A DNA stretch of 64,000 nt from Stenomitos rutilans HA7619-LM2 (GTDB lineage: Bacteria; Cyanobacteriota; Cyanobacteriia; Leptolyngbyales; Leptolyngbyaceae). Below are positions 1 to 64,000 of this stretch, in pieces. Below the pieces are notes generated by a model. That model did no database searches, was not told the origin of the DNA, and worked only from the letters and a program-made list of their open reading frames with translations. Every line of letters begins with the position of its first letter. Position 1 is the stretch's first letter. The stretch covers positions 1-64,000 of the forward strand of contig JAHHIE010000017.1 of NCBI GenBank assembly GCA_019358945.1, in the 5' to 3' direction. A program made the translations under genes and the position numbers.

Positions 1-93
1 CGCCAGCGCTTTCAAGTGGCGCAGATCGCACACGCGACTGTGTTGACTCAACTGGTCGAATAGTTGACCATACAAATGGGTAGAGGTTGTCAT
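1..93 (-). CDS. Transposase N-terminus, partial (runs off window)
   Basis: An ATG at 91-93 on the minus strand opens a frame of 31 codons that reaches base 1 without a stop (begins MTTSTHLYGQLFDQL, later RVCDLRHLKALA). This resembles the start of IS4-like cyanobacterial transposases, recalled from general pattern only. It differs from the IS701-like remnant next to it, so it probably belongs to a second insertion sequence whose left part lies outside the window. The bases between 94 and about 170 would then hold its promoter and terminal inverted repeat. Confidence 0.45.
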   Translation of the reverse strand, partial: MTTSTHLYGQLFDQLSQHSRVCDLRHLKALA

Positions 94-173
94 GATTTTG
101 GGTGGTTGTGTGGTAACTCCAGCCTCTTATGACTCTCTACCCTCTTCACCAATTTCCTCGTGTTTATTGGGTT

Positions 174-653
174 TCACCTACTTCTGTCAGGCAACCAGGT
201 ATACACCTCGAAGGTTAAAGGCACAATCATCCCCTCAACTAAGCCGTAAGCAGTAACGGCAACAATCCCGTTCTCCTTCTTGCCGACGTTGCCGATGTAT
301 TGTCGTTTGACGTAATCGGTACTGTTTCCCTTCTTGCAGTCGCCAGTCTCATCGATTAACAAAATCAATGCTCTGCCATTCACCACCTTGAGAATCAGTT
401 CCAGTCATTTCTGGCGCAGTTGTTGAGCGCTCCAAGGAGATTCCGTTAAAAAGTGATGTAAGTTTTGTTGATTGTCTAAGCCAACCGCTTTAGTAATCGC
501 GGGCAGGGACTTACGTTTGATCTCGCTGATCATGCCCAAGTGCAGAAGCTTGAAGGCTTCAAAGCTTCGCACTTCTGGAACTATCCCCTCATACAGCTGG
601 CAGTATTCATCGACAAACCGAATCGTCGGTCGAGCCTCTCTCGAAGCTGGCAT
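174..653 (-). pseudogene. IS701-family transposase remnant (in-frame stop, truncated)
   Basis: This is the N-terminal part of an IS701-type DDE transposase. From the ATG at 653 it reads MPASREARPTIRFVDEYCQL, then FEAFKLLHLG and LHHFLTESPW, all typical of the family. A TGA at 405-407 interrupts it in the same frame, and the frame then continues with LILLIDETGD, which holds the first catalytic Asp of the DDE set, and DYVKRQYIGN. It stops at 174-176, far short of the usual 400 or so residues, near the point where another insertion sequence may have landed. The element is therefore dead, both by the nonsense codon and by loss of the C-terminal half. Confidence 0.8.
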
Positions 654-723
654 TATGTCTTGTTTGCACTCTAAACTCTCTACCTCCTATTCTAAATTCT
701 TCTCTTCAAAGTGATTAAAGAGG

Positions 724-1782
724 GGTAAGCCAGAAAATATTTTGGTTGATCGCCAGAACAGTATCAAGGTTTATTTAGCAGGACTTACGCAAATTCTCTA
801 AAACTAGCCCCCCAGCCCCCAAATTTGGGGGAGCAAGCACTCAAAGTCCCCCAGAATTGGGGGATTTAGGGGGCGACTGCGTAAGTCCTATTTAGTTGAT
901 TTTGGTTTTGCCCGGCCGGGTGGTGGAGAGATTGCTACTAGCAGCGTGGTCAAAGGCACGATGGGTTTTATGCCGCCAGAGCAACTATTGAACCGTGAGT
1001 TGACACAGGCTTCGGATTTATACAGTCTGGGAGTGACATTGCTGTGTTTACTGACAGGCACCCGATCGCGTGATGTCGGACAACTCATCAACGAGAACTA
1101 CGGCATCAATTTTAAGAAGCTGCCTCAGCAGGGACGGGTGCTTGAGCGATGGTTGATGGAGATGACAGCACCCCAAGGAGTGGATCGCTATCTAGACGCG
1201 CGATCGGCATTGTACGCATTGCGCCAGGTGGATCTCTCTGCCACAGGCAGGCTTTGGCAGATCATTCCTGCTTTTTCCATCCATCTCCCCAAAGTGCGAT
1301 CAGTCTTAGTTGTTGCTGTCCTCGCAACGATTATCAATTTTTCCCTGGCTGCTTGGAATTTGTTGAAGCAGCCACAGGCTACGTCCAGCCAGCAACCTGC
1401 CTACTATGAGCTACTGAATCAAGCTAACCTGCTTGTTGATAGACAACAATACGAAGCTGCCTTTGCGAGCTATGAAAAAGCTACCCAACTGAATCCTAAA
1501 CAGGTTGAAGTTTGGTATCGTAAAGGGCTCGTGCTCACGTATTTGCGCCGCCATCAAGAAGCACTTGATTGCTTTGAGGCCGCATTACAACCAGGTATGG
1601 AATGGGGCACCTTTCCTGCTGAGCAAGTCTGGTGGAAAAAAGGGTTAACGCTTGCCAGACTTCATCGTAATGCTGAAGCAATACTTGACTACGATCGAGC
1701 CTTGCAGATCAATCCTAATTTGCCTGAAGCTCAAGTCGAGCGACAAGTGTTAGGCCAAGGAAATGTTTGGTTTAATCCTTAG
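724..1782 (+). pseudogene. Ser/Thr protein kinase with TPR domain, disrupted by insertions
   Basis: This is the C-terminal part of a Hanks-type kinase. Bases 727-778 encode KPENILVDRQNSIKVYL, the catalytic-loop region. A 112-bp MITE follows, and the frame resumes at 896 with VDFGFARPGGG, the Mg-binding DFG. Next come GTMGFMPPEQL (activation segment/APE-like) and SDLYSLGVTLLCLLTG. One membrane segment (about 1300-1365, VLVVAVLATIINFSLAAW) separates the kinase from tetratricopeptide repeats (ASYEKATQLNP, LDYDRALQINP). The N-lobe and its ATP-binding lysine are missing. The upstream side is IS701-like DNA, so they were deleted or lie beyond the window. A shortened protein from GTG 946 is possible but could not be an active kinase. 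Confidence 0.8.
779..890. mobile_element. 112-bp MITE inserted in the kinase gene
   Basis: Terminal inverted repeats aggacttacgc (780-790) and gcgtaagtcct (879-889) bound a G/C-rich palindromic interior with no coding capacity. TTTAG flanks it on both sides (774-778 and 891-895), read as a 5-bp target duplication. Removing the element and one copy joins tta-g to tt-gat and restores Leu-Val-Asp-Phe-Gly in frame. A second copy of the same length lies at 51061-51172. Confidence 0.9.
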
Positions 1783-1826
1783 CATCATGACTTATCTAAA
1801 CCATCGGGTTGCTTAGGCAAATCCTT

Positions 1827-1966
1827 TTACCATTTACTCGAAAATGCGCTGGCTTGAGTTCCCGACGAGTGTTGCAAAACCGTGCGGGGTAAAAGGCGCG
1901 GCAGCATGATGGCTTCAACCGCCTTGCGGAAGCCGGAAATCATGTAGGGTCGATCGCGCTTTAGGG
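1827..1966 (-). pseudogene. Possible short-chain dehydrogenase C-terminal remnant
   Basis: On the minus strand a frame reads ALKRDRPYMISGFRKAVEAI and then [10 protein letters not shown] before a stop at 1827. It resembles the C-terminal end of some SDR oxidoreductases, where a PY-hydrophobic-SG stretch and a basic LPR tail are common. No Rossmann fold or YxxxK motif lies upstream, so at best this is a leftover fragment. The assignment rests on a weak pattern match over about 40 residues. Confidence 0.25.
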
Positions 1967-2013
1967 CATTTGGAGGTGACGCGATCAAACAGCAGTTACA
2001 GTTGGCGTGGAGA

Positions 2014-2586
2014 CTAGAGCGACAGGGTTTTGAGATCCAACGCAGTACGCAGGAGTGCCTGAAGTGGAGCTCCACCCACCAGTTGTCGCCGAAACAGATC
2101 GGTCATCAGTGGTTTAATCTGGTTAGACAGGTCAAAGTCGGAATCAAGCTTATGGGCGACGCTTTTCAGGTTTGCGAGCGTTTTGGCATAGAGACCCATG
2201 TTGCCAAGAACACGCAAATGGTTTGCCAGCGCTCGTTGGAGGATGTCGTAGAAGCGCTGGCTGAAGTTAACTTGTGCCAGGTTTAGGTTGTAGTACCGAG
2301 GCAAGAGGCGATCGTCATCGCTTTCCAGTTGTGCCAGGTTGACGGGCTGTACTGGTTCTGCCAATTGCAAGGTGAGTTGAGTACAGCGTTGGGCATCGAG
2401 GTTGACGATCGCGTCTTTGAATTCGACAGTACTGAATGCTTGGCAAGCACTGCTACAATCTGTTGGCACGCAGCAAGACTTTGCGCTGATTGTGCCGTTG
2501 CCGTAGGGTTCGTCGGGTTGTCGATCGCGATCATCCAGCCAGCACAAAATGGGCGTGAGCGCATCCACTGCATTGCCGTCACGCAA
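2014..2586 (-). CDS. Hypothetical protein, possibly 5'-truncated
   Basis: I do not recognise a family. The product (up to 190 aa) begins with a Gly- and Asp-rich stretch (GGTGLRDGNAVDALTPI if read upstream of the TTG) containing several cysteines (SCCVPTDCSSAC). It then becomes helical, with FSQRFYDILQRAL and LFRRQLVGGAP. There is no good ATG: the only starts are TTG at 2586 or the region just upstream, where a stop occurs about 30 bp before a MITE (2638-2762). The reading frame may be the 3' part of a longer gene cut by that element. No neighbour suggests a role. Confidence 0.4.
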   Translation of the reverse strand: MRDGNAVDALTPILCWLDDRDRQPDEPYGNGTISAKSCCVPTDCSSACQAFSTVEFKDAIVNLDAQRCTQLTLQLAEPVQPVNLAQLESDDDRLLPRYYNLNLAQVNFSQRFYDILQRALANHLRVLGNMGLYAKTLANLKSVAHKLDSDFDLSNQIKPLMTDLFRRQLVGGAPLQALLRTALDLKTLSL

Positions 2587-2637
2587 ACCCGTGCCACCAA
2601 TTAGTTCCCGTTAAATCTTGCTGTAATCGTATTGACC

Positions 2638-2762
2638 AGGATTTACGCAGACTCTCTAAAACCAGCCCCCAGCACCAAGTTTGGGAAACTTTGAGTTCTC
2701 CCAAACTTGGGGGCTTAAAGCCCTTTGGGCACACAAGAAAAGGGGGCGGCTGCGTAAGTCCT
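2638..2762. mobile_element. Diverged MITE, aggacttacgc family
   Basis: The ends are aggatttacgc (2638-2648) and gcgtaagtcct (2752-2762), imperfect versions of the terminal repeats at 780 and 889. The interior again has paired C-rich and G-rich blocks around AAGTTTGGGAA and CCCAAACTTGGGG. At about 125 bp it is longer than the 112-bp copies and shows no clear target duplication, so it is probably older. It sits between the unknown minus-strand gene and the chrA promoter. Confidence 0.7.
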
Positions 2763-2823
2763 ATACTTATTAAAAACCATGACCAGTTTTTGGTCTCTTA
2801 AGTATAGAAAACCGTGATCGTGC
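2761..2823 (+). promoter_or_regulatory. Palindrome and direct repeats upstream of chrA
   Basis: A perfect 9-bp inverted repeat, ctatactta (2761-2769) and taagtatag (2799-2807), lies 50-100 bp before the chrA start. Two similar direct repeats also occur, aaaaccatgacc (about 2773-2784) and aaaaccgtgatc (about 2808-2819). The arrangement would suit a regulator-binding region, but the first arm overlaps the end of the MITE by two bases. No known operator consensus is recognised. Confidence 0.35.
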
Positions 2824-2858
2824 AGTAGCATCTTTTGAGATAAGAATGCACAACTATC

Positions 2859-4076
2859 ATGTCTGAGACTCAGGGAAAAGTATCGGTTGAAACACACGAC
2901 ACTCCTTATAAGCAACTCGCTGCCGCACGCAAGCAGCAGCGAGTAAAAGAGTTAGCATGGGTCTTTCTTAAGCTGGGAACGATCGCGTTTGGTGGCCCCG
3001 CTGCTCATATTGCCATGATGGATAATGAAGTCGTCAAGCGGCGGCAGTGGATGAGCCGAGAAGCGCTGCTGGATCTGCTCGGCGTGACTAATCTTATCCC
3101 TGGCCCCAACTCGACGGAATTGGCAATTCACATTGGCTATGAGCGTGCAGGTTGGAAGGGCTTGGTCATTGCGGGAACCTGCTTTATTCTGCCTGCCATG
3201 CTGGTTGTGTGGGCACTGGCAGCCGTTTATGTCCGCTTTCAAACCATTCCCGCTGTGGGTTGGCTGCTGTATGGCGTGAAGCCCGTCATCATTGCGATCG
3301 TACTTCAGGCATTGTGGAAGCTCGGCAAAGCAGCGATTAAGGATATGCCAACGGCGATCGCGGGACTCACAGTGCTTGCCGCCTTCTGGCTCAACGTTAA
3401 CGAGATTGTACTGCTGCTGCTGGCAGGATTGGGCGTGATGCTGTACGAAAATCTGCGGCGTGGTGGCACCGGGGCCGCTGTCTTACTCCCTCTGACGGGT
3501 GTGTTGGCACAAGTAGGGACGACCACGATCGCTGTGGGCAAAGCGACCTGGCTTCAGGTGTTTTTGGTCTTTCTCAAGATTGGCTCAGTGCTCTATGGCA
3601 GTGGGTATGTGCTGCTTGCTTTCCTCCAACGTGATTTGGTAGAGCGTACTCATTGGCTCACCTCCCAACAGCTTTTGGATGCCGTCGCAATCGGGCAAAT
3701 TACTCCCGGCCCTGTCTTCACCACGGCAACGTTCATTGGCTACTTGCTGGCAGGGAATGCAGGCGCAATCGCAGGCACGATCGGCATTTTCTTGCCTGCC
3801 TTTGTTTTCGTCGCGCTGGTGAATCCCTGGGTGTCCAAACTGCGGTCGTCTCCCTGGGCAAGCGGCTTTTTAGATGGCGTGAATGCGGCTTCACTGGGCT
3901 TAATGGCAGTCGTTACCTACACGCTGGCGCACGAAACGCTTGTGGATTGGTTGACCGTCCTAGTGGCATTGATCAGCGCGATCATTGTGTTTCGGTTCAA
4001 GGTCAATTCTGCATGGCTGGTGCTGGCAGGTGCCGCGATCGGGTGGTTGACGCAAACACTAGGCTGGCTTGCGTAA
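2859..4076 (+). CDS. chrA: Chromate transporter ChrA
   Basis: This is a 405-residue inner-membrane protein of the CHR family, which exports chromate using the membrane potential. It is the long, two-domain form. The first half has the signature FLKLGTIAFGGPAAHIAMM and later LIPGPNSTELAIHIGY. The second half repeats the pattern as FLKIGSVLYGSGYVLLAFL and QITPGPVFTTATFIGY, the inverted duplication typical of the family. About ten hydrophobic segments are evident. The ATG at 2859 follows a short intergenic region with a palindrome. It lies about 140 bp ahead of arsM on the same strand, so the two may form a metal(loid) resistance pair, though no arsR- or chrB-like regulator is visible. Confidence 0.93.
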   Translation: MSETQGKVSVETHDTPYKQLAAARKQQRVKELAWVFLKLGTIAFGGPAAHIAMMDNEVVKRRQWMSREALLDLLGVTNLIPGPNSTELAIHIGYERAGWKGLVIAGTCFILPAMLVVWALAAVYVRFQTIPAVGWLLYGVKPVIIAIVLQALWKLGKAAIKDMPTAIAGLTVLAAFWLNVNEIVLLLLAGLGVMLYENLRRGGTGAAVLLPLTGVLAQVGTTTIAVGKATWLQVFLVFLKIGSVLYGSGYVLLAFLQRDLVERTHWLTSQQLLDAVAIGQITPGPVFTTATFIGYLLAGNAGAIAGTIGIFLPAFVFVALVNPWVSKLRSSPWASGFLDGVNAASLGLMAVVTYTLAHETLVDWLTVLVALISAIIVFRFKVNSAWLVLAGAAIGWLTQTLGWLA

Positions 4077-4215
4077 GTGGCTTCAACCTTTCTTCAGAAA
4101 GTACTTCTTTACCTCGTAATCACAGCTACTAGACTGAAGGTGAAGTGGCTCTGTTAGACGACGTTCGATCGCCTGACAAGGCTAGATTAACGAGAAAAAG
4201 TTCAGAGAAAAACCG

Positions 4216-5439
4216 ATGGTTGACCTTGCCTCACCCAAACAGACGGCCTGCTTCGAACCGTCCGTCACTGTTGCCTATGATGCTGAACAGGCTGTCTTAC
4301 AGCGCTATGAAGCTGGAGCACGCCAACCTGAAGCAGCGCTTTGTTGCCCTACAGATGGATACGATGCCCAATACTTGGAAAAGCTGCCATCAGAAATCAT
4401 CGAAAAAGACTACGGCTGCGGCGATCCCACCAAATACGTTGCTGTGGGCGAAACCGTCGTTGATTTGGGGTCTGGAGCGGGGAAGAACTGCTACATTCTG
4501 GCGCAGAAAGTGGGTGCTACGGGACGAGTGATCGGCGTAGACTTCAATGATGAAATGCTCTCGCTGTCGCGGAAATATCTTGATGAGATGGCAGACAAGC
4601 TGGGCTATCGTAACGTCTCGTTTGTGAACGGGAAAATTCAAGATCTGGCGTTGGATCGCGATCGCGCCCAAACCTGGCTAGCAAGGTATCCCATCACCAA
4701 TCTCGATCGTCTGAGTGCCTTTGAAGCCGAATGCGCCCGTTTGCGGCAGGAACACCCCTTAATTGCTGACAACAGTATTGATGTCGTCATTTCTAACTGT
4801 GTGCTTAATCTGGTGCGTCCTCAAGACAAACAGCAGTTGTTTCAAGAGATCTATCGCGTGCTGAAACGCGGTGGACGCGCCGTGATTTCTGATATCGTGT
4901 GTGACGAAGACCCAACCCTTGCCATTCTGAATGATCCCGACTTGTGGAGTGGTTGTATTGCAGGTGCTTTCCGTGAAGATACCTTTCTAGAGATGTTTGA
5001 GCAGGCTGGCTTCTACGGTGTCGAAATTTTGGTGCGTCAGGCAGAACCTTGGCAAGTCATTAATGGCATTGAATTTCGCTCCATGACGGTACGCGCCTTC
5101 AAAGGTAAAGAGGGGGACTGCTGGGAACGCAATCAGGCCGTGATCTACAAAGGCCCCTGGAAAGCAGTGCAGGACGACGATGGACATATACTCTACCGGG
5201 GTCAGCGGATGAGCGTTTGCGACAAAACGTTCAAGATCTATACTGACGCCACCAGTCCTTACCAGCAGGACATCATTCCCATCACACCGCAGACAGACAT
5301 TCCTTTAGAAACGGCCCAGCAGTTTGATTGCGCGCGCGATCGCGTCCGTCACCCTCACGAAACGAAAGGAACGGACTATCACGCCACCATCACAGCCGCT
5401 TCCAATTCCTGCTGTGACCCATCGGAAAGCTGCTGTTAA
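4216..5439 (+). CDS. arsM: Arsenite S-adenosylmethionine methyltransferase ArsM
   Basis: This enzyme methylates As(III) using S-adenosylmethionine, giving methylated and partly volatile arsenicals in the cytoplasm. The 407-residue product has the SAM-binding loop VVDLGSGAGKNCYIL (about residues 81-95) followed by GVDFNDEM. Cysteines sit where the family binds arsenic: Cys195 in SNCVLNL and Cys247 in WSGCIAG, with candidate third ligands at Cys43/44 and Cys68. The C-terminus ends in a Cys-rich tail (CCDPSESCC) that could add metal(loid) binding and is common in algal and cyanobacterial versions. The ATG at 4216 precedes MVDLASPKQT. A strong stem-loop follows the stop. The gene is downstream of chrA. 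Confidence 0.93.
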   Translation: MVDLASPKQTACFEPSVTVAYDAEQAVLQRYEAGARQPEAALCCPTDGYDAQYLEKLPSEIIEKDYGCGDPTKYVAVGETVVDLGSGAGKNCYILAQKVGATGRVIGVDFNDEMLSLSRKYLDEMADKLGYRNVSFVNGKIQDLALDRDRAQTWLARYPITNLDRLSAFEAECARLRQEHPLIADNSIDVVISNCVLNLVRPQDKQQLFQEIYRVLKRGGRAVISDIVCDEDPTLAILNDPDLWSGCIAGAFREDTFLEMFEQAGFYGVEILVRQAEPWQVINGIEFRSMTVRAFKGKEGDCWERNQAVIYKGPWKAVQDDDGHILYRGQRMSVCDKTFKIYTDATSPYQQDIIPITPQTDIPLETAQQFDCARDRVRHPHETKGTDYHATITAASNSCCDPSESCC

Positions 5440-5464
5440 TCGCTCATCTATGAGTGCTGAAAAG

Positions 5465-5505
5465 AATGGGCTGGTTGCAGGCTCTCAATCTGCAATCAGC
5501 CCATT
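5465..5505. terminator. Stem-loop terminator after arsM
   Basis: A long, near-perfect hairpin: AATGGGCTG plus TTGCAG on the left pair with CTGCAA plus CAGCCCATT on the right, around a 9-base loop. It begins 26 bp after the arsM stop and touches the 3' end of the small convergent gene at 5504, so it can serve both strands. No long U-tract follows, which is usual in cyanobacteria. Confidence 0.7.
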
Positions 5506-5704
5506 ATTCGACAAAGCGCTGCTGGTCATCGCTTTCCATCAAGCGCTGTTTTAGTTTTCTTCGCAAGCGGTGCAATGCTCGTTTACCAATCACTGATAGA
5601 AGATAATTAGCGGCGATCGTGGGGGTTTTAAAGAATCCCAACGTGACCAGCTCATTCACGATCGCCGCGTTTTCGGGGTTCAACTCTACTCGCTGTCTGG
5701 ACAT
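5504..5704 (-). CDS. Small hypothetical protein, possible ribbon-helix-helix
   Basis: A 66-residue product from the ATG at 5704 (MSRQRVELNPENAAIVNEL, then FKTPTIAANYLLSVIG and a basic tail RRKLKQRL). The layout is a short beta-like start with RVEL, a helix, a turn, a second helix and a positive C-terminus. That is reminiscent of small ribbon-helix-helix DNA-binding proteins or antitoxins, but the similarity is only in shape. No toxin-like partner is adjacent. A TTG seven codons upstream would also be in frame. It converges on arsM and shares its terminator. Confidence 0.5.
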   Translation of the reverse strand: MSRQRVELNPENAAIVNELVTLGFFKTPTIAANYLLSVIGKRALHRLRRKLKQRLMESDDQQRFVE

Positions 5705-6293
5705 GTGCGCCTGATGCTCTCTCAAAACATACGGATTTCTTTCGCCTGGTAGAGCCCTTAAACCGTCAATTTTTCGACTTTAGAGATTACAAAGAAAGCG
5801 GTTTGAATGCCAAACCTGTCAATGACAATTTTATTTGTGTCAACAACAGGGCTATTCGCCTTCTACGTCACAATCTAACCACCCTGATCGATGCTCAATG
5901 CCCAACTCTCTCACTGTGCGTGCAAGAAGCACTCTAAACCGTCCTTGAAAGCAAGGGTGCATCCTTTTACACGCCAAGTTAGTGCTGGAGCACACTGCTC
6001 TTTACATAAGTTTTACACATAGAACCGTCAACTTTACATAAAATTTACAAAATAAGTTTGGGGAACTTTTGAAGATCCTTCCCTACATGCTTAAAGCCAG
6101 TTGTGCAACCATCTACTACCGCCTTGAGCACTTAATTGTTTTGATTCGTTTGCCTATCCTCTATCGACTCATAGGTTTGCTTAGGCGCGAGTACGTTGAT
6201 CCTCATCGCGTCTGCTTCCTTGCGTTGCAGGTCGCTTTCTTGCTTCAAAAGGCCAAAGCGCTGTCGTATGCCTCGATCGAGATCAAGGCCACT
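5705..6293. other. Intergenic region without a supported gene
   Basis: A/T-richer non-coding DNA between two small minus-strand genes. It contains a few short repeats of TTTACATAA near 6002 and 6035, next to two copies of the short string gaaccgtcaac. A plus-strand frame at 6069-6356 overlaps the next gene antisense and has no coding features I trust. No tRNA-like cloverleaf was seen. Confidence 0.5.
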
Positions 6294-6587
6294 TTATTCC
6301 CAGGTAGAGATTGGCCTCAAAATGGCTGGAATTTCAGCCTGAGCTGGAAACTCTAGCTGGGTTTCTCGCAAGCCCAGGTAGCCCGATTCAGTGAAAGAAA
6401 GCAACATCCGCTGGAGTGCCAGCCAGACATCGGCTTCATACTCCCAATCGCGCTGGCGATGGGCTTGAGCGGCAATCGATCGCAACGCCCAAAAATAACT
6501 GTTCCGTACCACCGAACCGCCTTTTTTGTAGGCCGGTACGTCTTCGTGGTGAAGAAACACAATTTCTTGCTCAATTCTGGCTCTCAT
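6294..6587 (-). CDS. Conserved-looking small hypothetical protein
   Basis: A 97-residue product from the ATG at 6587: MRARIEQEIVFLHHEDVPAY, then VRNSYFWALRSIAAQAHRQRD, WLALQRMLLSFTESGYLG, and a C-terminus with PAILRPI. It is well balanced, soluble and helical, with no signal peptide or membrane segment. The composition looks like a real cyanobacterial gene of unknown function. A TTG extension to 6638 is possible but adds a poorly coding stretch. No domain is recognised, and both neighbours are separated by long gaps. Confidence 0.5.
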   Translation of the reverse strand: MRARIEQEIVFLHHEDVPAYKKGGSVVRNSYFWALRSIAAQAHRQRDWEYEADVWLALQRMLLSFTESGYLGLRETQLEFPAQAEIPAILRPISTWE

Positions 6588-6823
6588 AAGGCTAGTACAC
6601 CTTGTCGGAAACAACCTGTCACTTTCACAAAAGCTCAAAGGCAGAAATAACGAAGCTTTTGCCTTCCTACTTCTGCCTTTCTACACTAGGAAGGTTCGCT
6701 TTTTGCTTGACGATTTACACCGAAAGCATCGCTTTAGACAACTTATAAAGTTAGTTAAAGTTGTAGTTGCATATACAGGCACTTTAAAGTTTGTGCAGCC
6801 AGAATAGAGGCATAGAAATCTCC

Positions 6824-6930
6824 GAATGATTCAGAGGGATCGCTGGCAACCTGATGATCTCAATAGCGAAAGCACGGCTGCGGACAAAGCTATATCCGCA
6901 GGCTGTTGTGGTGCGAAGGTGTGGCTGTCA
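6824..6930 (+). ncRNA. Candidate structured leader RNA
   Basis: Between 6588 and 6990 there is no gene, but the last 170 bases hold nested pairing: TCGCT (6840-6844) with AGCGA (6865-6869), and CTGCGGA (6878-6884) with TCCGCAG (6895-6901), closed further by GCAC near 6871 and GTGC near 6911. It lies 60 bp before a zinc-ribbon gene. It matches no riboswitch consensus I could check by eye, so it is only a structural candidate. Confidence 0.25.
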
Positions 6931-6990
6931 TATTAAAGCAGCGTTTCAAACGTAACGATTTAAAACTCTAAAGATTAAACGGGTGATGAA

Positions 6991-7257
6991 ATGGCAACTT
7001 GCCCTTTATGCTCTGACATTTTACTGCGCCATCTTCGCTCTGGTAAACCCTACTGGCTTTGTCGGCGTTGCCGCGTCGAAATTTTAGAAAAGAAAGATTT
7101 AACGGCAAAAAACTACCCTGCACACGAGGCTAGTCCCAGAGCGCTTCCACTTCCCATCCCTGCACATCACGCCGTCATCCGATTGCCAACGCTAGAGCGT
7201 GATTCCCCTGCCGGACGTGTTCAGCATCAACAGCCCTCTATGACGATCGACGTTTAG
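6991..7257 (+). CDS. Small zinc-ribbon-like protein
   Basis: An 88-residue protein with a treble of cysteine pairs near its start: CPLC at residues 4-7 and CRRC at about 24-27 (ATCPLCSDILLRHLRSG, then PYWLCRRCRVEI). This spacing fits a compact zinc ribbon. The rest is Pro/His-rich and probably disordered. Such proteins often sit by signalling genes in cyanobacteria. Here the next gene is an HD-GYP response regulator about 300 bp downstream on the same strand. Binding of zinc is inferred from the motif only, and the partner is unknown. Confidence 0.6.
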   Translation: MATCPLCSDILLRHLRSGKPYWLCRRCRVEILEKKDLTAKNYPAHEASPRALPLPIPAHHAVIRLPTLERDSPAGRVQHQQPSMTIDV

Positions 7258-7561
7258 CCAGCTTCAGGCGGCTTGGTTGCCTGATCGCTCAAGTGCGTAC
7301 TGCGTCCGAGGTTTGATTGTTGCACCGTGAGTAACAGCCGCAACACATCAAGCGCTTCTTTGACAGGATTTACGTTGATCCTCGTGAACTTACCCAGTTT
7401 GCAGAGCACTGATCTCCGTGAAAAGCCCGATTTCGCGCTCCTGGCAATTGCTCATACTAGAGTTCAACACCCTGATAAAAACACCACACTTGCTAGTAGC
7501 ACGCAGTGAGCGGTGCTCCATTAGACGAGTGTGTTTTATCCCTATCGTGAGGTCTGCTTTA
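7258..7561 (+). other. Intergenic or leader region before the HD-GYP regulator
   Basis: About 300 bp without a convincing gene. The regulator's reading frame extends upstream to 7418, but that part (with stretches such as LLVARSERCSIRR) does not look like protein. The gene very likely starts at 7562, and this is untranslated sequence. No hairpin terminator or tRNA was seen. Confidence 0.45.
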
Positions 7562-8584
7562 GTGAACCGCCTTTATACAGAGCGACCCAGAGTGCTTGTT
7601 GTGGATGATAATCCTTCCAGTCGGCTCACGGCAGTGGCGTTGCTGTCAGTTGAAGGCTACGACGTACTGGAGGCAGATAGTGGCCCCGCAGCGTTAGACT
7701 CTATTGTTGCAACCAATCCTGATTTAATTCTTTTGGATGTCATGATGCCTGGGATGGACGGCTTTGAAGTGTGTCGTCGCCTCAAGCAAGATGAGCAAAC
7801 GCGCCTGACTCCTGTGGTTTTTGTAACCGCGTTGGACGATCGTCGTGCGCGCTTAAAAGGCATTGAAGCTGGTGGTGATGATTTTTTAACAAAACCATTT
7901 GATCAGCTTGAACTGTCTGCTCGTGTTAAATCGCTAATTCGTCAAAAACGTTTGAACGAAGATCTGGATCACGCCGAAAGAGTGCTTTTTTCGATCGCGC
8001 AGACCGTTGAAAGTCGTGATCCTAATACAGGTGACCATTGTGAACGCCTTGTGGCTCACGGCAAAGCCTTTGGAGAATTTTTGGGGCTGTCTCGTATCGA
8101 GATCCGTGATCTAATGTGGGGTGGGTATCTCCATGACATTGGCAAAGTAGGCATTCCTGATGCGATTTTGCTGAAACCAGGAAAATTTACCCCTGAAGAA
8201 TGGGAGGTCATGCAGCAGCACGTACTCATTGGAGTAAAAATCTGCCAACCGTTGCGAACGATGCGCGGCGTATTGCCTATCATTCGTCATCACCACGAAC
8301 GGTGGGATGGGACGGGGTATCCAGACGGTTTGGCGGGGGAGCAAATTCCTCTACTGGCGCAAATTTTTCAAATCATCGATATTTACGATGCGTTGACCAG
8401 TGAACGTCCGTATAAGAAAGCCTTTACCCCGATCGAGGCACTGACGATTTTGGACGAAGAAACCGCTAAAGGCTGGCGCAACCCTGAGTTAGTCGAGCGG
8501 TTTAGAGAATTTGTTCAATCGGCTCCAGTGCAGTCAGAGCAAGACGTGCCGCTTGAGTTATCACGCATCCCACAATCAGCCTGA
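7562..8584 (+). CDS. HD-GYP response regulator (predicted c-di-GMP phosphodiesterase)
   Basis: This two-domain protein of about 340 aa probably hydrolyses cyclic-di-GMP under control of a sensor kinase. The N-terminal receiver has the acidic pair in RVLVVDDNPSSR, the phospho-acceptor in LILLDVMMPGMDG, and the conserved Lys in FLTKPF. The C-terminal domain has the HD pair in YLHDIGKVGIPD and the family motif HHERWDGTGYP, followed by IIDIYDALTSERPYK. I chose the GTG at 7562 because GAGG precedes it at a suitable distance and receiver domains start just here; a longer frame from 7418 exists. No cognate histidine kinase is adjacent. The small zinc-ribbon gene lies upstream on the same strand. Confidence 0.9.
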   Translation: MNRLYTERPRVLVVDDNPSSRLTAVALLSVEGYDVLEADSGPAALDSIVATNPDLILLDVMMPGMDGFEVCRRLKQDEQTRLTPVVFVTALDDRRARLKGIEAGGDDFLTKPFDQLELSARVKSLIRQKRLNEDLDHAERVLFSIAQTVESRDPNTGDHCERLVAHGKAFGEFLGLSRIEIRDLMWGGYLHDIGKVGIPDAILLKPGKFTPEEWEVMQQHVLIGVKICQPLRTMRGVLPIIRHHHERWDGTGYPDGLAGEQIPLLAQIFQIIDIYDALTSERPYKKAFTPIEALTILDEETAKGWRNPELVERFREFVQSAPVQSEQDVPLELSRIPQSA

Positions 8585-8766
8585 CCAGAATCTGACCAGC
8601 CTTGAGCCACGGAAGCCGTGCTGTTCAGGGAGAAATTAGCGGCTGAAAAGTGCCTTTACCAGGTCATGTCGGTAAGACGAATGGTATCCTGTAAAGCGTG
8701 ACGAGGTGGAGCAGTGGCGCGATCGACGTGCTTCTCTCCACTGCAAACTAAGTGGCAAAAACGATC

Positions 8767-10149
8767 ATGGTAGCGGTGGCAATTTTAGCTGCTGGACGAG
8801 GCACGCGGATGAAATCTGACTTGCCCAAGGTCTTGCACCAACTTGGAGGGAAAGCTCTGATTGAATGGGTGCTTGGTAGTCTATCAGCGGTTGAAACGGT
8901 TCGACGATTAGTCATTGTGGGCTATCAAGGCGAACTGGTTGCACAAGCGCTGATGAACGAAAAGAACAATGGCACAGCAACTCGGTTGGAATTTGTAGAG
9001 CAGCCAGAGCAACTGGGCACTGGGCATGCTGTCCAGCAGCTATTGCCTCATTTGGAAGGGTTTCAGGGCGATTTGCTGATCTTGAATGGGGATGTGCCAT
9101 TGCTGCGCCCCCAAACGCTTAAGCATTTGCTACAAACCCATCGAGAGCATCACAATGCAGCCACGATTCTGACGGCTCAGTTGCCTAATCCTAAAGGTTA
9201 CGGACGAGTGTTTTGCAACAGTCAAAACCTGTTGCAGCAAATTGTTGAAGACCGTGACTGCACACCAGCACAAAAGCAAAACCGTCGCATTAATGCTGGC
9301 ATCTACTGCTTCCGCTGGGTTGACCTGGCTGCCGTGTTGCCAAAGCTGACTACCAATAATGACCAGCAAGAGTACTATCTGACCGATGTAGTCAACTACC
9401 TTGATCCGGTGATGGCGGTTGATGTCGAGGATTACCAGGAGATTCTCGGCATTAACGATCGCAAGCAGCTTGCCACCGCGTATGACATCCTTCAAGCCCG
9501 GATTAAAGACGACTGGATGGCCGCTGGGGTCACGTTGATTGACCCAGATAGCATCACGATCGATGATACGGTGACGTTAGAACCAGATGTCGTGATTGAA
9601 CCTCAAACCCATTTGCGGGGAACGACGACAATTAGAGCTGGTAGCCGCATTGGCCCCGGTAGCCTGGTTGAAAATAGCCACATTGGTGCCAATGTAACGG
9701 TACTGTACTCGGTAGTGGTTGGCAGTACTGTGGCCGCCAACACCCGCATTGGCCCTTACACTCACTTTCGAGGGCAGGTTGAAACGGGTTCGGGTTGTCG
9801 TATTGGTAACTTTGTTGAACTGAAAAATACCAGACTGGGCGATCGTACCAATGTGGCGCACCTTTCCTACCTCGGTGATGCAACGCTGGGGCATCAGGTG
9901 AATGTGGGTGCTGGCACGATTACCGCTAACTATGACGGCGTGAAAAAGCACCGAACGCAGATTGGCGATCGCACCAAAACAGGTGCTAACAGTGTTTTAG
10001 TTGCACCGATTACGGTTGGCGAAGATGTCAATATTGCGGCTGGCTCAACGGTGACAGAGAACGTTCCAGATGATTGCCTCGTCATTGCCCGTGCCCGTCA
10101 AGTGCTTAAACCAGGCTGGAAACTTAAAGCAAAGACGTTAGAAACTTGA
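8767..10149 (+). CDS. glmU: Bifunctional GlmU: N-acetylglucosamine-1-P uridyltransferase and glucosamine-1-P acetyltransferase
   Basis: GlmU acetylates glucosamine-1-phosphate and couples it to UTP, producing UDP-GlcNAc for peptidoglycan and lipopolysaccharide. The N-terminal nucleotidyltransferase motif is [18 protein letters not shown], with QLGTGHAV and LNGDVPLL further on. The second half is a left-handed beta-helix of hexapeptides ([36 protein letters not shown]), ending in a basic tail. Usual family length is about 455 aa. I place the start at ATG 8767 ([10 protein letters not shown]), where orthologues begin; a GTG at 8752 would add five residues. It overlaps the convergent gene at 10138 by 12 bp. 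Confidence 0.95.
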
Positions 10150-11316
10150 GCCGTTGGCAAATCCCTGGTCATAAGCCGATTCGTAGCCCATTGGCACTTG
10201 CCGCTGGTGCTGGAGTTTGGCATCCCAGTAGCCTGCTTCCCACCAGAGATAGTTCGATCGCTCACGGCTGAGGGCATAAGGGTTAATGGTCTCTGGTTGC
10301 AGCGTGAGCAAGTTCTGGCTGCGTTGATTGGCGGGTAGTCGTGCAAGCTGCTGTTGTGCGATGGTCAAAGCACGGGCGATCGCTAGCAGCCGTCGTTCTT
10401 GATCGTGGCGAATGCTGGGTTCAATGTTGCCCAGTCCGGGAGCATCCCAGCGGTTCTTCTGGGGATTCCAATAGCTCCAGACCCGCGCTTCGAGGATGGC
10501 ATTCTGTCCGCTGAAGCCCTTTTGCTTGGCTTGCAGTAGGCGATCGAGGTATCCCTGATCACTCAAGGCTGCCAGGGGCGCTTGGTTCGCCAGATCCACG
10601 CCGTTGAGTGCTTCCATTAGCGTCATTCGCAGCTTTGCAGCCGTTGCCTGTCGTTCCAAAGCTGCATGTTGTACCTGTAAGCGTTGCAGTTGGCGATCGT
10701 CCGCTTCTTCAGGAGTCGAGCAGCGGTAGCGTGCTTCCCCACAGTGCTGAAACGAGAAGCTACCCAGGTTCCAAACTCCGTTGCCAGGGTCTTTGTGCCC
10801 GTAGTACGCGCGGGTTTTGCGACCGTCTGGTGTGCGTGTGCCTTCAGCATGACCTACAGTGCGGGCTACCAGTGAATTTGAGCCGCCTGCAAATAGCACT
10901 TGCCGATTAGACAAAGTACTGCGTCCCTTGCTGGCAAGTGGTGGCTTGGGCACAACAGCACTTTTTTCAGCACTTGGCTGCCGTTGCCAATCAAAATCAG
11001 CTCTCCATGCGGGAATGCAGGTCACGATAAGGAGCGCCATCCCCACCCACCCTGCATGAACCAGCAGCAGCAGTTCTCCGCGCGATCGTGCGTTTCGCGG
11101 CGGGTGAGAGGGCACAGCAGCGATCGGACGTAGCGTCTGCGGTAGAACAGCACGTTGGCGTTGATATGGTTCTTTGAGGACAGCCTGGGCGATCGACTTT
11201 CTCAAAACGACACGTTTAATCAGGACGAGTGTTCTACTTATTTTACCCTGCTGGCAGAGTGTCTCATCATATTTAGCTACTTCAACCAGCGATGCTACGC
11301 AAGTTCGGTCACTCAA
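10138..11316 (-). CDS. Membrane-anchored hypothetical protein
   Basis: A protein of up to 392 aa with one membrane segment about 85 residues in ([22 protein letters not shown]), then a largely soluble, helical exported part. A motif around [25 protein letters not shown] recurs, as I remember it, in other uncharacterised cyanobacterial proteins. After it come Gln-rich helices ([20 protein letters not shown]) and an end with [18 protein letters not shown]. The TTG at 11316 lies at the edge of an AAAACTC repeat, and the first 50-60 residues look weak, so the true start may be a later GTG. Function is unknown. Confidence 0.65.
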
Positions 11317-11343
11317 AACTCAAAACTTAAAACTGAGAACTGG
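11307..11343. repeat. Heptameric AAAACTC short tandem repeat
   Basis: Tandem AAAACTC-type units (ctcaaaactcaaaacttaaaactgag) just upstream of the minus-strand gene ending at 11316. These heptamers belong to the short tandemly repeated repetitive sequences known from filamentous cyanobacteria. Here they abut, and perhaps supply, the apparent start codon of that gene. Confidence 0.7.
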
Positions 11344-11494
11344 TACTAGTTGGGTCATCCAATGAGGTGATATAAAGTCATTCGATCGGATGAACTCAAT
11401 GAATTTTGGGTAGCTTTTTGCGTAAAGCGTTCATCACGCTTCGAGTCATAAAAAGTAGCCTACTTTACCAATTCATCCTGTAAGGAGACGTTTT

Positions 11495-11977
11495 ATGTTG
11501 CACCACTTTTCGATCGCGGCTGAAAACCCTGCTCGTGTGGCCCAAGCTCTGGCAAATCTTCTCAACGGCGAATTTGCCTCCTTCCTACCTCATCCTGGTA
11601 GCTTTATGGCGCTCTCGTTGGATCGCTATGGCACGATGATCGAGGTTTACCCTGCCGAAACGGAACTGATGCCAGGGTTTGGTGCCGAGCAGGTCACCTT
11701 TTCCAGCAATGCCTTTGCCTCGCCATTTAGTGCTACCCACGTGGCGATTTCCGTACCGCTTAGTCAAGAAGACATTGAACGCGTTGCTGCACGGGAAGGC
11801 TGGCGAGCCGTTCGTTGCAACCGTGATGGCTTCTTTGATGTCATTGAAGTTTGGGTTGAGAATAAGCTGATGCTAGAGTTTCTAACCCCTGCGATGGCTG
11901 CAAAATATACTGAGTTTATGCAGCCTCAAAACCTGGCAAAATTCTTCGAGACGGCTGGTGAATCGGTGGCGGTCTGA
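11495..11977 (+). CDS. VOC/glyoxalase-like hypothetical protein
   Basis: A 160-residue soluble protein starting MLHHFSIAAENPARVAQAL. It has alternating strand-helix elements like a vicinal-oxygen-chelate half: HHFSIAAENP, then ALSLDRYGTMIEVYP, a helix, THVAISVPLSQEDIERVAAREGW and LMLEFLTP. His and Glu residues sit where metal ligands would be in the family (HF early, E in IEVYP, H in THVAI, E in MLEFLTP). No substrate can be named. A strong AGGAG lies 8-10 bp before the ATG. It stands alone between two intergenic regions. Confidence 0.65.
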   Translation: MLHHFSIAAENPARVAQALANLLNGEFASFLPHPGSFMALSLDRYGTMIEVYPAETELMPGFGAEQVTFSSNAFASPFSATHVAISVPLSQEDIERVAAREGWRAVRCNRDGFFDVIEVWVENKLMLEFLTPAMAAKYTEFMQPQNLAKFFETAGESVAV

Positions 11978-12256
11978 TCTCGATCGCTAAGAGGCGCACG
12001 ATCGCTTTATTCTCTTCAACAGACTCTCTGCGGTTTGAGCCAGAATCATAGCTCTACAAGAGCGCCATCTCCCTTTGCTGGCGGGTTTGCTGAAGTTAAT
12101 GTCAGGAGTAAGGCGATGATTGATCGATCGCACCCACAAGCGTTTGCCATCAAGCGTTGATGAATTCGACGTTGACGATCGTGCTTTGCTGCTTGGCAGG
12201 TTTGGGATAATCTCTAGTAGCGACTATCTCTACCTGACGTGCGATCGGTGCTACCC

Positions 12257-13393
12257 ATGCCACAGTTTGAGAACGACTCCGATTTCAAGACGGTTGTCCT
12301 ACAGCACTTTGAGCAGGACGGCTGGACGGCAACCGTTGCCCCCGCCGATGTGATCGGCTACGACCTTGAGCTGACCAGAGACAGTGAGTGTGTCGCCGTG
12401 CAGGTGAAGCAGCAACGGGCAAAAGTCCACGCGGGACAGCTAGAAAAATTTATCGACTTTCTAGAGAGTCCAACAGGGGCCAAGTTCACGCGCGGCTTTC
12501 TGATCTCAGCCTCAGGCTTTACGCCCTCTGTGTTTACCTACATGCGGGCGGAAGAGGTTGTTGATGTGGCGATCGGTAGCTTCAAAGGCACCGAACTAAC
12601 TTGGGAAGATGGGGATATTCCACCGCAACCGCCCAAAGCACACATCACTTACATCGGGGTCTTTACCTGTAAGGGAGGAGTGGGTAAAACAACGATCAGC
12701 GCCCACCTTGCAGGAGCCTTTGCGCTGAATGGGTATGATGTGGTGCTGATTGATCTCGATCGCCAGAGCAACTTGCGAAAACTCCTCGGTGATGGCGTGT
12801 ACATTCCGGGACGCAGAGGGGGACTAGGCGCAACCATTACCGTCCTCAACCACACCGAATGGCGCGAAGAGGACTATCCCGAAACGCGAGTCGTCATTTG
12901 TGATTGCAGCCCAGAGTACGATGCCAACCCCGAAGCCTTTATCGAAAAGTTTAGCTATTGCCTGATTCCAACGACGCTAAATCCTCTTGGCATCAACAAG
13001 AACGCTGATGTAATCCGTCGCACCTTTACGGCTATTCGGCGCATCAATACTAATGCCGAACTGTTTGTCATCGTCAACAACTATCACAGCGACGAAGCCA
13101 AACGAAACGATGTGTTAAACCGCATCCTCAAGACTGAGTTTGAAACCTTAATGGCAGATGATCCCAGATGTCATTACATTGACCCTGAAACCGTCGCCAT
13201 TCGCTTCAGCAAGCAGCTTTTGTACTGGGGTTATCACATTGTTGAGAACGATAAACCCCAGTTAGCCTTTCGAGAAATTGGCGGTCGATCGCTCCCTCGC
13301 ACCGATTTCCTCAAGCTGCTCGATTACTTAGAAGACCACACCAACATCGAAGCTGCAAAAGCAAAGGAAATGGGCGCAGCTGGGAACAAATAA
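12257..13393 (+). CDS. Fusion of Mrr-type restriction endonuclease domain and ParA-type ATPase
   Basis: A 378-residue protein from ATG 12257 (MPQFENDSDF). Residues about 1-115 look like an Mrr/PD-(D/E)xK nuclease fold: FKTVVLQHFEQDGW, then the catalytic-type Asp in GYDLELT (Asp36) and the QxK form in AVQVKQQ (Gln49, Lys51), then GFLISASGFTPSV. Residues about 130-378 are a MinD/ParA ATPase with deviant Walker A CKGGVGKTT (138-146), VLIDLDRQSN and VVICDCSPEYD. ParA proteins normally partition DNA, and Mrr domains cut modified or foreign DNA. Joining them suggests ATP-dependent positioning of a nuclease, possibly in defence, which is inference. No ParB or methylase is adjacent. Confidence 0.85.
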   Translation: MPQFENDSDFKTVVLQHFEQDGWTATVAPADVIGYDLELTRDSECVAVQVKQQRAKVHAGQLEKFIDFLESPTGAKFTRGFLISASGFTPSVFTYMRAEEVVDVAIGSFKGTELTWEDGDIPPQPPKAHITYIGVFTCKGGVGKTTISAHLAGAFALNGYDVVLIDLDRQSNLRKLLGDGVYIPGRRGGLGATITVLNHTEWREEDYPETRVVICDCSPEYDANPEAFIEKFSYCLIPTTLNPLGINKNADVIRRTFTAIRRINTNAELFVIVNNYHSDEAKRNDVLNRILKTEFETLMADDPRCHYIDPETVAIRFSKQLLYWGYHIVENDKPQLAFREIGGRSLPRTDFLKLLDYLEDHTNIEAAKAKEMGAAGNK

Positions 13394-13455
13394 CTATCGG
13401 CGCTAGCAGCCAGAAGTCAGGAGTCAGAAGAAAGCTAATGGCTGATAACGCAAAC

Positions 13456-13701
13456 CTACTCGGCAAGCGATCGTTTGAAAATATAAAGATAGGTCAACGT
13501 GCGAATACGGCTGAACTCTCCACCATGTGCTTCGTCAATGGAATGCACTGCTACTAATTCCCAGCCACGCTGTCCCAAAAAATTTAGTCCTTCTGCAAGT
13601 TTGTATTCCTGGCCGTTCAGAGTGAGAATCCGGTGACCATTCTTACTAGGTTTCCCCTCTACTTTGACAGAGGAGTACGCTTCAAGATACTGCCACTTCA
13701 T
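13456..13701 (-). CDS. DUF4177-like small protein
   Basis: An 81-residue protein with the short alpha/beta layout of DUF4177: MKWQYLEAYSSVKV at the start, a helix-loop with KLAEGLNFLGQRGWELVAVHSI, and a closing strand LTYLYIFKRSL. The GWELVAV core and the terminal YIFKR are characteristic. Function of the family is unknown. It lies 29 bp downstream of the ABC permease gene on the same strand, so it may be co-transcribed with that exporter. Confidence 0.7.
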   Translation of the reverse strand: MKWQYLEAYSSVKVEGKPSKNGHRILTLNGQEYKLAEGLNFLGQRGWELVAVHSIDEAHGGEFSRIRTLTYLYIFKRSLAE

Positions 13702-13729
13702 CGTTTTTTTCCTGCGCCATGTGAATCTC

Positions 13730-14518
13730 TCACGCTCCCATCCCCGAATATTGCTTTAAGCCCTTGTGCCACAGCCAGCGGTAAATGGCGAAAAATACAG
13801 CCGTCCAGCCGAGCATAACCAGCAATCCTTGACCGAGGTTGACAGGCAGACCGACTAGGAGACTGGCAGGAAAGTGAATCAGATAAGGGAACGGTGTCCA
13901 GAGGACGATCGCGCGCATTTGCGGCGGGTAAACTTCCAGCGGCGCTACCATGCCCGATAAAAACAAGTAAAACAGAAACCAGAACTGCTCCAACGCACTA
14001 GCACGCTCCGTCCAAAAAGCAAACATCGACAGCGTGTACTGCATCAAAAACCGTAGCGTAAACGCACAGACAGCCGCCAGGAAGAACAGGAGCAAACTGC
14101 CCAAACTGGGGAGCCAAAACGACTGCGGGTAGAGCCAGAAGAAGAGCGCAATCAGCCCAAACGCAAACGGCAACCGGGCGAAGCGCTCCGCAAAGTGGGA
14201 GAAAAAGTAGTGCCATGCGGGATCAAGCGGTTGCAGCAGACGAAACGATAGCTTGCCCTCGACAATCTCGCGTTCAAATTCCCAGATGACCCACACGACC
14301 GTGAACTGCCGCACGATGAAGGCGGCCAGAAAGTAGCGGGCAAAATCAACGGGTGTTAAGCCAAAGTTTCCCGTCGTGGCTGCTTGCATCCAGATGCCCA
14401 TCAGAATGATTGGGAGCGATCCCGACAGCACCCACAGCAACAGCTCAGCACGGTACTCCACCATGTAGGCGTAGTAGACAGAAGACATGGTACGGGCGAT
14501 GTTGATGATGCGATTCAT
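13730..14518 (-). CDS. ABC-2 type transporter permease (DUF990-like)
   Basis: A 262-residue inner-membrane permease of the ABC2_membrane_6/DUF990 type, with about six hydrophobic segments (for example LLLWVLSGSLPIILMGIW, GLIALFFWLYP, LLLFFLAAVCAF and GLLVMLGWTAVFFAIYRWLW). The cytoplasmic EFEREIVEGKLSFRLLQPLDP between the early helices is typical. It would form the channel for the ATPase encoded just upstream (14655-15638). Such systems usually have two different permeases, and only one is seen here. The substrate is unknown. Repeats of GTTTTGA fill the 136 bp between the two genes. Confidence 0.88.
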   Translation of the reverse strand: MNRIINIARTMSSVYYAYMVEYRAELLLWVLSGSLPIILMGIWMQAATTGNFGLTPVDFARYFLAAFIVRQFTVVWVIWEFEREIVEGKLSFRLLQPLDPAWHYFFSHFAERFARLPFAFGLIALFFWLYPQSFWLPSLGSLLLFFLAAVCAFTLRFLMQYTLSMFAFWTERASALEQFWFLFYLFLSGMVAPLEVYPPQMRAIVLWTPFPYLIHFPASLLVGLPVNLGQGLLVMLGWTAVFFAIYRWLWHKGLKQYSGMGA

Positions 14519-14535
14519 GGGAGTGGGGAAAGGGA

Positions 14536-14600
14536 AGTTTTGAGTTTTGAGTTTTAAGTTTTGAGTTTGCAGTCAGGAGTTAAAAGAGTTTTGAGTTTAG
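14536..14600. repeat. Heptameric repeats (AAAACTC and GGAGTCA types)
   Basis: Reverse-oriented AAAACTC units (agttttgagttttgagtttt) followed by a single gcagtcaggag block, between the ABC ATPase and permease genes. Same repeat families as elsewhere in the window. Confidence 0.75.
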
Positions 14601-14654
14601 TTAATTGTGACTCCTCCTACCTCTCACCTCTCACCGCTCCCTTCCCTTCTACCT

Positions 14655-15638
14655 TCATGCAGCCACTCCCGATCGCAAGACTCGTCCAATCACTTCTTCG
14701 ATCGGGGGTTCTGTGACTGCCAGATCGACAATTTCCAGCTCCGATAGCAGCTTGGCAACCGTGCGTGTGAGACGCTCTTGAGGCACTAAAAATTTGGCGA
14801 TCGCCCCCTCGACCGACTCCAAATCGCCATATAAAGACAACTGTTCGCGGGGGTAGAGATGTGCCAGTTCCACGTTCACTTCGCGGCAGGGGGCAAAGCG
14901 ATCGACCAGACCATCCAGGCTACCATCGTAGATTAATTGCCCCTGGTGGATAACCAGCACCCGCTGACAGAGCGCTGTGATATCTGCCATGTAGTGACTG
15001 GTCAATAAAACCGTCGCCTGATAGCGCTGATTATACTCGCGCAAAAACTCACGGACGCTAACCTGAGCATTCACATCCAAGCCCAGCGTTGGTTCGTCTA
15101 GAAACAGAACGTGCGGCTGATGAATCAGGGCTGCTAGTAGCTCGGCTTTCATCCTTTCACCCAGGGACAATTTACGCACGGCTTGAGTCAACTTGCCTTC
15201 GAGAGACAGCATTTCGGTGAGTTCACCTACTCGCATTTTGAAGTCGCGATCGCTGATCCCATACACGGCTGCATTAATTCGCAGGGAATCCAGCGCAGGT
15301 AAGTCCCAAATCAACTGCTGCTTCTGCCCCATCACCAACGTAATTTTTTGCAAAAACGCAAATTTGCGCTGAAAAGGGACATGCCCTGCCACAGTGACCC
15401 GTCCTGCTGATGGGTGAATGAGTCCAGTCAGCATTTTCAACGTGGTGGTCTTTCCCGCTCCGTTCGCACCCAGAAAGCCCACTACTTCTCCTGGCTCGAT
15501 CGCAAACGAAATGGCTTGAACAGCTTTGATCTGACGATACGTGCGGCGGAAAAAATGCTGCACCGTCCCTTTCAGCCCCGGCTCTTTCACTGCAACGGGA
15601 TAGAGCTTGCTCAAGTTTTCCGCCAAAATTACAGGCAT
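14655..15638 (-). CDS. ABC transporter ATP-binding protein
   Basis: The 327-residue ATPase of an ABC-2 exporter. Walker A is GANGAGKTTT (about residues 55-64), the signature is LSLGERMKAE, Walker B is VLFLDEPTLGLD, and the H-loop is LLTSHYMADI. The C-terminal extension of about 90 residues (AHLYPREQLSLYGDLE, LLSELEIVDLAVTEP) is usual in the DUF990-associated ATPases. Its permease lies downstream on the same strand. Substrate is unknown; related systems export lipids, polysaccharides or drugs. Confidence 0.93.
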   Translation of the reverse strand: MPVILAENLSKLYPVAVKEPGLKGTVQHFFRRTYRQIKAVQAISFAIEPGEVVGFLGANGAGKTTTLKMLTGLIHPSAGRVTVAGHVPFQRKFAFLQKITLVMGQKQQLIWDLPALDSLRINAAVYGISDRDFKMRVGELTEMLSLEGKLTQAVRKLSLGERMKAELLAALIHQPHVLFLDEPTLGLDVNAQVSVREFLREYNQRYQATVLLTSHYMADITALCQRVLVIHQGQLIYDGSLDGLVDRFAPCREVNVELAHLYPREQLSLYGDLESVEGAIAKFLVPQERLTRTVAKLLSELEIVDLAVTEPPIEEVIGRVLRSGVAA

Positions 15639-15799
15639 TCTTCTACTCTTGCTACGAAATTGACCTGATTCAACGTGTAGTCATGCAGGCGCATAGAGTT
15701 GCCACGCGATCGACACCTCTTCTTTATAGTCCCTAGACGCGATCGCTTGCAGCCTCTTGCGATTGAAATTGGCGGTTAGAAATTAACGGAGCCTCTACC

Positions 15800-16801
15800 G
15801 TGTCTACCTTACTCTCAACCAGCCTCATCATGCGTTCCTACGCTGGTGAAGCGGATTTGCCCATGATCGCTGACCTACTCAATGCTTGCGAAGCGATCGA
15901 TCGCCTGGATGCAGGCACCTCAGTTGAAGAACTACGTCAAGAATTTGCTGATCCTGATTGGGATCTAAACCGTGATATTTATTTGTGGGAGGATGAAACC
16001 CGCTTGCTCGGTTTTGGGGCGGTTTGGGTGTTGCCACCCAGCGAAAATCACAGTGGCTTTTTGTGGTTTAACGTTCACCCAACTGTACGAGGAAGCGCCC
16101 TAGAAAACCAAATTCTCGCCTGGAGTGAGCAACGAATGCGTGAAGTGGCTCATGAGCGTGGTGTTTGTGTCAATCTTCAAACAGGTGCTCGTGTTGGTCA
16201 TCACTACCGAGTCTCGCTACTCGAACAGCATGGCTTTGTACGTGAACGCTATTTCTACCGCATGACCCGCTCATTAGCAGAACCCATCCCAACGGCTCAG
16301 TTTCCAGAAGGGTTTAGCGTGCGCCACGTAGACTGCGATCGCGATGCCGAAGCCTGGGTTGAAATGTTCAATCAGTCATTCATCGACCACTGGAATCATC
16401 ACCCTCTGACGATCGCACAGTTCAAGCATTACCGGACTGAGCCAGACTACAATCCCGCGCTCGATCGAATTGCCATTGCCGCCGATGGCACCTTTGCCGC
16501 CTTTTTCACAGGTCAAATCTACCTCAAAGACAATCAGCGCAACGGGCGCAACGAAGGTTGGATCAACGTATTGGGCACTCGTCGAGGGTTCCGTCGCTTG
16601 GGGCTAGGTCGTGCCATGCTGCTCTCAGGGTTAGAGCAGCTAAAGGCGATCGGCGTTGAAACTGCCCTTCTGGGCGTAGATTCCAAAAACCCATCGGGAG
16701 CATTGCGGCTGTACGAGTCCGTTGGCTTTACTCAACTCCACACGTCGATCTCCTACACGAAGGAGGTGAAGGGTGAGGGGCAGGGGAAGCAGGGGGAGTA
16801 G
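15800..16801 (+). CDS. Tandem GNAT N-acetyltransferase
   Basis: A 333-residue protein made of two GNAT folds, roughly residues 10-160 and 165-320. The second is the better acetyl-CoA binder, with the Q/RxxGxG/A loop in FRRLGLGRAMLLSGL and a typical ending, LLGVDSKNPSGALRLYESVGF. The first has lost most of that motif. Substrate cannot be predicted; tandem GNATs act on small amines, antibiotics or mycothiol-like thiols. The GTG at 15800 has GGAG eight bases upstream; ATG 15833 is an alternative. The last dozen residues (KGEGQGKQGE) come from a G-rich repeat, so the stop codon sits in repeat DNA. Confidence 0.85.
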   Translation: MSTLLSTSLIMRSYAGEADLPMIADLLNACEAIDRLDAGTSVEELRQEFADPDWDLNRDIYLWEDETRLLGFGAVWVLPPSENHSGFLWFNVHPTVRGSALENQILAWSEQRMREVAHERGVCVNLQTGARVGHHYRVSLLEQHGFVRERYFYRMTRSLAEPIPTAQFPEGFSVRHVDCDRDAEAWVEMFNQSFIDHWNHHPLTIAQFKHYRTEPDYNPALDRIAIAADGTFAAFFTGQIYLKDNQRNGRNEGWINVLGTRRGFRRLGLGRAMLLSGLEQLKAIGVETALLGVDSKNPSGALRLYESVGFTQLHTSISYTKEVKGEGQGKQGE

Positions 16802-17105
16802 GGAGGAAGGACGTTTTGAGTTGAAGAGCTATCAGCGTCTAGCATAGAAGTTTTGAGTTTTGAGTTGGAAGAAGGATAAAAGGTGAAGGACAAGAAGTTT
16901 TGAGTTTAGAAGCTTGCTCCCTTGCTTTCCCTGCCCCCCTTGCTTCCCCTGCTTCCCTAGCTCCCTCCAAATCCCGACTCCCAACTCTCTCGTGCCTCCA
17001 ACAAGTTGCCAAAACGGTAACCAAACATACTTTCTTACAATTCAGTGGCAGAGTGGATACATTCAAACCATTTCACTTCATTGGTCTTTGTGAGGAGAAC
17101 CTAGC
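16802..17105. repeat. Intergenic region filled with short tandem repeats
   Basis: Three blocks of GTTTTGA units (16813, 16850 and 16894 areas) are followed by a pyrimidine tract built from ttgcttcccctgc-like units (16915-16975). The remaining 100 bp are the promoter and leader of the SIMPL gene, ending in GAGGAG at 17093-17098. No gene is supported. Confidence 0.7.
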
Positions 17106-17867
17106 GTGATGCCTTCAACCCTTTCAACTGTAAAAGCGATTTCCTGGAAACGCGTTCAAAAGCTGGTTGTTAGTGCTGGCTTTTTGAGTCTTGCGTTTGC
17201 AAACCCTGTATTGGCACAAGAAAAATTGACACCAGAAAAGATGCTGCGAACGTTAACCGTGACAGGGCGTGGTACCGAAATGGTCGCCACAACCATTACT
17301 CAGGTGCGTCTGGGCGTAGAAGCGCAGGGTAAAACAGCAAATGGGGTGCAGCAAGAAGTGGCGCGACGATCGAATGCGGTCGTCAACTTGCTCAAGTCCC
17401 GTCAGGTAGACAAGCTCGAAACGACAGGCATTAACCTCAATCCCACGTATCAGTACGACAACGGCAAGCAAGCGCTGACGGGCTACTCTGCCAGCAACAT
17501 TGTGAGCTTTCGCATTGTCACTTCCAAAGCGGGAACGCTACTGGATGAAGCGGTAAAAGCAGGGGCATCCCGGATCGATGGGGTAAGCTTTATTGCTACG
17601 GATGAGGCGATCGCGGCCACCCAAAAAGCCGCTCTACGTGAAGCGACTCAAGATGCCCAATTACAAGCAGATGCTGTGTTTAGCGCCCTCAACCTGAGCA
17701 AAGGACAGATTGTTAGCATTCAGGTGAACGGTGCCTCTACACCTCCACCACGGCCACTCTTCAAGGCTGATGCCCTAGAAGCCAGAACTGCGGCAGCTCC
17801 ACCAACCCCCGTTCTTGGGAGTGAACAGGAGGTAGAGGCATCTGTAACGTTACAGATCAGCTACTAG
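17106..17867 (+). CDS. SIMPL-domain periplasmic protein
   Basis: A protein of about 253 aa with a signal peptide (KLVVSAGFLSLAFANPVLAQ, cut after the AQ) and a SIMPL/DUF541 domain: LRTLTVTGRGTEMVATTITQVRLGVEAQG, then a helix VQQEVARRSNAVVNLL, the strand TGINLNPTYQYDNG and ALREATQDAQLQADAV. The family is exported, forms oligomeric channels or rings in some bacteria, and has no known enzyme activity. Either GTG 17106 or ATG 17109 can start; GAGGAG lies 7-10 bp before. The C-terminus has a Pro-rich stretch (ASTPPPRPL, AAPPTPVLG). It stands alone. Confidence 0.9.
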   Translation: MMPSTLSTVKAISWKRVQKLVVSAGFLSLAFANPVLAQEKLTPEKMLRTLTVTGRGTEMVATTITQVRLGVEAQGKTANGVQQEVARRSNAVVNLLKSRQVDKLETTGINLNPTYQYDNGKQALTGYSASNIVSFRIVTSKAGTLLDEAVKAGASRIDGVSFIATDEAIAATQKAALREATQDAQLQADAVFSALNLSKGQIVSIQVNGASTPPPRPLFKADALEARTAAAPPTPVLGSEQEVEASVTLQISY

Positions 17868-17881
17868 GAGAACGTTTGAAT

Positions 17882-17938
17882 GCCTCGTTTTGAGTTTTGA
17901 GTGCTCTCAAAGGCTTATGCAACTCAAAACTCAAAATT
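17882..17938. repeat. AAAACTC heptamers in opposing orientation
   Basis: GTTTTGA units at 17882-17903 face CTCAAAA units at 17923-17937, making an inverted repeat between the convergent SIMPL and ssb genes. It could fold into a hairpin and act as a terminator for both. Confidence 0.6.
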
Positions 17939-17940
17939 CC

Positions 17941-18306
17941 TTAAAATTCGTCGTCATAACCACCCGTGCTCGAGCCAGCCTCGTTATCGCGCTTCGATCC
18001 CAACAGATCTAGCCGTTCGACGCGAATGACGGGTCTGGAGCGATCGTCCCCTGTATTACGGTCTTTCCAGATGTCAAACTTCAACGCGCCCGAAACGCCG
18101 ATGAGACTACCTTTGCGGACATAGTTTGCAGCGACCTCAGCCGTCTTGCCCCACAGCTCCAAATTAAACCAATCCGGCTGGTCGTTGTTGCGCGTTTTAC
18201 GATTAACCGCCAGCGTGAGACTACATTTCACACTACCCGATTCAAAATATTTGACATCCGGATCTCCACCAACACGACCGACCAGGGTAACAGCATTCAA
18301 ACTCAT
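17941..18306 (-). CDS. ssb: Single-stranded DNA-binding protein
   Basis: This short SSB (121 aa) binds single-stranded DNA during replication, repair and recombination. The OB-fold starts MSLNAVTLVGRVGGDPDVKYF and contains LAVNRKTRN, DWFNLELWGKTAEVAANYVRK and SLIGVSGALKFDIWKD. It ends with the acidic tip GGYDDEF that recruits partner proteins. I start at ATG 18306, where orthologues begin; a TTG/ATG-rich extension to 18345 is unlikely. The tail is much shorter than in enterobacterial SSB, which is normal for cyanobacteria. It is divergent from mreB across 370 bp. Confidence 0.93.
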   Translation of the reverse strand: MSLNAVTLVGRVGGDPDVKYFESGSVKCSLTLAVNRKTRNNDQPDWFNLELWGKTAEVAANYVRKGSLIGVSGALKFDIWKDRNTGDDRSRPVIRVERLDLLGSKRDNEAGSSTGGYDDEF

Positions 18307-18679
18307 AGCGTTTCTATAGGTTTCTGTAAGGTTTAGTGTAAACAATAGTTTGGACTAACGGCTTCCCATTCTAAAGCTGGGATGTCATATCGTTTAGTAC
18401 AAATGTATTTTAACAACGAATAGTTGTTTCAGGAAACTGTATGTTTTTTGCATAGCTTTAAGCGTCATTGAATCAGTTTTGGCATGGCTTGGCTCGTAAC
18501 GTTTTGCTAGTGGGTACAGTAGGCTGAACGCCATCTCTCTTTGACCTGATTCGCATCATTAAGATGCTAGCTAACTGGACGCAAGACTAAAAACATAATA
18601 AGATCCAACCTTGATTGCATCTATAGTTGTATACGGCAGCATCAGTCATACCGAAGTTATTTGAGAGGCATAGAGGCTA
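18307..18679. promoter_or_regulatory. Divergent ssb/mreB intergenic region
   Basis: A 370-bp A/T-rich stretch that must carry promoters for both ssb and the mre operon. I see no repeat or RNA element in it. A likely ribosome-binding sequence for mreB (GAGAGG and AGAGG, 18661-18675) precedes the GTG start. Confidence 0.5.
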
Positions 18680-19717
18680 GTGGGACTTTTTAGTCGCTTT
18701 TCCCTTTCGCGGGATATGGGCATTGACCTTGGAACAGCAAATACATTGGTTTATGTGTCGGGCAAAGGCATTGTCCTGCAAGAGCCATCCGTTGTTGCGA
18801 TGGATCAGGATTCAAAACTGCCACTGGCGGTCGGAGAAGATGCCAAACGGATGCTGGGCCGAACTCCTGGCAACGTGATTGCACTGCGCCCTCTTCGCGA
18901 TGGTGTGATCGCTGACTTCGACACTGCCGAACTGATGCTAAAGCACTTTATTACGCGGGTTCACGAAGGTAAAACCCTCGTATCGCCTCGTATCGTGATT
19001 GGGATCCCCAGTGGTGTCACGGGCGTTGAGCGCCGAGCGGTTATGGATGCGGCCTCTCAAGCAGGCGCTAGAGATGTTTATCTAATTGATGAACCAGTGG
19101 CCGCTGCGATCGGTGCTGGGTTGCCTGTAGCCGAGCCAACTGGCAATATGATTATTGACATTGGCGGCGGTACGACTGAAGTGGCAGTTTTGAGCTTGCA
19201 GGGGACGGTACTCAGTGAATCTGTACGCGTAGCGGGTGATGAACTGAGCGAATCGATCGCTCAGTACATGAAGAAGGTGCATAACCTGGTCATCGGGGAA
19301 CGCACGTCTGAAGAAATCAAGATTACGATCGGGTCTGCCTACCCGGTGGATGACGACACCACAATGGAGGTTCGCGGTCTGCACCTGCTCTCTGGCCTTC
19401 CTCGCACCGTTGCAGTCAAGGCTCCCGAAATCCGTGAAAGCATGTCGGAACCGCTAGCTGTGATTGTCGATGCAGTGAAGCGCACGTTAGAACGGACTCC
19501 ACCAGAATTAGCCGCAGATATTATCGATCGGGGTATTATGTTGGCAGGCGGCGGCGCGCTCTTAAAAGGCATCGATACGCTTATTAGCCACGAGACAGGA
19601 ATTGTTGTTCACGTAGCCGCAGATCCATTGAGCTGTGTTGTGCTCGGTACAGGGCGTGTCTTAGAAAACTTCAAGCAACTGGAGCGTGTCTTCAGTGGGC
19701 GATCGCGCAACTTTTAG
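18680..19717 (+). CDS. mreB: Rod shape-determining protein MreB
   Basis: A bacterial actin homologue (345 aa) that polymerises under the membrane and guides peptidoglycan synthesis along the cell cylinder. Actin-fold motifs are clear: phosphate 1 MGIDLGTANTLVYV, connect 1 with DEPVAAAIGAGLP, phosphate 2 NMIIDIGGGTTEVAVLSL and the adenosine motif GIMLAGGGALLKGID. Start is GTG 18680 (MGLFSRFSLSRD), with AGAGG before it. It leads the mreB-mreC-mreD operon. In cyanobacteria the operon affects cell shape and natural competence. Confidence 0.97.
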   Translation: MGLFSRFSLSRDMGIDLGTANTLVYVSGKGIVLQEPSVVAMDQDSKLPLAVGEDAKRMLGRTPGNVIALRPLRDGVIADFDTAELMLKHFITRVHEGKTLVSPRIVIGIPSGVTGVERRAVMDAASQAGARDVYLIDEPVAAAIGAGLPVAEPTGNMIIDIGGGTTEVAVLSLQGTVLSESVRVAGDELSESIAQYMKKVHNLVIGERTSEEIKITIGSAYPVDDDTTMEVRGLHLLSGLPRTVAVKAPEIRESMSEPLAVIVDAVKRTLERTPPELAADIIDRGIMLAGGGALLKGIDTLISHETGIVVHVAADPLSCVVLGTGRVLENFKQLERVFSGRSRNF

Positions 19718-19863
19718 ACAGTCCCTTGAGTCATTGGATTAAGCTATTAAAGTCTGTCAAGCTTTTTTGTTCGCCATTCTTGTCAATCTTCCTGGGTCGT
19801 CCGTGTTTCCTTCTGTTGATCACTGGATTCAGTTAACGCTCGCTTAGCGCCTAAATTGCCTGC

Positions 19864-20655
19864 ATGTATACCTTGCGCCGCTGGTGGGATCGGCACCGGC
19901 TTAGAATTATTCTAGCGAGCATGGCTGTTGGCTCTGCTTTGCTGATTCGGCAAACTCAAGCGACACCGCTGTTTGAAGTTTATCAATTACTCTCCCGCAC
20001 GTTTCAACCAAACTTGGCGAAGCAAACGCTGCTTGAGAATGCTCAGTTTCAAGAATTGCAGCAGAGGCTCACTGAATTAGAGAGCCAGAACCAGCGCTTA
20101 CGTGAACTGCTGGGCTATGTATCGGATGCGAAACAGCCTGGTATTACGGCACCTGTGGTTGGGCGGAGTGCCGACCATTGGTGGCAGCAGCTAATTTTAG
20201 GGCGAGGCAGTAATGACAAGATTAAGGTTGGCGATGTGGTGATGGCTCCTGGGGGCGTCGTTGGTCGCATCACAAGCGTTACCCCCAATACGAGTCGCGT
20301 CCTGTTGCTGAGCGACCCCTCTAGTCGCATTGGCGTTACAATTAGTCGCAGCCGTTTTATGGGCTACATGCGCGGGCAATCAACGAGCCACGCCGTTATG
20401 GAGTTTTTTGATAAGGTACCGGATGTCCGCCGGGGCGATGTGGTGTCTACGTCTACCTTAAGTCAGCTCTTCCCGTCCGGGATGCCTGTCGGGCGTGTAG
20501 AGTCCGTTAATCTCAACAAAAGCCCAGCCCCCGAAGCGACGATCGAGCTTTCAGCTCCTGTCAGCTTTTTGGAATGGGCCGTGGTTTATGCCCACGACCA
20601 GACCGCTCAGCCAACCGTCTTACCTAACCCAGCGCCTGCTCAAAAGCTGCCATGA
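19864..20655 (+). CDS. mreC: Rod shape-determining protein MreC
   Basis: A 263-residue inner-membrane protein whose periplasmic part scaffolds the elongation machinery. It has an N-terminal membrane anchor (IILASMAVGSALLIR), a coiled coil (FQELQQRLTELESQNQRLREL), then the paired beta-barrels of MreC: PVVGRSADHWWQQLILGRGS, DVVMAPGGVVGRITSV, SRVLLLSDPSSRIGV and DVVSTSTLSQLFPSGMPVG. It overlaps mreD by four bases (ATGA), so translation is probably coupled. Confidence 0.95.
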   Translation: MYTLRRWWDRHRLRIILASMAVGSALLIRQTQATPLFEVYQLLSRTFQPNLAKQTLLENAQFQELQQRLTELESQNQRLRELLGYVSDAKQPGITAPVVGRSADHWWQQLILGRGSNDKIKVGDVVMAPGGVVGRITSVTPNTSRVLLLSDPSSRIGVTISRSRFMGYMRGQSTSHAVMEFFDKVPDVRRGDVVSTSTLSQLFPSGMPVGRVESVNLNKSPAPEATIELSAPVSFLEWAVVYAHDQTAQPTVLPNPAPAQKLP

Positions 20656-21212
20656 AAAGTGAGTCGTTAGCGAGCACCTGGCAGGAGCATCCACTGCAAC
20701 GGCTGTTAGTCAATGGCACTGTCACTGTTGGTTCATTACTCTTGTGCCTGCTGATTTTGCCCACTCGGTTACCGGGCATGGAGCTGGCTGGCATTGGGCC
20801 TAACTGGCTTCTCATTTGGGTAGTGGCTTGGAGCGTTAACCGCACCATGTTTCAGGGCGCTTTGGCTGGGCTGGTGTTGGGCTTAATTCAAGACGGTATG
20901 ACATCGCCTGCGCCTACCCACATCTTTAGCCTCATGGTGGTTGGCGTTCTAACGGCACGTTTGCGTAAAGGTCGTTACATTCAGGAAGACTTTATTTCAG
21001 TTGCACTGATTGCCTTTGGCACGGCTGTGATTGCTGAAACGGTGATGGCGATTCAATACAGCTTTCAGGCCGATCGCTCGTTAGTGGAAATCTGGACGTA
21101 TCATCAGCTCATTGCCCTAAGCTCTGCCATTCTCAGCAGCCTGTGGGCACCCGTCGTCTACTTTCCACTAAATCGCTGGTGGCAGTGGATTGAGAGCCTG
21201 GAACAACCGTAG
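20652..21212 (+). CDS. mreD: Rod shape-determining protein MreD
   Basis: A 186-residue polytopic membrane protein completing the mreBCD operon. Five or so hydrophobic segments are visible (VGSLLLCLLILPTRLP, WLLIWVVAWSVNRTMF, ALAGLVLGLIQDGM, LIAFGTAVIAETVM and a late SSLWAPVVYFPL). The NRTMFQGALAGLVLGLIQDGMTS region is the conserved MreD core. The start codon overlaps the mreC stop in ATGA. Confidence 0.93.
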   Translation: MKSESLASTWQEHPLQRLLVNGTVTVGSLLLCLLILPTRLPGMELAGIGPNWLLIWVVAWSVNRTMFQGALAGLVLGLIQDGMTSPAPTHIFSLMVVGVLTARLRKGRYIQEDFISVALIAFGTAVIAETVMAIQYSFQADRSLVEIWTYHQLIALSSAILSSLWAPVVYFPLNRWWQWIESLEQP

Positions 21213-21234
21213 TGAAAGCAAGCGATCGTGTGGC

Positions 21235-21492
21235 TTAGACTTCTACAAGCGACAGCAACCGCGAGAACCAATAGACAATTTCTGGATCGCAGTGGGTGGT
21301 CAGGCGGGCAATATCACTAGCAAGCTGATAAGCCATTTCGGCTTTGGGATGCTGGCTCAGTTGTGCGTGTTGCAGTAGAGCCGTCTTTAGATCACCAGGA
21401 TAGGCAGGCAGACTATGCTCGTCTAAACGCTGAATCTTGCTCAGAATCGGACTCCAGTCAATCTCTTGGCTAGTCGTTACGCTGGTATTCAT
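21235..21492 (-). CDS. Small hypothetical protein
   Basis: An 85-residue, soluble helical protein (MNTSVTTSQEIDWSPILSKI, then LPAYPGDLKTALLQHAQLS, MAYQLASDIARLTTHCDPE, ending YWFSRLLSLVEV). I know no family for it, but the even composition and a plausible AAGGATTTTCCC leader before the ATG suggest a real gene. It converges on mreD with only a 22-bp gap. Confidence 0.55.
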   Translation of the reverse strand: MNTSVTTSQEIDWSPILSKIQRLDEHSLPAYPGDLKTALLQHAQLSQHPKAEMAYQLASDIARLTTHCDPEIVYWFSRLLSLVEV

Positions 21493-21708
21493 AGGGAAAA
21501 TCCTTAAAGCTTTTTATGTTGGTCGGCTGCGATCATTTCCTCTAGCCTAAGCGCTGCCGACTCATTAAAGCAAACACTCTTTGTTGTTATAACCATCACT
21601 TAAGTTTATGGTACAGCGTTGAATTCAATAGAGTACAGCTTTGTGCGAAGTGCGAAGTTCGCTTACAGCAGTTTTCAGATGAATACGCCACGCTTGCAGA
21701 TTTTCTCA

Positions 21709-21778
21709 GCCCCCTAAATCCCCCAATTCTGGGGGACTTTGACTCTGATTCCCCCCAGAATTGGGGGGTTAGGGGGGC
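21709..21778. repeat. Solitary G/C-rich palindromic core
   Basis: A 70-bp inverted repeat: GCCCCCTAAATCCCCCAATT and CTGGGGG on the left pair with CCCCCCAGAATTGGGGGG and AGGGGGGC on the right. The same core forms the interior of the MITEs at 779-890 and 40269-40409, but here no recognisable terminal repeat flanks it. It lies in a 430-bp gap (21493-21926) with no supported gene. Confidence 0.7.
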
Positions 21779-21926
21779 AAAAGCGGCTATAAGACGTGGG
21801 TCATGAGGAGCAAAATTGTCCTAACCCCGATGGCACCTGCTACACCGAGCCTCGCCACATGATTGCAGCGCCTTCATTGATCCTCGCTCCTGAAGCACGG
21901 CTTAAATTCAATGCTCTCGCAGTGAT

Positions 21927-22691
21927 TTACGCGTGACGTAACCCCATGTCTAGCTTGCGATCGACCGCACTCAAGTAGGCGGCAGCAGTTTCATCGGCAC
22001 GCCCCATCGCGCGAATACGACCTCGATCGAGCCAGATCACACGATCACAAGAGCGATAGATATCTTCCATGCTGTGGGAAACCAGCAGTACGGTCGCGTT
22101 ACCGTCCCATAGCTGCTCCATCCGCTGCTTGCACTTTTGCTTAAAACTTTCGTCCCCCACTGACAGCACTTCGTCCAAAATCAAAATGTCAGGCTGCACA
22201 TCGGTTGCAATCGCAAACCCCAATCGGGCAGTCATACCGGACGATAGCGCCTTCACAGGAGCCGACTCATAGTCTTCTAACTCCGCAAACTCCAGAATGT
22301 AGGGTGCCCTCGCTAGCATTTCATCGCGCCGGAACCCTAGCAGCACGCCGTAGAGAACGATATTTGCCATCACGCTCATTTCGCTATCAAAGCCTGCACC
22401 TAGCTCAATGAGTGGAGCAATCTGCCCTCTGACGCGCAAAGAGCCGTGAGTCGGCTGTAAAATGCCCGAAATCAGCTTGAGCAAGGTTGACTTACCAGAG
22501 CCATTAGCGCCAATGATGCCAACTTTTTCACCAGGCGCGATCGACAAATTAATACTATCCAGCACCAGTTTACGGGCAGGCTTGCGATATTTGCCCTCGA
22601 CAAACGATAGCAATGTTTTTTTTAAGTCATACGAAAACTCTTCCTGAGTTCGTCGTAAGAGCGACACTTGATCGAGGCGAATTACTTCCAT
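21927..22691 (-). CDS. Polysaccharide/O-antigen ABC exporter ATPase (Wzt/KpsT-like)
   Basis: A 254-residue ATP-binding subunit of the TagH/KpsT/RfbE type, which powers export of capsular or O-antigen polysaccharide across the inner membrane. Walker A is GANGSGKSTLLKLI; the family region IAPLIELGAGFDSEMSVMAN follows; the signature is LSSGMTARLGFAIATD; Walker B is ILILDEVLSVGD, and the H-loop is LLVSHSMEDI. The glycan-recognising C-terminal domain of Wzt proteins is absent. The start codon directly follows the stop of the permease gene, so both are in one operon (permease first). Confidence 0.93.
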   Translation of the reverse strand: MEVIRLDQVSLLRRTQEEFSYDLKKTLLSFVEGKYRKPARKLVLDSINLSIAPGEKVGIIGANGSGKSTLLKLISGILQPTHGSLRVRGQIAPLIELGAGFDSEMSVMANIVLYGVLLGFRRDEMLARAPYILEFAELEDYESAPVKALSSGMTARLGFAIATDVQPDILILDEVLSVGDESFKQKCKQRMEQLWDGNATVLLVSHSMEDIYRSCDRVIWLDRGRIRAMGRADETAAAYLSAVDRKLDMGLRHA

Positions 22692-23567
22692 CTAGAGTAA
22701 GTCCATAAACTGCGGTCGCCACCACCTGAAGCAACTCCAACCCAGCCCAAAAATCACTAAACCGCCCAGCAGAGCTTGCGCCAGCATAATCGGTTCTGGG
22801 GGTACGCCTGAAAGCACAATCTGACGAGTGCTTTCAATAATGGGAACAAGCGGATTCAGGTTTAAAAAAGGTCTGATTTGAGCAGGCACAATGGAAGCGG
22901 GATAAAACACGGGACTACTAACCCACAGCACAAAGACAACCAACTCATAGAAGTAAGGCAAGTCTCGGAAGAACACAAATAGTGCGCTCACCAAAAACCC
23001 AACGCCTAAACAGACCAGTGTGAGAGCCAACAGCGGAAGGGGAAAAATAATCAGGTTAATCAAGCTATTCTTGGCGATCGTTGCGACCAGTTCCAACAAA
23101 GACATCGGAGCCGTCAGGTTAGACAGCACGTGATGTCTCACATTGACGATCGTGACAATGACCAACAATGGCATAGGCCCAACCAGAAACTGAAAAACGT
23201 TTGCAGCATTCACGGAGACTGGGAAAACACTGATCGGCAACCGAATCTTGTTCAACAGTGGCCCATTGCCGACAACGCTTGTGAGGGATTGCGACGTTGC
23301 GGCTGAAAAGAAGTTAATAATCGTCAGCCCTGTAAATGCAGACATGGCATAACGAAACAGCGAACCGCCGTATTGAGTTGCAAAAACTCCGCCAAAAATA
23401 GCGGTGTAAAGCAACGTCATGGTCAGGGGGTTAAGTAGCGACCAGAACACCCCTAAAACAGAGCCACGGTAACGAGCGCTTAGGTTACGTTCTACCAAAA
23501 CACGAAGCAACTCCCAATACCGCTGTGCCTCAGAGCGAGACAGGTTTTTCTGAACTGAGATTGCCAT
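22692..23567 (-). CDS. Polysaccharide ABC exporter permease (Wzm/TagG-like)
   Basis: A 291-residue ABC-2 permease. It begins with the cytoplasmic helix LLRVLVERNLSARYRGSVLGVFWSLLNPLTM, a hallmark of polysaccharide exporters, and has six hydrophobic spans, including LVGPMPLLVIVTIVNV, FPLPLLALTLVCLGVGFLV, ELVVFVLWVSSPVFYPASIVP and LAQALLGGLVIFGLGWSCF. It pairs with the ATPase encoded immediately downstream. No glycosyltransferases are adjacent, so the exported polymer cannot be named. Confidence 0.93.
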   Translation of the reverse strand: MAISVQKNLSRSEAQRYWELLRVLVERNLSARYRGSVLGVFWSLLNPLTMTLLYTAIFGGVFATQYGGSLFRYAMSAFTGLTIINFFSAATSQSLTSVVGNGPLLNKIRLPISVFPVSVNAANVFQFLVGPMPLLVIVTIVNVRHHVLSNLTAPMSLLELVATIAKNSLINLIIFPLPLLALTLVCLGVGFLVSALFVFFRDLPYFYELVVFVLWVSSPVFYPASIVPAQIRPFLNLNPLVPIIESTRQIVLSGVPPEPIMLAQALLGGLVIFGLGWSCFRWWRPQFMDLL

Positions 23568-23874
23568 GCTTAAGTAAAACCGAACGAATGTCTGATTGTC
23601 ATTGCTAATCTAAATTCCCTGGAATTGGTGCCAATGTCAACTAGTCTGCACGCTGATTTAAGGGCGATCGCGTCCATCCAGGTAAAAAGTAGAAGCGCAA
23701 AAGTAAGCTGTGTTCACTGCACGCTGGCGATCGTTGACGACGAAAATGAGCGCAGGGTTCCATGCATGGACGGTTAAAGTGGCTGAACATTTGGCATAAG
23801 CGAAACGTTCTTCCTGACAGCGGTTGATAGGCTACGAAAGCTTTATCAGTCAACCAGAATTATGGGTTTTACCG
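23568..23874. other. Intergenic region without a supported gene
   Basis: A 307-bp gap between the permease start and the next minus-strand gene. A minus-strand frame (23641-23853) is Cys/Phe-rich with no coding character. It should contain the exporter promoter near 23570-23620. No repeat was noted. Confidence 0.4.
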
Positions 23875-24441
23875 TTAGCGTTCTGAACGAACGGTTAGCT
23901 CACTCATGCCGCTTTCGCTCAGGGCACGCTGAATAGCTTGTTGCTGCTCCAGGTCATAGCCCCAGCGCTTTAAGAAGGGTCGATACTCGCCTGCCCCCAT
24001 TTCAATGGCATGGGTTAACTGCTGCGCTTCTACCCATACTTGAGGCAACTGAAGTTGTTGAATTAACTGCAACGTCCGCGATCGCACTCGGTCTGACCCT
24101 TTTGCCATCGGTTCGTCCTGATTGCGACGATGAGTGATTGCCATTGCCGTAGACATCGCCAAATTTTTCACCAGCAGCGGTGCGACAATCGTGGGTGCTG
24201 TTTGCAGTGCTGTCAGGATGGCTGGGTCTGGCTGATCTGCCAGTGGACGATCGTCACTCAAGTACGTCACAAAGAAGCCGCGCGCGCCGTTCTCACTGCT
24301 AACCAACGCCTGCACCGTTGTCTCCAAGGTTGCTGCCGAAACGTTGCCTTGCTCAAGCGTGTCTAAAAGCGTCTGCGACAGCGCGATCGCCTCTGTAAAG
24401 CTTACCGGATCAGGAATGGTGAAACCAGACTCAACTGCCAT
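23875..24441 (-). CDS. Hypothetical soluble protein
   Basis: A 188-residue product from ATG 24441 (MAVESGFTIPDPVSFTEAIA). It is almost all helical: LSQTLLDTLEQGNVSAATLE, VQALVSSENGARGFFVTYLS, ILTALQTAPTIVAPLLVKN, and WVEAQQLTHAIEMGAGEY ahead of FLKRWGYDLEQQQAIQRAL. The pattern, with GARGFFVTYLSD in the middle, looks like a cyanobacterial protein of unknown function; I assign no family. A TTG at 24471 would extend it by ten residues. It is divergent from ruvB. Confidence 0.6.
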   Translation of the reverse strand: MAVESGFTIPDPVSFTEAIALSQTLLDTLEQGNVSAATLETTVQALVSSENGARGFFVTYLSDDRPLADQPDPAILTALQTAPTIVAPLLVKNLAMSTAMAITHRRNQDEPMAKGSDRVRSRTLQLIQQLQLPQVWVEAQQLTHAIEMGAGEYRPFLKRWGYDLEQQQAIQRALSESGMSELTVRSER

Positions 24442-24471
24442 CTTCTCAAGTTCTGTCGATATGATGAACAA

Positions 24472-24604
24472 AGCGGTCAGCCGTCAGCCGTCAGCGTTTG
24501 GGCTAAGATCTCTAAGCTCCTACTGACTTCTTACAGGCTCAACCACTAGCCACAAGATTGATTTCGCTAGCTGAAAGCTCCTTTATAGCTGATCGCTGAC
24601 CGCT
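24472..24604. repeat. 133-bp inverted-repeat element with GTCAGCC heptamers
   Basis: The left end agcggtcagccgtcagc and right end gctgatcgctgaccgct are inverted copies with two mismatches. The left end expands into three tandem GTCAGCC heptamers. The element fills the divergent space between the gene at 24441 and ruvB, so it must include or adjoin ruvB regulatory DNA. Confidence 0.6.
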
Positions 24605-24628
24605 ACTAAATGACCGCTTCCCCTAAGT

Positions 24629-25768
24629 ATGGCAATAATCTCCTCCAAGAAACAGCCTTCAGAGTCGGATGGGAAAGATCCAAACGGTATAGATCGTAAC
24701 GGTGCGCTGCCGCTAGAGAAGACGATCGCGCCTACCTCCCAAAAGCCCTCCTCAGAAGACCTATTGCAGCCCGAAGCCGAACCAGAAGAGCGCGGTAAGC
24801 AGGAAGAACGGTTACGCCCTCAACGACTGGCTGAGTACGTGGGGCAAAAGGATTTGAAAGAAATCCTCGACATTGCCATCCGTGCTGCCAAAGCTCGGAG
24901 TGAGACGCTGGATCACCTCTTGCTCTACGGGCCACCAGGGTTAGGCAAAACCACCATGTCACTGATTCTGGCAACGGAAATGGGTGTTAAGTGCAAAATC
25001 ACCAGTGCGCCAGCGTTGGAGCGACCCAAAGATATTGTGGGGCTACTGGTCAATCTGCAACCAGGGGATGTCCTCTTTATTGATGAAATCCATCGTCTCA
25101 ATAAGGTGAGTGAGGAACTGCTGTATCCGGCAATGGAGGACTTTCGGATCGATTTGACGATCGGCCAGGGTTCCAGTGCCCGCACTCGATCGCTCAAACT
25201 CCAGCCCTTTACGCTGGTGGGTGCTACCACACGGGTGGGTGCTCTCACCTCTCCTCTGCGCGATCGCTTTGGGCTGATTCAACGCCTGCGCTTTTACGAA
25301 CTCGACGAACTCACGCAAATTGTGTTGCGCACGGCAAAACTACTTACCACTCCTGTCACACCCGAAGGCGCTGCCGAAATTGCTCGACGTGCGCGGGGTA
25401 CCCCTCGTGTGGCTAATCGCCTGCTGAAGCGAGTGCGCGATTATGTGCAGGTCAAAGCGCTGGGCACGATCAACCAGATGATCGCAGCGGAAGCTCTGGA
25501 ACGCTTCAACGTTGACCCCTGTGGCTTAGACTGGACTGATCGCCGTTTGCTTACGGTGATGATCGAGCAGTTTAGCGGCGGCCCCGTTGGGCTAGAAACA
25601 ATGGCAGCCGTAACAGGCGAAGACGCTCAGACGATCGAAGAGGTCTATGAACCCTATCTCATGCAAATTGGCTACCTCAACCGTACGGCTCGCGGTCGCA
25701 TTGCCACGTCTGCCGCTTGGAAACATCTGGGCTATTCTCCACCCAATACTCAGCTTTCCGTGCTTTAG
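24629..25768 (+). CDS. ruvB: Holliday junction branch migration helicase RuvB
   Basis: The AAA+ motor (379 aa) that with RuvA drives branch migration of Holliday junctions. Walker A is GPPGLGKTT (about 101-109), Walker B is VLFIDEIHR, sensor 1 is [20 protein letters not shown], and the arginine-finger region [18 protein letters not shown] follows. The C-terminal winged helix ends [14 protein letters not shown]. The N-terminus carries about 55 extra disordered residues ([16 protein letters not shown]), a common cyanobacterial addition. Another ATG downstream would remove part of that tail. An inverted-repeat element lies 25 bp upstream. Confidence 0.96.
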
Positions 25769-25840
25769 TCCTCTAAATTTAGCCCTCTAGTTTGCGAGTG
25801 AGACCAGAGTGTACATGTTGAGAAAGAAACGGTTGCTGCA

Positions 25841-26644
25841 ATGAACCACCGTTTAACGCCATCAAATCGCTGGATAATCAGCCTGAAAAGTATCATCAAG
25901 CCTGTGCTTCGCCTTGCCTCCACAGCCTTCTGGACGATGCGAAACGACGTGTTCGATCGCAGAGGCATTGCCACTCACTACTACCTCAAAGGCAACGGCA
26001 TCGAGATTGGAGCCTTACACAACCCGCTAAACGTTTCAGGCAAAGCCACCGTTCGCTATGTCGATCGCATGACCGTGACCGACCTCAAAGCCCACTATCC
26101 CGAACAGAAAGACCTGCCCTTGGTCAAAATCGATATCATGGACGATGGCGAAACACTGACCAGCATTCCTTCAGCATCGCAAGACTTTGTCATTGCGAAC
26201 CACTTTCTGGAGCACTGTCAGAACCCCATTAAAGCCATCCACAGCATGTTAAGAGTGCTCAAGCCAGAGGGCATTCTTTACTTAGGCATTCCAGACAAAC
26301 GCTATACCTTTGATGTTCATCGTCCCCTGACAGATATTAATCATCTGTTAAAGGACTATCGTGAAGGCGCGGAGTGGTCTCAAAAACAGCATTTTCTAGA
26401 GTGGGCAAAATTTCCCACCTTGGGGTATACCCATGAGAACGATGGAATCGACGATCCCAGGATTGAAACCGAAGCAGCCCGCTTTATGGAGCAAGACTAC
26501 AGCATTCACTACCATGTTTGGACTCAGACCGAGATGCTAGAACTACTGGTAACCTTACAGAGAACCCTACAATTTCCCTTTGACGTTGAACTATTTCTTA
26601 AAAATAAGGATGAAATGGTTCTCGTTTTGAGAAAGCATCCTTAA
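25841..26644 (+). CDS. Class I SAM-dependent methyltransferase
   Basis: A 267-residue protein of Methyltransf_11/23 character. The glycine motif is replaced by GIEIGALHNPLNVS. The next motifs are VRYVDRMTVTDLKAHYPE, the acidic IDIMDDGETL and DFVIANHFLEHCQNPIKAIHSMLRVLKPEGILYLG, the classic post-motif II-III run. This type is often found in glycan-modification clusters, where it methylates sugars or acts on a nucleotide sugar. Here it is between ruvB and a TPR protein, so the substrate is unknown. The N-terminus has a basic amphipathic helix (IISLKSIIKPVLRLAST). Confidence 0.85.
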   Translation: MNHRLTPSNRWIISLKSIIKPVLRLASTAFWTMRNDVFDRRGIATHYYLKGNGIEIGALHNPLNVSGKATVRYVDRMTVTDLKAHYPEQKDLPLVKIDIMDDGETLTSIPSASQDFVIANHFLEHCQNPIKAIHSMLRVLKPEGILYLGIPDKRYTFDVHRPLTDINHLLKDYREGAEWSQKQHFLEWAKFPTLGYTHENDGIDDPRIETEAARFMEQDYSIHYHVWTQTEMLELLVTLQRTLQFPFDVELFLKNKDEMVLVLRKHP

Positions 26645-26728
26645 GCTGTTCTCCCCGTTTTCTACCCGTTAACTTCGATCGCATCCTGACTATCACACGG
26701 CTTACGTTGCTGTTCATTGAGTAGCTTT

Positions 26729-27634
26729 ATGATTCGGTTCCTTCTTGTTCTCTTCAGTATCTTGCTCTCTAGCCTCCTGCTTGGTTCGCCTGAGCTAGCA
26801 CTGGCTGCTGAGCAAACGACCTCGGCTGCTACGACACCCGCCGCTACTCAACCAGAAGCAGCACCCCAGCCAGAAGCGCCGCAACCAGAAGTCTCAACAA
26901 CACCCCAGTCAACCGTTCTGGACTTGTACAAACAGCTTGATGCGATCGCCGACAAGGCGTTCAAAGCCACAAACGAAGGCGATTTCCGCACCGCAGAAGA
27001 ATACTGGACACAAATCATCGAAAAACTGCCGCAGACGGCTGCTGCCTGGAGCAATCGTGGTAACGCCAAAGTCAGCCAGAATAAGCTGCAAAGTGCGCTG
27101 GCAGATTACGCCAAAGCGATCGAGCTGGCACCAGATGCCCCAGACCCCTACCTCAACCGTGGAACCGCCCTTGAAGGCTTGGGTAAGTGGGATGAGGCGA
27201 TCGCCGACTATAACCATGTCCTGGAACTAGACCCCAAAGACCCTGCTGCCTTCAACAATCGCGGCAATGCCAAAGCTGGACTGGGACAGTGGGAAGATGC
27301 CGCCGCCGACTATAAGCAAGCCACTCAACTTGTTAGCGATTACGCCTTTGCCAACGCCAACTATGCCCTTGCCCTGTACCAACTTGGTAAACAAGACGAA
27401 GCCGTCCGTAAGATGCGAAATCTAGTCCGCAAGTATCCCCAATTTGCCGATATGCGTGCTGCGCTCACAGCCGCCCTGTGGGCACAAGGCAAACAGGGCG
27501 AAGCCGAAAGCCAGTGGGTCTCTGCCGTAGGTCTTGACTCGCGCTACAAAGATGTGAACTGGCTCAAAAACAACCGCCGCTGGCCTCCAGAAATGGTCGC
27601 GGCGATGGAAAAGTTCTTGAAACTGAAGGCGTAG
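26729..27634 (+). CDS. Exported TPR-repeat protein
   Basis: A protein of about 301 aa starting at ATG 26729, with a signal peptide (FLLVLFSILLSSLLLGSPELALAA), a Pro/Ala/Glu-rich linker (PEAAPQPEAPQPEV) and tetratricopeptide repeats: GDFRTAEEYWTQIIEKLPQ, NKLQSALADYAKAIELAP, GKWDEAIADYNHVLELDP, GQWEDAAADYKQATQL and GKQDEAVRKMRNLVRKYP. TPRs mediate protein contacts, so it is probably a lumenal or periplasmic assembly factor; proteins of this design include photosystem assembly helpers, which is only a suggestion. A TTG at 26717 could add four residues. Confidence 0.85.
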   Translation: MIRFLLVLFSILLSSLLLGSPELALAAEQTTSAATTPAATQPEAAPQPEAPQPEVSTTPQSTVLDLYKQLDAIADKAFKATNEGDFRTAEEYWTQIIEKLPQTAAAWSNRGNAKVSQNKLQSALADYAKAIELAPDAPDPYLNRGTALEGLGKWDEAIADYNHVLELDPKDPAAFNNRGNAKAGLGQWEDAAADYKQATQLVSDYAFANANYALALYQLGKQDEAVRKMRNLVRKYPQFADMRAALTAALWAQGKQGEAESQWVSAVGLDSRYKDVNWLKNNRRWPPEMVAAMEKFLKLKA

Positions 27635-27671
27635 GGGAAGTGAGAGGTGAGAGGTGTCAGAATCAACTAAC

Positions 27672-27730
27672 CCCAAACCTCTTCTGACTTCAAACTCAAA
27701 ACTCAAAACTCAAAACTCAAAACTTTCCCC
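27672..27730. repeat. AAAACTC heptamer array overlapping a gene end
   Basis: Six near-perfect CTCAAAA/AAAACTC units in a row, followed by a C-rich tract. In the minus-strand direction they read gttttgagttttgag, and their TGA forms the stop codon of the HAD gene at 27703. Confidence 0.85.
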
Positions 27731-28599
27731 TCCCCCTCTCCCCTCACCAATTTCCCGATCGCCTCTACGCTCAACTCCTGCACATTACCCAACACGATCT
27801 CTGCACCTGCTTGCTCTAGCGTGTGAGCATAGGGCTGGCGATGTTCTGGGGTTTCCTGAACATGAGGCGGCAACACTCCGACCGCAATCCAACAACGATC
27901 GGGTTGAACCTGACGAGCATTGGCGATCGTGTGCATATCTGCCACTGTATCGCCCACATACAAGACGGGAGCCGTATCAGCGCCATTTAATAAGCGGATG
28001 GTTTGCAACAGTCCGGTGGGGTCAGGCTTTCCCGGTGCATCTTCCATTGCGACCAGAACGGGCGATCGTAGCCCCAGGCGTTTTTCCAGAATGTAGCGAG
28101 CTGATCCAGTCGTCGCACCGCTAAAAAAGCCCCACTGTATGCCTGCTTCCGTCAGTTGATCAAGATAGGTTGCTTGCAGCAGTAGGGGTTCCTGGCAAAT
28201 GTAACCTGTCCAGTTGGTTGGATCGGAACCACGATAACGAGACTGAAAAAAGGCGACCAGTGCTTCGTAGTGAAGCGTGATGGCATTTTGAGCAGCAACA
28301 TCCCGCGATTCTCTTTCAGAGACGCTACGCGAACGCCCCTGGGCTTCAAAATAGCGATACACCAATTCCTGCGAGGCTTCCCAGTCATTGTTCCAGATGC
28401 CTTCTGCCTTGAGGGCATCAATATCCCACTGAGACGGACGATATGCACCCTCGGTAAAATGCTCGACAGTATCAGCGAGCGCCCGTCGATACGACCCACC
28501 CACATCCCGGATCACCCCGTCAATGTCAAAAATGACGATCGTCCGCACGCGCTCATCAATCCGTGAAGCGTCCATCTGGTCTGCGCCTACTGCCCTCAT
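27703..28599 (-). CDS. HAD-superfamily phosphatase, TIGR01548-like
   Basis: A 298-residue HAD hydrolase. Motif I is IVIFDIDGVIRDVG with both nucleophile and acid Asp, the Ser of motif II is in GFFSGATTGSARYIL, the Lys is in EDAPGKPDP, and motif IV is VLYVGDTVADMHTI. It matches a cyanobacterial subfamily (TIGR01548) whose substrate is unknown; phosphoglycolate-like small phosphates are plausible. The last seven residues (KVLSFEF) and the stop codon are encoded by AAAACTC heptamers in reverse orientation, so the natural C-terminus has been replaced or trimmed by repeat DNA. Confidence 0.88.
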   Translation of the reverse strand: MRAVGADQMDASRIDERVRTIVIFDIDGVIRDVGGSYRRALADTVEHFTEGAYRPSQWDIDALKAEGIWNNDWEASQELVYRYFEAQGRSRSVSERESRDVAAQNAITLHYEALVAFFQSRYRGSDPTNWTGYICQEPLLLQATYLDQLTEAGIQWGFFSGATTGSARYILEKRLGLRSPVLVAMEDAPGKPDPTGLLQTIRLLNGADTAPVLYVGDTVADMHTIANARQVQPDRCWIAVGVLPPHVQETPEHRQPYAHTLEQAGAEIVLGNVQELSVEAIGKLVRGEGEGKVLSFEF

Positions 28600-28611
28600 G
28601 CTGTACTTAAA

Positions 28612-28645
28612 ACCACCCTACACCCTACACCCTACACCCAATTCC
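28612..28645. repeat. CCTACAC heptamer array
   Basis: Tandem heptamers (ccctacaccctacaccctacaccc) upstream of the HAD gene start, another member of the short tandem repeat set in this genome. Confidence 0.7.
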
Positions 28646-28765
28646 ACCACCTTGCTCTCTCGTGGCAGCTTCACAGTGACGCTGGTACTTCCCTCAACAG
28701 TGCGATAGAATTGGAAGCTGCGGAACAACATCACGCTGCAATGTAAGCAAACAGGTTGGGACACG

Positions 28766-29077
28766 ATGGAGGTTGGGTTGTCGAAGTTTATTCTAAAAGT
28801 TCTCTGGTTAGATGAGAATGTCGCCCTGGCAGTTGATCAGGTTGTGGGGAAAGGCACAAGCCCTCTAACCTCATACTTTTTCTGGCCCCGTAATGATGCG
28901 TGGGAACAGTTGAAGACCGAGATGGAAGCAAAGCATTGGATCTCTGAAATCGATCGTGTCGAGTTGCTGAACCAGGCAACTGAGGTCATCAATTACTGGC
29001 AAGAAGAAGGCAAGCGGCGACCGATGGCAGAAGCTCAGGCAAAGTTCCCAGAAGTTACATTTACAGGTAGCGCCTAA
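28766..29077 (+). CDS. ycf65: Plastid-specific 30S ribosomal protein PSRP-3 (Ycf65)
   Basis: A 103-residue ribosomal protein found only in cyanobacteria and plastids, bound to the small subunit. The sequence is near-diagnostic: [40 protein letters not shown] and [23 protein letters not shown] 28766 gives MEVGLSKF, and a start closer to LSKF is also possible. It is followed by a hairpin with a T-rich tail, so it is probably a single-gene transcript. It supports the cyanobacterial origin of the window. Confidence 0.95.
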
Positions 29078-29169
29078 GCGCGTGTCCTCCGTGGCGTAAG
29101 CGTACGCTCACTGCTGCTTTGCACATACAACGCTTGAACCAGTTCTAAGTGCTGATCAAGAGACTGAAC

Positions 29170-29206
29170 CGCCCTGACTTGTAAATGATAGAGTTAGGGC
29201 GTGTTT
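29170..29206 (+). terminator. Rho-independent-type terminator after PSRP-3
   Basis: Stem CGCCCTGACT (29170-29179) pairs with AGTTAGGGCG (29192-29201) around a 12-base loop, followed by TGTTTTGTG. It lies about 90 bp after the PSRP-3 stop. The rest of the 375-bp gap to glgB shows only promoter-like A/T-rich DNA. Confidence 0.7.
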
Positions 29207-29452
29207 TGTGTTGAAGCCTGGATTTGTAAGGTCTTCCACCTCTTTTACAAGAGGCGTGTAGTCACTGATGACGCTAGGCTCTACGGTAGATAGCAGTAGA
29301 CTCTACGAAAAATCACGCACCGAGGCAAATAAATTTGAGACTTTGGTCATGATTTGCTACGGTTTATGAAAGTTAGTAACGCATTGTTTATATTTCTCTG
29401 CGGTATAAATTAATTTTGGCGGCTTGATAATTTTGTTTAGGCAGGTAGCTTC

Positions 29453-31753
29453 ATGACCATGACCATTACGCCCGATCAGGTAGAGCGGATTGTTTGGAAC
29501 CAGCATCATGATCCGTTTGAGGTGCTGGGTCCTCATCCCTTCGAGAAAAATGGTCAACCTGCCTGGATGGTGCGAGCCTATCAGCCAAATGCCGATGCTG
29601 TCTGGGTTGTGCTTCCAGAACTGCGGGAAGAATATCCCATGCAGGCAACCCACCATCCCCACTTTTTTGAATGCATCCTTGACGTTGCCGAACTTACGAA
29701 CTACCAATTTCGCTTGAAGGAAGGTGAACACGAGCGGTTTATTTACGATCCCTACGCGTTTCGATCGCCCTACCTGACCGACTTTGATATCCACTTGTTT
29801 GCAGAAGGCAACCATCACCGAATCTACGAGAAGATGGGTGCCCATGTGACGACGATGAATGGAGTGCAAGGCGTTTACTTTGCGGTCTGGGCACCGAATG
29901 CACGAAATGCGTCTGTGTTAGGAGACTTCAACCATTGGGATGGTCGTAAGCATCAGATGCGCAAGATTGGGGATGGCATCTGGGATCTCTTTATCCCAGA
30001 AGTGAGTGCTGGCGATTCTTATAAGTACGAAATCAAAAACCAAGACGGCCACATTTACGAAAAATCTGATCCCTACGGCTTTCAACAAGAGCCACGACCG
30101 AAAACAGCCTCGATCGTCACCGACCTGGATACCTATGCCTGGAACGATGATGCATGGATGGAGCACCGCCGCCATAACGAACCGCTCACCCAACCGATTT
30201 CTGTCTATGAATGTCACCTGGGTTCCTGGTTACATGCGGCTTCTAGTGAACCTGCTTTGCGGTCGAACGGTGAGTCAGAACCCGTTGTGGTTGTCTCTGA
30301 ACTCAAGCCTGGAGCAAGATTCCTGACCTACCGGGAACTCGCTGCTAAACTCATTCCTTACGTAAAGGAGTTAGGCTTCACACATATCGAACTACTGCCC
30401 GTTGCAGAACACCCCTTCGACGGTTCATGGGGCTACCAGGTGGTAGGACACTTCGCCTGTACCTCTCGCTTTGGCAGTCCGCAAGACTTTATGTACTTTG
30501 TGGATCAGTGCCATGCCAATGGTATCGGGGTCATTGTAGATTGGGTTCCGGGTCACTTTCCCAAAGATGGGCATGGACTGGCCTTCTTTGATGGTACCCA
30601 TCTTTACGAACACGCTGATCCCCGCAAGGGTGAGCATAAAGAGTGGGGCACCCTGGTCTTTAACTACGCTCGTAACGAAGTACGCAATTATCTGGTTGCC
30701 AATGCGCTGTTCTGGTTTGATAAGTATCACATTGACGGCATTCGGGTAGATGCAGTGGCATCGATGCTCTACCTCGACTATTGCCGCGAACCGGGCGAAT
30801 GGGTTGCCAACCAGTACGGTGGGCGTGAGAACATCGAGGCGGCAGACTTTCTCCGTCAGATGAACCACGTCATCTTTAGCTACTTCCCTGGCGTGCTGTC
30901 GATCGCCGAAGAATCAACGTCCTGGCCGATGGTTTCCTGGCCCACCTACGTGGGTGGTTTGGGCTTCAACCTGAAGTGGAATATGGGCTGGATGCACGAC
31001 ATGCTGGACTACTTCCACATGGACCCCTGGTTCCGTCAGTTTCACCAAAACAACGTCACCTTCAGCATGTGGTATAACCACAGCGAAAACTTCATGCTGG
31101 CGCTTTCCCACGATGAGATTGTGCATGGCAAGAGCAATATGCCTGGGAAAATGCCCGGTGATGAGTGGCAGAAGTTTGCGAACTTGCGCTGCCTGTACTC
31201 CTTCATGTACACGCATCCAGGTAAAAAGACACTCTTCATGAGCATGGAGTTTGGGCAGTGGAGCGAATGGAATGTGTGGGCCGATTTGGAGTGGCACTTG
31301 CTTCAGTATGAAACGCACCAACAGCTGAAGCAATTTATGTCGGTGCTAAACGAGCTTTATCGCAGTGAACCTGCGCTATACACTCAGGACTTTGGGCAAG
31401 AGGGGTTTGAGTGGATCGACTGTAGCGATAATCGCCACAGCGTTGTTTCCTTTATCCGCCGAGCCAAGGAATCAGATGAGTTTGTCATCGTGGTGTGTAA
31501 CTTCACCCCCCAGCCTCACTCTCACTACCGGGTCGGTGTACCAGAACGCGGCTTCTACACCGAGTTGTTAAATAGCGATTCGCGCGAGTATGGCGGCAGC
31601 AATATGGGCAACTTGGGCGGCAAGTGGACGGATGATTGGGCGTATCACAATCAGCCCTACTCTATCGACCTGTGTTTGCCGCCCTTGGGTACGTTGATTT
31701 TGAAGCTCGATCGCGTGAAAACCCAAAAAGCGCTACAAGGCGTGAATGATTAG
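29453..31753 (+). CDS. glgB: 1,4-alpha-glucan branching enzyme GlgB
   Basis: GlgB (766 aa) makes the alpha-1,6 branches of glycogen by cutting and transferring alpha-1,4 glucan segments. It has two N-terminal carbohydrate/early-set modules ([19 protein letters not shown], then [20 protein letters not shown]), a GH13 barrel with [29 protein letters not shown], the nucleophile Asp in [15 protein letters not shown] (near residue 433), the acid Glu in [12 protein letters not shown] (near 486) and [13 protein letters not shown]. The C-terminal beta-domain follows. Start at ATG 29453; an ATG two codons later (MTITPDQV) is equally possible. Confidence 0.97.
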
Positions 31754-31758
31754 TAGCC

Positions 31759-31855
31759 AGGACTTACGCATTTGATCAAAACCTGGAGGTTTAAGCAGCG
31801 ACCTTTGGTGCTGATGCTTGATTCCTGGTTCAAACCTCGGAGGTTTGAACCAGCC
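31759..31855. repeat. Half-MITE with AAACCTCGGAGGTTT palindromes
   Basis: It begins with the family terminal repeat aggacttacgca (31759-31770) but has no matching right end. The interior carries aaaacctggaggttt and caaacctcggaggtttg palindromes. The same interior palindromes occur in the element at 61500-61662. It lies between glgB and the convergent pilin-like gene and probably works as a shared terminator. Confidence 0.55.
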
Positions 31856-32491
31856 CTAATAGCAATACTTCCCATCCTGCATGGTTGAGTGTTCACTGCC
31901 TGTGCGGATGGCTCCTAGCAGGGTTGATACAACCACACAGCGCTTGGCTTTCCCGCCATTCTTGTTAGAAAGGGTCAGCCGTCCTAGCTGCCCGTTGACG
32001 TGTCCTTCGTGGTCAAACTGCACTCTACGAACGCCACCTGATTGCTGTAGCGTTGTTTCGGCATCCAGTTGAATCGCAGAGTCCAGGCTGCTCCACGCTG
32101 AGGCGATCGGGGTGGCGTTGACTGCATGCACGGCCCATTGCACCACACCGTTCCTCTCTTGGAAGCTGGCTTGCCAAACAATCTGGTTATGTTTGGCATG
32201 ACTTTGAGCATCGCGCATGGCTTGCAGCACACGCTCTTGCCCAGCGTTAAGGCGTTGCGTGTTCATGAGAACAGCCCATCCGGGAGCCATCATAGCAAAG
32301 AGAATGCTGATGATGAGGACAGTCACGATCAGTTCAAGCATTGTAAACCCCTGGGTGAATGAGCGTGTTTTGAGTTTTGAATCAGTTGCGATCGTGCGTT
32401 GACGGTCAACAGGGTCAAGGGCGTTAGCTTCGGTAGAAAGGGCGTTGCGTTGATGAAACATGACAGTGACAGTAGATACAGGTTGATGCAT
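31856..32491 (-). CDS. Type IV pilin-like (GspH/FimT) protein
   Basis: A 211-residue minor pseudopilin. The prepilin-peptidase site and N-terminal helix are GFTMLELIVTVLIISILFAMM; cleavage after the Gly would leave methyl-Phe-type FTMLE. The globular part ends GSEHSTMQDGKYCY, close to the usual ending of cyanobacterial GspH-domain proteins. The leader is unusually long (about 48 residues before the site), and its end (DSKLKTRSFTQ) is encoded partly by an AAAACTC repeat. Other pilin assembly genes are not adjacent. It may decorate pili or a secretion pseudopilus. Confidence 0.85.
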   Translation of the reverse strand: MHQPVSTVTVMFHQRNALSTEANALDPVDRQRTIATDSKLKTRSFTQGFTMLELIVTVLIISILFAMMAPGWAVLMNTQRLNAGQERVLQAMRDAQSHAKHNQIVWQASFQERNGVVQWAVHAVNATPIASAWSSLDSAIQLDAETTLQQSGGVRRVQFDHEGHVNGQLGRLTLSNKNGGKAKRCVVVSTLLGAIRTGSEHSTMQDGKYCY

Positions 32492-32681
32492 GCGCAGCTA
32501 CAGCTAAGCTTCGCTTATTTAAGATTTCCCAGAGAATTTAGGGCTGTAACGCTTTGCTTTGCCATTTGCCGGATCGGTGCCTCATTCCGGTGTAGTCAGC
32601 TTGAATGTTCGTTACAATTCCGCCAGCAGCCTGGGAAAGCCTGCATGATGAACCTGTGGCACGCTGGCTAAAGGACTGGAT

Positions 32682-35171
32682 ATGCGTCAGCACAAATGGT
32701 TTGCCCTCAAGCCAGGCCCATTATTAGAAAAACGATTGAGAATGGTGCAGCGATCGACTGTCCATTTACCCATTCAATTGCGATCGCTTCGACGCTGGTA
32801 CATCAGACGATCACCCTGGAGTTTGATACTGACTGTTGTTGTGCTGTGTTTGGTTGTGCGCTCGCTACCTTATGTCGCTCCCATTCGTGCAACTGCCCTG
32901 GAGCAAGACCAGCAGGCGATTGCGTTTACCGATCGCAACGGGCTACCGCTGGGCACAGTTCTTACCCGCAACCAGGAACACACGGTCACTGTGCCTCTCA
33001 CGCAGGTCTCGCAGCCCTTCCAGCAGGCGATCGTCGCCGCAGAGGATGGGCGATTCTATCGGCATGGGGCACTGGATGGGCGGGCGATCGTCCGTGCTGT
33101 TTTGGAAGCGATGCAAGCCCGTCAGGTGGTTAGCGGAGCTTCTACCATCACCATGCAGCTTGCCCGGATGTTGGAGCCATCACCCCGCACCCTATCAGGA
33201 AAGGCCAAGGAGATCTGGACATCCTGGCGGCTGACGGCTGGCATGAGCAAAGCCGAAATCCTGCAAGCGTATGTGAATCGTCTACCAATGGGCGGCAACA
33301 TCTATGGCATTGAAGCCGCCGCCCGCATTTACTTCGGCATTCCTGCCAGTGATTTGAATGTGGCGCAGGCCAGTTTGCTTGCAGGGTTGCCCAACGATCC
33401 CAATCGCCTCAATCCTTACGATCGCTGGCAAGCCCTCAAAAGACGGCAAACCTATGTGCTTAGTCGAATGGTGCACGATCGCTACCTGACCCGTGCGGAA
33501 GCCGATCGCGCCCTTCAAGAAGAACTCGCGCTCCAACCACGGCAACAAGGTCTTATTGCAGCGCCACACTTCTTGTTCTGGCTGGCTGAGCAGCGATCGA
33601 CCCATCCAGTGCAAGTGCGTACAACGCTCGATCGTCCTTTACAACAATTTGTCGAAGCTCAGGTACAGCATGTCGTTCAAGCGCTGGCACCGCATAACGT
33701 ACATCATGCAGCGGCTCTGGTGCTCGACAACCACTCTGGTGATGTGCTGGCATACGTCGGTTCGCCCAACTATTTTGCGGATGCTCAAGGGGGACGCAAT
33801 GACGGTGTACAGGCGTTACGTCAACCCGGCTCCACGCTGAAGCCCTTCCTGTACGAACTGGCGTTAGAGCAGCGATCGATTCGCCCAAATACAGTTCTGG
33901 CTGACATCCCCACTCGTTACGCCATTCCTGGTGCCAAGCTGTATACCCCCTCCGACTATAGCGAAACCTTTCAAGGCCCTGTACGCGTGCGAGTAGCACT
34001 GGCAAATTCTCTCAACGTCCCAGCCGTGCGAGTGTTGGAGAAAGTGAGCGTGAAGGCGTTCCTCGATCGCCTTCATCAGCTTGGCTTTACCCACCTGACC
34101 CAAACCCCTGACTATTACGGGTTGGGTCTAGCGCTGGGTGGTGGTGAAGTCAGCCTGTGGGAGTTAGCGCGGGCGTATTTGGTTTTGGCAAATGGGGGAG
34201 AGGCGATCGGCTTAAGGGGAGAGACAGAAGCCAGGAGGCAGGAGGCAGGAGTCAGAATTTTCCTTGCTTCCCCTGCCCCCTCTGCTCCTCCTGCTTCCCC
34301 TGCTCCTCCTGCTTCCCCTGCTCCTCTTGCTTCCTCTTCTCCCTCCTGGTCTCTCATCACCGATATGCTCAGTGACTCCCATGCTCGCGCGAAAGCGTTT
34401 GGAGTCGATTCGCTGCTCAGTTTGCCGTTTCCCACAGCCGCTAAAACGGGCACTTCATCAGATTTTCGAGATACCTGGACGGTTGGCTTTACAAGGGATT
34501 ACACCGTTGCGGTATGGGTCGGCAATTTTGATGGCGACCCGATGCGACAGGTTTCCGGCGTGACAGGTGCGGCTCCACTGTGGAATCGCATTATGCTGCA
34601 TTTGCATGAACATCAGGAGCCGGGTGCTTTTCCACCCCCGCTGGGAATGATCAAGCGTTCCATCTGCGCCTTATCGGGTGCCCGTCCTACGCCTGCTTGC
34701 CCAGTGGTTGTGCAGGAATATTTCGAGCCACAGGATTTGGGTGAGTACGATCGCCAGCCCGATCCCTTCTACCAAACGGTGACGGATAGTAAGGGAAAGC
34801 AAACCGATCGCCTCAAACTGCCGCCTGAATACAACGAATGGCTGGCAATGCAGCCAGCGCTGCCAGCCGCAACGAATGGCTTGAGAATTCTTTCGCCCCG
34901 CAATGGTGATGTCTTTTTATTGGATGCTGGAGGAACTGACTCGGCTCAGCGGCTTCAGTTCAAACTGACACGCCCATCAGCTCAGACAGTTGAATGGCGG
35001 CTCAATGGGCAATTGCTGCCTCCCCAAACTGCTGACTCCGTTTTTTGGGTGCCGAAGCCGGGAAGCTGGATTTTGGAGGTGAAAAGTGGTGGTGAGAGCG
35101 ATCGCGTCAGTTTTACTGTGCAAATGGCAGAAAGCAGAAGCACACGCAAAGGCTTCTCGATCGCCCAATAG
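32682..35171 (+). CDS. pbpC: Penicillin-binding protein 1C
   Basis: A class A PBP (829 aa) that polymerises and may crosslink peptidoglycan in the periplasm. It has one membrane anchor (about 45-62), a GT51 glycosyltransferase with Glu121 in VAAEDGRFYRHG and STITMQLARML, and a transpeptidase with Ser384/Lys387 in GSTLKP, SLN (443-445) and KTG (588-590). The C-terminal PBP1C domain carries ILSPRNGDVFLLDAGG. Odd: residues about 513-556 (EARRQEAG, then SPAP/PPAS repeats) are encoded by GGAGTCA-like heptamers and a cttcccctgct array. This in-frame insertion lies between the SxN and KTG motifs, away from the catalytic core. Confidence 0.93.
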   Translation: MRQHKWFALKPGPLLEKRLRMVQRSTVHLPIQLRSLRRWYIRRSPWSLILTVVVLCLVVRSLPYVAPIRATALEQDQQAIAFTDRNGLPLGTVLTRNQEHTVTVPLTQVSQPFQQAIVAAEDGRFYRHGALDGRAIVRAVLEAMQARQVVSGASTITMQLARMLEPSPRTLSGKAKEIWTSWRLTAGMSKAEILQAYVNRLPMGGNIYGIEAAARIYFGIPASDLNVAQASLLAGLPNDPNRLNPYDRWQALKRRQTYVLSRMVHDRYLTRAEADRALQEELALQPRQQGLIAAPHFLFWLAEQRSTHPVQVRTTLDRPLQQFVEAQVQHVVQALAPHNVHHAAALVLDNHSGDVLAYVGSPNYFADAQGGRNDGVQALRQPGSTLKPFLYELALEQRSIRPNTVLADIPTRYAIPGAKLYTPSDYSETFQGPVRVRVALANSLNVPAVRVLEKVSVKAFLDRLHQLGFTHLTQTPDYYGLGLALGGGEVSLWELARAYLVLANGGEAIGLRGETEARRQEAGVRIFLASPAPSAPPASPAPPASPAPLASSSPSWSLITDMLSDSHARAKAFGVDSLLSLPFPTAAKTGTSSDFRDTWTVGFTRDYTVAVWVGNFDGDPMRQVSGVTGAAPLWNRIMLHLHEHQEPGAFPPPLGMIKRSICALSGARPTPACPVVVQEYFEPQDLGEYDRQPDPFYQTVTDSKGKQTDRLKLPPEYNEWLAMQPALPAATNGLRILSPRNGDVFLLDAGGTDSAQRLQFKLTRPSAQTVEWRLNGQLLPPQTADSVFWVPKPGSWILEVKSGGESDRVSFTVQMAESRSTRKGFSIAQ
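34218..34350. repeat. Short tandem repeats inside pbpC
   Basis: Block one is gaagccaggaggcaggaggcag (degenerate GGAGTCA heptamers). Block two is a run of 15-bp units close to ctcctgcttcccctg. Both occur elsewhere only between genes (for example 13414 and 16915) but here are translated, adding about 44 residues in frame. Confidence 0.85.
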
Positions 35172-35195
35172 TAAAAGTGGTGCACCGGATTGCCT

Positions 35196-36299
35196 CTAGA
35201 GTGAGATAACCAGTTGACGAATCTTTTCTGCGGTTGCAGGTGCTAGCAGTACGCCGTTGCGGTAATGTCCCGTTGCCAGCAGTACATTACTGTAGCCGGG
35301 GAGGTGTTCTACGATCGGAGCAGGGCGGCCTTCAGGACGGGGACGTAAGCCTGACCAGGCACGGACGATCGTCGCATCGGCAAGCCTGGGACAAAACGCG
35401 ATCGCCTGCTGCATCACGGTATCTAAGGCAGCGGCATTGGGTAGCGGGGTGGATGAGTCGAGCGGGAACTCTACTGTTGCACCAACCCAGTAGTCTCCGC
35501 CACTGATCGGCACGATATGAACATCTTCACCTGTAATGACAGGCTGCAACTCTGATTTCAGGGCTTTTGGTAAGCGTACATGCATGGCTTGACCTAACAC
35601 CGGGCGAATATCCACAGTTTGCTGAAGCGAGGCTGTGAGCGGTGTTGATCCTAAGCCTGCGGCAATTACCAGCCAATCGATCGCCAACGTTCCTGCAGTT
35701 GTTTGCACCTGCTGACATGCTCGCAACGTGGACTCATCTACCCGATCACACGGCTCTACGCCAACTACAGCCGTATCAAATTGAAACATCACGCCTTTTT
35801 GGGCTGCTGCTGCCACCAATGCCTGAGTGAGCGCTGTTGGATCAACCTGCCGATCGTGTGGCGAATAAATTGCTGCCGTGATCCGCTCTAAATTCAGTTG
35901 CGGGTAGGTAGCTGCGATCTGGGCGCGATCAAGCATCTCTAGCTGCCACCCCTGCGATCGCCGGATGTCTACCAGATAGTGCCAACGCTCCAACGGCTCG
36001 TCTTCAAAGCAAAGCCGCAAAATGCCCTGTCGATTGAACCAGATGGGCTGTCCCGTCAACGCTTCCAGTTCAGGCACCCAGGTATTGTAGCGATCGATCC
36101 CCGTGAGGCGCATCCGCAAATTGTTGCCCTTAACTTTCTGGCTAACGGCTCCCATTAGAACCCCCAGCGCGGCTCCTGTGGCAACCTGGGCGGGCTGGTA
36201 GCGCTCGATGACCGTGATCGATAGCCCCTCAACCTGACTTAACTCATAGGCGGTTGCGGCCCCCACAACGCCGCAACCGATGATGACAACATGAGTCAT
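35196..36299 (-). CDS. thiO: Glycine oxidase ThiO (FAD-dependent)
   Basis: A 367-residue DAO-family flavoprotein, best matched to ThiO, which oxidises glycine to the iminoacetate used in thiazole synthesis for thiamine. The FAD-binding loop is VVIIGCGVVGAATAYELS, with IERYQPAQVATGAALGVLMG after it, AAGLGSTPL mid-way, and the substrate/FAD end RAWSGLRPRPEGRPAPIVEH with LATGHYRNGVLLAPAT. In many cyanobacteria ThiO is fused to ThiG; here it is free-standing. Another amino-acid oxidase of the same family cannot be excluded. It is 22 bp upstream of nothing co-directional; the phosphatase gene ends 22 bp before its start. Confidence 0.85.
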   Translation of the reverse strand: MTHVVIIGCGVVGAATAYELSQVEGLSITVIERYQPAQVATGAALGVLMGAVSQKVKGNNLRMRLTGIDRYNTWVPELEALTGQPIWFNRQGILRLCFEDEPLERWHYLVDIRRSQGWQLEMLDRAQIAATYPQLNLERITAAIYSPHDRQVDPTALTQALVAAAAQKGVMFQFDTAVVGVEPCDRVDESTLRACQQVQTTAGTLAIDWLVIAAGLGSTPLTASLQQTVDIRPVLGQAMHVRLPKALKSELQPVITGEDVHIVPISGGDYWVGATVEFPLDSSTPLPNAAALDTVMQQAIAFCPRLADATIVRAWSGLRPRPEGRPAPIVEHLPGYSNVLLATGHYRNGVLLAPATAEKIRQLVISL

Positions 36300-36321
36300 G
36301 GATTACCGAAAACGCCAAACA

Positions 36322-36807
36322 CTATTTGCTCGCTGCCAGTGCTTGAGTGACATCAGCTAACAAACCCTCGCAGGCATCAAACAGCAAGTCGATGACCTGG
36401 TTAAACCCTTCGGTGCCGCCATAGTAGGGATCGGGCACCTCTCGCAGGGCGTGGCGAGTGCAGTAATCGCACATAAGCTGCACCTTGTGGCGATACTTGC
36501 CGCCTAGATCAAGGGCACAGATGTCTGCAAGATTCTCTCGATCCATTGCCAAAATGCGATCGAAGGTCTCAAAATCAGCTCTAACGAACTGTCGCGCATT
36601 GCCACACAGAGTAATCCCTTGCTTTTGAGCCGCGATCGTCATCCGTCGATCGGGCGAACTCCCAATGTGATAGCCTGCCGTGCCTGCGGAATCACAAACA
36701 ATGCGATCGCTCAAATCTGCTTGAGCAATCAAGTGATTCATGATGTTCTCCGCTGAGGGCGATCGACAAATATTACCAAGACAAACAAATAGCAGCTTGT
36801 AGGGCAT
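36322..36807 (-). CDS. Low-molecular-weight protein tyrosine phosphatase
   Basis: A 161-residue LMW-PTP. The phosphate loop is LFVCLGNICRSPSAE, with nucleophile Cys9 and Arg15, and the general acid is Asp in VPDPYYGGTEGF. GSSPDRRMTIAAQKQGI is also family-typical. In bacteria such enzymes counter tyrosine kinases that control exopolysaccharide export, but no such kinase is nearby. It precedes thiO on the same strand by 22 bp, suggesting co-transcription. Confidence 0.93.
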   Translation of the reverse strand: MPYKLLFVCLGNICRSPSAENIMNHLIAQADLSDRIVCDSAGTAGYHIGSSPDRRMTIAAQKQGITLCGNARQFVRADFETFDRILAMDRENLADICALDLGGKYRHKVQLMCDYCTRHALREVPDPYYGGTEGFNQVIDLLFDACEGLLADVTQALAASK

Positions 36808-36860
36808 TGTCTGTGCCAGTATCGTTCACTCATAATAGTCAATACAGCCTCAAAGTGCGA

Positions 36861-36940
36861 CCTGACGCGGGAGACGGAAGGGATGAGATTACTCAACGCA
36901 AAGCTTCGTGTCATCATTTGACATCGCCTCCCGTGTCAGG
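36861..36940. terminator. Extended inverted repeat after the YbaB/EbfC gene
   Basis: CCTGACGCGGGAGACG (36861-36876) and CGCCTCCCGTGTCAGG (36925-36940) pair across a 48-base loop. It lies 20 bp past the 3' end of the YbaB/EbfC gene and upstream of the phosphatase, consistent with a terminator. Confidence 0.55.
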
Positions 36941-36960
36941 CTTAGCAAAGCCAGGGAACG

Positions 36961-37305
36961 TTACATTCCCGGTAGATTGAGTCCACCCGTTAGCTCTTCC
37001 ATCCGCTCTCGCATCGTGGTGGTGGATTTGTTGTAGGCATCCTTCATGGCTGCCGTCACCAAATCGGAAAGCACTTCTGCACCTTCACCGAGAACATCAG
37101 GCGAAATGGTGACGCTAAGGGGTTCTTGGTTGCCACTCAGCACAACCTTGACCAACCCACCACCAGATTCACCTTCAATTTCCATCTGTTCCAGTTCTTC
37201 TTGAAGCCGTCTGGCTCCTTCTTGAACCTGTTGTGCTTTTTTGAAGGCTTCCGTCAGCTCTTTCATTTTGCCGAGACCGAAGCCAAATCCCTGTCCTTGT
37301 GACAT
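36961..37305 (-). CDS. YbaB/EbfC nucleoid-associated protein
   Basis: A 114-residue dimeric DNA-binding protein. Family features are the helix [29 protein letters not shown], the strands [20 protein letters not shown] and the closing helix [20 protein letters not shown] with a terminal GLNLPGM. It binds the nucleoid and may affect DNA repair or expression. The extended inverted repeat just beyond the stop fits a monocistronic transcript. Confidence 0.93.
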
Positions 37306-37586
37306 AACGTATAGCGGGTTGCGAATTTAAGTGTAAGTAGTCGTGGTTCCATTATGACATCGCGCATCCAGGCAACATCATTATTTTGCAAAATACAGCA
37401 GTCAGCTTTTTAGCCTTTAGCCTTCATCCCTTATCATTCTGCCTTCTGTAACGCTTCGTAGTCACTGCTACTTATTCGGCTGTAGAAGCTATCGATTTCT
37501 TAAGAGAAGCCCAAGTGAAAGAGTTATTTTGCTAAAACTGTCTCACAATGATCGCTATCAGGCAGTAGTAATGGGTAGCAGTTACA

Positions 37587-38501
37587 ATGCCAACGAATCC
37601 TCTGTTCTATCCAATTAGCGATTCAGCCCGTACCTCGAATCTGCATGATCAGATTCAGATTGCCCTTGCGATCGCCGAGCGTACCGTTTTGCAGTCACTC
37701 CTCGAAAATTGCATTCCCACGTTGGCGAAAGGGCAGCATATTCGTACAATTTCAACGCAAGTCGGCGTGCCAACGGGCAATCAGCTAACGGCTGACGGCG
37801 TTGTGCATTTTGAATCGATGCAATGCCGACTGGTAGAGCCTGGAGAACCGATCGGGCTTTCGGCATCGAGTCATAACCGAACCATTGATAGCCGAGAAAT
37901 GGCAAGATTGACCCAGCATGAGTCGGATATGCAAACCCTGGGAAACAATCTGCCACTAGCACTTACCGTTTCTCTGCTGGGTGAGTCTGGCTTTCGCTCA
38001 GAGCAGATTGATGAAATTTTGCACTTACCGTGCAATGCCTGGCATAAGTCCTGGTGGTATGCGATCGACGCCGGGGGCAACTTCACCATGCCCTTTTTAC
38101 GCCAGATTCGTACCTTGCGCTTTCCTGATGGCACCTTTACCCTTCAGTACAAAGACTTTTTTGAGCAAAATAATCCCAACTGTTTTATCAGTACGGCGCA
38201 GAGGGTATTGGTATTGATTAAGCCTGATACTCAGAGCTTTGGTGAGACGTTGCGGCAAATTAACTACCAGCGTGAAGCACTAGGCGTTCAACAGGCGATT
38301 TTAATTTGCAGTACTATTTCAGATCTAGAAGCGCAAGGCTTTATTAACCAGGGAATCAGTATTTATCCGGCGGTTGAGCTGATTTTGCCGACGCAATCTA
38401 ATTGCGTTCACTGTGGGCGTAAGGAATGTGCCATGAATGGGGCGGAAGATTCCCCGGTTGCCTTGTGCTATGGCTTTTTACCAGAAAGTGAGTTTGTTTA
38501 G
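37587..38501 (+). CDS. Hypothetical protein with C-terminal Cys motif
   Basis: A 304-residue soluble protein I cannot place in a family. Landmarks are LHDQIQIALAIAERTVLQSLLENCIP at the start, LVEPGEPIGLSASSHNRTID, a middle region FMPFLRQIRTLRFPDG-like (NFTMPFLRQIRTLRFPDGT), and a C-terminal metal-type cluster CVHCGRKECAMNG ending in VALCYGFLP. The CxxC...C...C set suggests zinc or an iron-sulfur site. The regular composition and cyanobacterial HIP1 content indicate a genuine native gene. It stands alone. Confidence 0.65.
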   Translation: MPTNPLFYPISDSARTSNLHDQIQIALAIAERTVLQSLLENCIPTLAKGQHIRTISTQVGVPTGNQLTADGVVHFESMQCRLVEPGEPIGLSASSHNRTIDSREMARLTQHESDMQTLGNNLPLALTVSLLGESGFRSEQIDEILHLPCNAWHKSWWYAIDAGGNFTMPFLRQIRTLRFPDGTFTLQYKDFFEQNNPNCFISTAQRVLVLIKPDTQSFGETLRQINYQREALGVQQAILICSTISDLEAQGFINQGISIYPAVELILPTQSNCVHCGRKECAMNGAEDSPVALCYGFLPESEFV

Positions 38502-38731
38502 CTAGCATAACCAGTAAAGCGCGCGATCGATGACTCTGGATGTCGATGGCAACTGATGCTTGTGGCTGGTGTGTGCCCAGTTTGTTAGCTAAATGGCTAG
38601 CGCTCACGTGCCTGTGATTCACTTGCCTAGATCGATGACTGAAGTCTCTTTTGATGAGCCATTGACCTGGGCTAAGCTCAGCGTATGGTGAGAGCAGTAG
38701 AACGGTGCAATACGTCGAAAAAGGAAAACGC

Positions 38732-39886
38732 ATGGAATTAGCGACAGACTTAAACAGCCAGGTGCTTAAAGTCGGAGTGCATGAAGTTGGCATCAATGGC
38801 AATTGCTGGTATGCAGTGGGTTGGGCTGATCAACTTAAGTCTGGTGAGGTGATGCCTGTTACCATTTGGCACCAAGCGATCGCGGTCTACCGTGACGCTT
38901 CTGGGCAACTGCACGCGCTCGAGGATGCCTGTCCGCATAAAGGGGTCGCGTTGCACAAGGGTAAAGTACAGGGCGATTTGCTGGCTTGTCGTTATCACGG
39001 CTGGGAATTCAACGGTGATGGGCAGTGTGTGAACATCCCCTACCTACCGGAGGGTCAAAAGCTGCCCTGCGCTCAGGTGAAGTATTATCCTGTGCAGGCA
39101 AAATATAATCTCATCTGGCTTTTTCCAGGCGATCGCACGCTGGCTAAAACGAAAGCACTGCCAGAGATTCCTGAATTTGACGATCCTGATTGGCTCATGG
39201 TTCCGAGCACCGCTTACTTTCAAGCACATTTTTCTTTCTGCAATGAGAACTCGGTAGATTTATTTCACGGCTTTTTGCACGAACACCAGCAAGGCTGGTT
39301 TGATCCGGTACTTACTCGCTTGCAAGAGACAGAATCAACTGTCAAAGCTGAGTTTCAAGTTTCTTATAAAGGCCGTTTGGCAAAATTCTTGGGCTTGAGT
39401 GCACACGCCAACCAGGTGGCAACGCAGCCAGTAGTTGTGGAATACCAATACCCCCACTTTTCTTGCAAACTGCAAACGATGTCCTCTAACTACATGATGC
39501 GCCTGCCCGTGAGTGCGACCGAAAGCCGCTCTTTTGTGTTCTTTTTCTTTAAGCTGCGTTTGCCACATTGGGTGTTGAAACCGCTGGAGCCAGCGCTAAG
39601 AGTGCTATTGCGACGATTGCTGATACTACAGTTTCTGGCGCAGGATGTCGAAATGGTTGAAAGCGAACAACTCAACTACCTCAAAGATCCTGAATGGCGC
39701 AGGGTAGAAATTAATCCCGCTGTGTTTGCCGTCCAGCGCTTAATGGTGCGGCAATACATGCAATTTATTGAGGCACAAACGGTGCATTCAAGCTCGATTG
39801 CATCAACCCATTCAACGAAAGGCTCTTCTTCAAAGAAGCAAAGCCCTACCGCGATCGGTGTTTCATCTGATGCGGTGCGATCGTAA
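38732..39886 (+). CDS. Rieske non-heme iron oxygenase (pheophorbide a oxygenase-like)
   Basis: A 384-residue oxygenase of the chlorophyll-metabolism type. The Rieske [2Fe-2S] ligands are Cys67-Pro-His69 and Cys86-X2-His89 (EDACPHKGVALH, then ACRYHGWEFNGDG). The mononuclear iron site is in NENSVDLFHGFLHEHQQG with the Asp-x2-His-x4-His pattern. The C-terminal segment has hydrophobic stretches (LLRRLLILQFLAQD) that suggest membrane association, as in PaO/Tic55/CAO proteins. Substrate is unknown. ATG 38732 follows AAGGA; a GTG at 38705 adds nine residues. The last 30 residues are Ser/Thr-rich. Confidence 0.88.
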   Translation: MELATDLNSQVLKVGVHEVGINGNCWYAVGWADQLKSGEVMPVTIWHQAIAVYRDASGQLHALEDACPHKGVALHKGKVQGDLLACRYHGWEFNGDGQCVNIPYLPEGQKLPCAQVKYYPVQAKYNLIWLFPGDRTLAKTKALPEIPEFDDPDWLMVPSTAYFQAHFSFCNENSVDLFHGFLHEHQQGWFDPVLTRLQETESTVKAEFQVSYKGRLAKFLGLSAHANQVATQPVVVEYQYPHFSCKLQTMSSNYMMRLPVSATESRSFVFFFFKLRLPHWVLKPLEPALRVLLRRLLILQFLAQDVEMVESEQLNYLKDPEWRRVEINPAVFAVQRLMVRQYMQFIEAQTVHSSSIASTHSTKGSSSKKQSPTAIGVSSDAVRS

Positions 39887-40906
39887 TTTCATCGTTTTAC
39901 AGAGTCTCTTAAATAGACAATTAATTGTGTTAATCATCACACACTTTTTAAGCTGGAATCCTTCCTCTGATTGAAAGCAGCAACAGTCATCGTCGTTAAA
40001 CTAAAGCTGTTCAACTGTTAATTCACCACTTGATTATGGCAAGACAAAACAGCCAGCCTAATTTTTTCGTTCGGTACCTTTCGCTTGCGCCTATTCTTGC
40101 AGTTATTGCAACCTCTGTGGCAATTTCTACCTGGGCCGTTTTTAATTTCTATTTCCCGGATTTGCTGTTTCATCCAATGCCATAGTACAAAAACGGCTGC
40201 ATGCGTTGACTTTTTGCTATACCTTCTGAAACCTAAATCCAGTCGTTCTTACCTCCATTTAGACGTGAGAGGATGTCTGAGAAGTGTCAGAGACGCTGCC
40301 TTCGCCCCCTCAATCCCCCAATTCTGGGGGACTTCCACCTCAGAACCCCTCAAATTTGGGGGGCAGGGGGGCGGTTCGGGTAGGCATTCATACCTTTTAA
40401 GACATCCTCTGAGAACTGCTGAGTTTTTCTTTTAAGCAGCTTCTAAAAGAGTATTTATAAGCGAACGATCGCTGCCTCTGAAATGTAGTGCCGATGGTAA
40501 TGGTCAAACAACCTTTTGGTCAGTTCTTGATGCTGCCGTTTGAAGAGAATTGGACTTAGCGTTACTTTTTTCTAAATCATTTTCGGCTCGTTACCAGGTT
40601 CCTGCTTTGCTCGTTTCTGCTTTCCGCTTTTAGAAAGAAGCTGGAGCTTGCTTGAATCAAATACTAAGCAAGAGCTTGGCATTCAGAAGCGATCTAGGGC
40701 AAAAAGCTGGAGCTTGATCACTAGAACAGAGCCAGAAGACGCAAGAGCAATCTTTGCCAGATTGATTCTAGCTGCGCGATCGCGTTGCAAGATGATTTGT
40801 GTGCAAACGCTAAAAATTGTTAGCAAAGCGCTGATAAAAGGAATTTGTTTGCTAACCTGAATACGCTTTCGCTGCGAATAATTAATTTTAAAGGTACGAT
40901 CAGGCT
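39887..40906. other. 1-kb gene-poor region containing a MITE
   Basis: No convincing gene. Short frames at 40085-40435 and 40648-40860 either run through a MITE or lack coding character. Apart from the MITE (40269-40409) there are degenerate repeats such as aaagctggagcttg near 40635 and 40700. The last 60 bp are A/T-rich and should carry the promoter of the next gene. Confidence 0.5.
40269..40409. mobile_element. 141-bp MITE with gaggatgtct termini
   Basis: Ends gaggatgtctgagaag and cttttaagacatcctc are imperfect inverted repeats, flanked by TGA on both sides (40266-40268 and 40410-40412), an apparent 3-bp duplication. The inside is the G/C-rich palindrome (ccccctcaatcccccaattc) also found at 779-890 and 21709-21778. 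It shares its termini with the copy at 63249-63388. Confidence 0.8.
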
Positions 40907-42634
40907 ATGACTACACCCGATCATTCGACACCAGATATCACTCAGTTTGATATTAGTCTCATTGATGAACCACATGCATTTGCCAAAATACCTGGTTATT
41001 ACATTAATAGTACCGCTGCGATTAATATTGAAGATAATCCCGTAGCAACAGATAGTGCGTTGGTCGTAGCCAAAATTAGAGCCATTGCTGATTATTTAAT
41101 TGCGAGTAGTGAGCCACAAGTGATCATTTCAATTCATGGCTATGGTACTCAGCGATCGGATGCCCAAAAGCGATACCAAAAAATCCACAACCATGCTGCG
41201 ACAATTTGCAGCCCACAGTCCTCTATTTTTCTAGGCTATCTTTGGCCTTCTGAAAAGCCAACGGGCGATCCTTCCATTAATAGCTCGTTAAAAACAAAAC
41301 TAGGAGATGCGATTAATGCTCTGCCAGTTTTACTCAGTGGCCTGATTGGCGGCAGCTTTATTTTGAGTGTTATCACAACCATCTTGCTCTTTAAAACAAT
41401 TGGATTGAATGCACTGTTAACACCAGTCTTAATTGTTTCACTGCTCACGTTTGCGATCGTGCTTGCGCTCATACTGTTAAGGCTTTTGACTTACTTTAGA
41501 GACAATTACCGCGCAACAAACTATGGCGTTTTAGATTTAGTTGAACTCATTCGACAGCTCGATCAAGCCGTTTCTGAAAAATTGGATTTAACAGAGCCGC
41601 TCAGTAAAGATCGACGCATTAAACTTTCCTTTATTGGTCACAGCATGGGCTGTTTTATTGTCACTAATACAATTCGGATTCTTTCTGATGTGTTTGACAC
41701 AAGCTCGATCGCGCAGAATCCTCCTAGTGAAATCGGTCGTGTCTTTTCACTGGGTCGCTTAGTGCTGGTTGCCCCTGATATTCCAGCCGAGTCGATTATG
41801 CCGAGACGGGCAAACTTTTTGCGATCGTCCTTGCGGCGTTGCGAAGAAGCCTATGTTTTTAGCAATGAAGGTGATTTGGCTTTAAGGCTTGCATCAACGG
41901 CGGCTAATTACTTTAGCTTTCCAGCCAGAAAACGTTCTAGCGGCTATCGCTTAGGAAACGTCACCGCAAAACATTTTCAAGATGAACATGATCATACCAA
42001 TCAAGCGTTAGGAGAAGATGCCTATGGCATTATTAATCTTAACAACGGGAAGCCAGAGCCACCGTTCAAATGTTTAGAAGTGCGAGCGTCTGATCGAGAA
42101 CATCAAAGTCTCGAAGAACTGAGAGATGGTAAGGTGCAAACGGAGGCTATACCGGGTGCTCAAGGCGATGTGATTGCTGACGTCTTCACCTATTTTGATT
42201 GCACCGACTATGTTGATTTTCAGGACGATTTGAAGGAGTCGGAAGCAGCCGATCAGCCACGTGGAGTTGTTAGCTTTGCCCTGAGAAAAGCCGCACTAAA
42301 TTTGCTGGATTACGCCTTGCTAAATTTTTCATATTTCAAGCAGAGTCTTGGGTTTGGTGGCGTTAATGTACATGGTGGCTATTTTAGCGGCAAGTGGAGC
42401 CAGCAAATGATTTACGGACTCGCTTTTCTGGGCTTTCGAGAGTTTTTACTATCCCTTCCTCAAGAGTCGGCATCTGATCAGAAGTCTCCTGACGCGATGA
42501 AGACTCGGCTGGCCGATCTAGCGACGCAGTGCCAACAAAAAGGGATTCAAGTCGTGCTTGCGCCCATTCGTTACGAAAAAGACATCTTAGGTAAGCAACC
42601 GTTGCCAGCTTCAAGCAAGCAGTCACCCCTCTAA
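40907..42634 (+). CDS. Membrane-anchored alpha/beta hydrolase (lipase-like)
   Basis: A 575-residue protein with an alpha/beta-hydrolase fold split by a membrane hairpin. The N-terminal oxyanion region is VIISIHGYGTQRSDAQKRY. Two hydrophobic spans follow (VLLSGLIGGSFILSVITTILLF and VLIVSLLTFAIVLALILL). The nucleophile elbow is FIGHSMGCFIV, and LVLVAPDIPAESIM and AYVFSNEGDLALRL carry the likely acid. The His may be in TAKHFQDEHDH. Relatives (DUF900-type) are called lipases or esterases, with unknown substrates. Codon use is A/T-richer than its neighbours. It stands alone after a 1-kb gap. Confidence 0.75.
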   Translation: MTTPDHSTPDITQFDISLIDEPHAFAKIPGYYINSTAAINIEDNPVATDSALVVAKIRAIADYLIASSEPQVIISIHGYGTQRSDAQKRYQKIHNHAATICSPQSSIFLGYLWPSEKPTGDPSINSSLKTKLGDAINALPVLLSGLIGGSFILSVITTILLFKTIGLNALLTPVLIVSLLTFAIVLALILLRLLTYFRDNYRATNYGVLDLVELIRQLDQAVSEKLDLTEPLSKDRRIKLSFIGHSMGCFIVTNTIRILSDVFDTSSIAQNPPSEIGRVFSLGRLVLVAPDIPAESIMPRRANFLRSSLRRCEEAYVFSNEGDLALRLASTAANYFSFPARKRSSGYRLGNVTAKHFQDEHDHTNQALGEDAYGIINLNNGKPEPPFKCLEVRASDREHQSLEELRDGKVQTEAIPGAQGDVIADVFTYFDCTDYVDFQDDLKESEAADQPRGVVSFALRKAALNLLDYALLNFSYFKQSLGFGGVNVHGGYFSGKWSQQMIYGLAFLGFREFLLSLPQESASDQKSPDAMKTRLADLATQCQQKGIQVVLAPIRYEKDILGKQPLPASSKQSPL

Positions 42635-42733
42635 GCACCCTTTAGAACTATCAATTCTCATATCATTTGCTGTGCGCTAAAACAAAGGTAGCTAGCGAGA
42701 TGCGTTAGCACCTGAGAGGATTGATAGATCAAT

Positions 42734-42931
42734 ATGGAAGACTCAACCTACGCGATTTTTCTGGCTTTTGGGCTGCTTTGGGTTGTGATGGGTGGTGCTG
42801 CTGTTGTTGCCATGATGAAAGCCGATGGTCAACCGATTCGTTTAGATAAATGGGGGTTGGTTGTGGTGGTTCCGATCGTCATCCCCCTCATCATTGCGTT
42901 TGCATTCGCCTTCTTTGCCCTTTATCACTAG
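42734..42931 (+). CDS. Small two-helix membrane protein
   Basis: A 65-residue protein with two membrane helices: YAIFLAFGLLWVVMGGAAVVAMM and, after a short polar hairpin (KADGQPIRLDKW), GLVVVVPIVIPLIIAFAFAFF. No family is recognised. It has a reasonable leader (GAGAGGATTGATAGATCA) before the ATG. The next gene on the same strand begins 54 bp later. Confidence 0.55.
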   Translation: MEDSTYAIFLAFGLLWVVMGGAAVVAMMKADGQPIRLDKWGLVVVVPIVIPLIIAFAFAFFALYH

Positions 42932-42984
42932 GGAATTTGGGCAGCGATCGCGGAGCTTGCCCAGCATTGCAATTGAATCGCTTT

Positions 42985-43515
42985 ATGAGCATTGATATTG
43001 ATGTCATACCTACTCTTGATCAATTTTTTACTTGGGCTAACCTCAAGTCTCAACTACTTGCAATGCCTCTAAGCAATAATGCCGCTATGCTTCTTGGTCA
43101 GAATCCAAAATTACGTGTATTGAGAACCAAGCAAGAAGTCGAAAATGAGCAAGCAGTATTACCAAGCAATTATTACTATTTTCAATTGACGCGCGAGAAT
43201 ACTCTAATTTTGTGTTGCGATAATAACGCTGAAACCTATACAGACGAGCAAGAACACTTAGAAAATTTCGGTCGAAACCTCAATACGGACGATCGCTTGT
43301 ACCTATCACAGCGTTGAAAAAGTTTAGGTTACGGATACGCTGTGAGTAGTGGAGGTGGTCGTACAGAAGGAGAACTTGCTCTACTCGTTGCGATTGCTGA
43401 ATCGATCGCTCGGCTATCAAGTGATTTTATTCTCATTCAGAATAACGGAGTATTTAACCTTTCTCTTGGCTGCTACTCACCTAATGAGTTTGCTTCATGT
43501 GTACCACTTTCCTAA
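42985..43515 (+). pseudogene. Hypothetical gene interrupted by an in-frame TGA
   Basis: From ATG 42985 (MSIDIDVIPTLDQFF) the frame runs 110 codons to a TGA at 43315-43317 (after DRLYLSQR), then stays open in the same frame for another 65 codons to TAA 43513-43515. The continuation (KSLGYGYAV, EGELALLVAIAESIARLSSD, ILIQNNGVFNLSLGCYSP) looks fully protein-like. A TGG-to-TGA change would explain it. The full product would be about 176 aa, of unknown family. Either a recent nonsense mutation, a sequencing error, or two separate polypeptides (a GTG at 43342 could restart) is possible. Confidence 0.6.
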
Positions 43516-43543
43516 AAAGTATTAGCTATATCTCGTGTGTTCT

Positions 43544-43576
43544 AGAAGCTTTTTTTAAGATGAACTAAAAGCTTCT
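43544..43576. terminator. Bidirectional terminator between broken gene and tatC
   Basis: AGAAGCTTT (43544-43552) pairs with AAAGCTTCT (43568-43576), with a run of T inside the left arm and A before the right. It lies between the converging hypothetical gene and tatC and could stop transcription from both sides. Confidence 0.6.
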
Positions 43577-43658
43577 TACAAGAAAGCAAGACGAATAGAC
43601 ATAATTCAATGACTCAAATCCAACTCCTTTAGAATCATCTAATTGATAGCGTACAGAC

Positions 43659-44513
43659 TTACTTACCTAATAATTTCACTAACCCAATACCGCCAAAATA
43701 CAGTCCAATGACGGCTCCACCGAGGAGGCTTTGAGTGAGCGGATCGGTAGAGGGCGTGAGAACGGCACCCAGGATGGCGGCTCCCAAAAGAACATAGCGC
43801 CAACCGGAGAGCATCTGTCGGGATGAAACGATGCCCAGCAGACCGAGGAGCATTTGGATGATGGGAATCTGAAAGGCAAGTCCAGTGCTGAACATGAGTA
43901 GTAGAACAAACTCAAAGTAACGATCGATCGACCACAGTTGCTCCACGACATCTGCCCCGTAGGAGATGAAGAAGTTGAGTGCGGCGGGAATGAGCGCGAT
44001 GTAAGCAAAGAAGAGACCACCCACAAACAGAAAACTAGAGCCAAAAACGATCGGCGCTAGCAGTTTGCGTTCGCGTCGAGTTAGACCCGGCAGGACAAAG
44101 GCAATGATTTGATACAAGATGACCGGGCTAGCCAGCAAAATGCCGCTATATGCGGCGACCTTCATCGAAACAAAGAAATATTCTCCTGGTGCAAGCTGAA
44201 GAAACTTGACTGCTCCAGCGGGCACTTCCAGCAGTTGCACAATCTGCTTGACAAAGAAAAAGCAGCCCACAATGCTTACCGCTACAGCAATCAAGGCATA
44301 AAAAATCCGTTGCCGCAGTTCTTCCAGATGGTCAAACAGGGACATTTCCACATCGTCAAGTAAGTCCTCGTCTGCGATGACATCGGTATCTGTGGGTGCG
44401 CTCAGGCCACGATCGTCCGCAGAACTTGTGTCAAGGACGAAATCTGGCTGGGGTGATGTCTCTAATTCCGAAGGAGCCGTCATGGGTTCGCGTCTGTCCG
44501 TAGGTCTGTTCAC
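43659..44513 (-). CDS. tatC: Sec-independent protein translocase TatC
   Basis: The core receptor of the twin-arginine translocase, which moves folded proteins across thylakoid and plasma membranes. It is 284 aa with the conserved cytoplasmic start [19 protein letters not shown], six membrane helices, the loop [17 protein letters not shown] and [30 protein letters not shown]. About 55 acidic or disordered residues precede the core. The start is GTG 44513 or ATG 44483; neither has a strong ribosome site. Heptameric repeats lie just upstream. Confidence 0.95.
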
Positions 44514-44548
44514 TATTGTATCTGGGGAAGTGGGGGGAGAGGCTTGAA

Positions 44549-45718
<1,170 letters not shown>

Positions 45719-45869
45719 GAAGCGAGTGCTTTGGGTTGGCGCAAGCCTGAACTGACTAAACTGGCGTAAGATGCGGGCAACCCGTGCTGGTTGTAGCGCG
45801 CGACACGCAGGGGTGCTCAAGAATAAGCCGTGAATGTGGTGAAATGAGCTGAACTCGGACAAAGGCAGT

Positions 45870-47183
45870 ATGGATTGCACTCATAACCATTGGTTCATCG
45901 TCTGTACTGCGTCGCTACTTCTACTCAGTGGCTGTAGCTCGGCTCTACCCATCCACCCTGATAAGAAGGTGACGATCGCAAACGTGGAAGCGGCGATCGA
46001 CCCCCAACCTACACTTCAGCCATCAGTTCAGCTTGCTCAAACGGCCAAGCCGTTAAAGCTAACGCCCCATCACATTACCCTGGCAACGGGCAAAACCTTT
46101 AACCTGAACCTACCCGCCGACTTGCAAATACACGTGGCGGTGCAGGGCTTAAAGCGAGTCCGGTTTATGGCAAAAAGTCCGGACGATCGGATCTTTGTGA
46201 CCGACATGTTTGATTTAACGGATAACCGCAACGGTAAAGTTTATATTCTTGATGGGTTCAACCCTAAAAGCGGCACATTTCGCCAAACGACAACGTATTT
46301 GACGGGGTTACGCAATCCCAACAGTGTGACGTTTTATGTTGCCCCAGACGGAAAGCAGTGGTTGTACCTCGCCCTGACCGATCGCCTTGTTCGCTACCTT
46401 TACCGTAATGGTGATCATGCACCGTCCGAGCGACCACAAATGCTAGCTCGCTTCCCAGACTATGGTCTGAGCTACAAATATGGCGGCTGGCATTTGACTC
46501 GTACCGTGACGATCGGGGCTAACCAAAAAGTTTATGTTGCTGTAGGTAGCAGTTGTAACGCTTGCGAGGAGAAAGAATCGGTGCGAGCGTCAATTCTAGA
46601 AATGGATGCAGACGGCCAAAATCAACGCCAATTTGCTAGGGGGTTACGCAACGCAGTGGGCCTTAAGTGGGTGAACGGGCAACTATTTGCCACCAATATG
46701 GGGGCTGATCACCTTGGCGACAATAAGCCAGAGGAAACGTTTTACCCCATTAAGGCTCAACAAAACTACGGCTGGCCCTACTGCTTCCAATATCGATCGC
46801 GGATTTATGCCGATGACCAGTTCAAGCAGTCGGCTAAGAAGGTCAACTGCGGTACCGTGCCATTGGCTGCTGCAACATTTGCTGCTCATAGCGCCCCATT
46901 GGGTCTGGAATATTTTGGGCTTGGCTCGATCGAACCTGTGCAAAACGCGTTTCTCGTTGCGCTTCACGGTGGTTCTAAAAAGAGCTTGCAGCGAGGGTAT
47001 CGAGTCGATCGTATCCAGTCGGGCAAAGCCCCTGAAGCGTTTATTACGGGCTTCCTGCAAAATGGCGTGATCTACGGTAGACCCGTCGATTTATTGAGTG
47101 TCGGCGCAGATGGGTTCTTCTTAACCGATGATTATGCTGGAGTTATCTACTACGTCTCTAAAAACACTTCATCAAAGGATTGA
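45870..47183 (+). CDS. Sorbosone dehydrogenase-like beta-propeller lipoprotein
   Basis: A 437-residue exported lipoprotein with lipobox LLLLSGCSS (lipidated Cys about residue 22). The rest resembles the PQQ-dependent sugar/L-sorbosone dehydrogenase beta-propeller: LKRVRFMAKSPDDRIFVTDM, LRNPNSVTFYVAPDG, VYVAVGSSCNACEEKESVRASILEMDADG, ARGLRNAVGLKW, QQNYGWPYCFQY and HSAPLGLEYFG, with a late VALHGGSKKSLQRGYRV. The arrangement of Arg, His and Asp is typical, but whether PQQ is bound or available in this organism is not known. It acts at the periplasmic face. Confidence 0.85.
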   Translation: MDCTHNHWFIVCTASLLLLSGCSSALPIHPDKKVTIANVEAAIDPQPTLQPSVQLAQTAKPLKLTPHHITLATGKTFNLNLPADLQIHVAVQGLKRVRFMAKSPDDRIFVTDMFDLTDNRNGKVYILDGFNPKSGTFRQTTTYLTGLRNPNSVTFYVAPDGKQWLYLALTDRLVRYLYRNGDHAPSERPQMLARFPDYGLSYKYGGWHLTRTVTIGANQKVYVAVGSSCNACEEKESVRASILEMDADGQNQRQFARGLRNAVGLKWVNGQLFATNMGADHLGDNKPEETFYPIKAQQNYGWPYCFQYRSRIYADDQFKQSAKKVNCGTVPLAAATFAAHSAPLGLEYFGLGSIEPVQNAFLVALHGGSKKSLQRGYRVDRIQSGKAPEAFITGFLQNGVIYGRPVDLLSVGADGFFLTDDYAGVIYYVSKNTSSKD

Positions 47184-47402
47184 TTGGGGTCAATCGATCT
47201 CAAGCTCTCTCATTTCTTGCTCCCTCTGTGATCTGGTCGCTGCATACTCACAGCTTTTGCCTCATGATTGCGCTTGGCTTTTGTGCCGAAATGATGGGTG
47301 TAGTAATGCAACCAACTCATAAATCTGACTACAATCGACCCGATGTGTCTGCATTTGACGGTTGGTCTTGAGGGAGTAGGGTGTAGAGTACAGGACTCGA
47401 CA

Positions 47403-48254
47403 GTGCTTGAAATACTGAAGGAACGGTTATACGAGCATCTCAGACAGGTTGCGCGAGATCGCGATCCCTACCTGGCAACCGCAGGACATTTTTTTGTCCG
47501 TGAATATATTCGGGCACAGTTGGCGCAGTGGGGCACGGTAGAAACCCATGCGTTTCATGTACAAGGCACTGAGTTTCAGAATTTGATCTTGAATTTGCCA
47601 GGGCGATCGTCCAAACCACCCATTCTCATTGGCGCTCACTACGATGCAGTGCCTGGTTCAGCCGGAGCCGATGACAATGCCACTGGTGTGGCTGTGCTGC
47701 TAGAACTGGCGCGATGCTTTGCTTCCACACCAGCCCGACACCCTGTTCGCTTAGTAGCGTTTGATTTAGAAGAGACCAGCTACGATCGCGCGGGTAGCAC
47801 TCACTATGCCAATTCTTTGAGGCAGGACTTGCAGCAAGAACCCCTGCGACTCATGCTGTCGCTAGAAATGTTGGGCTATTGCGATCAAACGCCTGGTTCT
47901 CAGCGTTACCCAACCGGATTGCAGCGCTTTTATCCAAAACAGGGAAATTTTATTGCGCTGATTGGTAACTTGAAAACCATTCCTGATTTAGTGCGGCTGA
48001 GTCATTACCTGCGATCGTGCGGTGCGCCCTGTGAATGGTTGCCTGCTGGTAATCGGGGCCTCATCGTACCAGAGACTCGTCGGAGTGACCATGCTGTCTT
48101 TTGGGATCAAGGCTATCGCGCGCTGATGGTGACAGATACGTCTTTTCTTCGCAATCCTCACTATCACAAACCCAGCGATCGTTTAGAAACGTTAGACCTC
48201 AATTTTCTAACAACTGTTTGTTGTGGTTTGGCGCAGGGTCTTCGACGGTTGTAA
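47403..48254 (+). CDS. M28-family metallopeptidase
   Basis: A protein of about 283 aa with a di-zinc aminopeptidase fold. Candidate metal ligands and catalytic residues are His and Asp in LIGAHYDAVPGSAGADDNATG, Glu-Glu in AFDLEETSYDRAGSTHYAN, an Asp in RRSDHAVFWDQGYRALMVTDT, and His in HYHKPSDRLETLD. No signal peptide is visible, so it probably works in the cytoplasm. I start at GTG 47403 (MLEILKERLYEHLRQV); the frame opens earlier at 47343, but that segment reads through a gtagggtgtagag-type repeat. Substrates of this family are short peptides. Confidence 0.85.
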   Translation: MLEILKERLYEHLRQVARDRDPYLATAGHFFVREYIRAQLAQWGTVETHAFHVQGTEFQNLILNLPGRSSKPPILIGAHYDAVPGSAGADDNATGVAVLLELARCFASTPARHPVRLVAFDLEETSYDRAGSTHYANSLRQDLQQEPLRLMLSLEMLGYCDQTPGSQRYPTGLQRFYPKQGNFIALIGNLKTIPDLVRLSHYLRSCGAPCEWLPAGNRGLIVPETRRSDHAVFWDQGYRALMVTDTSFLRNPHYHKPSDRLETLDLNFLTTVCCGLAQGLRRL

Positions 48255-48527
48255 CGCTTTGGTTCAGACGTAATGACCTAGCAAATTGTTAGAGATGAAG
48301 TGGAGCCTAAAACATTCTTTTACAAAGCGTTGAAATGGTGGTTCAAAGCGTGAAGTGAGCGCATTTGATCAGAATGCTTTTGACGGGAAGCGCGCGCCTA
48401 AACTTTGCGACCTGACCACTTAACACAGATATTTCATCACAGCATTGCTGTTACACTCCGCGAAATTAATGAGACCACTTCTGCTTTTTAGAGCTATCGT
48501 GTAAGAACAGCGTTTGGGGAGAGATTC

Positions 48528-49268
48528 ATGCGTAAACTTGTGTTCGTAGGACTTGCTGGAGCGATCGCGTTGACTGTCGCCAGTTGTTCGTCTGATTCAG
48601 GTGGCGATGTTGCGACTTCTCCATCCCCTGCTGCGTCTGTTGCTGCTAAGAAACCCGCAACCACCCAACCTTTTGGGGCAAAGGCTGCTCCGCTGGTCGC
48701 TCAAAAGCCACCCGCTGCCGATAGCATTCCCGGTTTGATTCAATCCACGAATGGTGACGAGCGCGCCAAGCAAGTGCAGGCAAGCATTGATAGTCGGAAA
48801 GGGAAAGATCCCTTTGCAGGTCTACCTTTAAAGCTACAGCAGCCTCGTACAGCGGCAAACAGCCAGAGTGTACCCACGGTTCGCCAGCTACCTGCTGCGC
48901 CAAGAGCTGTGACTCGGAGGCCAAACTCAACAGCCTTCAATCCTAGAACACCCCTGCCACCTGGTAGCTCAAATTCAGGTGTTCCAGTGATCAAAACCTT
49001 GCCGCCGCTGCCCTCTACTACGCTAGCGAGTGCAGTTGAAGTGAGCGGTGTTGTCATGGTAGGCGGGGTAGCACAAGCGATCGTGAAAGCACCGAATGAA
49101 GAAACCAGCCGTTACGTTCGCGTGGGTCAGCGGCTTTCAAATGGGCAGGTACTGGTGAAGCGCATTGAGATGAATGCAGGATCTGATCCAATCGTCATTT
49201 TGGAAGAAAATGGGGTTGAAGTATCAAGAGCTGTTGGGACGACGGTAGCAGCCAATAAGCCTGCTTGA
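48528..49268 (+). CDS. Pilus PilP-like lipoprotein
   Basis: A 246-residue lipoprotein (lipobox LTVASCSS, Cys about residue 20) with a long Ala/Pro/Ser-rich linker and a DPFAGLP box near residue 94. The C-terminal domain of about 75 residues (VEVSGVVMVGGVAQAIVKAP, then RYVRVGQRLSNGQVLVKRIE and DPIVILEENGVEV) has the strand order of PilP, the lipoprotein linking inner-membrane and secretin parts of type IV pili. That is a resemblance in layout, not a firm match. No pilMNO or pilQ gene is adjacent. Confidence 0.6.
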   Translation: MRKLVFVGLAGAIALTVASCSSDSGGDVATSPSPAASVAAKKPATTQPFGAKAAPLVAQKPPAADSIPGLIQSTNGDERAKQVQASIDSRKGKDPFAGLPLKLQQPRTAANSQSVPTVRQLPAAPRAVTRRPNSTAFNPRTPLPPGSSNSGVPVIKTLPPLPSTTLASAVEVSGVVMVGGVAQAIVKAPNEETSRYVRVGQRLSNGQVLVKRIEMNAGSDPIVILEENGVEVSRAVGTTVAANKPA

Positions 49269-49374
49269 TGCTTGCTAACAACGATTTGCAACAACTCACG
49301 TTCACTGTAATGGTGTTAGCGCTAGAGTGAAAAGACATTTTTAGCGACTGCTTCTCACGTGAAGTTGTGCGGTT

Positions 49375-50046
49375 ATGACACAGGCCACCACTGACCCACC
49401 GTCTTGGTTTCTGGGAGGAACCGAGCTTGTTGATCTGTTTTTTGCACCCAATCAGCAGCCAGATCCGCGCTGGACTCAGGATGCTGACTTGTTGCGTGCA
49501 TTCAATTTCGTGCCGGGTCTCAAAGAACTGCTCATGCTGCGGCAGGTTCACGCTTTAGAGCATGCCACTGTATGGGTGTTAAGTAGCTGGGCAAAACCCC
49601 GCCATTCGACAGCGATAGAAACTGTGCCAGATAATGAGTTGCTCGGTGGACTGTCAACCGATCGCGGTTTTCACCTTTATGGACAGGTCAACACAATCGA
49701 GTTGCAACGAGCGGTTCAGGTAGCATTGCGGCGATTAACGGCTGGCGAGTGGCATTTAGCTGTTCACCCACGTTGTGGTACAAACTTATCGGTGGGGATG
49801 CTGCTGACAGCAGGCTTTGCGGTAGGTATGGCAACGCTTTTGCCCCGTGGGCCGATCGAGCAATTCGTTGGATTGGGGGTGGCTGCCGCTACTGCCGCGC
49901 ACCTGACGCCTGATTTGGGTCGGTTTGCTCAGCAATATATTACGACTGCGGTTCCGTTTAATCTGGCGATCGAGCGTATTACGCCCACCAAAGACGCGAT
50001 CGGACGCCCAGCGCACTTCGTTCAGGTCAGTTGGAAAGAAGCGTGA
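49375..50046 (+). CDS. DUF6391-like protein
   Basis: A 223-residue protein with the conserved pair RQVHALEHATVWVLS and a later HPRCGTNLSVGMLLTAGFAVG, where His, Glu and Cys could bind metal. The central GFHLYGQVNTIELQRAVQVALRRLTAGEWHLAVHP links the two. A hydrophobic segment (LLTAGFAVGMATLLP) suggests membrane attachment. The family is cyanobacterial and uncharacterised; I recall the number DUF6391 but could not verify it here. It converges with larB. Confidence 0.7.
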   Translation: MTQATTDPPSWFLGGTELVDLFFAPNQQPDPRWTQDADLLRAFNFVPGLKELLMLRQVHALEHATVWVLSSWAKPRHSTAIETVPDNELLGGLSTDRGFHLYGQVNTIELQRAVQVALRRLTAGEWHLAVHPRCGTNLSVGMLLTAGFAVGMATLLPRGPIEQFVGLGVAAATAAHLTPDLGRFAQQYITTAVPFNLAIERITPTKDAIGRPAHFVQVSWKEA

Positions 50047-50081
50047 CCAAAGCAAAAGGATAAGAGAAAACTTTTTAGCCT

Positions 50082-51020
50082 TTATCCTTCAGCCTTAATC
50101 CGTTCTTGCAGCCTGTTCGCACTGCGCAAAATTTGTCCTGCCAGGATTGCTGCGCCAAAGCCATTGTCAATGTTGACCACTCCAATGCCAGCCGCGCACG
50201 AGTTAAGCATGGTGAGCAAGGGGGCTAACCCGTTGAAACTGGCTCCGTACCCAATACTGGTTGGCACTGCAATGACAGGGCACTCTGCTAATCCAGCGAC
50301 GACGCTAGGTAGTGCGCCTTCCATTCCCGCTACCACAACGAGGACATCAGCTTCAGCGATCGCCCAGCGGTTTTCGAGCAGCCGATGAATGCCGGATACG
50401 CCTACATCCCACAGCCGATTAACTTTGAAACCACACAAATCAGCCGTGACAGCCGCTTCTTCAGCAACGGGGAGATCAGCCGTGCCTGCAGAGAGAATGC
50501 TGATGGTACCGGGGTGGGAGGGTGTGGGGTGTGGGGTGTGGGGTGTGGAGTTTTGAGTAGCGCTTTGCGCCGACAAGCTAGAGAGTTTTGAGTTTTGAGT
50601 TTTGAGTTGGGCTGTTGCTTCAGGACGTTTTGAGTGAGTCTCAATACTTGACTTCTGACTTCTGATTTCTGATTTCTGACTCCTTTTCAACGCACAAATG
50701 CGTGCCGTTGCGTAATACTCCACATCTGGCACTTTGGCTTTCAGTTGGGCATAGACATCTGGTTCGATGCGGGTTGCCATGACAACCGCAGAACGATCGC
50801 GCATGACTCCCATAATTTGAGCAATTTGATCGGGCGTTTTACCTAAACCCCAAATGAACTCAGGAAAACCAGTGCGGAGCGCGCGGTGATGGTCAATACG
50901 AGCAAAGTCTTCAACTGTTTCAAAGTTCAAGTTTTTGAGTTTGTCAAACGCAAGCTCTGGAGCAATTTCACCAGCAGCAACCGCTTGAAGGAGGTGCTTA
51001 AGCTGTTCAGGTTGAGTCAC
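50082..51020 (-). CDS. larB: Nickel-pincer cofactor biosynthesis protein LarB
   Basis: LarB carboxylates and hydrolyses nicotinic acid adenine dinucleotide, the first step of the nickel-pincer cofactor of lactate racemase. The AIR-carboxylase-like fold shows SILSAGTADLPVAEEAAVTAD, VSGIHRLLENRWAIAEAD, VLVVVAGMEGALPSVVAGLAECPVIAVPTSIGYG, and the N-terminal FPEFIWGLGKTPDQIAQIM. Start is GTG 51020. Odd: residues about 112-169 are encoded by GGAGTCA, AAAACTC and GGTGTGG heptamers (EIRSQKS, KTQNSKL, TPHTPHPTP), an insertion of about 58 residues between the N-terminal domain and the catalytic core. larC and larE are not nearby. Confidence 0.92.
   Translation of the reverse strand: MTQPEQLKHLLQAVAAGEIAPELAFDKLKNLNFETVEDFARIDHHRALRTGFPEFIWGLGKTPDQIAQIMGVMRDRSAVVMATRIEPDVYAQLKAKVPDVEYYATARICALKRSQKSEIRSQKSSIETHSKRPEATAQLKTQNSKLSSLSAQSATQNSTPHTPHPTPSHPGTISILSAGTADLPVAEEAAVTADLCGFKVNRLWDVGVSGIHRLLENRWAIAEADVLVVVAGMEGALPSVVAGLAECPVIAVPTSIGYGASFNGLAPLLTMLNSCAAGIGVVNIDNGFGAAILAGQILRSANRLQERIKAEG
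50514..50687. repeat. Composite heptamer repeats inside larB
   Basis: Three repeat types in series (plus-strand order): GGTGTGG units at 50517-50552, GTTTTGA units around 50555 and 50585-50610, and cttctgacttctgatttctg units at 50648-50680. A middle segment, gtagcgctttgcgccg flanked by gttttga, also occurs (inverted) in the glycosyltransferase gene at 62715-62750. Confidence 0.85.
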
Positions 51021-51060
51021 GGGGAAAGCATTAAAGGATAAGGGATAAAGGATGAAGGAT

Positions 51061-51172
51061 TAGGACTTACGCAAAAGCGATCATCTTTCGCCCCCTAGCC
51101 CCCAATGCTGGGGGAACCGAGCCAATTAAAGCCCCCAGCATTGGGGGTTTGGGGGCAAATGCGTAAGTCCTA
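51061..51172. mobile_element. 112-bp MITE, second full-length copy
   Basis: Ends taggacttacgc and gcgtaagtccta enclose paired blocks ccccctagcccccaatgctg and cagcattgggggtttggggg. Length equals the copy at 779-890. AGGAT flanks it on both sides (51056-51060, 51173-51177), though repeat DNA nearby weakens this as proof of a duplication. It lies between larB and the substrate-binding protein gene. Confidence 0.88.
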
Positions 51173-51203
51173 AGGATAAGTCCGAGCCTTTAGCTTTGAG
51201 CCT

Positions 51204-53027
51204 TTAGCCTTCATCCTTTCTTATTCTAAGTTCTTGAATGTTCCACAGCCCCCAACTAGGTAAGCCTGTGTATTGCAGTCCTTCTACGCGATCGCGGACG
51301 GCCATTAACGCGCGATCGTTGACGAGATGAATCACAGGGAGTTGCTCTTGCACGATGCGCTGGAAGTCTCCATAGATGGCTTTGCGTTTTGTTTCATCCA
51401 GTTCGCGTGCGCCCTCGATGAAGAGACGATCAATGGTGGTTTCCCACTCTTTGGGTGCCCAGCCTTGAAGGGGTGGTTGACCGGGCTGTTGCTTGAGATT
51501 AAACCCATGAGACGCACCGCTGCTGACCCACAAATTGGCGGCGGCGTGTGGCTCAATGCCGCCCGTAAAGCCAATCATGTGAGCATCCCAGTCGCGTGTC
51601 GTATTGACCTTGTCAATCAAAACATTGAAATTGATGGGCGTATAGTTAACCCTGATGCCGATTTTGCCGAGGTCTTGCTGCACTTGAGCACCGATCGCCA
51701 CTCTTACAGGATTATTGGCATTGGTAATCAAACTGAACTGAACACGGTGATTCTCTGCATCGAGCAATTGTCCCTGGGCGTTATACTTAAAGCCTGCCTG
51801 CTTTAACAAAGCTCTGGCTTTTTCGGGGTCATAGTCATACACTTTGAGACCGTCTTTGAGAAAGAACGGGCTTTGCACAGAAATGGGTGAATTTTGAATG
51901 ACGCCCAGTCCCCGAAACAGATTGTTGTTGATTCGCTGGCGATTGATACCATAGGCCACGGCCTGCCGAAAGGCCAGTGTATTGAACCAGCCCGATTTGA
52001 TTGGGTCTACAAGCGGTTTGCCGTTTTTATCTTTAGCGGTGTTGAGATTAAAGGTGAGGTAGAGGGTGCCTGACCACGGTCCACCGTCACGAATGGTAAA
52101 CCCACCACGTTTTTCCTCCCGTTTAAGCAGGGGCACATATTCTGCTCGCAACGGTCGCACATCGCCAAGCACATCCATATCACCCGATCGAAACCGCAAA
52201 AGCTGTGTATCCAGGCTCTCCACCACTTGCCAAATGATGCGATCGATATAAGGCAGTTGCCTTCCCTGAGCGTCTTTGCGCCAGTAGTAAGGATTGCGAC
52301 GAAAAATGAGCCGCTGTCCAGGGATGTAGCGCTCCATCAGGTAAGGGCCGTTCACGACAACTTTGGTTGGGTCGGTATCGGTACCCCAGGTGGAAAGAAA
52401 CTTGAGGTTGCCATCCGAGCCTTTGGTTTTCAGCGTTTCTGCAAGCGCGTGTTTTGGTAAAATCACAATGCCATCCAGACCTGCGGTTGCGTTTAACAGG
52501 GGCGCGAAAGGCTCTGGCAATAAGAATTCGACCCGCAAATCATCGAGCTTGCGCACATTAGGATAAGCTTTGTTCACCCCAATTTGAATGCCTTCTTTCG
52601 CATCGGTGGGCACCTCTGGGTTTGCAATCACGTCCCGGTAGGTAAACACCACATCATCAGCAGTGAGTGGTACCCCATCAGACCATTTCAAGCCAGCACG
52701 CAGCTTAAAAACAATTCGCTTCTGGTCGTCTGAAATCTGCCAGGACTCTGCTAGAGCAGGCTCGATCGCGCCCGTTACTCCGTTCTCCTGAGTCAGGCAG
52801 TCGTAGGTAAACAGAAAAATGCTGGGAAAGGTATTTTTGTTTGCGAAGTTAAAGGTGTTTGGGTCTGTGACAGTGCTGAGAATCAGTTGGCTGCTTTGCG
52901 CGGCCTGTGTGCGAAGCTGACTGGGCTGGCAGCCCGTGAGTAAAAGAGCAAACGCAATGCTTAAAGCAATGCTAGAAAACCTGCAAGACCAGACGTTTGC
53001 CAGATATACTATCCAGCTTGTTCTCAT
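51204..53027 (-). CDS. ABC-transporter peptide/nickel-type substrate-binding protein
   Basis: A binding lipoprotein of about 607 aa, SBP family 5 (DppA/OppA-like), capturing peptides or similar solutes in the periplasm. From ATG 53027 it has a lipoprotein signal (ALSIAFALLLTGCQPSQ), then TVTDPNTFNFANKN, LAESWQISDDQKRIVFKLRAGLKWSDGVPLTADDVVFTY and WGTDTDPTKVVVNGPYLMERYIPGQRLIFRRNPYYW, ending QLPVIHLVNDRALMAVRDRV. The frame is open up to 53246, but that part contains an 18-bp tandem repeat and no signal, so I reject the longer start. Permease and ATPase genes are not adjacent. Confidence 0.9.
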   Translation of the reverse strand: MRTSWIVYLANVWSCRFSSIALSIAFALLLTGCQPSQLRTQAAQSSQLILSTVTDPNTFNFANKNTFPSIFLFTYDCLTQENGVTGAIEPALAESWQISDDQKRIVFKLRAGLKWSDGVPLTADDVVFTYRDVIANPEVPTDAKEGIQIGVNKAYPNVRKLDDLRVEFLLPEPFAPLLNATAGLDGIVILPKHALAETLKTKGSDGNLKFLSTWGTDTDPTKVVVNGPYLMERYIPGQRLIFRRNPYYWRKDAQGRQLPYIDRIIWQVVESLDTQLLRFRSGDMDVLGDVRPLRAEYVPLLKREEKRGGFTIRDGGPWSGTLYLTFNLNTAKDKNGKPLVDPIKSGWFNTLAFRQAVAYGINRQRINNNLFRGLGVIQNSPISVQSPFFLKDGLKVYDYDPEKARALLKQAGFKYNAQGQLLDAENHRVQFSLITNANNPVRVAIGAQVQQDLGKIGIRVNYTPINFNVLIDKVNTTRDWDAHMIGFTGGIEPHAAANLWVSSGASHGFNLKQQPGQPPLQGWAPKEWETTIDRLFIEGARELDETKRKAIYGDFQRIVQEQLPVIHLVNDRALMAVRDRVEGLQYTGLPSWGLWNIQELRIRKDEG

Positions 53028-53160
53028 GCGAATCCTCAGTGCTTCTGCGTGCAGTAATAGCTGTCTATTCTGCTCGTGCATGGCTTCACCCTGACGATCG
53101 CCCCCCTTTAAACGACAGATGGGAACGACAATTGCGATCGCCCACGGAAACCAATTCGTT

Positions 53161-53214
53161 TGCCAAAGCCAGTTTGTCTGCCAAAGCCAGTTCGTCTGCC
53201 GAACCCAATTGTGC
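53161..53214. repeat. 18-bp tandem repeat upstream of the binding-protein gene
   Basis: Three units of tgccaaagccagtttgtc-like sequence (53161-53178, 53179-53196 and a weaker 53197-53214). In the minus-strand frame that extends the binding protein they would encode WLWQTN repeats. Confidence 0.8.
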
Positions 53215-53445
53215 ACTGCCCGAACGTGAGAAAAGACAGAAACCATGCTGAAGATGACTAAAGGGAAGAACTATTCTTTATTAGTTTGCGTCTAAACGTC
53301 TTATCTGTGTATTAAATTCGCGCTTTATCCCACAACCATAGGGTCGGTAAGCGATGATGGTAGTGCGATCGTCGCAGCAATTGCTGATTGAATGTACGGC
53401 GTTGCGTCACAAACAAACTCCGTTACGGAGACAAGAGGGGGAGTT

Positions 53446-53910
53446 ATGGCAAGTCGCTTACGGTGGGGTAGTTGGCTCATTGCACTTGGCGTGTTGGGGG
53501 CACTACCTGTGCTGGCGCAGTCTAATTTTGGTGGGTTGACGCTGGGCAGTGGCAAACAAACAGGTACCTTGTCCGGTTCTACGGGTGGCTCAACTTCGCT
53601 ACCTGCGATCGTTAGCAACCACGATCGCAACAACAATACCTGTCTCGGCTTTGGCGACCCCACGCCCGACCATATTCTAGTCTTGCAGCAAAATTTTTCG
53701 ACTCTGAACCTTCGCGTAAACAGCGGTGGTAGCGGCACTACATTAGTGATTCAGGGCGCGCGCGATGTCCGCTGTAGCGATAACACCACAGCAAGGCGGC
53801 AAGATGCCAGCCTTACCGATACCGACTGGCAGGCTGGCACCTACAAAATTTGGGTTGGTACAGCGGCACCTGGCGTTCGTCGGGACTATACGCTCTCTGT
53901 AAAGCCGTAG
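53446..53910 (+). CDS. Small secreted hypothetical protein
   Basis: A 154-residue product from ATG 53446 (MASRLRWGSWLIALGVLGALPVLAQ), with a clear signal peptide cleaved after LAQ. The mature part is Gly/Ser/Thr-rich, then CLGFGDPTPDHILVLQQNFSTLNLRV, GTTLVIQGARDVRCSDN, and an end DTDWQAGTYKIWVGTAAPGVRRDYTLSV. The last segment has the beta-sandwich look of PPC-type C-terminal domains, and two Cys could form a disulfide. A relative with known function is not recognised. The glycerate kinase begins 12 bp later. Confidence 0.7.
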   Translation: MASRLRWGSWLIALGVLGALPVLAQSNFGGLTLGSGKQTGTLSGSTGGSTSLPAIVSNHDRNNNTCLGFGDPTPDHILVLQQNFSTLNLRVNSGGSGTTLVIQGARDVRCSDNTTARRQDASLTDTDWQAGTYKIWVGTAAPGVRRDYTLSVKP

Positions 53911-53922
53911 TGAACTAGGTGT

Positions 53923-55011
53923 ATGGCATTTCATGGGTTGATGGCTGAGCGGGTGGCGCGTTTGGCCGTTGGTGAATCCCTGCCAGCAGAGGCATGGCAA
54001 CAGCTAGAAGATCAGGAACTTCAAGATTCGCTGCGGGCGATCGCGTTTGGCATCACCGCAGAAACCGTGGGGGAAAGCTTGCGGGAGCGATCGCGCCTGC
54101 TGCAAATGGTCTATCCCACCATCGAACCATTTTGCCAGCGTCACTTTAAAGAGACAACCCAGGCTCATGAAACGCTCTGGCATCTGTGGTTGCCATTAGC
54201 ACTTTGGTTAGCACACCACCACCAGCGGCACGATCGTCCCTGGGTGCAAGGCATTCTGGGTGGACAGGGAACGGGTAAAACAACGTTGGGAGCGATTCTG
54301 ACGCTGATTCTGCAACGCTGTGGTTACACAGTTATCAGCGTATCTCTGGACGACTTTTACAAAACGTGCACTGATCGCCTCGCTCTGCAAACCCAGGATG
54401 CTCGGCTCCTTTGGCGCGGCCCGCCAGGAACGCACGATGTTGCGCTAGGCATTCAAACTCTCAACGCCCTACGGCACTCAACGGCTGATGACGCGATCGC
54501 CATTCCCCGCTTTGACAAAGCGTTACACAACGGTGCGGGCGATCGCGTGGAGCCAGCACTGGTTGGCAAGATTGATATTGTGCTTTTTGAAGGCTGGTTT
54601 GTAGGTGTACATCCAGTCGATGCCGTCGTTTTTGAGACACCGATCGCGCCCCTTTGGACAGAGGACGATCGAGCCTTTGCCCGTGATATGAATGCTAAAC
54701 TGCATGACTACTTACCCCTGTGGGACTGTCTTGATAGCCTGCTGGTGCTGCATCCTACCGATTACCGCCTCAGTCAGCTGTGGCGCAAGCAGGCAGAACA
54801 ACAGATGCGAGACAGCGGCAAATCGGGCATGAGTGATGCTGAAATTGATAGGTTTGTCGAATATTTCTGGAAAGCATTGCATCCTGAACTCGTGATCAAT
54901 CCCTTCGTGGCAACGCCAGGTCAAGCCGCTTTAGTCATTGAAATTCAGGCCGATCACTCAGTTGGTGCGGTCTATCGAGGGGGCGATCGTCCCTCCACTG
55001 CTAAGGAATGA
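53923..55011 (+). CDS. D-glycerate 3-kinase (photorespiration)
   Basis: A P-loop kinase (362 aa) of the plant/cyanobacterial GLYK type, which returns glycerate from photorespiration to the Calvin cycle as 3-phosphoglycerate. Walker A is ILGGQGTGKTTL; SVSLDDFYKTCTDRLALQ, LLWRGPPGTHDVALG, IPRFDKALHNGAGDR and IVLFEGWFVGVHP are all signature segments. The N-terminal 100 residues are the family helical region. ATG 53923 follows the secreted protein by 12 bp, possibly co-transcribed. Uridine-kinase-like proteins share some motifs, but GPPGTHD is GLYK-specific. Confidence 0.92.
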   Translation: MAFHGLMAERVARLAVGESLPAEAWQQLEDQELQDSLRAIAFGITAETVGESLRERSRLLQMVYPTIEPFCQRHFKETTQAHETLWHLWLPLALWLAHHHQRHDRPWVQGILGGQGTGKTTLGAILTLILQRCGYTVISVSLDDFYKTCTDRLALQTQDARLLWRGPPGTHDVALGIQTLNALRHSTADDAIAIPRFDKALHNGAGDRVEPALVGKIDIVLFEGWFVGVHPVDAVVFETPIAPLWTEDDRAFARDMNAKLHDYLPLWDCLDSLLVLHPTDYRLSQLWRKQAEQQMRDSGKSGMSDAEIDRFVEYFWKALHPELVINPFVATPGQAALVIEIQADHSVGAVYRGGDRPSTAKE

Positions 55012-55033
55012 GAATTTAATAAAACCGCATTTT

Positions 55034-55132
55034 GTAGGATGCGTGTAGCCTTCGGCATAGCTACGCTGAAGGCGATAGCCGTAACGCATCAATCCCTGAG
55101 ACGATGCGTTACGCTGCGCTAACACATCCTAC
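55034..55132. repeat. 99-bp inverted-repeat element (gtaggatg termini)
   Basis: gtaggatg (55034-55041) and catcctac (55125-55132) bound an interior with gatgcgttacgctgcgctaa and its near-inverse. This is a third dispersed repeat family, placed between the converging glycerate kinase and histidine kinase genes, where it could serve as a terminator. About 115 bp from 55133 to 55247 show nothing else. Confidence 0.7.
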
Positions 55133-55247
55133 TTAAGCAATCGGAGTTACTAAATCCACGCTCCTTAGGATGGCGGCTTCAATCGCTTTGACCAGTGAGA
55201 TTCTCTGTAGGGAGTGTACCGCTGTGCCTCCGCAGTTCAATGTCGCT

Positions 55248-57992
55248 CTATGCTTTTGCAGTGGGAAGGTACTCTTCAATAAACAGGCAGATTTTCTCAG
55301 CTTGAAAGGCATCTGCGTACTGCCGCACGCTTTGTACAAAGGCTTGATACTGTTCGTTCGTGTTTTCCAGGGCTTTAAGCTGCTGCTCGATCGCCATTAA
55401 ACGTCCTTGTTGAGCCAATGTATACAGTTGGGCTAGCACGTCTTCTGGTGGCGGTGCGATCACGGCTAAAAGCGGTGTGATCGAGCGAGACGCATCCTCT
55501 GCCTTCTCTGCAGCATTGGATAAATGGATGTAAACCCATTGCAGGTTGAGATAGGTTTCTAAGAGTTTGAGCAAGGCAGGTGCTTGGACGGGTTTGGGCA
55601 AAAACGCCGTTGCCCCAGCGGTGATGCTGTCGTGCTGATTGCTCTCAAAGACGCTGGCAGATGAGGCGATCGCTGGAATCTTGCTCAACTCTGGCAACTG
55701 TCGCAACTGTCGAAGAAACTCGTAGCCATCCATCTCTGGCATCATCAGGTCGGTGATGATCAAGTCAGGCTTGTGGGCTTTCACGGCGTCTAAGCCTGCT
55801 TGTCCATTACTCACTTCCAGCATCTCAAAGCCAAGCGGTTCGAGCAGGTTGACCAATACGGCGCGGTTTTCCCAACGATCGTCCACTACCAGGATTTTAC
55901 GCTTCCTGCCAGTGAACCCGGTGATGGTGCTCCGCTGGGTCGATCGTTGCGATGCTGCCCATTCCAGGGCTTCAGGCAGTGTTACCTCAAACCAGAAGGT
56001 ACTGCCCCGCCCCGGTTCGCTACTAACCTGAAGACTGCTGTCCATCAAGGATACAATTTGCTGACTGATTGCCAACCCAAGCCCCGTGCCTTCAGCCTGT
56101 TTCTCGAAAGCGCCCACTTGCTCAAACGGCTGAAAGATTTTTTCTAGCCCGCATGGTGAGATGCCGACGCCCGTATCTTCAACCTCAAAGCGAACTTGAT
56201 AGAGATCATTTTCTAATTTGTGGGTTTTGACTCGCCAGGTGACACCGCCTTGCTCGGTAAATTTGATGGCATTGCCCAGTAGATTGATCAGCACCTGCCG
56301 CAGCCGCTTCTCATCTGCCCATACCCCCACTGGCAGCGTTGCGTCTGGTGCATAGGTAAAGTAGATACCCTTTTGCCCTGCACGAATGCGCATAATTTCC
56401 GCAATGCCCTCAAGAAAGGCTGGAAAGTACACAGCACTGGAATGTAGCTCTAATTTGCGAGCTTCAATTTTAGCCAGGTCAAGAATGTCATTAATCAGAT
56501 TTAGCAAATGGTTACCGCACTGATAGATGACATCGATGCCCTTCTTCCCTCGATCGCTCAAGGGTTCGCTTCGTTGCAGAATTTGGGCATAGCCTAGAAT
56601 GCCATTGAGCGGTGTTCGCAGTTCGTGGCTCATGCTGGCGAGAAACTCACTTTTCGCCTGATTCGCTACTTCGGATTTCTCTTTGGCTTCTGCCAGTTCG
56701 GCGGTGCGCTCTTCAACCTTTTGCTCCAGCGTTTCAAACGATGTTTGCAATTGGTTTGCCATGCTGTTGAACGAGTCGCCAAGTTCCCCCAATTCATCGT
56801 TGCGCTTGAGGTCGATCGCGCTGTCCCATTTACCGATCGCAATATCTTTGGCCGCCTGGTTGAGGCGTAGAATCGGACGAGTCACCCAGCGAGCGGTTAG
56901 AATGCCAACGAGAGTGGCAAGGCCCAGCGCAGCTAAACAAAGCCCAATTGTAGTGCGGGTATTGGCATTGATTTGTCCCATAAAGTCTTTTTCGGGCACC
57001 ACAACCACCACCAGCCAATCCAAGCCATGTTCATCTTTTAAGGGTGTCACCTGAACAAACTGGCGTGCACCATCAACGGCAAAATCAAGCTGTTGTATAC
57101 CGTTGATCGTGGCTAACCCGCTCGATCGTCCATTCAAGTACTGAGCCGTCTGACGAATGAGTGCATTGTTACTCTCGCTTGCCTTCAGGCGTTGCGGCTT
57201 ACCGTTGCCGCTAATCATAATCGACTGTTTATCGGATGAGTTGGCGACGAGCAGGCCAGAGCGATCGACCACAAACATCTCCCCATGCGCACTCACTTGA
57301 AAGCTATTGAGAAATTGAGAAAGGTCTGCCAGAGAAGATGTTCCCATCACAACTCCCACAAGCTGGCGGTTTTGATCCCAAATGGGGTTGGCAAGACCCA
57401 GCAGCATATACTGTTGCGTAGCGTGCGGAAAAATAACCCAGGCAGCTTTACCAGTTTTTGCCACAGCCTTGTAATACGGCTTGGTCTGCACGTCATAAGG
57501 TGCAGCCGTTTCCATTACCTTGGTGGGCTTACCTTCTGCATCCACGGCATAAGAGCGAAAGAGTCCCCCACGACTGTCTACCGCAAGGAGTCGCGGGGCA
57601 TCTCCCTGATACTGATGCGCCACTCGAAAGGTCTTTTGAGTGGCAATAGCATTTGCCTGAATCGAGGGATGAAACAGTCGCAGCATATGCCAGACTTGGC
57701 GCTCCTGGCTTTTGAGATCCTCTAAGCTCCACTGCCCTCGCTGCAAATCGTCCAGGTTGATTTGATTAACGAGTGCTGCCGCTTTCAGATAGCGCAAGAT
57801 CTGATCTTGAATGCGAGTTGAGGTTTCGCTTCGTAACTGGCTGGCAAGTTCATTCACTGCTGCCTGACCGTTACGAAAGGAAAGGTACCCAACCAGGCCC
57901 ACTGTCCCAAAGATTTGTAGGACAAAGGGAATCACTAAAACAGTGCGGAGCGATCGACCCTTGAAGTAAGACAGCAGATGAGCATGAGGCAT
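55248..57992 (-). CDS. Hybrid sensor histidine kinase with Cache, HAMP and receiver domains
   Basis: A 914-residue membrane sensor. Domain order: membrane helix (about 17-36), periplasmic double-Cache sensor (about 45-340, with KPYYKAVAKTGKAAW and GEMFVVDRSGLLVANS), membrane helix (347-370), HAMP (370-425), coiled coil, HisKA with His456 in SMSHELRTPLNGILGYAQIL, HATPase (N-box LINLLGNAIKFT, DTGVGI, EGTGLGLAI), then a receiver with Asp748 in LIITDLMMPEMDG and Lys800. A helical tail (about 835-914) could be an HPt-like or regulatory segment, but I see no clear phospho-His motif. Ligand unknown; Cache domains bind amino acids or small acids. Confidence 0.93.
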   Translation of the reverse strand: MPHAHLLSYFKGRSLRTVLVIPFVLQIFGTVGLVGYLSFRNGQAAVNELASQLRSETSTRIQDQILRYLKAAALVNQINLDDLQRGQWSLEDLKSQERQVWHMLRLFHPSIQANAIATQKTFRVAHQYQGDAPRLLAVDSRGGLFRSYAVDAEGKPTKVMETAAPYDVQTKPYYKAVAKTGKAAWVIFPHATQQYMLLGLANPIWDQNRQLVGVVMGTSSLADLSQFLNSFQVSAHGEMFVVDRSGLLVANSSDKQSIMISGNGKPQRLKASESNNALIRQTAQYLNGRSSGLATINGIQQLDFAVDGARQFVQVTPLKDEHGLDWLVVVVVPEKDFMGQINANTRTTIGLCLAALGLATLVGILTARWVTRPILRLNQAAKDIAIGKWDSAIDLKRNDELGELGDSFNSMANQLQTSFETLEQKVEERTAELAEAKEKSEVANQAKSEFLASMSHELRTPLNGILGYAQILQRSEPLSDRGKKGIDVIYQCGNHLLNLINDILDLAKIEARKLELHSSAVYFPAFLEGIAEIMRIRAGQKGIYFTYAPDATLPVGVWADEKRLRQVLINLLGNAIKFTEQGGVTWRVKTHKLENDLYQVRFEVEDTGVGISPCGLEKIFQPFEQVGAFEKQAEGTGLGLAISQQIVSLMDSSLQVSSEPGRGSTFWFEVTLPEALEWAASQRSTQRSTITGFTGRKRKILVVDDRWENRAVLVNLLEPLGFEMLEVSNGQAGLDAVKAHKPDLIITDLMMPEMDGYEFLRQLRQLPELSKIPAIASSASVFESNQHDSITAGATAFLPKPVQAPALLKLLETYLNLQWVYIHLSNAAEKAEDASRSITPLLAVIAPPPEDVLAQLYTLAQQGRLMAIEQQLKALENTNEQYQAFVQSVRQYADAFQAEKICLFIEEYLPTAKA

Positions 57993-58588
57993 GTGATGAA
58001 CTCCAACTTGTCATAGTCCTGAGTAATCATGAGTATCCTCAAGTACTCCTTCAAGATGATTACGCAACGATTGTGCAGCTCTTCTAAAGCTCTGAAAAAT
58101 GATTTTGTTCTACAAAAGCAGCGCGATAAATGAGCGCTAAACGGCCTGATTTATGTTTAAGAAGATAGATTACTGACCTTATAAACAGATTCTCGTAAAG
58201 AGCGAGCTGGCTTTTTCTCTCACAGTGTTCCCCTGTAAAACGGTAGATTCCCATCACCATTTGAACGGTCAGTGGCGGACGGAGCGATCGTCAAACAAAG
58301 CGTATCGATCGCAACCTGTCGTCAGCAGAATCGGTCACCGTTTAATCGCGCGATCGTTGTTTTGCAAGCGCGATCGGTTTGGTTGGTTGTGGCAAAGGCA
58401 TTCCGACAAGGAATGCGCGATCGCATTTGGCCAAGCCTATTACCCTGCATCTGCTAGTCGGCACGGATCGCCTGCACGCAAAGGCATCAATCCTAAGCTG
58501 CTTTGAGTCAGGAAGCCTAAAAGCCTGGCATTGGGCCAAAGTATGGCGACAGGGGTCAGAAATAGCGATAAAAAATGATTTCCGCCTA
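57993..58588. other. Intergenic region of about 600 bp
   Basis: This contains many HIP1-like gcgatcg sites (58284-58430), which open frames on both strands without coding character. The 5' region of the histidine kinase transcript lies at 57993-58060. No RNA gene or repeat family was recognised. Confidence 0.45.
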
Positions 58589-59389
58589 CTAGGTGAGGTT
58601 TAACCCTCCGTCTGAAATGATGATCTCCCCCGTGAGATAGTGATTTGCAACTACCATAGAAGCTATCTGTGCAACCTCTTCGGGTTGTGCTCCTCGCCCC
58701 ATTGGTGATCGTTCTTCCCAAAGCTTTCGTGCTGCTGTCCAATCTTTGCTCATGGGGGTATCAACCAAACCCGGTGCGATCGCATTGACACGAATCTGTG
58801 GTGCTAAACTCAGCGCAAGCAGCTTTGTCATATGGTTTAGAGCAGCTTTGGTAGCAGAGTATGGGATTGAAGCTCCTTTCGGGCGGATACCTGCGTGAGA
58901 GCTAATGTTGAGAATGCAGCTAGGACGTTCACTCCTTGATGACTGACGTAGTGCGATCTCAGCCTCTGCAATCAGTGTCCAAGGTGCGATGACATTAACT
59001 TCATATAGACTGCGCCAGATCTCTGGTGAGGCTTCTTTGAGAGATGCGTGTGGAATCGTCGTACTGATACCTGCATTATTGACCAACACATCTAACCGAC
59101 CATGACGTGACAACACCTCGGAAATCAGATTGCGAGACTGGGTTTGGTCGGACAGATCAGCCTGAAAATAGGATGAACCGGGATGCGCTTCTGCTAATGA
59201 CTGTCCAACCACAACTGAAGACTTGGAATGAAAAGCAACAGTAAATTCCTCTTCAGCAAGTCGCCTTGCGATCGCCATCCCTATTCCAGATGTCGAACCA
59301 GTCACAAGCGCAACTCTCTCTCCGTTTTTACCTTCAGTCACAATCCTATTCTTTTCATTTTCCCTAATTCTGCTGACGATCACGCTCAT
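58589..59389 (-). CDS. Short-chain dehydrogenase/reductase
   Basis: A 266-residue classical SDR (FabG-like). The cofactor loop is ALVTGSTSGIGMAIARRL, NNAGIS is in VLVNNAGISTTIP, the catalytic Ser is in ILNISSHAGIRP, Tyr and Lys are in PYSATKAALNHMTKLLALSLAP, and the end is VANHYLTGEIIISDGGLNLT. ATG 59389 gives a 25-residue basic leader; a later start near the GERVALVTG strand is possible. Substrate is unknown. It shares a strand with the GNAT gene upstream. Confidence 0.9.
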   Translation of the reverse strand: MSVIVSRIRENEKNRIVTEGKNGERVALVTGSTSGIGMAIARRLAEEEFTVAFHSKSSVVVGQSLAEAHPGSSYFQADLSDQTQSRNLISEVLSRHGRLDVLVNNAGISTTIPHASLKEASPEIWRSLYEVNVIAPWTLIAEAEIALRQSSRSERPSCILNISSHAGIRPKGASIPYSATKAALNHMTKLLALSLAPQIRVNAIAPGLVDTPMSKDWTAARKLWEERSPMGRGAQPEEVAQIASMVVANHYLTGEIIISDGGLNLT

Positions 59390-59452
59390 CGGACGCAGAT
59401 ACCCTTTGCAGCTTAGCCGAGCATATCAGGGCACTCCGGAGTAGCGCAGTTG

Positions 59453-59998
59453 TTAAGCGTCATAGTCATAGACAGAGTTGCATTCTAAGGTCATCAAGTG
59501 CTCGTCGTAGAACTGCCCATCTCTCGAAAAGGTCTCCTGTTCGGTGCCATAGATACGGAAGCCGAATGACTGATAAAGGTGAATTGCCGTTTCTTGTTGA
59601 GTCACTACAGTCAGATTGACTCTTCTGATGCCCGGAGTGTTCGCTGCCCGACTCAATGCCTTGCGGACGAGTGCCCTACCGCAGCCATGATAGCGAAAAG
59701 GGGGGAGAACATACAGACCTGCAAGATAAGCACGGTGCTTCTCATTAGATGCTGAATAGCGAGAAAGCCGGATAATACCGATAAGCTGTTCGCCTTGAAA
59801 CGCTCCAAAAAAGCAACGTTCATCGCTTTCTGCAAGTTTTGCGGCAGTCTCGCAGAGGTTTGGCTCGGCTTCGGGGAGTGAACCAAAAGCGGGCGGTTGC
59901 TCAAGCAGCGCACGCAAGCGCACAGAACGGTATGCCTCAGCATCGGCAGGAGTGAGCACGCGCACACTAAATAGCCTAATGTTTTGTACAGACTCCAT
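59453..59998 (-). CDS. GNAT N-acetyltransferase
   Basis: A 181-residue single-domain GNAT. From ATG 59998 (MESVQNIRLFSVRVLTPADAEAYRSVRL) it has FFGAFQGEQLIGIIRLSRY, the acetyl-CoA loop LYVLPPFRYHGCGRALVRKALSRA and LTVVTQQETAIHLYQSFGFRIYG near the end. In the usual R/QxxGxG/A motif, GxG is replaced by HGCGRA, which still fits. The substrate is unknown. An alternative upstream TTG at 60031 is less likely. SDR gene follows 64 bp downstream. Confidence 0.88.
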   Translation of the reverse strand: MESVQNIRLFSVRVLTPADAEAYRSVRLRALLEQPPAFGSLPEAEPNLCETAAKLAESDERCFFGAFQGEQLIGIIRLSRYSASNEKHRAYLAGLYVLPPFRYHGCGRALVRKALSRAANTPGIRRVNLTVVTQQETAIHLYQSFGFRIYGTEQETFSRDGQFYDEHLMTLECNSVYDYDA

Positions 59999-60310
59999 AA
60001 TTTGGTTTTGTTCAGGGGAGGAGCATAGCAACGCTTAGCTATATTGGGCTGAAAGCTTCTGCATAAGATCCAATCTGGGTAGATAGGCAGAATGACTCGG
60101 CATAAAGCCCAAAATTTAGTGCTTAGGTAGATTACTGCCACATAACACGCCGCTGATGGCGAGTAACCAGAATCTTTCCGTCTCTTTTCAGATTCAGCGC
60201 TATCAATCTCTTGCTTGAGGACAGGCTTAGCCTTGTTAAGTTTTGACATTCAGACTGTCTTGCTAATCGGCAAAAAGATACGCCTGCAATACTGATACTT
60301 GTCGTTGAAT

Positions 60311-61435
60311 TCAATACAGATCATATTTCATTAACTGACAGGGCAACGTGCCATTGTAAACGGCAAACCGTTGGGATGATTTCAGTCCAATCGACTGCGC
60401 GAGTTCCTTATTGCCACTCAGCACAAAGGCTGTCCAGCCTTTAAAGCGTTGCTTCAATACATCACCTAACCGTTTATAGAACGTGCCCAAGTCGCTATCT
60501 CGCCCTAACCGTTCGCCATAGGGTGGATTGCAGAATAAGACACCGCTATCGGTCGGTGCAGCCACATCTTCAAGGTCGATCGCAGTGAAGTAAACGTGGT
60601 TCGACACACCACAATTGGTTGCATTGGCGATCGCCTGCTCAATCACATCGCCATCGCGATCGCTGCCCCAAATCGGCGCGGGAAGGCTTTCTCGCTGGCT
60701 GGCTTCCGCTGCTTCAATCAGCTTTTCTAACAGGGGCAGATCGGCATCAAGCCAAGTTTCAAACCCAAACCGATCGCGAAACAGACCCGGTGCAATGTTG
60801 AGCGCTTTCAAACTCGCCTCTAACGGTAAGGTGCCAGAACCACAGAGCGGATCGTAAAACATCTGCTCTGGCTGCCAACCCGACAGTTGGATGAGCGCGG
60901 CTGCCAGCGATTCCTTCAGTGGTGCGGTACCAACGGCTGGACGGTAGCCGCGTCGGTGCAAACTTTGACCCGAACTATCCAGGCTGACGGTACAGGTGTC
61001 ACGTTCAAGATGCACGCTGATTTGCACATCCGGTGATTGCAGTTCGACATTAGAGCGATCGCCCACCTGTTCTTGCTGCTGCTCGACGATCGCCCGTTTG
61101 ACCTGAAGTGCCGTGAAATGGGTATGGTTAAGTTGCCCACTCTTGCCCGTTGCCTTAACTGCTAAGGTCAGGTCGGGTGTGAGATACTGCGACCAGTCGA
61201 TCGTCTGAATGCCCCGATAGAGATCCTCGGCATCCTGGCAGGGAAACTCGTGCAGTTTCATGAGGATACGGAATGGTAATCTAGCCCAGAGGTTCACGCG
61301 ATACAGCAGCGTGCGATCGCCCGCAAACGCGACGCCACAAAACCCCGGCGCTACCGCATCAGCACCCAACTGCTCTAACTCTTGCGCTGCCAGCGTCTCC
61401 AAGCCCCGCGCCACTGTTGCAAAATACTGATTCAT
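60311..61435 (-). CDS. THUMP-domain RNA methyltransferase (RlmL/RlmK-like)
   Basis: A 374-residue SAM-dependent methyltransferase. The N-terminal ferredoxin-like/THUMP part (ATVARGLETLAAQELEQLGA, then LTLAVKATGKSGQLNHTHFTALQVKRAIV) binds RNA. The catalytic part has FYDPLCGSGTLPLEASLKALNIAPG, IWGSDRDGDVIEQAIANA and the N6/N2-type motif GVLFCNPPYGERLG. Homologues modify guanosine in 23S rRNA or tRNA; the exact base is not predictable. ATG 61435 fits the family start (MNQYFATVARGLE). Confidence 0.92.
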   Translation of the reverse strand: MNQYFATVARGLETLAAQELEQLGADAVAPGFCGVAFAGDRTLLYRVNLWARLPFRILMKLHEFPCQDAEDLYRGIQTIDWSQYLTPDLTLAVKATGKSGQLNHTHFTALQVKRAIVEQQQEQVGDRSNVELQSPDVQISVHLERDTCTVSLDSSGQSLHRRGYRPAVGTAPLKESLAAALIQLSGWQPEQMFYDPLCGSGTLPLEASLKALNIAPGLFRDRFGFETWLDADLPLLEKLIEAAEASQRESLPAPIWGSDRDGDVIEQAIANATNCGVSNHVYFTAIDLEDVAAPTDSGVLFCNPPYGERLGRDSDLGTFYKRLGDVLKQRFKGWTAFVLSGNKELAQSIGLKSSQRFAVYNGTLPCQLMKYDLY

Positions 61436-61499
61436 GCATGAGGCTCATAACTGTCAGGCATCGTGAAGTCCACTGCCCTTTACAATTGTATCGATCGTA

Positions 61500-61662
61500 T
61501 GGACTTAGACAAACCTCGGAGGTTTTATACCAGTTCTCAGTTTTGAGTTTTGAGTGCTCAACTAAGCTCAACTAAAGAGAAATGGTATTAATCAAGCATT
61601 GAGACTATATAACCAACCGCAATGCTGAAACCTCCGAAGTTTTGGCAAAATGCGTGAATCCT
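61500..61662. repeat. Degenerate MITE with AAACCTCGGAGGTTT palindromes
   Basis: The left end tggacttagac and right end tgcgtgaatcct resemble the aggacttacgc family. Inside are aaacctcggaggtttt at the left and gaaacctccgaagtttt at the right, plus a GTTTTGA heptamer block (61538-61556). It is about 163 bp, older and longer than the 112-bp copies, and precedes the glycosyltransferase gene by 15 bp. Confidence 0.55.
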
Positions 61663-61676
61663 AGAAGCCTATTCTC

Positions 61677-63248
61677 ATGCCACGATCGTTCTTGCCATTC
61701 CTCATAGCCTTTATTCTATTGCGATTGGTCTTTTGGTTCGCAACCTTTCCCAATCCTGATGAGGCGTACTACTGGCTATGGGGACAGCATCCGGCACTCT
61801 CTTACTACGATCATCCACCGCTAGAAGCCTGGATTCAAGGACTCTTTAACGCAATTTTTGGACGCTCTACGTTCACATTACGGCTACCTAATTTATTGAG
61901 CAATGCTGCCTTTTTCTACACCTACTATCAGGTTATTCACTATCTCTACAGGAAGAGAAACAAGCCATCGTTCTGGCTAGTTGCACTGTCAATACTGGCA
62001 TCACCCCTCTATTTTTTATTTTTAGCGCTAGCATGGCACGATCATTTACTGATTACGTTTTCATTAGTTTCATCGTATCTATTCATCTGCTTTCTCGACA
62101 GTTATATGGAGAATAGGAGGGGCGAAAGCTGGCGCTTGTATGGGGCAGCAGGGGCGATCGCGTTGGCAACGCTATCTAAATACAACGCAGTTTTTGTCGT
62201 TCTGGGTTTTGTCGCAACGTTGATAGTAGACAAACGCTTACGTCCGTTGTGGCGCGATCGACGGCTCTATTTTGCAGGGGCGATCGTGCTAACGGCCTTA
62301 ATTCCTATTGTGTTGTGGAATGTTTCTAATGATTTTCAGTCGTTTCGCTATTACGTCGATCGTAGCGTTGGATCAGATGGTTTTAGTCTTAAATTCTCGC
62401 CTTTTTTCAACTTTGTGCTGTTCTCAATTTTGCTCGTTTCGCCGATGCTTTGCGTTGGCTTTTTTCGAGGGCTAAGGCGAATTGAGCGATCGCTTACGAT
62501 ACACACCATTTATCCAACAGTTGCGTTTTGGACATTCATTATATCTACCGTTACTCTTATAGGAATTTCGCTGCTTTCTGCGGCATTATATTACTGGAAT
62601 ATCACAGCATATTTGTTGTTGTTTCCGTTGCTGCTAGCAGTATTTGAGCAGGAGTCAGAAGTCAGGAGTCAGGAGTCAGAAGCCCAAAAAGTAGAATCAA
62701 CTCAGAACTTAAAACTCTCTAGGGAAGCGGCGAAACGCGCTACTCAAAACTTTCAAAAATTCCTTTTCTTCGCTACACAATGCTATGGGTTGCTATTTGC
62801 GATACTGTTAGTTGTGCATTACACTATCTTTCCACTATCGGCATTATTCGATAAGGAAACTGATCCAGATTCGCGGATGTTGTTCGGATGGGGTCAGGTG
62901 GCAGCCGTTGTCAAAAGCCAAACCGAATCAGTAGGTGGTGAACCATTTTTAGCTACAACAGATTATCGATCGGCTTCGGCACTCGCATATCAGCTCAACA
63001 ACAAAAATGTGATGGCAATTTCCGATCGTGTGGATCAATTTGACTTCTGGTACACCAGCGATGCCACCTTCAAAGGTCGCAATGCGCTGCTTTTGTCAGA
63101 CGATTGGCATCCCGTACAACCGAAATTGCTGGCTCAGTTTGATCACACCTCAGAACGAACCACGATCGAGATCTCTCGGTTCGGCCTCTGGATCAAAAAC
63201 TATTACCTGATTAAAGGCTATGGGTTTCGTGGCGGCAGAGTTTCATGA
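61677..63248 (+). CDS. GT39-type membrane glycosyltransferase
   Basis: A 523-residue polytopic protein of the ArnT/PMT-like GT-C family, using a lipid-linked sugar donor at the periplasmic face. The acidic catalytic motif lies in FPNPDEAYYWLWGQHP (Asp28-Glu29), followed by SYYDHPPLEAWIQG; about nine to ten hydrophobic helices follow and the C-terminus is soluble. Odd: residues about 325-360 (EQESEVRSQESE, then NLKLSREAAKRATQN) are encoded by GGAGTCA and AAAACTC heptamers (62649-62756), placed between two membrane helices. The TGA stop codon (63246-63248) is also the 3-bp flank of a MITE. Confidence 0.88.
   Translation: MPRSFLPFLIAFILLRLVFWFATFPNPDEAYYWLWGQHPALSYYDHPPLEAWIQGLFNAIFGRSTFTLRLPNLLSNAAFFYTYYQVIHYLYRKRNKPSFWLVALSILASPLYFLFLALAWHDHLLITFSLVSSYLFICFLDSYMENRRGESWRLYGAAGAIALATLSKYNAVFVVLGFVATLIVDKRLRPLWRDRRLYFAGAIVLTALIPIVLWNVSNDFQSFRYYVDRSVGSDGFSLKFSPFFNFVLFSILLVSPMLCVGFFRGLRRIERSLTIHTIYPTVAFWTFIISTVTLIGISLLSAALYYWNITAYLLLFPLLLAVFEQESEVRSQESEAQKVESTQNLKLSREAAKRATQNFQKFLFFATQCYGLLFAILLVVHYTIFPLSALFDKETDPDSRMLFGWGQVAAVVKSQTESVGGEPFLATTDYRSASALAYQLNNKNVMAISDRVDQFDFWYTSDATFKGRNALLLSDDWHPVQPKLLAQFDHTSERTTIEISRFGLWIKNYYLIKGYGFRGGRVS
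62649..62756. repeat. Composite heptamer repeats inside the glycosyltransferase gene
   Basis: caggagtcagaagtcaggag units (62649-62680) are followed by an AAAACTC-like segment and ctctag...cggcgaaacgcgctactcaaaac (62713-62749). The latter matches the middle of the larB insertion (in opposite genome orientation). All of it is translated in frame. Confidence 0.85.
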
Positions 63249-63388
63249 GAAGATGTCTTAGAAGCGACAGATCAGCGAGCAACGGATAGGGAACGGATGC
63301 ATCGGATGGTAAATCTTGAGCGAGAGCCGTCATCTATCCGTTTCATCCAGTATGAAGCCGCTGCTAATCATACTTCTTAGACATCCTC
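63249..63388. mobile_element. 140-bp MITE with gaagatgtct termini
   Basis: Left end gaagatgtcttagaagc and right end acttcttagacatcctc are inverted repeats. TGA flanks both sides (63246-63248 and 63389-63391). The left TGA is the stop codon of the glycosyltransferase. Inside, aacggatag pairs with ctatccgtt, and the G/C-rich core of the copy at 40269 is lacking. Confidence 0.8.
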
Positions 63389-63481
63389 TGAGTGTCTTTG
63401 CAAGCAACATCTACTCCCAATGCCCATCACCATTAAAGCGAGGCATTGAGAGTAGACATTGCAAATCGCTCTTTGCGAAAT

Positions 63482-63754
63482 CTAGGCTTCGACAGCTTCA
63501 GCAACAGGATAAACGCTAACTTTCTTCCTGCTCTTGCCGTAGCGCTCAAACGTAACGATGCCATTGATCAATGCAAACAGCGTGTCGTCACTACCACGAC
63601 CAACGTTGCTACCGGGGTGAATCTTAGTGCCGCGCTGACGAATTAAAATGTTGCCTGCTTTAACAGTTTGCCCACCATAACGCTTAACGCCCAAGCGCTG
63701 AGCATTTGAGTCACGACCGTTGCGTGTACTGCCTGTACCTTTTTTGTGAGCCAT
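63482..63754 (-). CDS. rpmA: 50S ribosomal protein L27
   Basis: A 90-residue ribosomal protein near the peptidyl-transferase centre. The sequence [29 protein letters not shown], then [29 protein letters not shown], is unmistakable. It lies downstream of rplU on the same strand (106-bp gap), the usual rplU-rpmA operon. An AGGGAAC sequence precedes the ATG. Confidence 0.97.
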
Positions 63755-63859
63755 AGTTCCCTCAGTCTTTCGTTTCTAACAGAAGTCTAATTTACATCGG
63801 TCATTGGTCGTCGAAGCAGGTCTAGCGTTAGAGACAAACCTGTTGGTCGATCACGTTTG

Positions 63860-64000
63860 TTATTTCTCGTCAGCCTCGTCTGCTGGCGCAGGTTCTTCGG
63901 GTGCGGCTTTCTTGGATGCCTTGGAGCTAGAACCACTCACGTTAATGCTATTGATCATCAAGCGGGTGAGATCTTGACGATGCCCCTGCTTTTTGCGGGT
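63860..64000 (-). CDS. rplU: 50S ribosomal protein L21, C-terminal part
   Basis: The last 46 codons of rplU: TRKKQGHRQDLTRLMINSIN, the conserved L21 end, and then an acidic Ala/Pro/Glu-rich tail (EEPAPADEADEK) found in some cyanobacterial L21 proteins. The stop is TAA at 63860-63862; the start lies beyond the window. Confidence 0.93.
   Translation of the reverse strand, partial: TRKKQGHRQDLTRLMINSINVSGSSSKASKKAAPEEPAPADEADEK

Follow-up and report, generated by a model that had tools for sequence, protein, structure and literature searches.

A single cyanobacterial gene in the 64-kb window (the whole stretch of DNA analysed here) joins an Mrr-type nuclease domain to a ParA-type ATPase, and the question it raises is whether the ATPase directs a nuclease or whether the restriction-like part of the protein has another role. 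The open reading frame at 12257-13393 of the forward strand is a real gene. It starts at an ATG, and close relatives align from residue 1 of this form; an alternative GTG lies 18 bases upstream. The features of the gene are as follows.

12257-13393, forward strand: Mrr-ParA fusion gene, 378 aa (ORF call, Pfam)
12257-12610, forward strand: N-terminal PD-(D/E)XK (Mrr-type) domain, residues 1-118 (Pfam, predicted model, PDB match)
12362-12364, forward strand: Asp36, putative catalytic acid (D in 49/61 aligned sequences)
12401-12409, forward strand: Gln49-Val50-Lys51 (position 51 K or R in 56/61, K in 40/61)
12611-12646, forward strand: short linker, residues 119-130, low confidence (mean pLDDT of block 121-130, 61)
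12647-13348, forward strand: ParA-type ATPase domain, residues 131-364 (CbiA match, ParF/Soj structural match)
12671-12694, forward strand: deviant Walker A KGGVGKTT, residues 139-146 (K139, K144 and T145 in 62/62)
12752-12760, forward strand: D166-L-D168, Walker A' region (both Asp in 62/62)
12902-12904, forward strand: Asp216, Walker B (62/62)
13202-13204, forward strand: Arg316 (position basic in 61/61)

The two-domain architecture proposed in the initial annotation was recovered by Pfam, with both domains above their cut-offs: Mrr_cat (PF04471) at residues 8-99, with 34.8 bits against a cut-off of 21, and CbiA (PF01656) at residues 136-291, with 57.9 bits against 25.4. Mrr_cat was also above its cut-off in all seven relatives scanned. 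Asp36, Gln49 and Lys51 lie where they had been placed, as does the deviant Walker A motif at residues 139-146. The structure predictions suggested for both domains likewise agreed with the proposal. Residues 1-118, modelled alone with AlphaFold2 (pLDDT 90.7, pTM 0.85), are predicted to carry the PD-(D/E)XK core fold; the best PDB match of this model is AF1548 (1y88; Z 12.7, 105 aligned residues, rmsd 2.4), followed at Z 8-10 by PaqCI, LlaBIII, AspBHI, MspJI, EndoMS and Avs4 (8dgf; Z 8.3, 111 aligned, rmsd 3.0), among others. A sequence profile of the domain found 1y88 (E 0.037) and an Hjc (E 0.069), both weakly. The window copy has kept all three residues of the nuclease triad (D36/Q49/K51); its N-terminal domain is acidic (net charge -9, pI 4.6; family median +2, pI 8.7), a composition that does not suggest that this copy would bind DNA strongly. 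A separate second Mrr_cat domain was found in the same genome (L112, G000:C25:63438-63779; 110.7 bits, open frame of 148 aa).

The ATPase domain was taken from a whole-chain AlphaFold2 model (pLDDT 86.2, pTM 0.84) based on a 37-row family alignment, that is, the window protein and 36 of the 41 relative loci in the genome_contigs collection, a few of which are cut by contig ends. It resembles ParF (5u1g_C; Z 21.6, 202 aligned, rmsd 2.5) and Soj (2bej; Z 20.1, 202 aligned, rmsd 2.9), and Arg316 presumably occupies the place of the DNA-binding arginine of Soj-type ParA proteins. The NCBIfam equivalog for ParA partition ATPases (NF041546) gave 59.6 bits, below its cut-off of 180.

The fusion family and its two active sites

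The Mrr-ParA fusion is a coherent family. The survey of homologous fusions that the initial annotation had suggested yielded 62 distinct sequences, including that of the window, from six phyla, the neighbouring genes varying by lineage; the match of the relatives to the window protein is far above chance. Named sources are Cyanobacteriota, Acidobacteriota, Pseudomonadota (Chromatiaceae, Thiotrichaceae), and metagenome-assembled genomes (MAGs) of Desulfobacteraceae, Nitrospirota and Puniceicoccaceae; as many sources are MAGs, single outliers may be contaminants. Near-full-length relatives are present in 11 of 386 cyanobacterial genomes, the window's own genome counted. Near that genome the fusion was found in 17 of 58 genomes: all seven of its own genus, 10 of 28 other family members, and none of 23 outside the family. 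In the phylum of a Pyrinomonadaceae carrier two of 297 genomes have it (that carrier counted), and in the class of a Thiospirillum carrier it is confined to the carrier itself (1 of 274). No complete ATPase-only close relative was found among the relatives searched; none of the 14 places in the search of 386 cyanobacterial genomes begins beyond query residue 14, and partial matches occurred in fragmented genomes (G398 and G416, near the own genome) or at contig ends. In the tree the Acidobacteriota rows group with the window clade, with weak support (87/58), so transfer between phyla, undated, is likely.

Several carrier genomes have two copies. Tandem copies were observed in two Acidobacteriota MAGs (L042 and L044, near 6400-10700), and their four rows in the tree all have changed triads (NRL, NKV, and NKF twice). 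The reading frame of the Hyella patelloides copy (L045:7983-9179) is interrupted by a stop about 41 residues in, reflecting either a broken gene or an assembly error. A Synechococcales MAG encodes a triple fusion, Mrr-ParA-HEPN_Swt1 (L043:7974-9638), with the HEPN domain at the C-terminus (126.1 bits) and an Rx4H motif read by eye. Among 706 neighbour ORFs, nothing else matched the HEPN part of this protein; HEPN_Swt1 was detected in three of eight carrier genomes, namely in L043 itself and in two frames of more than 1100 aa.

Residues of the two active sites were counted in the 62 sequences, a set leaving out five short pieces (L029, L035, L089, L091, L097_2) and two entries from the same genome with in-frame stops (L045, L099). 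The ATPase residues K139, K144, T145, D166, D168 and D216 are intact in every sequence. The nuclease triad is intact in 34, changed in 27 and gapped over the motif in one, L108, which was removed for the 61-row maximum-likelihood tree; residue 36 of L041, which begins at a contig end, is doubtful. D36 and K51 are jointly retained in 36 of the 62, two rows scored as lost (DHK) keeping both. The commonest non-intact state is DQR (11 rows), and position 51 remains basic in 56 of 61 because the lost Lys51 has mostly become Arg, a replacement that may leave activity in place. On the tree, the intact/lost label needs six changes, and the starred branches force six as the minimum. Relatives very close to the window protein are among those changed (Asn36 in L021, 94% identical; Arg51 in L023, 89%). 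The triad is intact in all eight rows of one cyanobacterial group, in all 12 rows of a group with Thiotrichaceae and Desulfobacteraceae, and in the Chromatiaceae and Xenococcaceae rows. The family-wide conserved D...(E/Q)xK triad expected of an active Mrr-type nuclease was thus not found. Loss of active-site residues across homologues had been named beforehand as speaking against a nuclease; such loss is indeed widespread, but the window copy itself has been spared.

Substitution rates indicate that the N-terminal domain remains under selection where the triad is lost. In pairs in which both members have lost it (n = 32, of which 29 are Acidobacteriota), the median ratio of domain dN to whole-gene dS is 0.170 for the N-domain and 0.086 for the C-domain. 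The corresponding medians for pairs with both triads intact (n = 82) are 0.362 and 0.234, values raised by distant pairs whose dS is close to saturated, as it is in many pairs of the comparison; the two sets are not matched, since both-intact pairs are mostly deeper. L051 and L075 have an N-domain dN of 0.004 at a dS of 1.44. Of 91 pairs close to the window, nine were usable; in these the median dN/dS is 0.10 for the N-domain and 0.024 for the ATPase, a roughly fourfold faster evolution of the N-domain. As far as can be judged from the aligned sequences, the two active sites evolve under different constraint; an intact ATPase site beside a repeatedly lost cutting site suggests a sensing or binding role for the restriction-like part, without a need to cut.

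Genomic setting

The gene had been described as solitary, and its surroundings bear this out. One flanking ORF, of 160 aa, has no Pfam match; at 13456-13701 on the reverse strand lies a small convergent ORF with a sub-threshold match to DUF4177 (17.4 bits, cut-off 25); a pair of ABC-2 permease and ABC ATPase genes also flanks the fusion, and SSB, MreB and TatC are encoded in the same window. This small ORF was seen beside the fusion gene in four of the clustered loci. A PADLOC scan of the 10 ORFs near the gene found no match except for an ordinary ABC ATPase, no RNA elements reached the gathering score in 10500-15500, and the promoter and terminator scans gave signals no higher than chance level.

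Across lineages the fusion gene is solitary and has no fixed partner. A conserved operon partner was rejected, as most neighbour clusters recur within one lineage only: Acidobacteriota loci share peroxiredoxin-like and YkgJ-like ORFs, one cyanobacterial group has a phosphoesterase-like ORF, and the own family has permease genes (names given by eye). The widest cluster is ABC-ATPase-like, occurring at 17 loci across lineages, but at varying distances. Many neighbours of the relatives resemble ordinary chromosomal genes (82 of 122 scanned; best 25 of 111 families). In the own family, 12 of the 17 carriers, representing five genera (G000, G060, G386-G389, G391, G398, G401, G402, G409 and G416), have the gene less than 2.5 kb from the permease gene that flanks it in the window; the permease gene itself is present in 35 of 39 family genomes. 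With this retained synteny, the fusion gene looks like a long-term resident and not like recent cargo.

Eight carrier genomes gave 16 ParB_N matches, none of them closer than 150 kb to the fusion gene; the nearest is about 157 kb away (G306), and two of the eight genomes have no ParB_N match at E 0.001. The own genome has five, none of them on the contig of the window, and three of these have another ParA-like match no more than about 1.5 kb away. With the ParB_N domain as the marker, the fusion gene therefore lacks the adjacent ParB gene that defines ParABS systems.

A mobile-element origin was rejected, since the matches listed for plasmids, phages and viral contigs were all of a generic ParA or P-loop kind, none of them full-length; the viral profile scan returned at least 80 loci and was not exhaustive. 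The idea of a compact defence gene or plasmid-exclusion factor, raised in the initial annotation, gained no direct support. The window protein gave only partial weak matches in PADLOC (2023 library), and among 82 neighbour proteins (of 122) no defence family matched more than two (best 25 of 34 families). Single neighbours of some relatives do match defence models (REase_II with E 2.5e-102, PDC-M37B, IetA/IetS, PycC, PtuB), so some copies adjoin defence genes.

Possible functions

By sequence and predicted structure, a complete deviant-Walker ATPase and a restriction-fold domain are combined in one solitary, lineage-retained gene. The reading that we favour, with confidence about evenly divided, is that the fusion is a ParA-type ATP switch whose restriction-fold domain serves for recognition or sensing, cutting being dispensable in much of the family. 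ATP binding would produce the ParA sandwich dimer and then non-specific DNA binding, while the restriction-fold domain would recognise a DNA state or a nucleotide ligand, a role akin to that of the N-terminal HTH of long plasmid ParAs or of the inactive restriction endonucleases proposed to act beside immune NTPases. The conserved activity would be ATP turnover, and cutting would be an optional output at most, possibly surviving in certain lineages and gone from others; the window copy, with its triad, could still cut. This is consistent with the ATPase site conserved throughout as against a triad kept in little more than half of the sequences, the low N-domain dN/dS in both-lost pairs, the lack of an ATPase-only close relative, the presence in the whole of the own genus, the permease synteny, and the distance from any ParB_N gene. 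The intact triads of the window copy and of whole clades argue against it, as does the acidic window N-domain.

An active, ATP-licensed nuclease in a one-gene defence system, in which the ParA domain would load or position the Mrr domain for cutting foreign or damaged DNA, seems to us rather unlikely. It would account for the clades with intact triads, the structural resemblance to restriction enzymes and Avs4, the HEPN domain with its Rx4H motif in L043, the patchy occurrence across phyla, and the defence genes beside some relatives; however, the triad is changed repeatedly, even in close relatives, the gene is retained in synteny over long times in its own family, full-length phage, viral-contig or plasmid matches are absent among the matches listed, and PADLOC models fit the protein only partially. 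As a function of the family, the licensed nuclease proposed in the initial annotation is weakened, because only 34 of the 62 sequences have kept the triad whole. The last of its options, a dead nuclease within a regulatory protein, would suit much of the family, but the window copy keeps the triad. Long plasmid ParAs carry an N-terminal DNA-binding (HTH) domain, and this, together with the complete ParA site and fold and the retained synteny, would agree with an orphan positioning protein, a ParA that places cargo or a locus on the nucleoid and for which the restriction-fold domain would be no more than an adaptor to cargo or DNA. That explanation we regard as unlikely: no ParB_N gene is nearby in eight genomes, the score against the partition model is far below its cut-off, and the rarity of the gene among cyanobacterial genomes speaks against a general housekeeping role.

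Within the favoured reading of an ATP switch with a sensing domain, the HEPN addition in L043 is in keeping with published proposals on inactive restriction endonucleases beside immune NTPases and on ParA-like regulators of HEPN toxins, and hints at conflict biology, in one of 62 sequences. More speculatively, and with considerable doubt, the fusion could be a one-gene, ATP-driven surveillance switch, in which the restriction-fold domain replaces ParB or HTH and senses DNA structure or a nucleotide signal, the nuclease being optional and a HEPN RNase supplementing it in one lineage.

Comparison with known systems

Both domains have been described before; among the open papers searched, which are part of the literature, no title or passage listed gives a name to a conserved Mrr-ParA fusion whose nuclease site varies. 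The PADLOC candidate PDC-M28B matches the window protein around the P-loop (26.2 bits) and was rejected as the family, since a KGGVGR variant and a different N-terminus were seen in the six loci read. Cyanobacterial KGGVGR-variant ATPases of this different family (L257-L259) were seen with an adjoining second P-loop-like ORF.

Avs4 combines an Mrr-type nuclease domain with a STAND NTPase. The fusion likewise has an N-terminal PD-(D/E)XK domain before an NTPase; however, its NTPase is ParA-type, its chain is without sensor repeats, and its triad is unconserved. In NA-iREase1 (NACHT-associated inactive REase, PF22722) a restriction fold also stands beside an NTPase. This model was sub-threshold in four of seven relatives (L043, L046, L056, L060; best 20.5 against a cut-off of 27) and gave no match to the window protein at E 1; unlike NA-iREase1, the fusion has another NTPase class and a triad intact in about half of the family. 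Inactive restriction endonucleases paired with immune NTPases have been proposed to be nucleotide sensors (PMC12839542).

HEPN-ParA/Soj gene pairs have been proposed as toxin-antitoxin systems in which ParA-like ATPases regulate HEPN toxins (PMC3710099). L043 also links a ParA-like ATPase to a HEPN RNase, but holds a Swt1-type HEPN within one chain. HEPN-ParA dyads were rejected as a source of the fusion, which was within about 1.5 kb of none of 30 cyanobacterial HEPN_MAE_28990 loci; the search covered this HEPN family, the paper naming the MAE_18760 family as well.

With the PD-(D/E)XK domains of the Mrr_cat, Hjc and AF1548 types, the fusion shares the fold, the D...QxK motif and a GFLISASGF-like strand, and it differs from them in being joined to a ParA ATPase and in the changed triad of many relatives. 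With the ParA, Soj and ParF partition ATPases it shares the deviant Walker A, DxD and Walker B motifs and the fold (Z 20-22); in contrast to these, it adds the restriction-fold N-domain, has no ParB_N nearby in the eight genomes, and bears a C-terminal signature of its own (YWG, LAF, P..DF), outside the NCBIfam partition model. The choice of cargo or DNA site by a ParA-type ATPase normally depends on a partner. A family with no ParB neighbour, and with a restriction-fold domain in its own chain, would offer a simple model of a switch reading DNA, in which the naturally intact and changed triads let the need for cutting be tested across close relatives.
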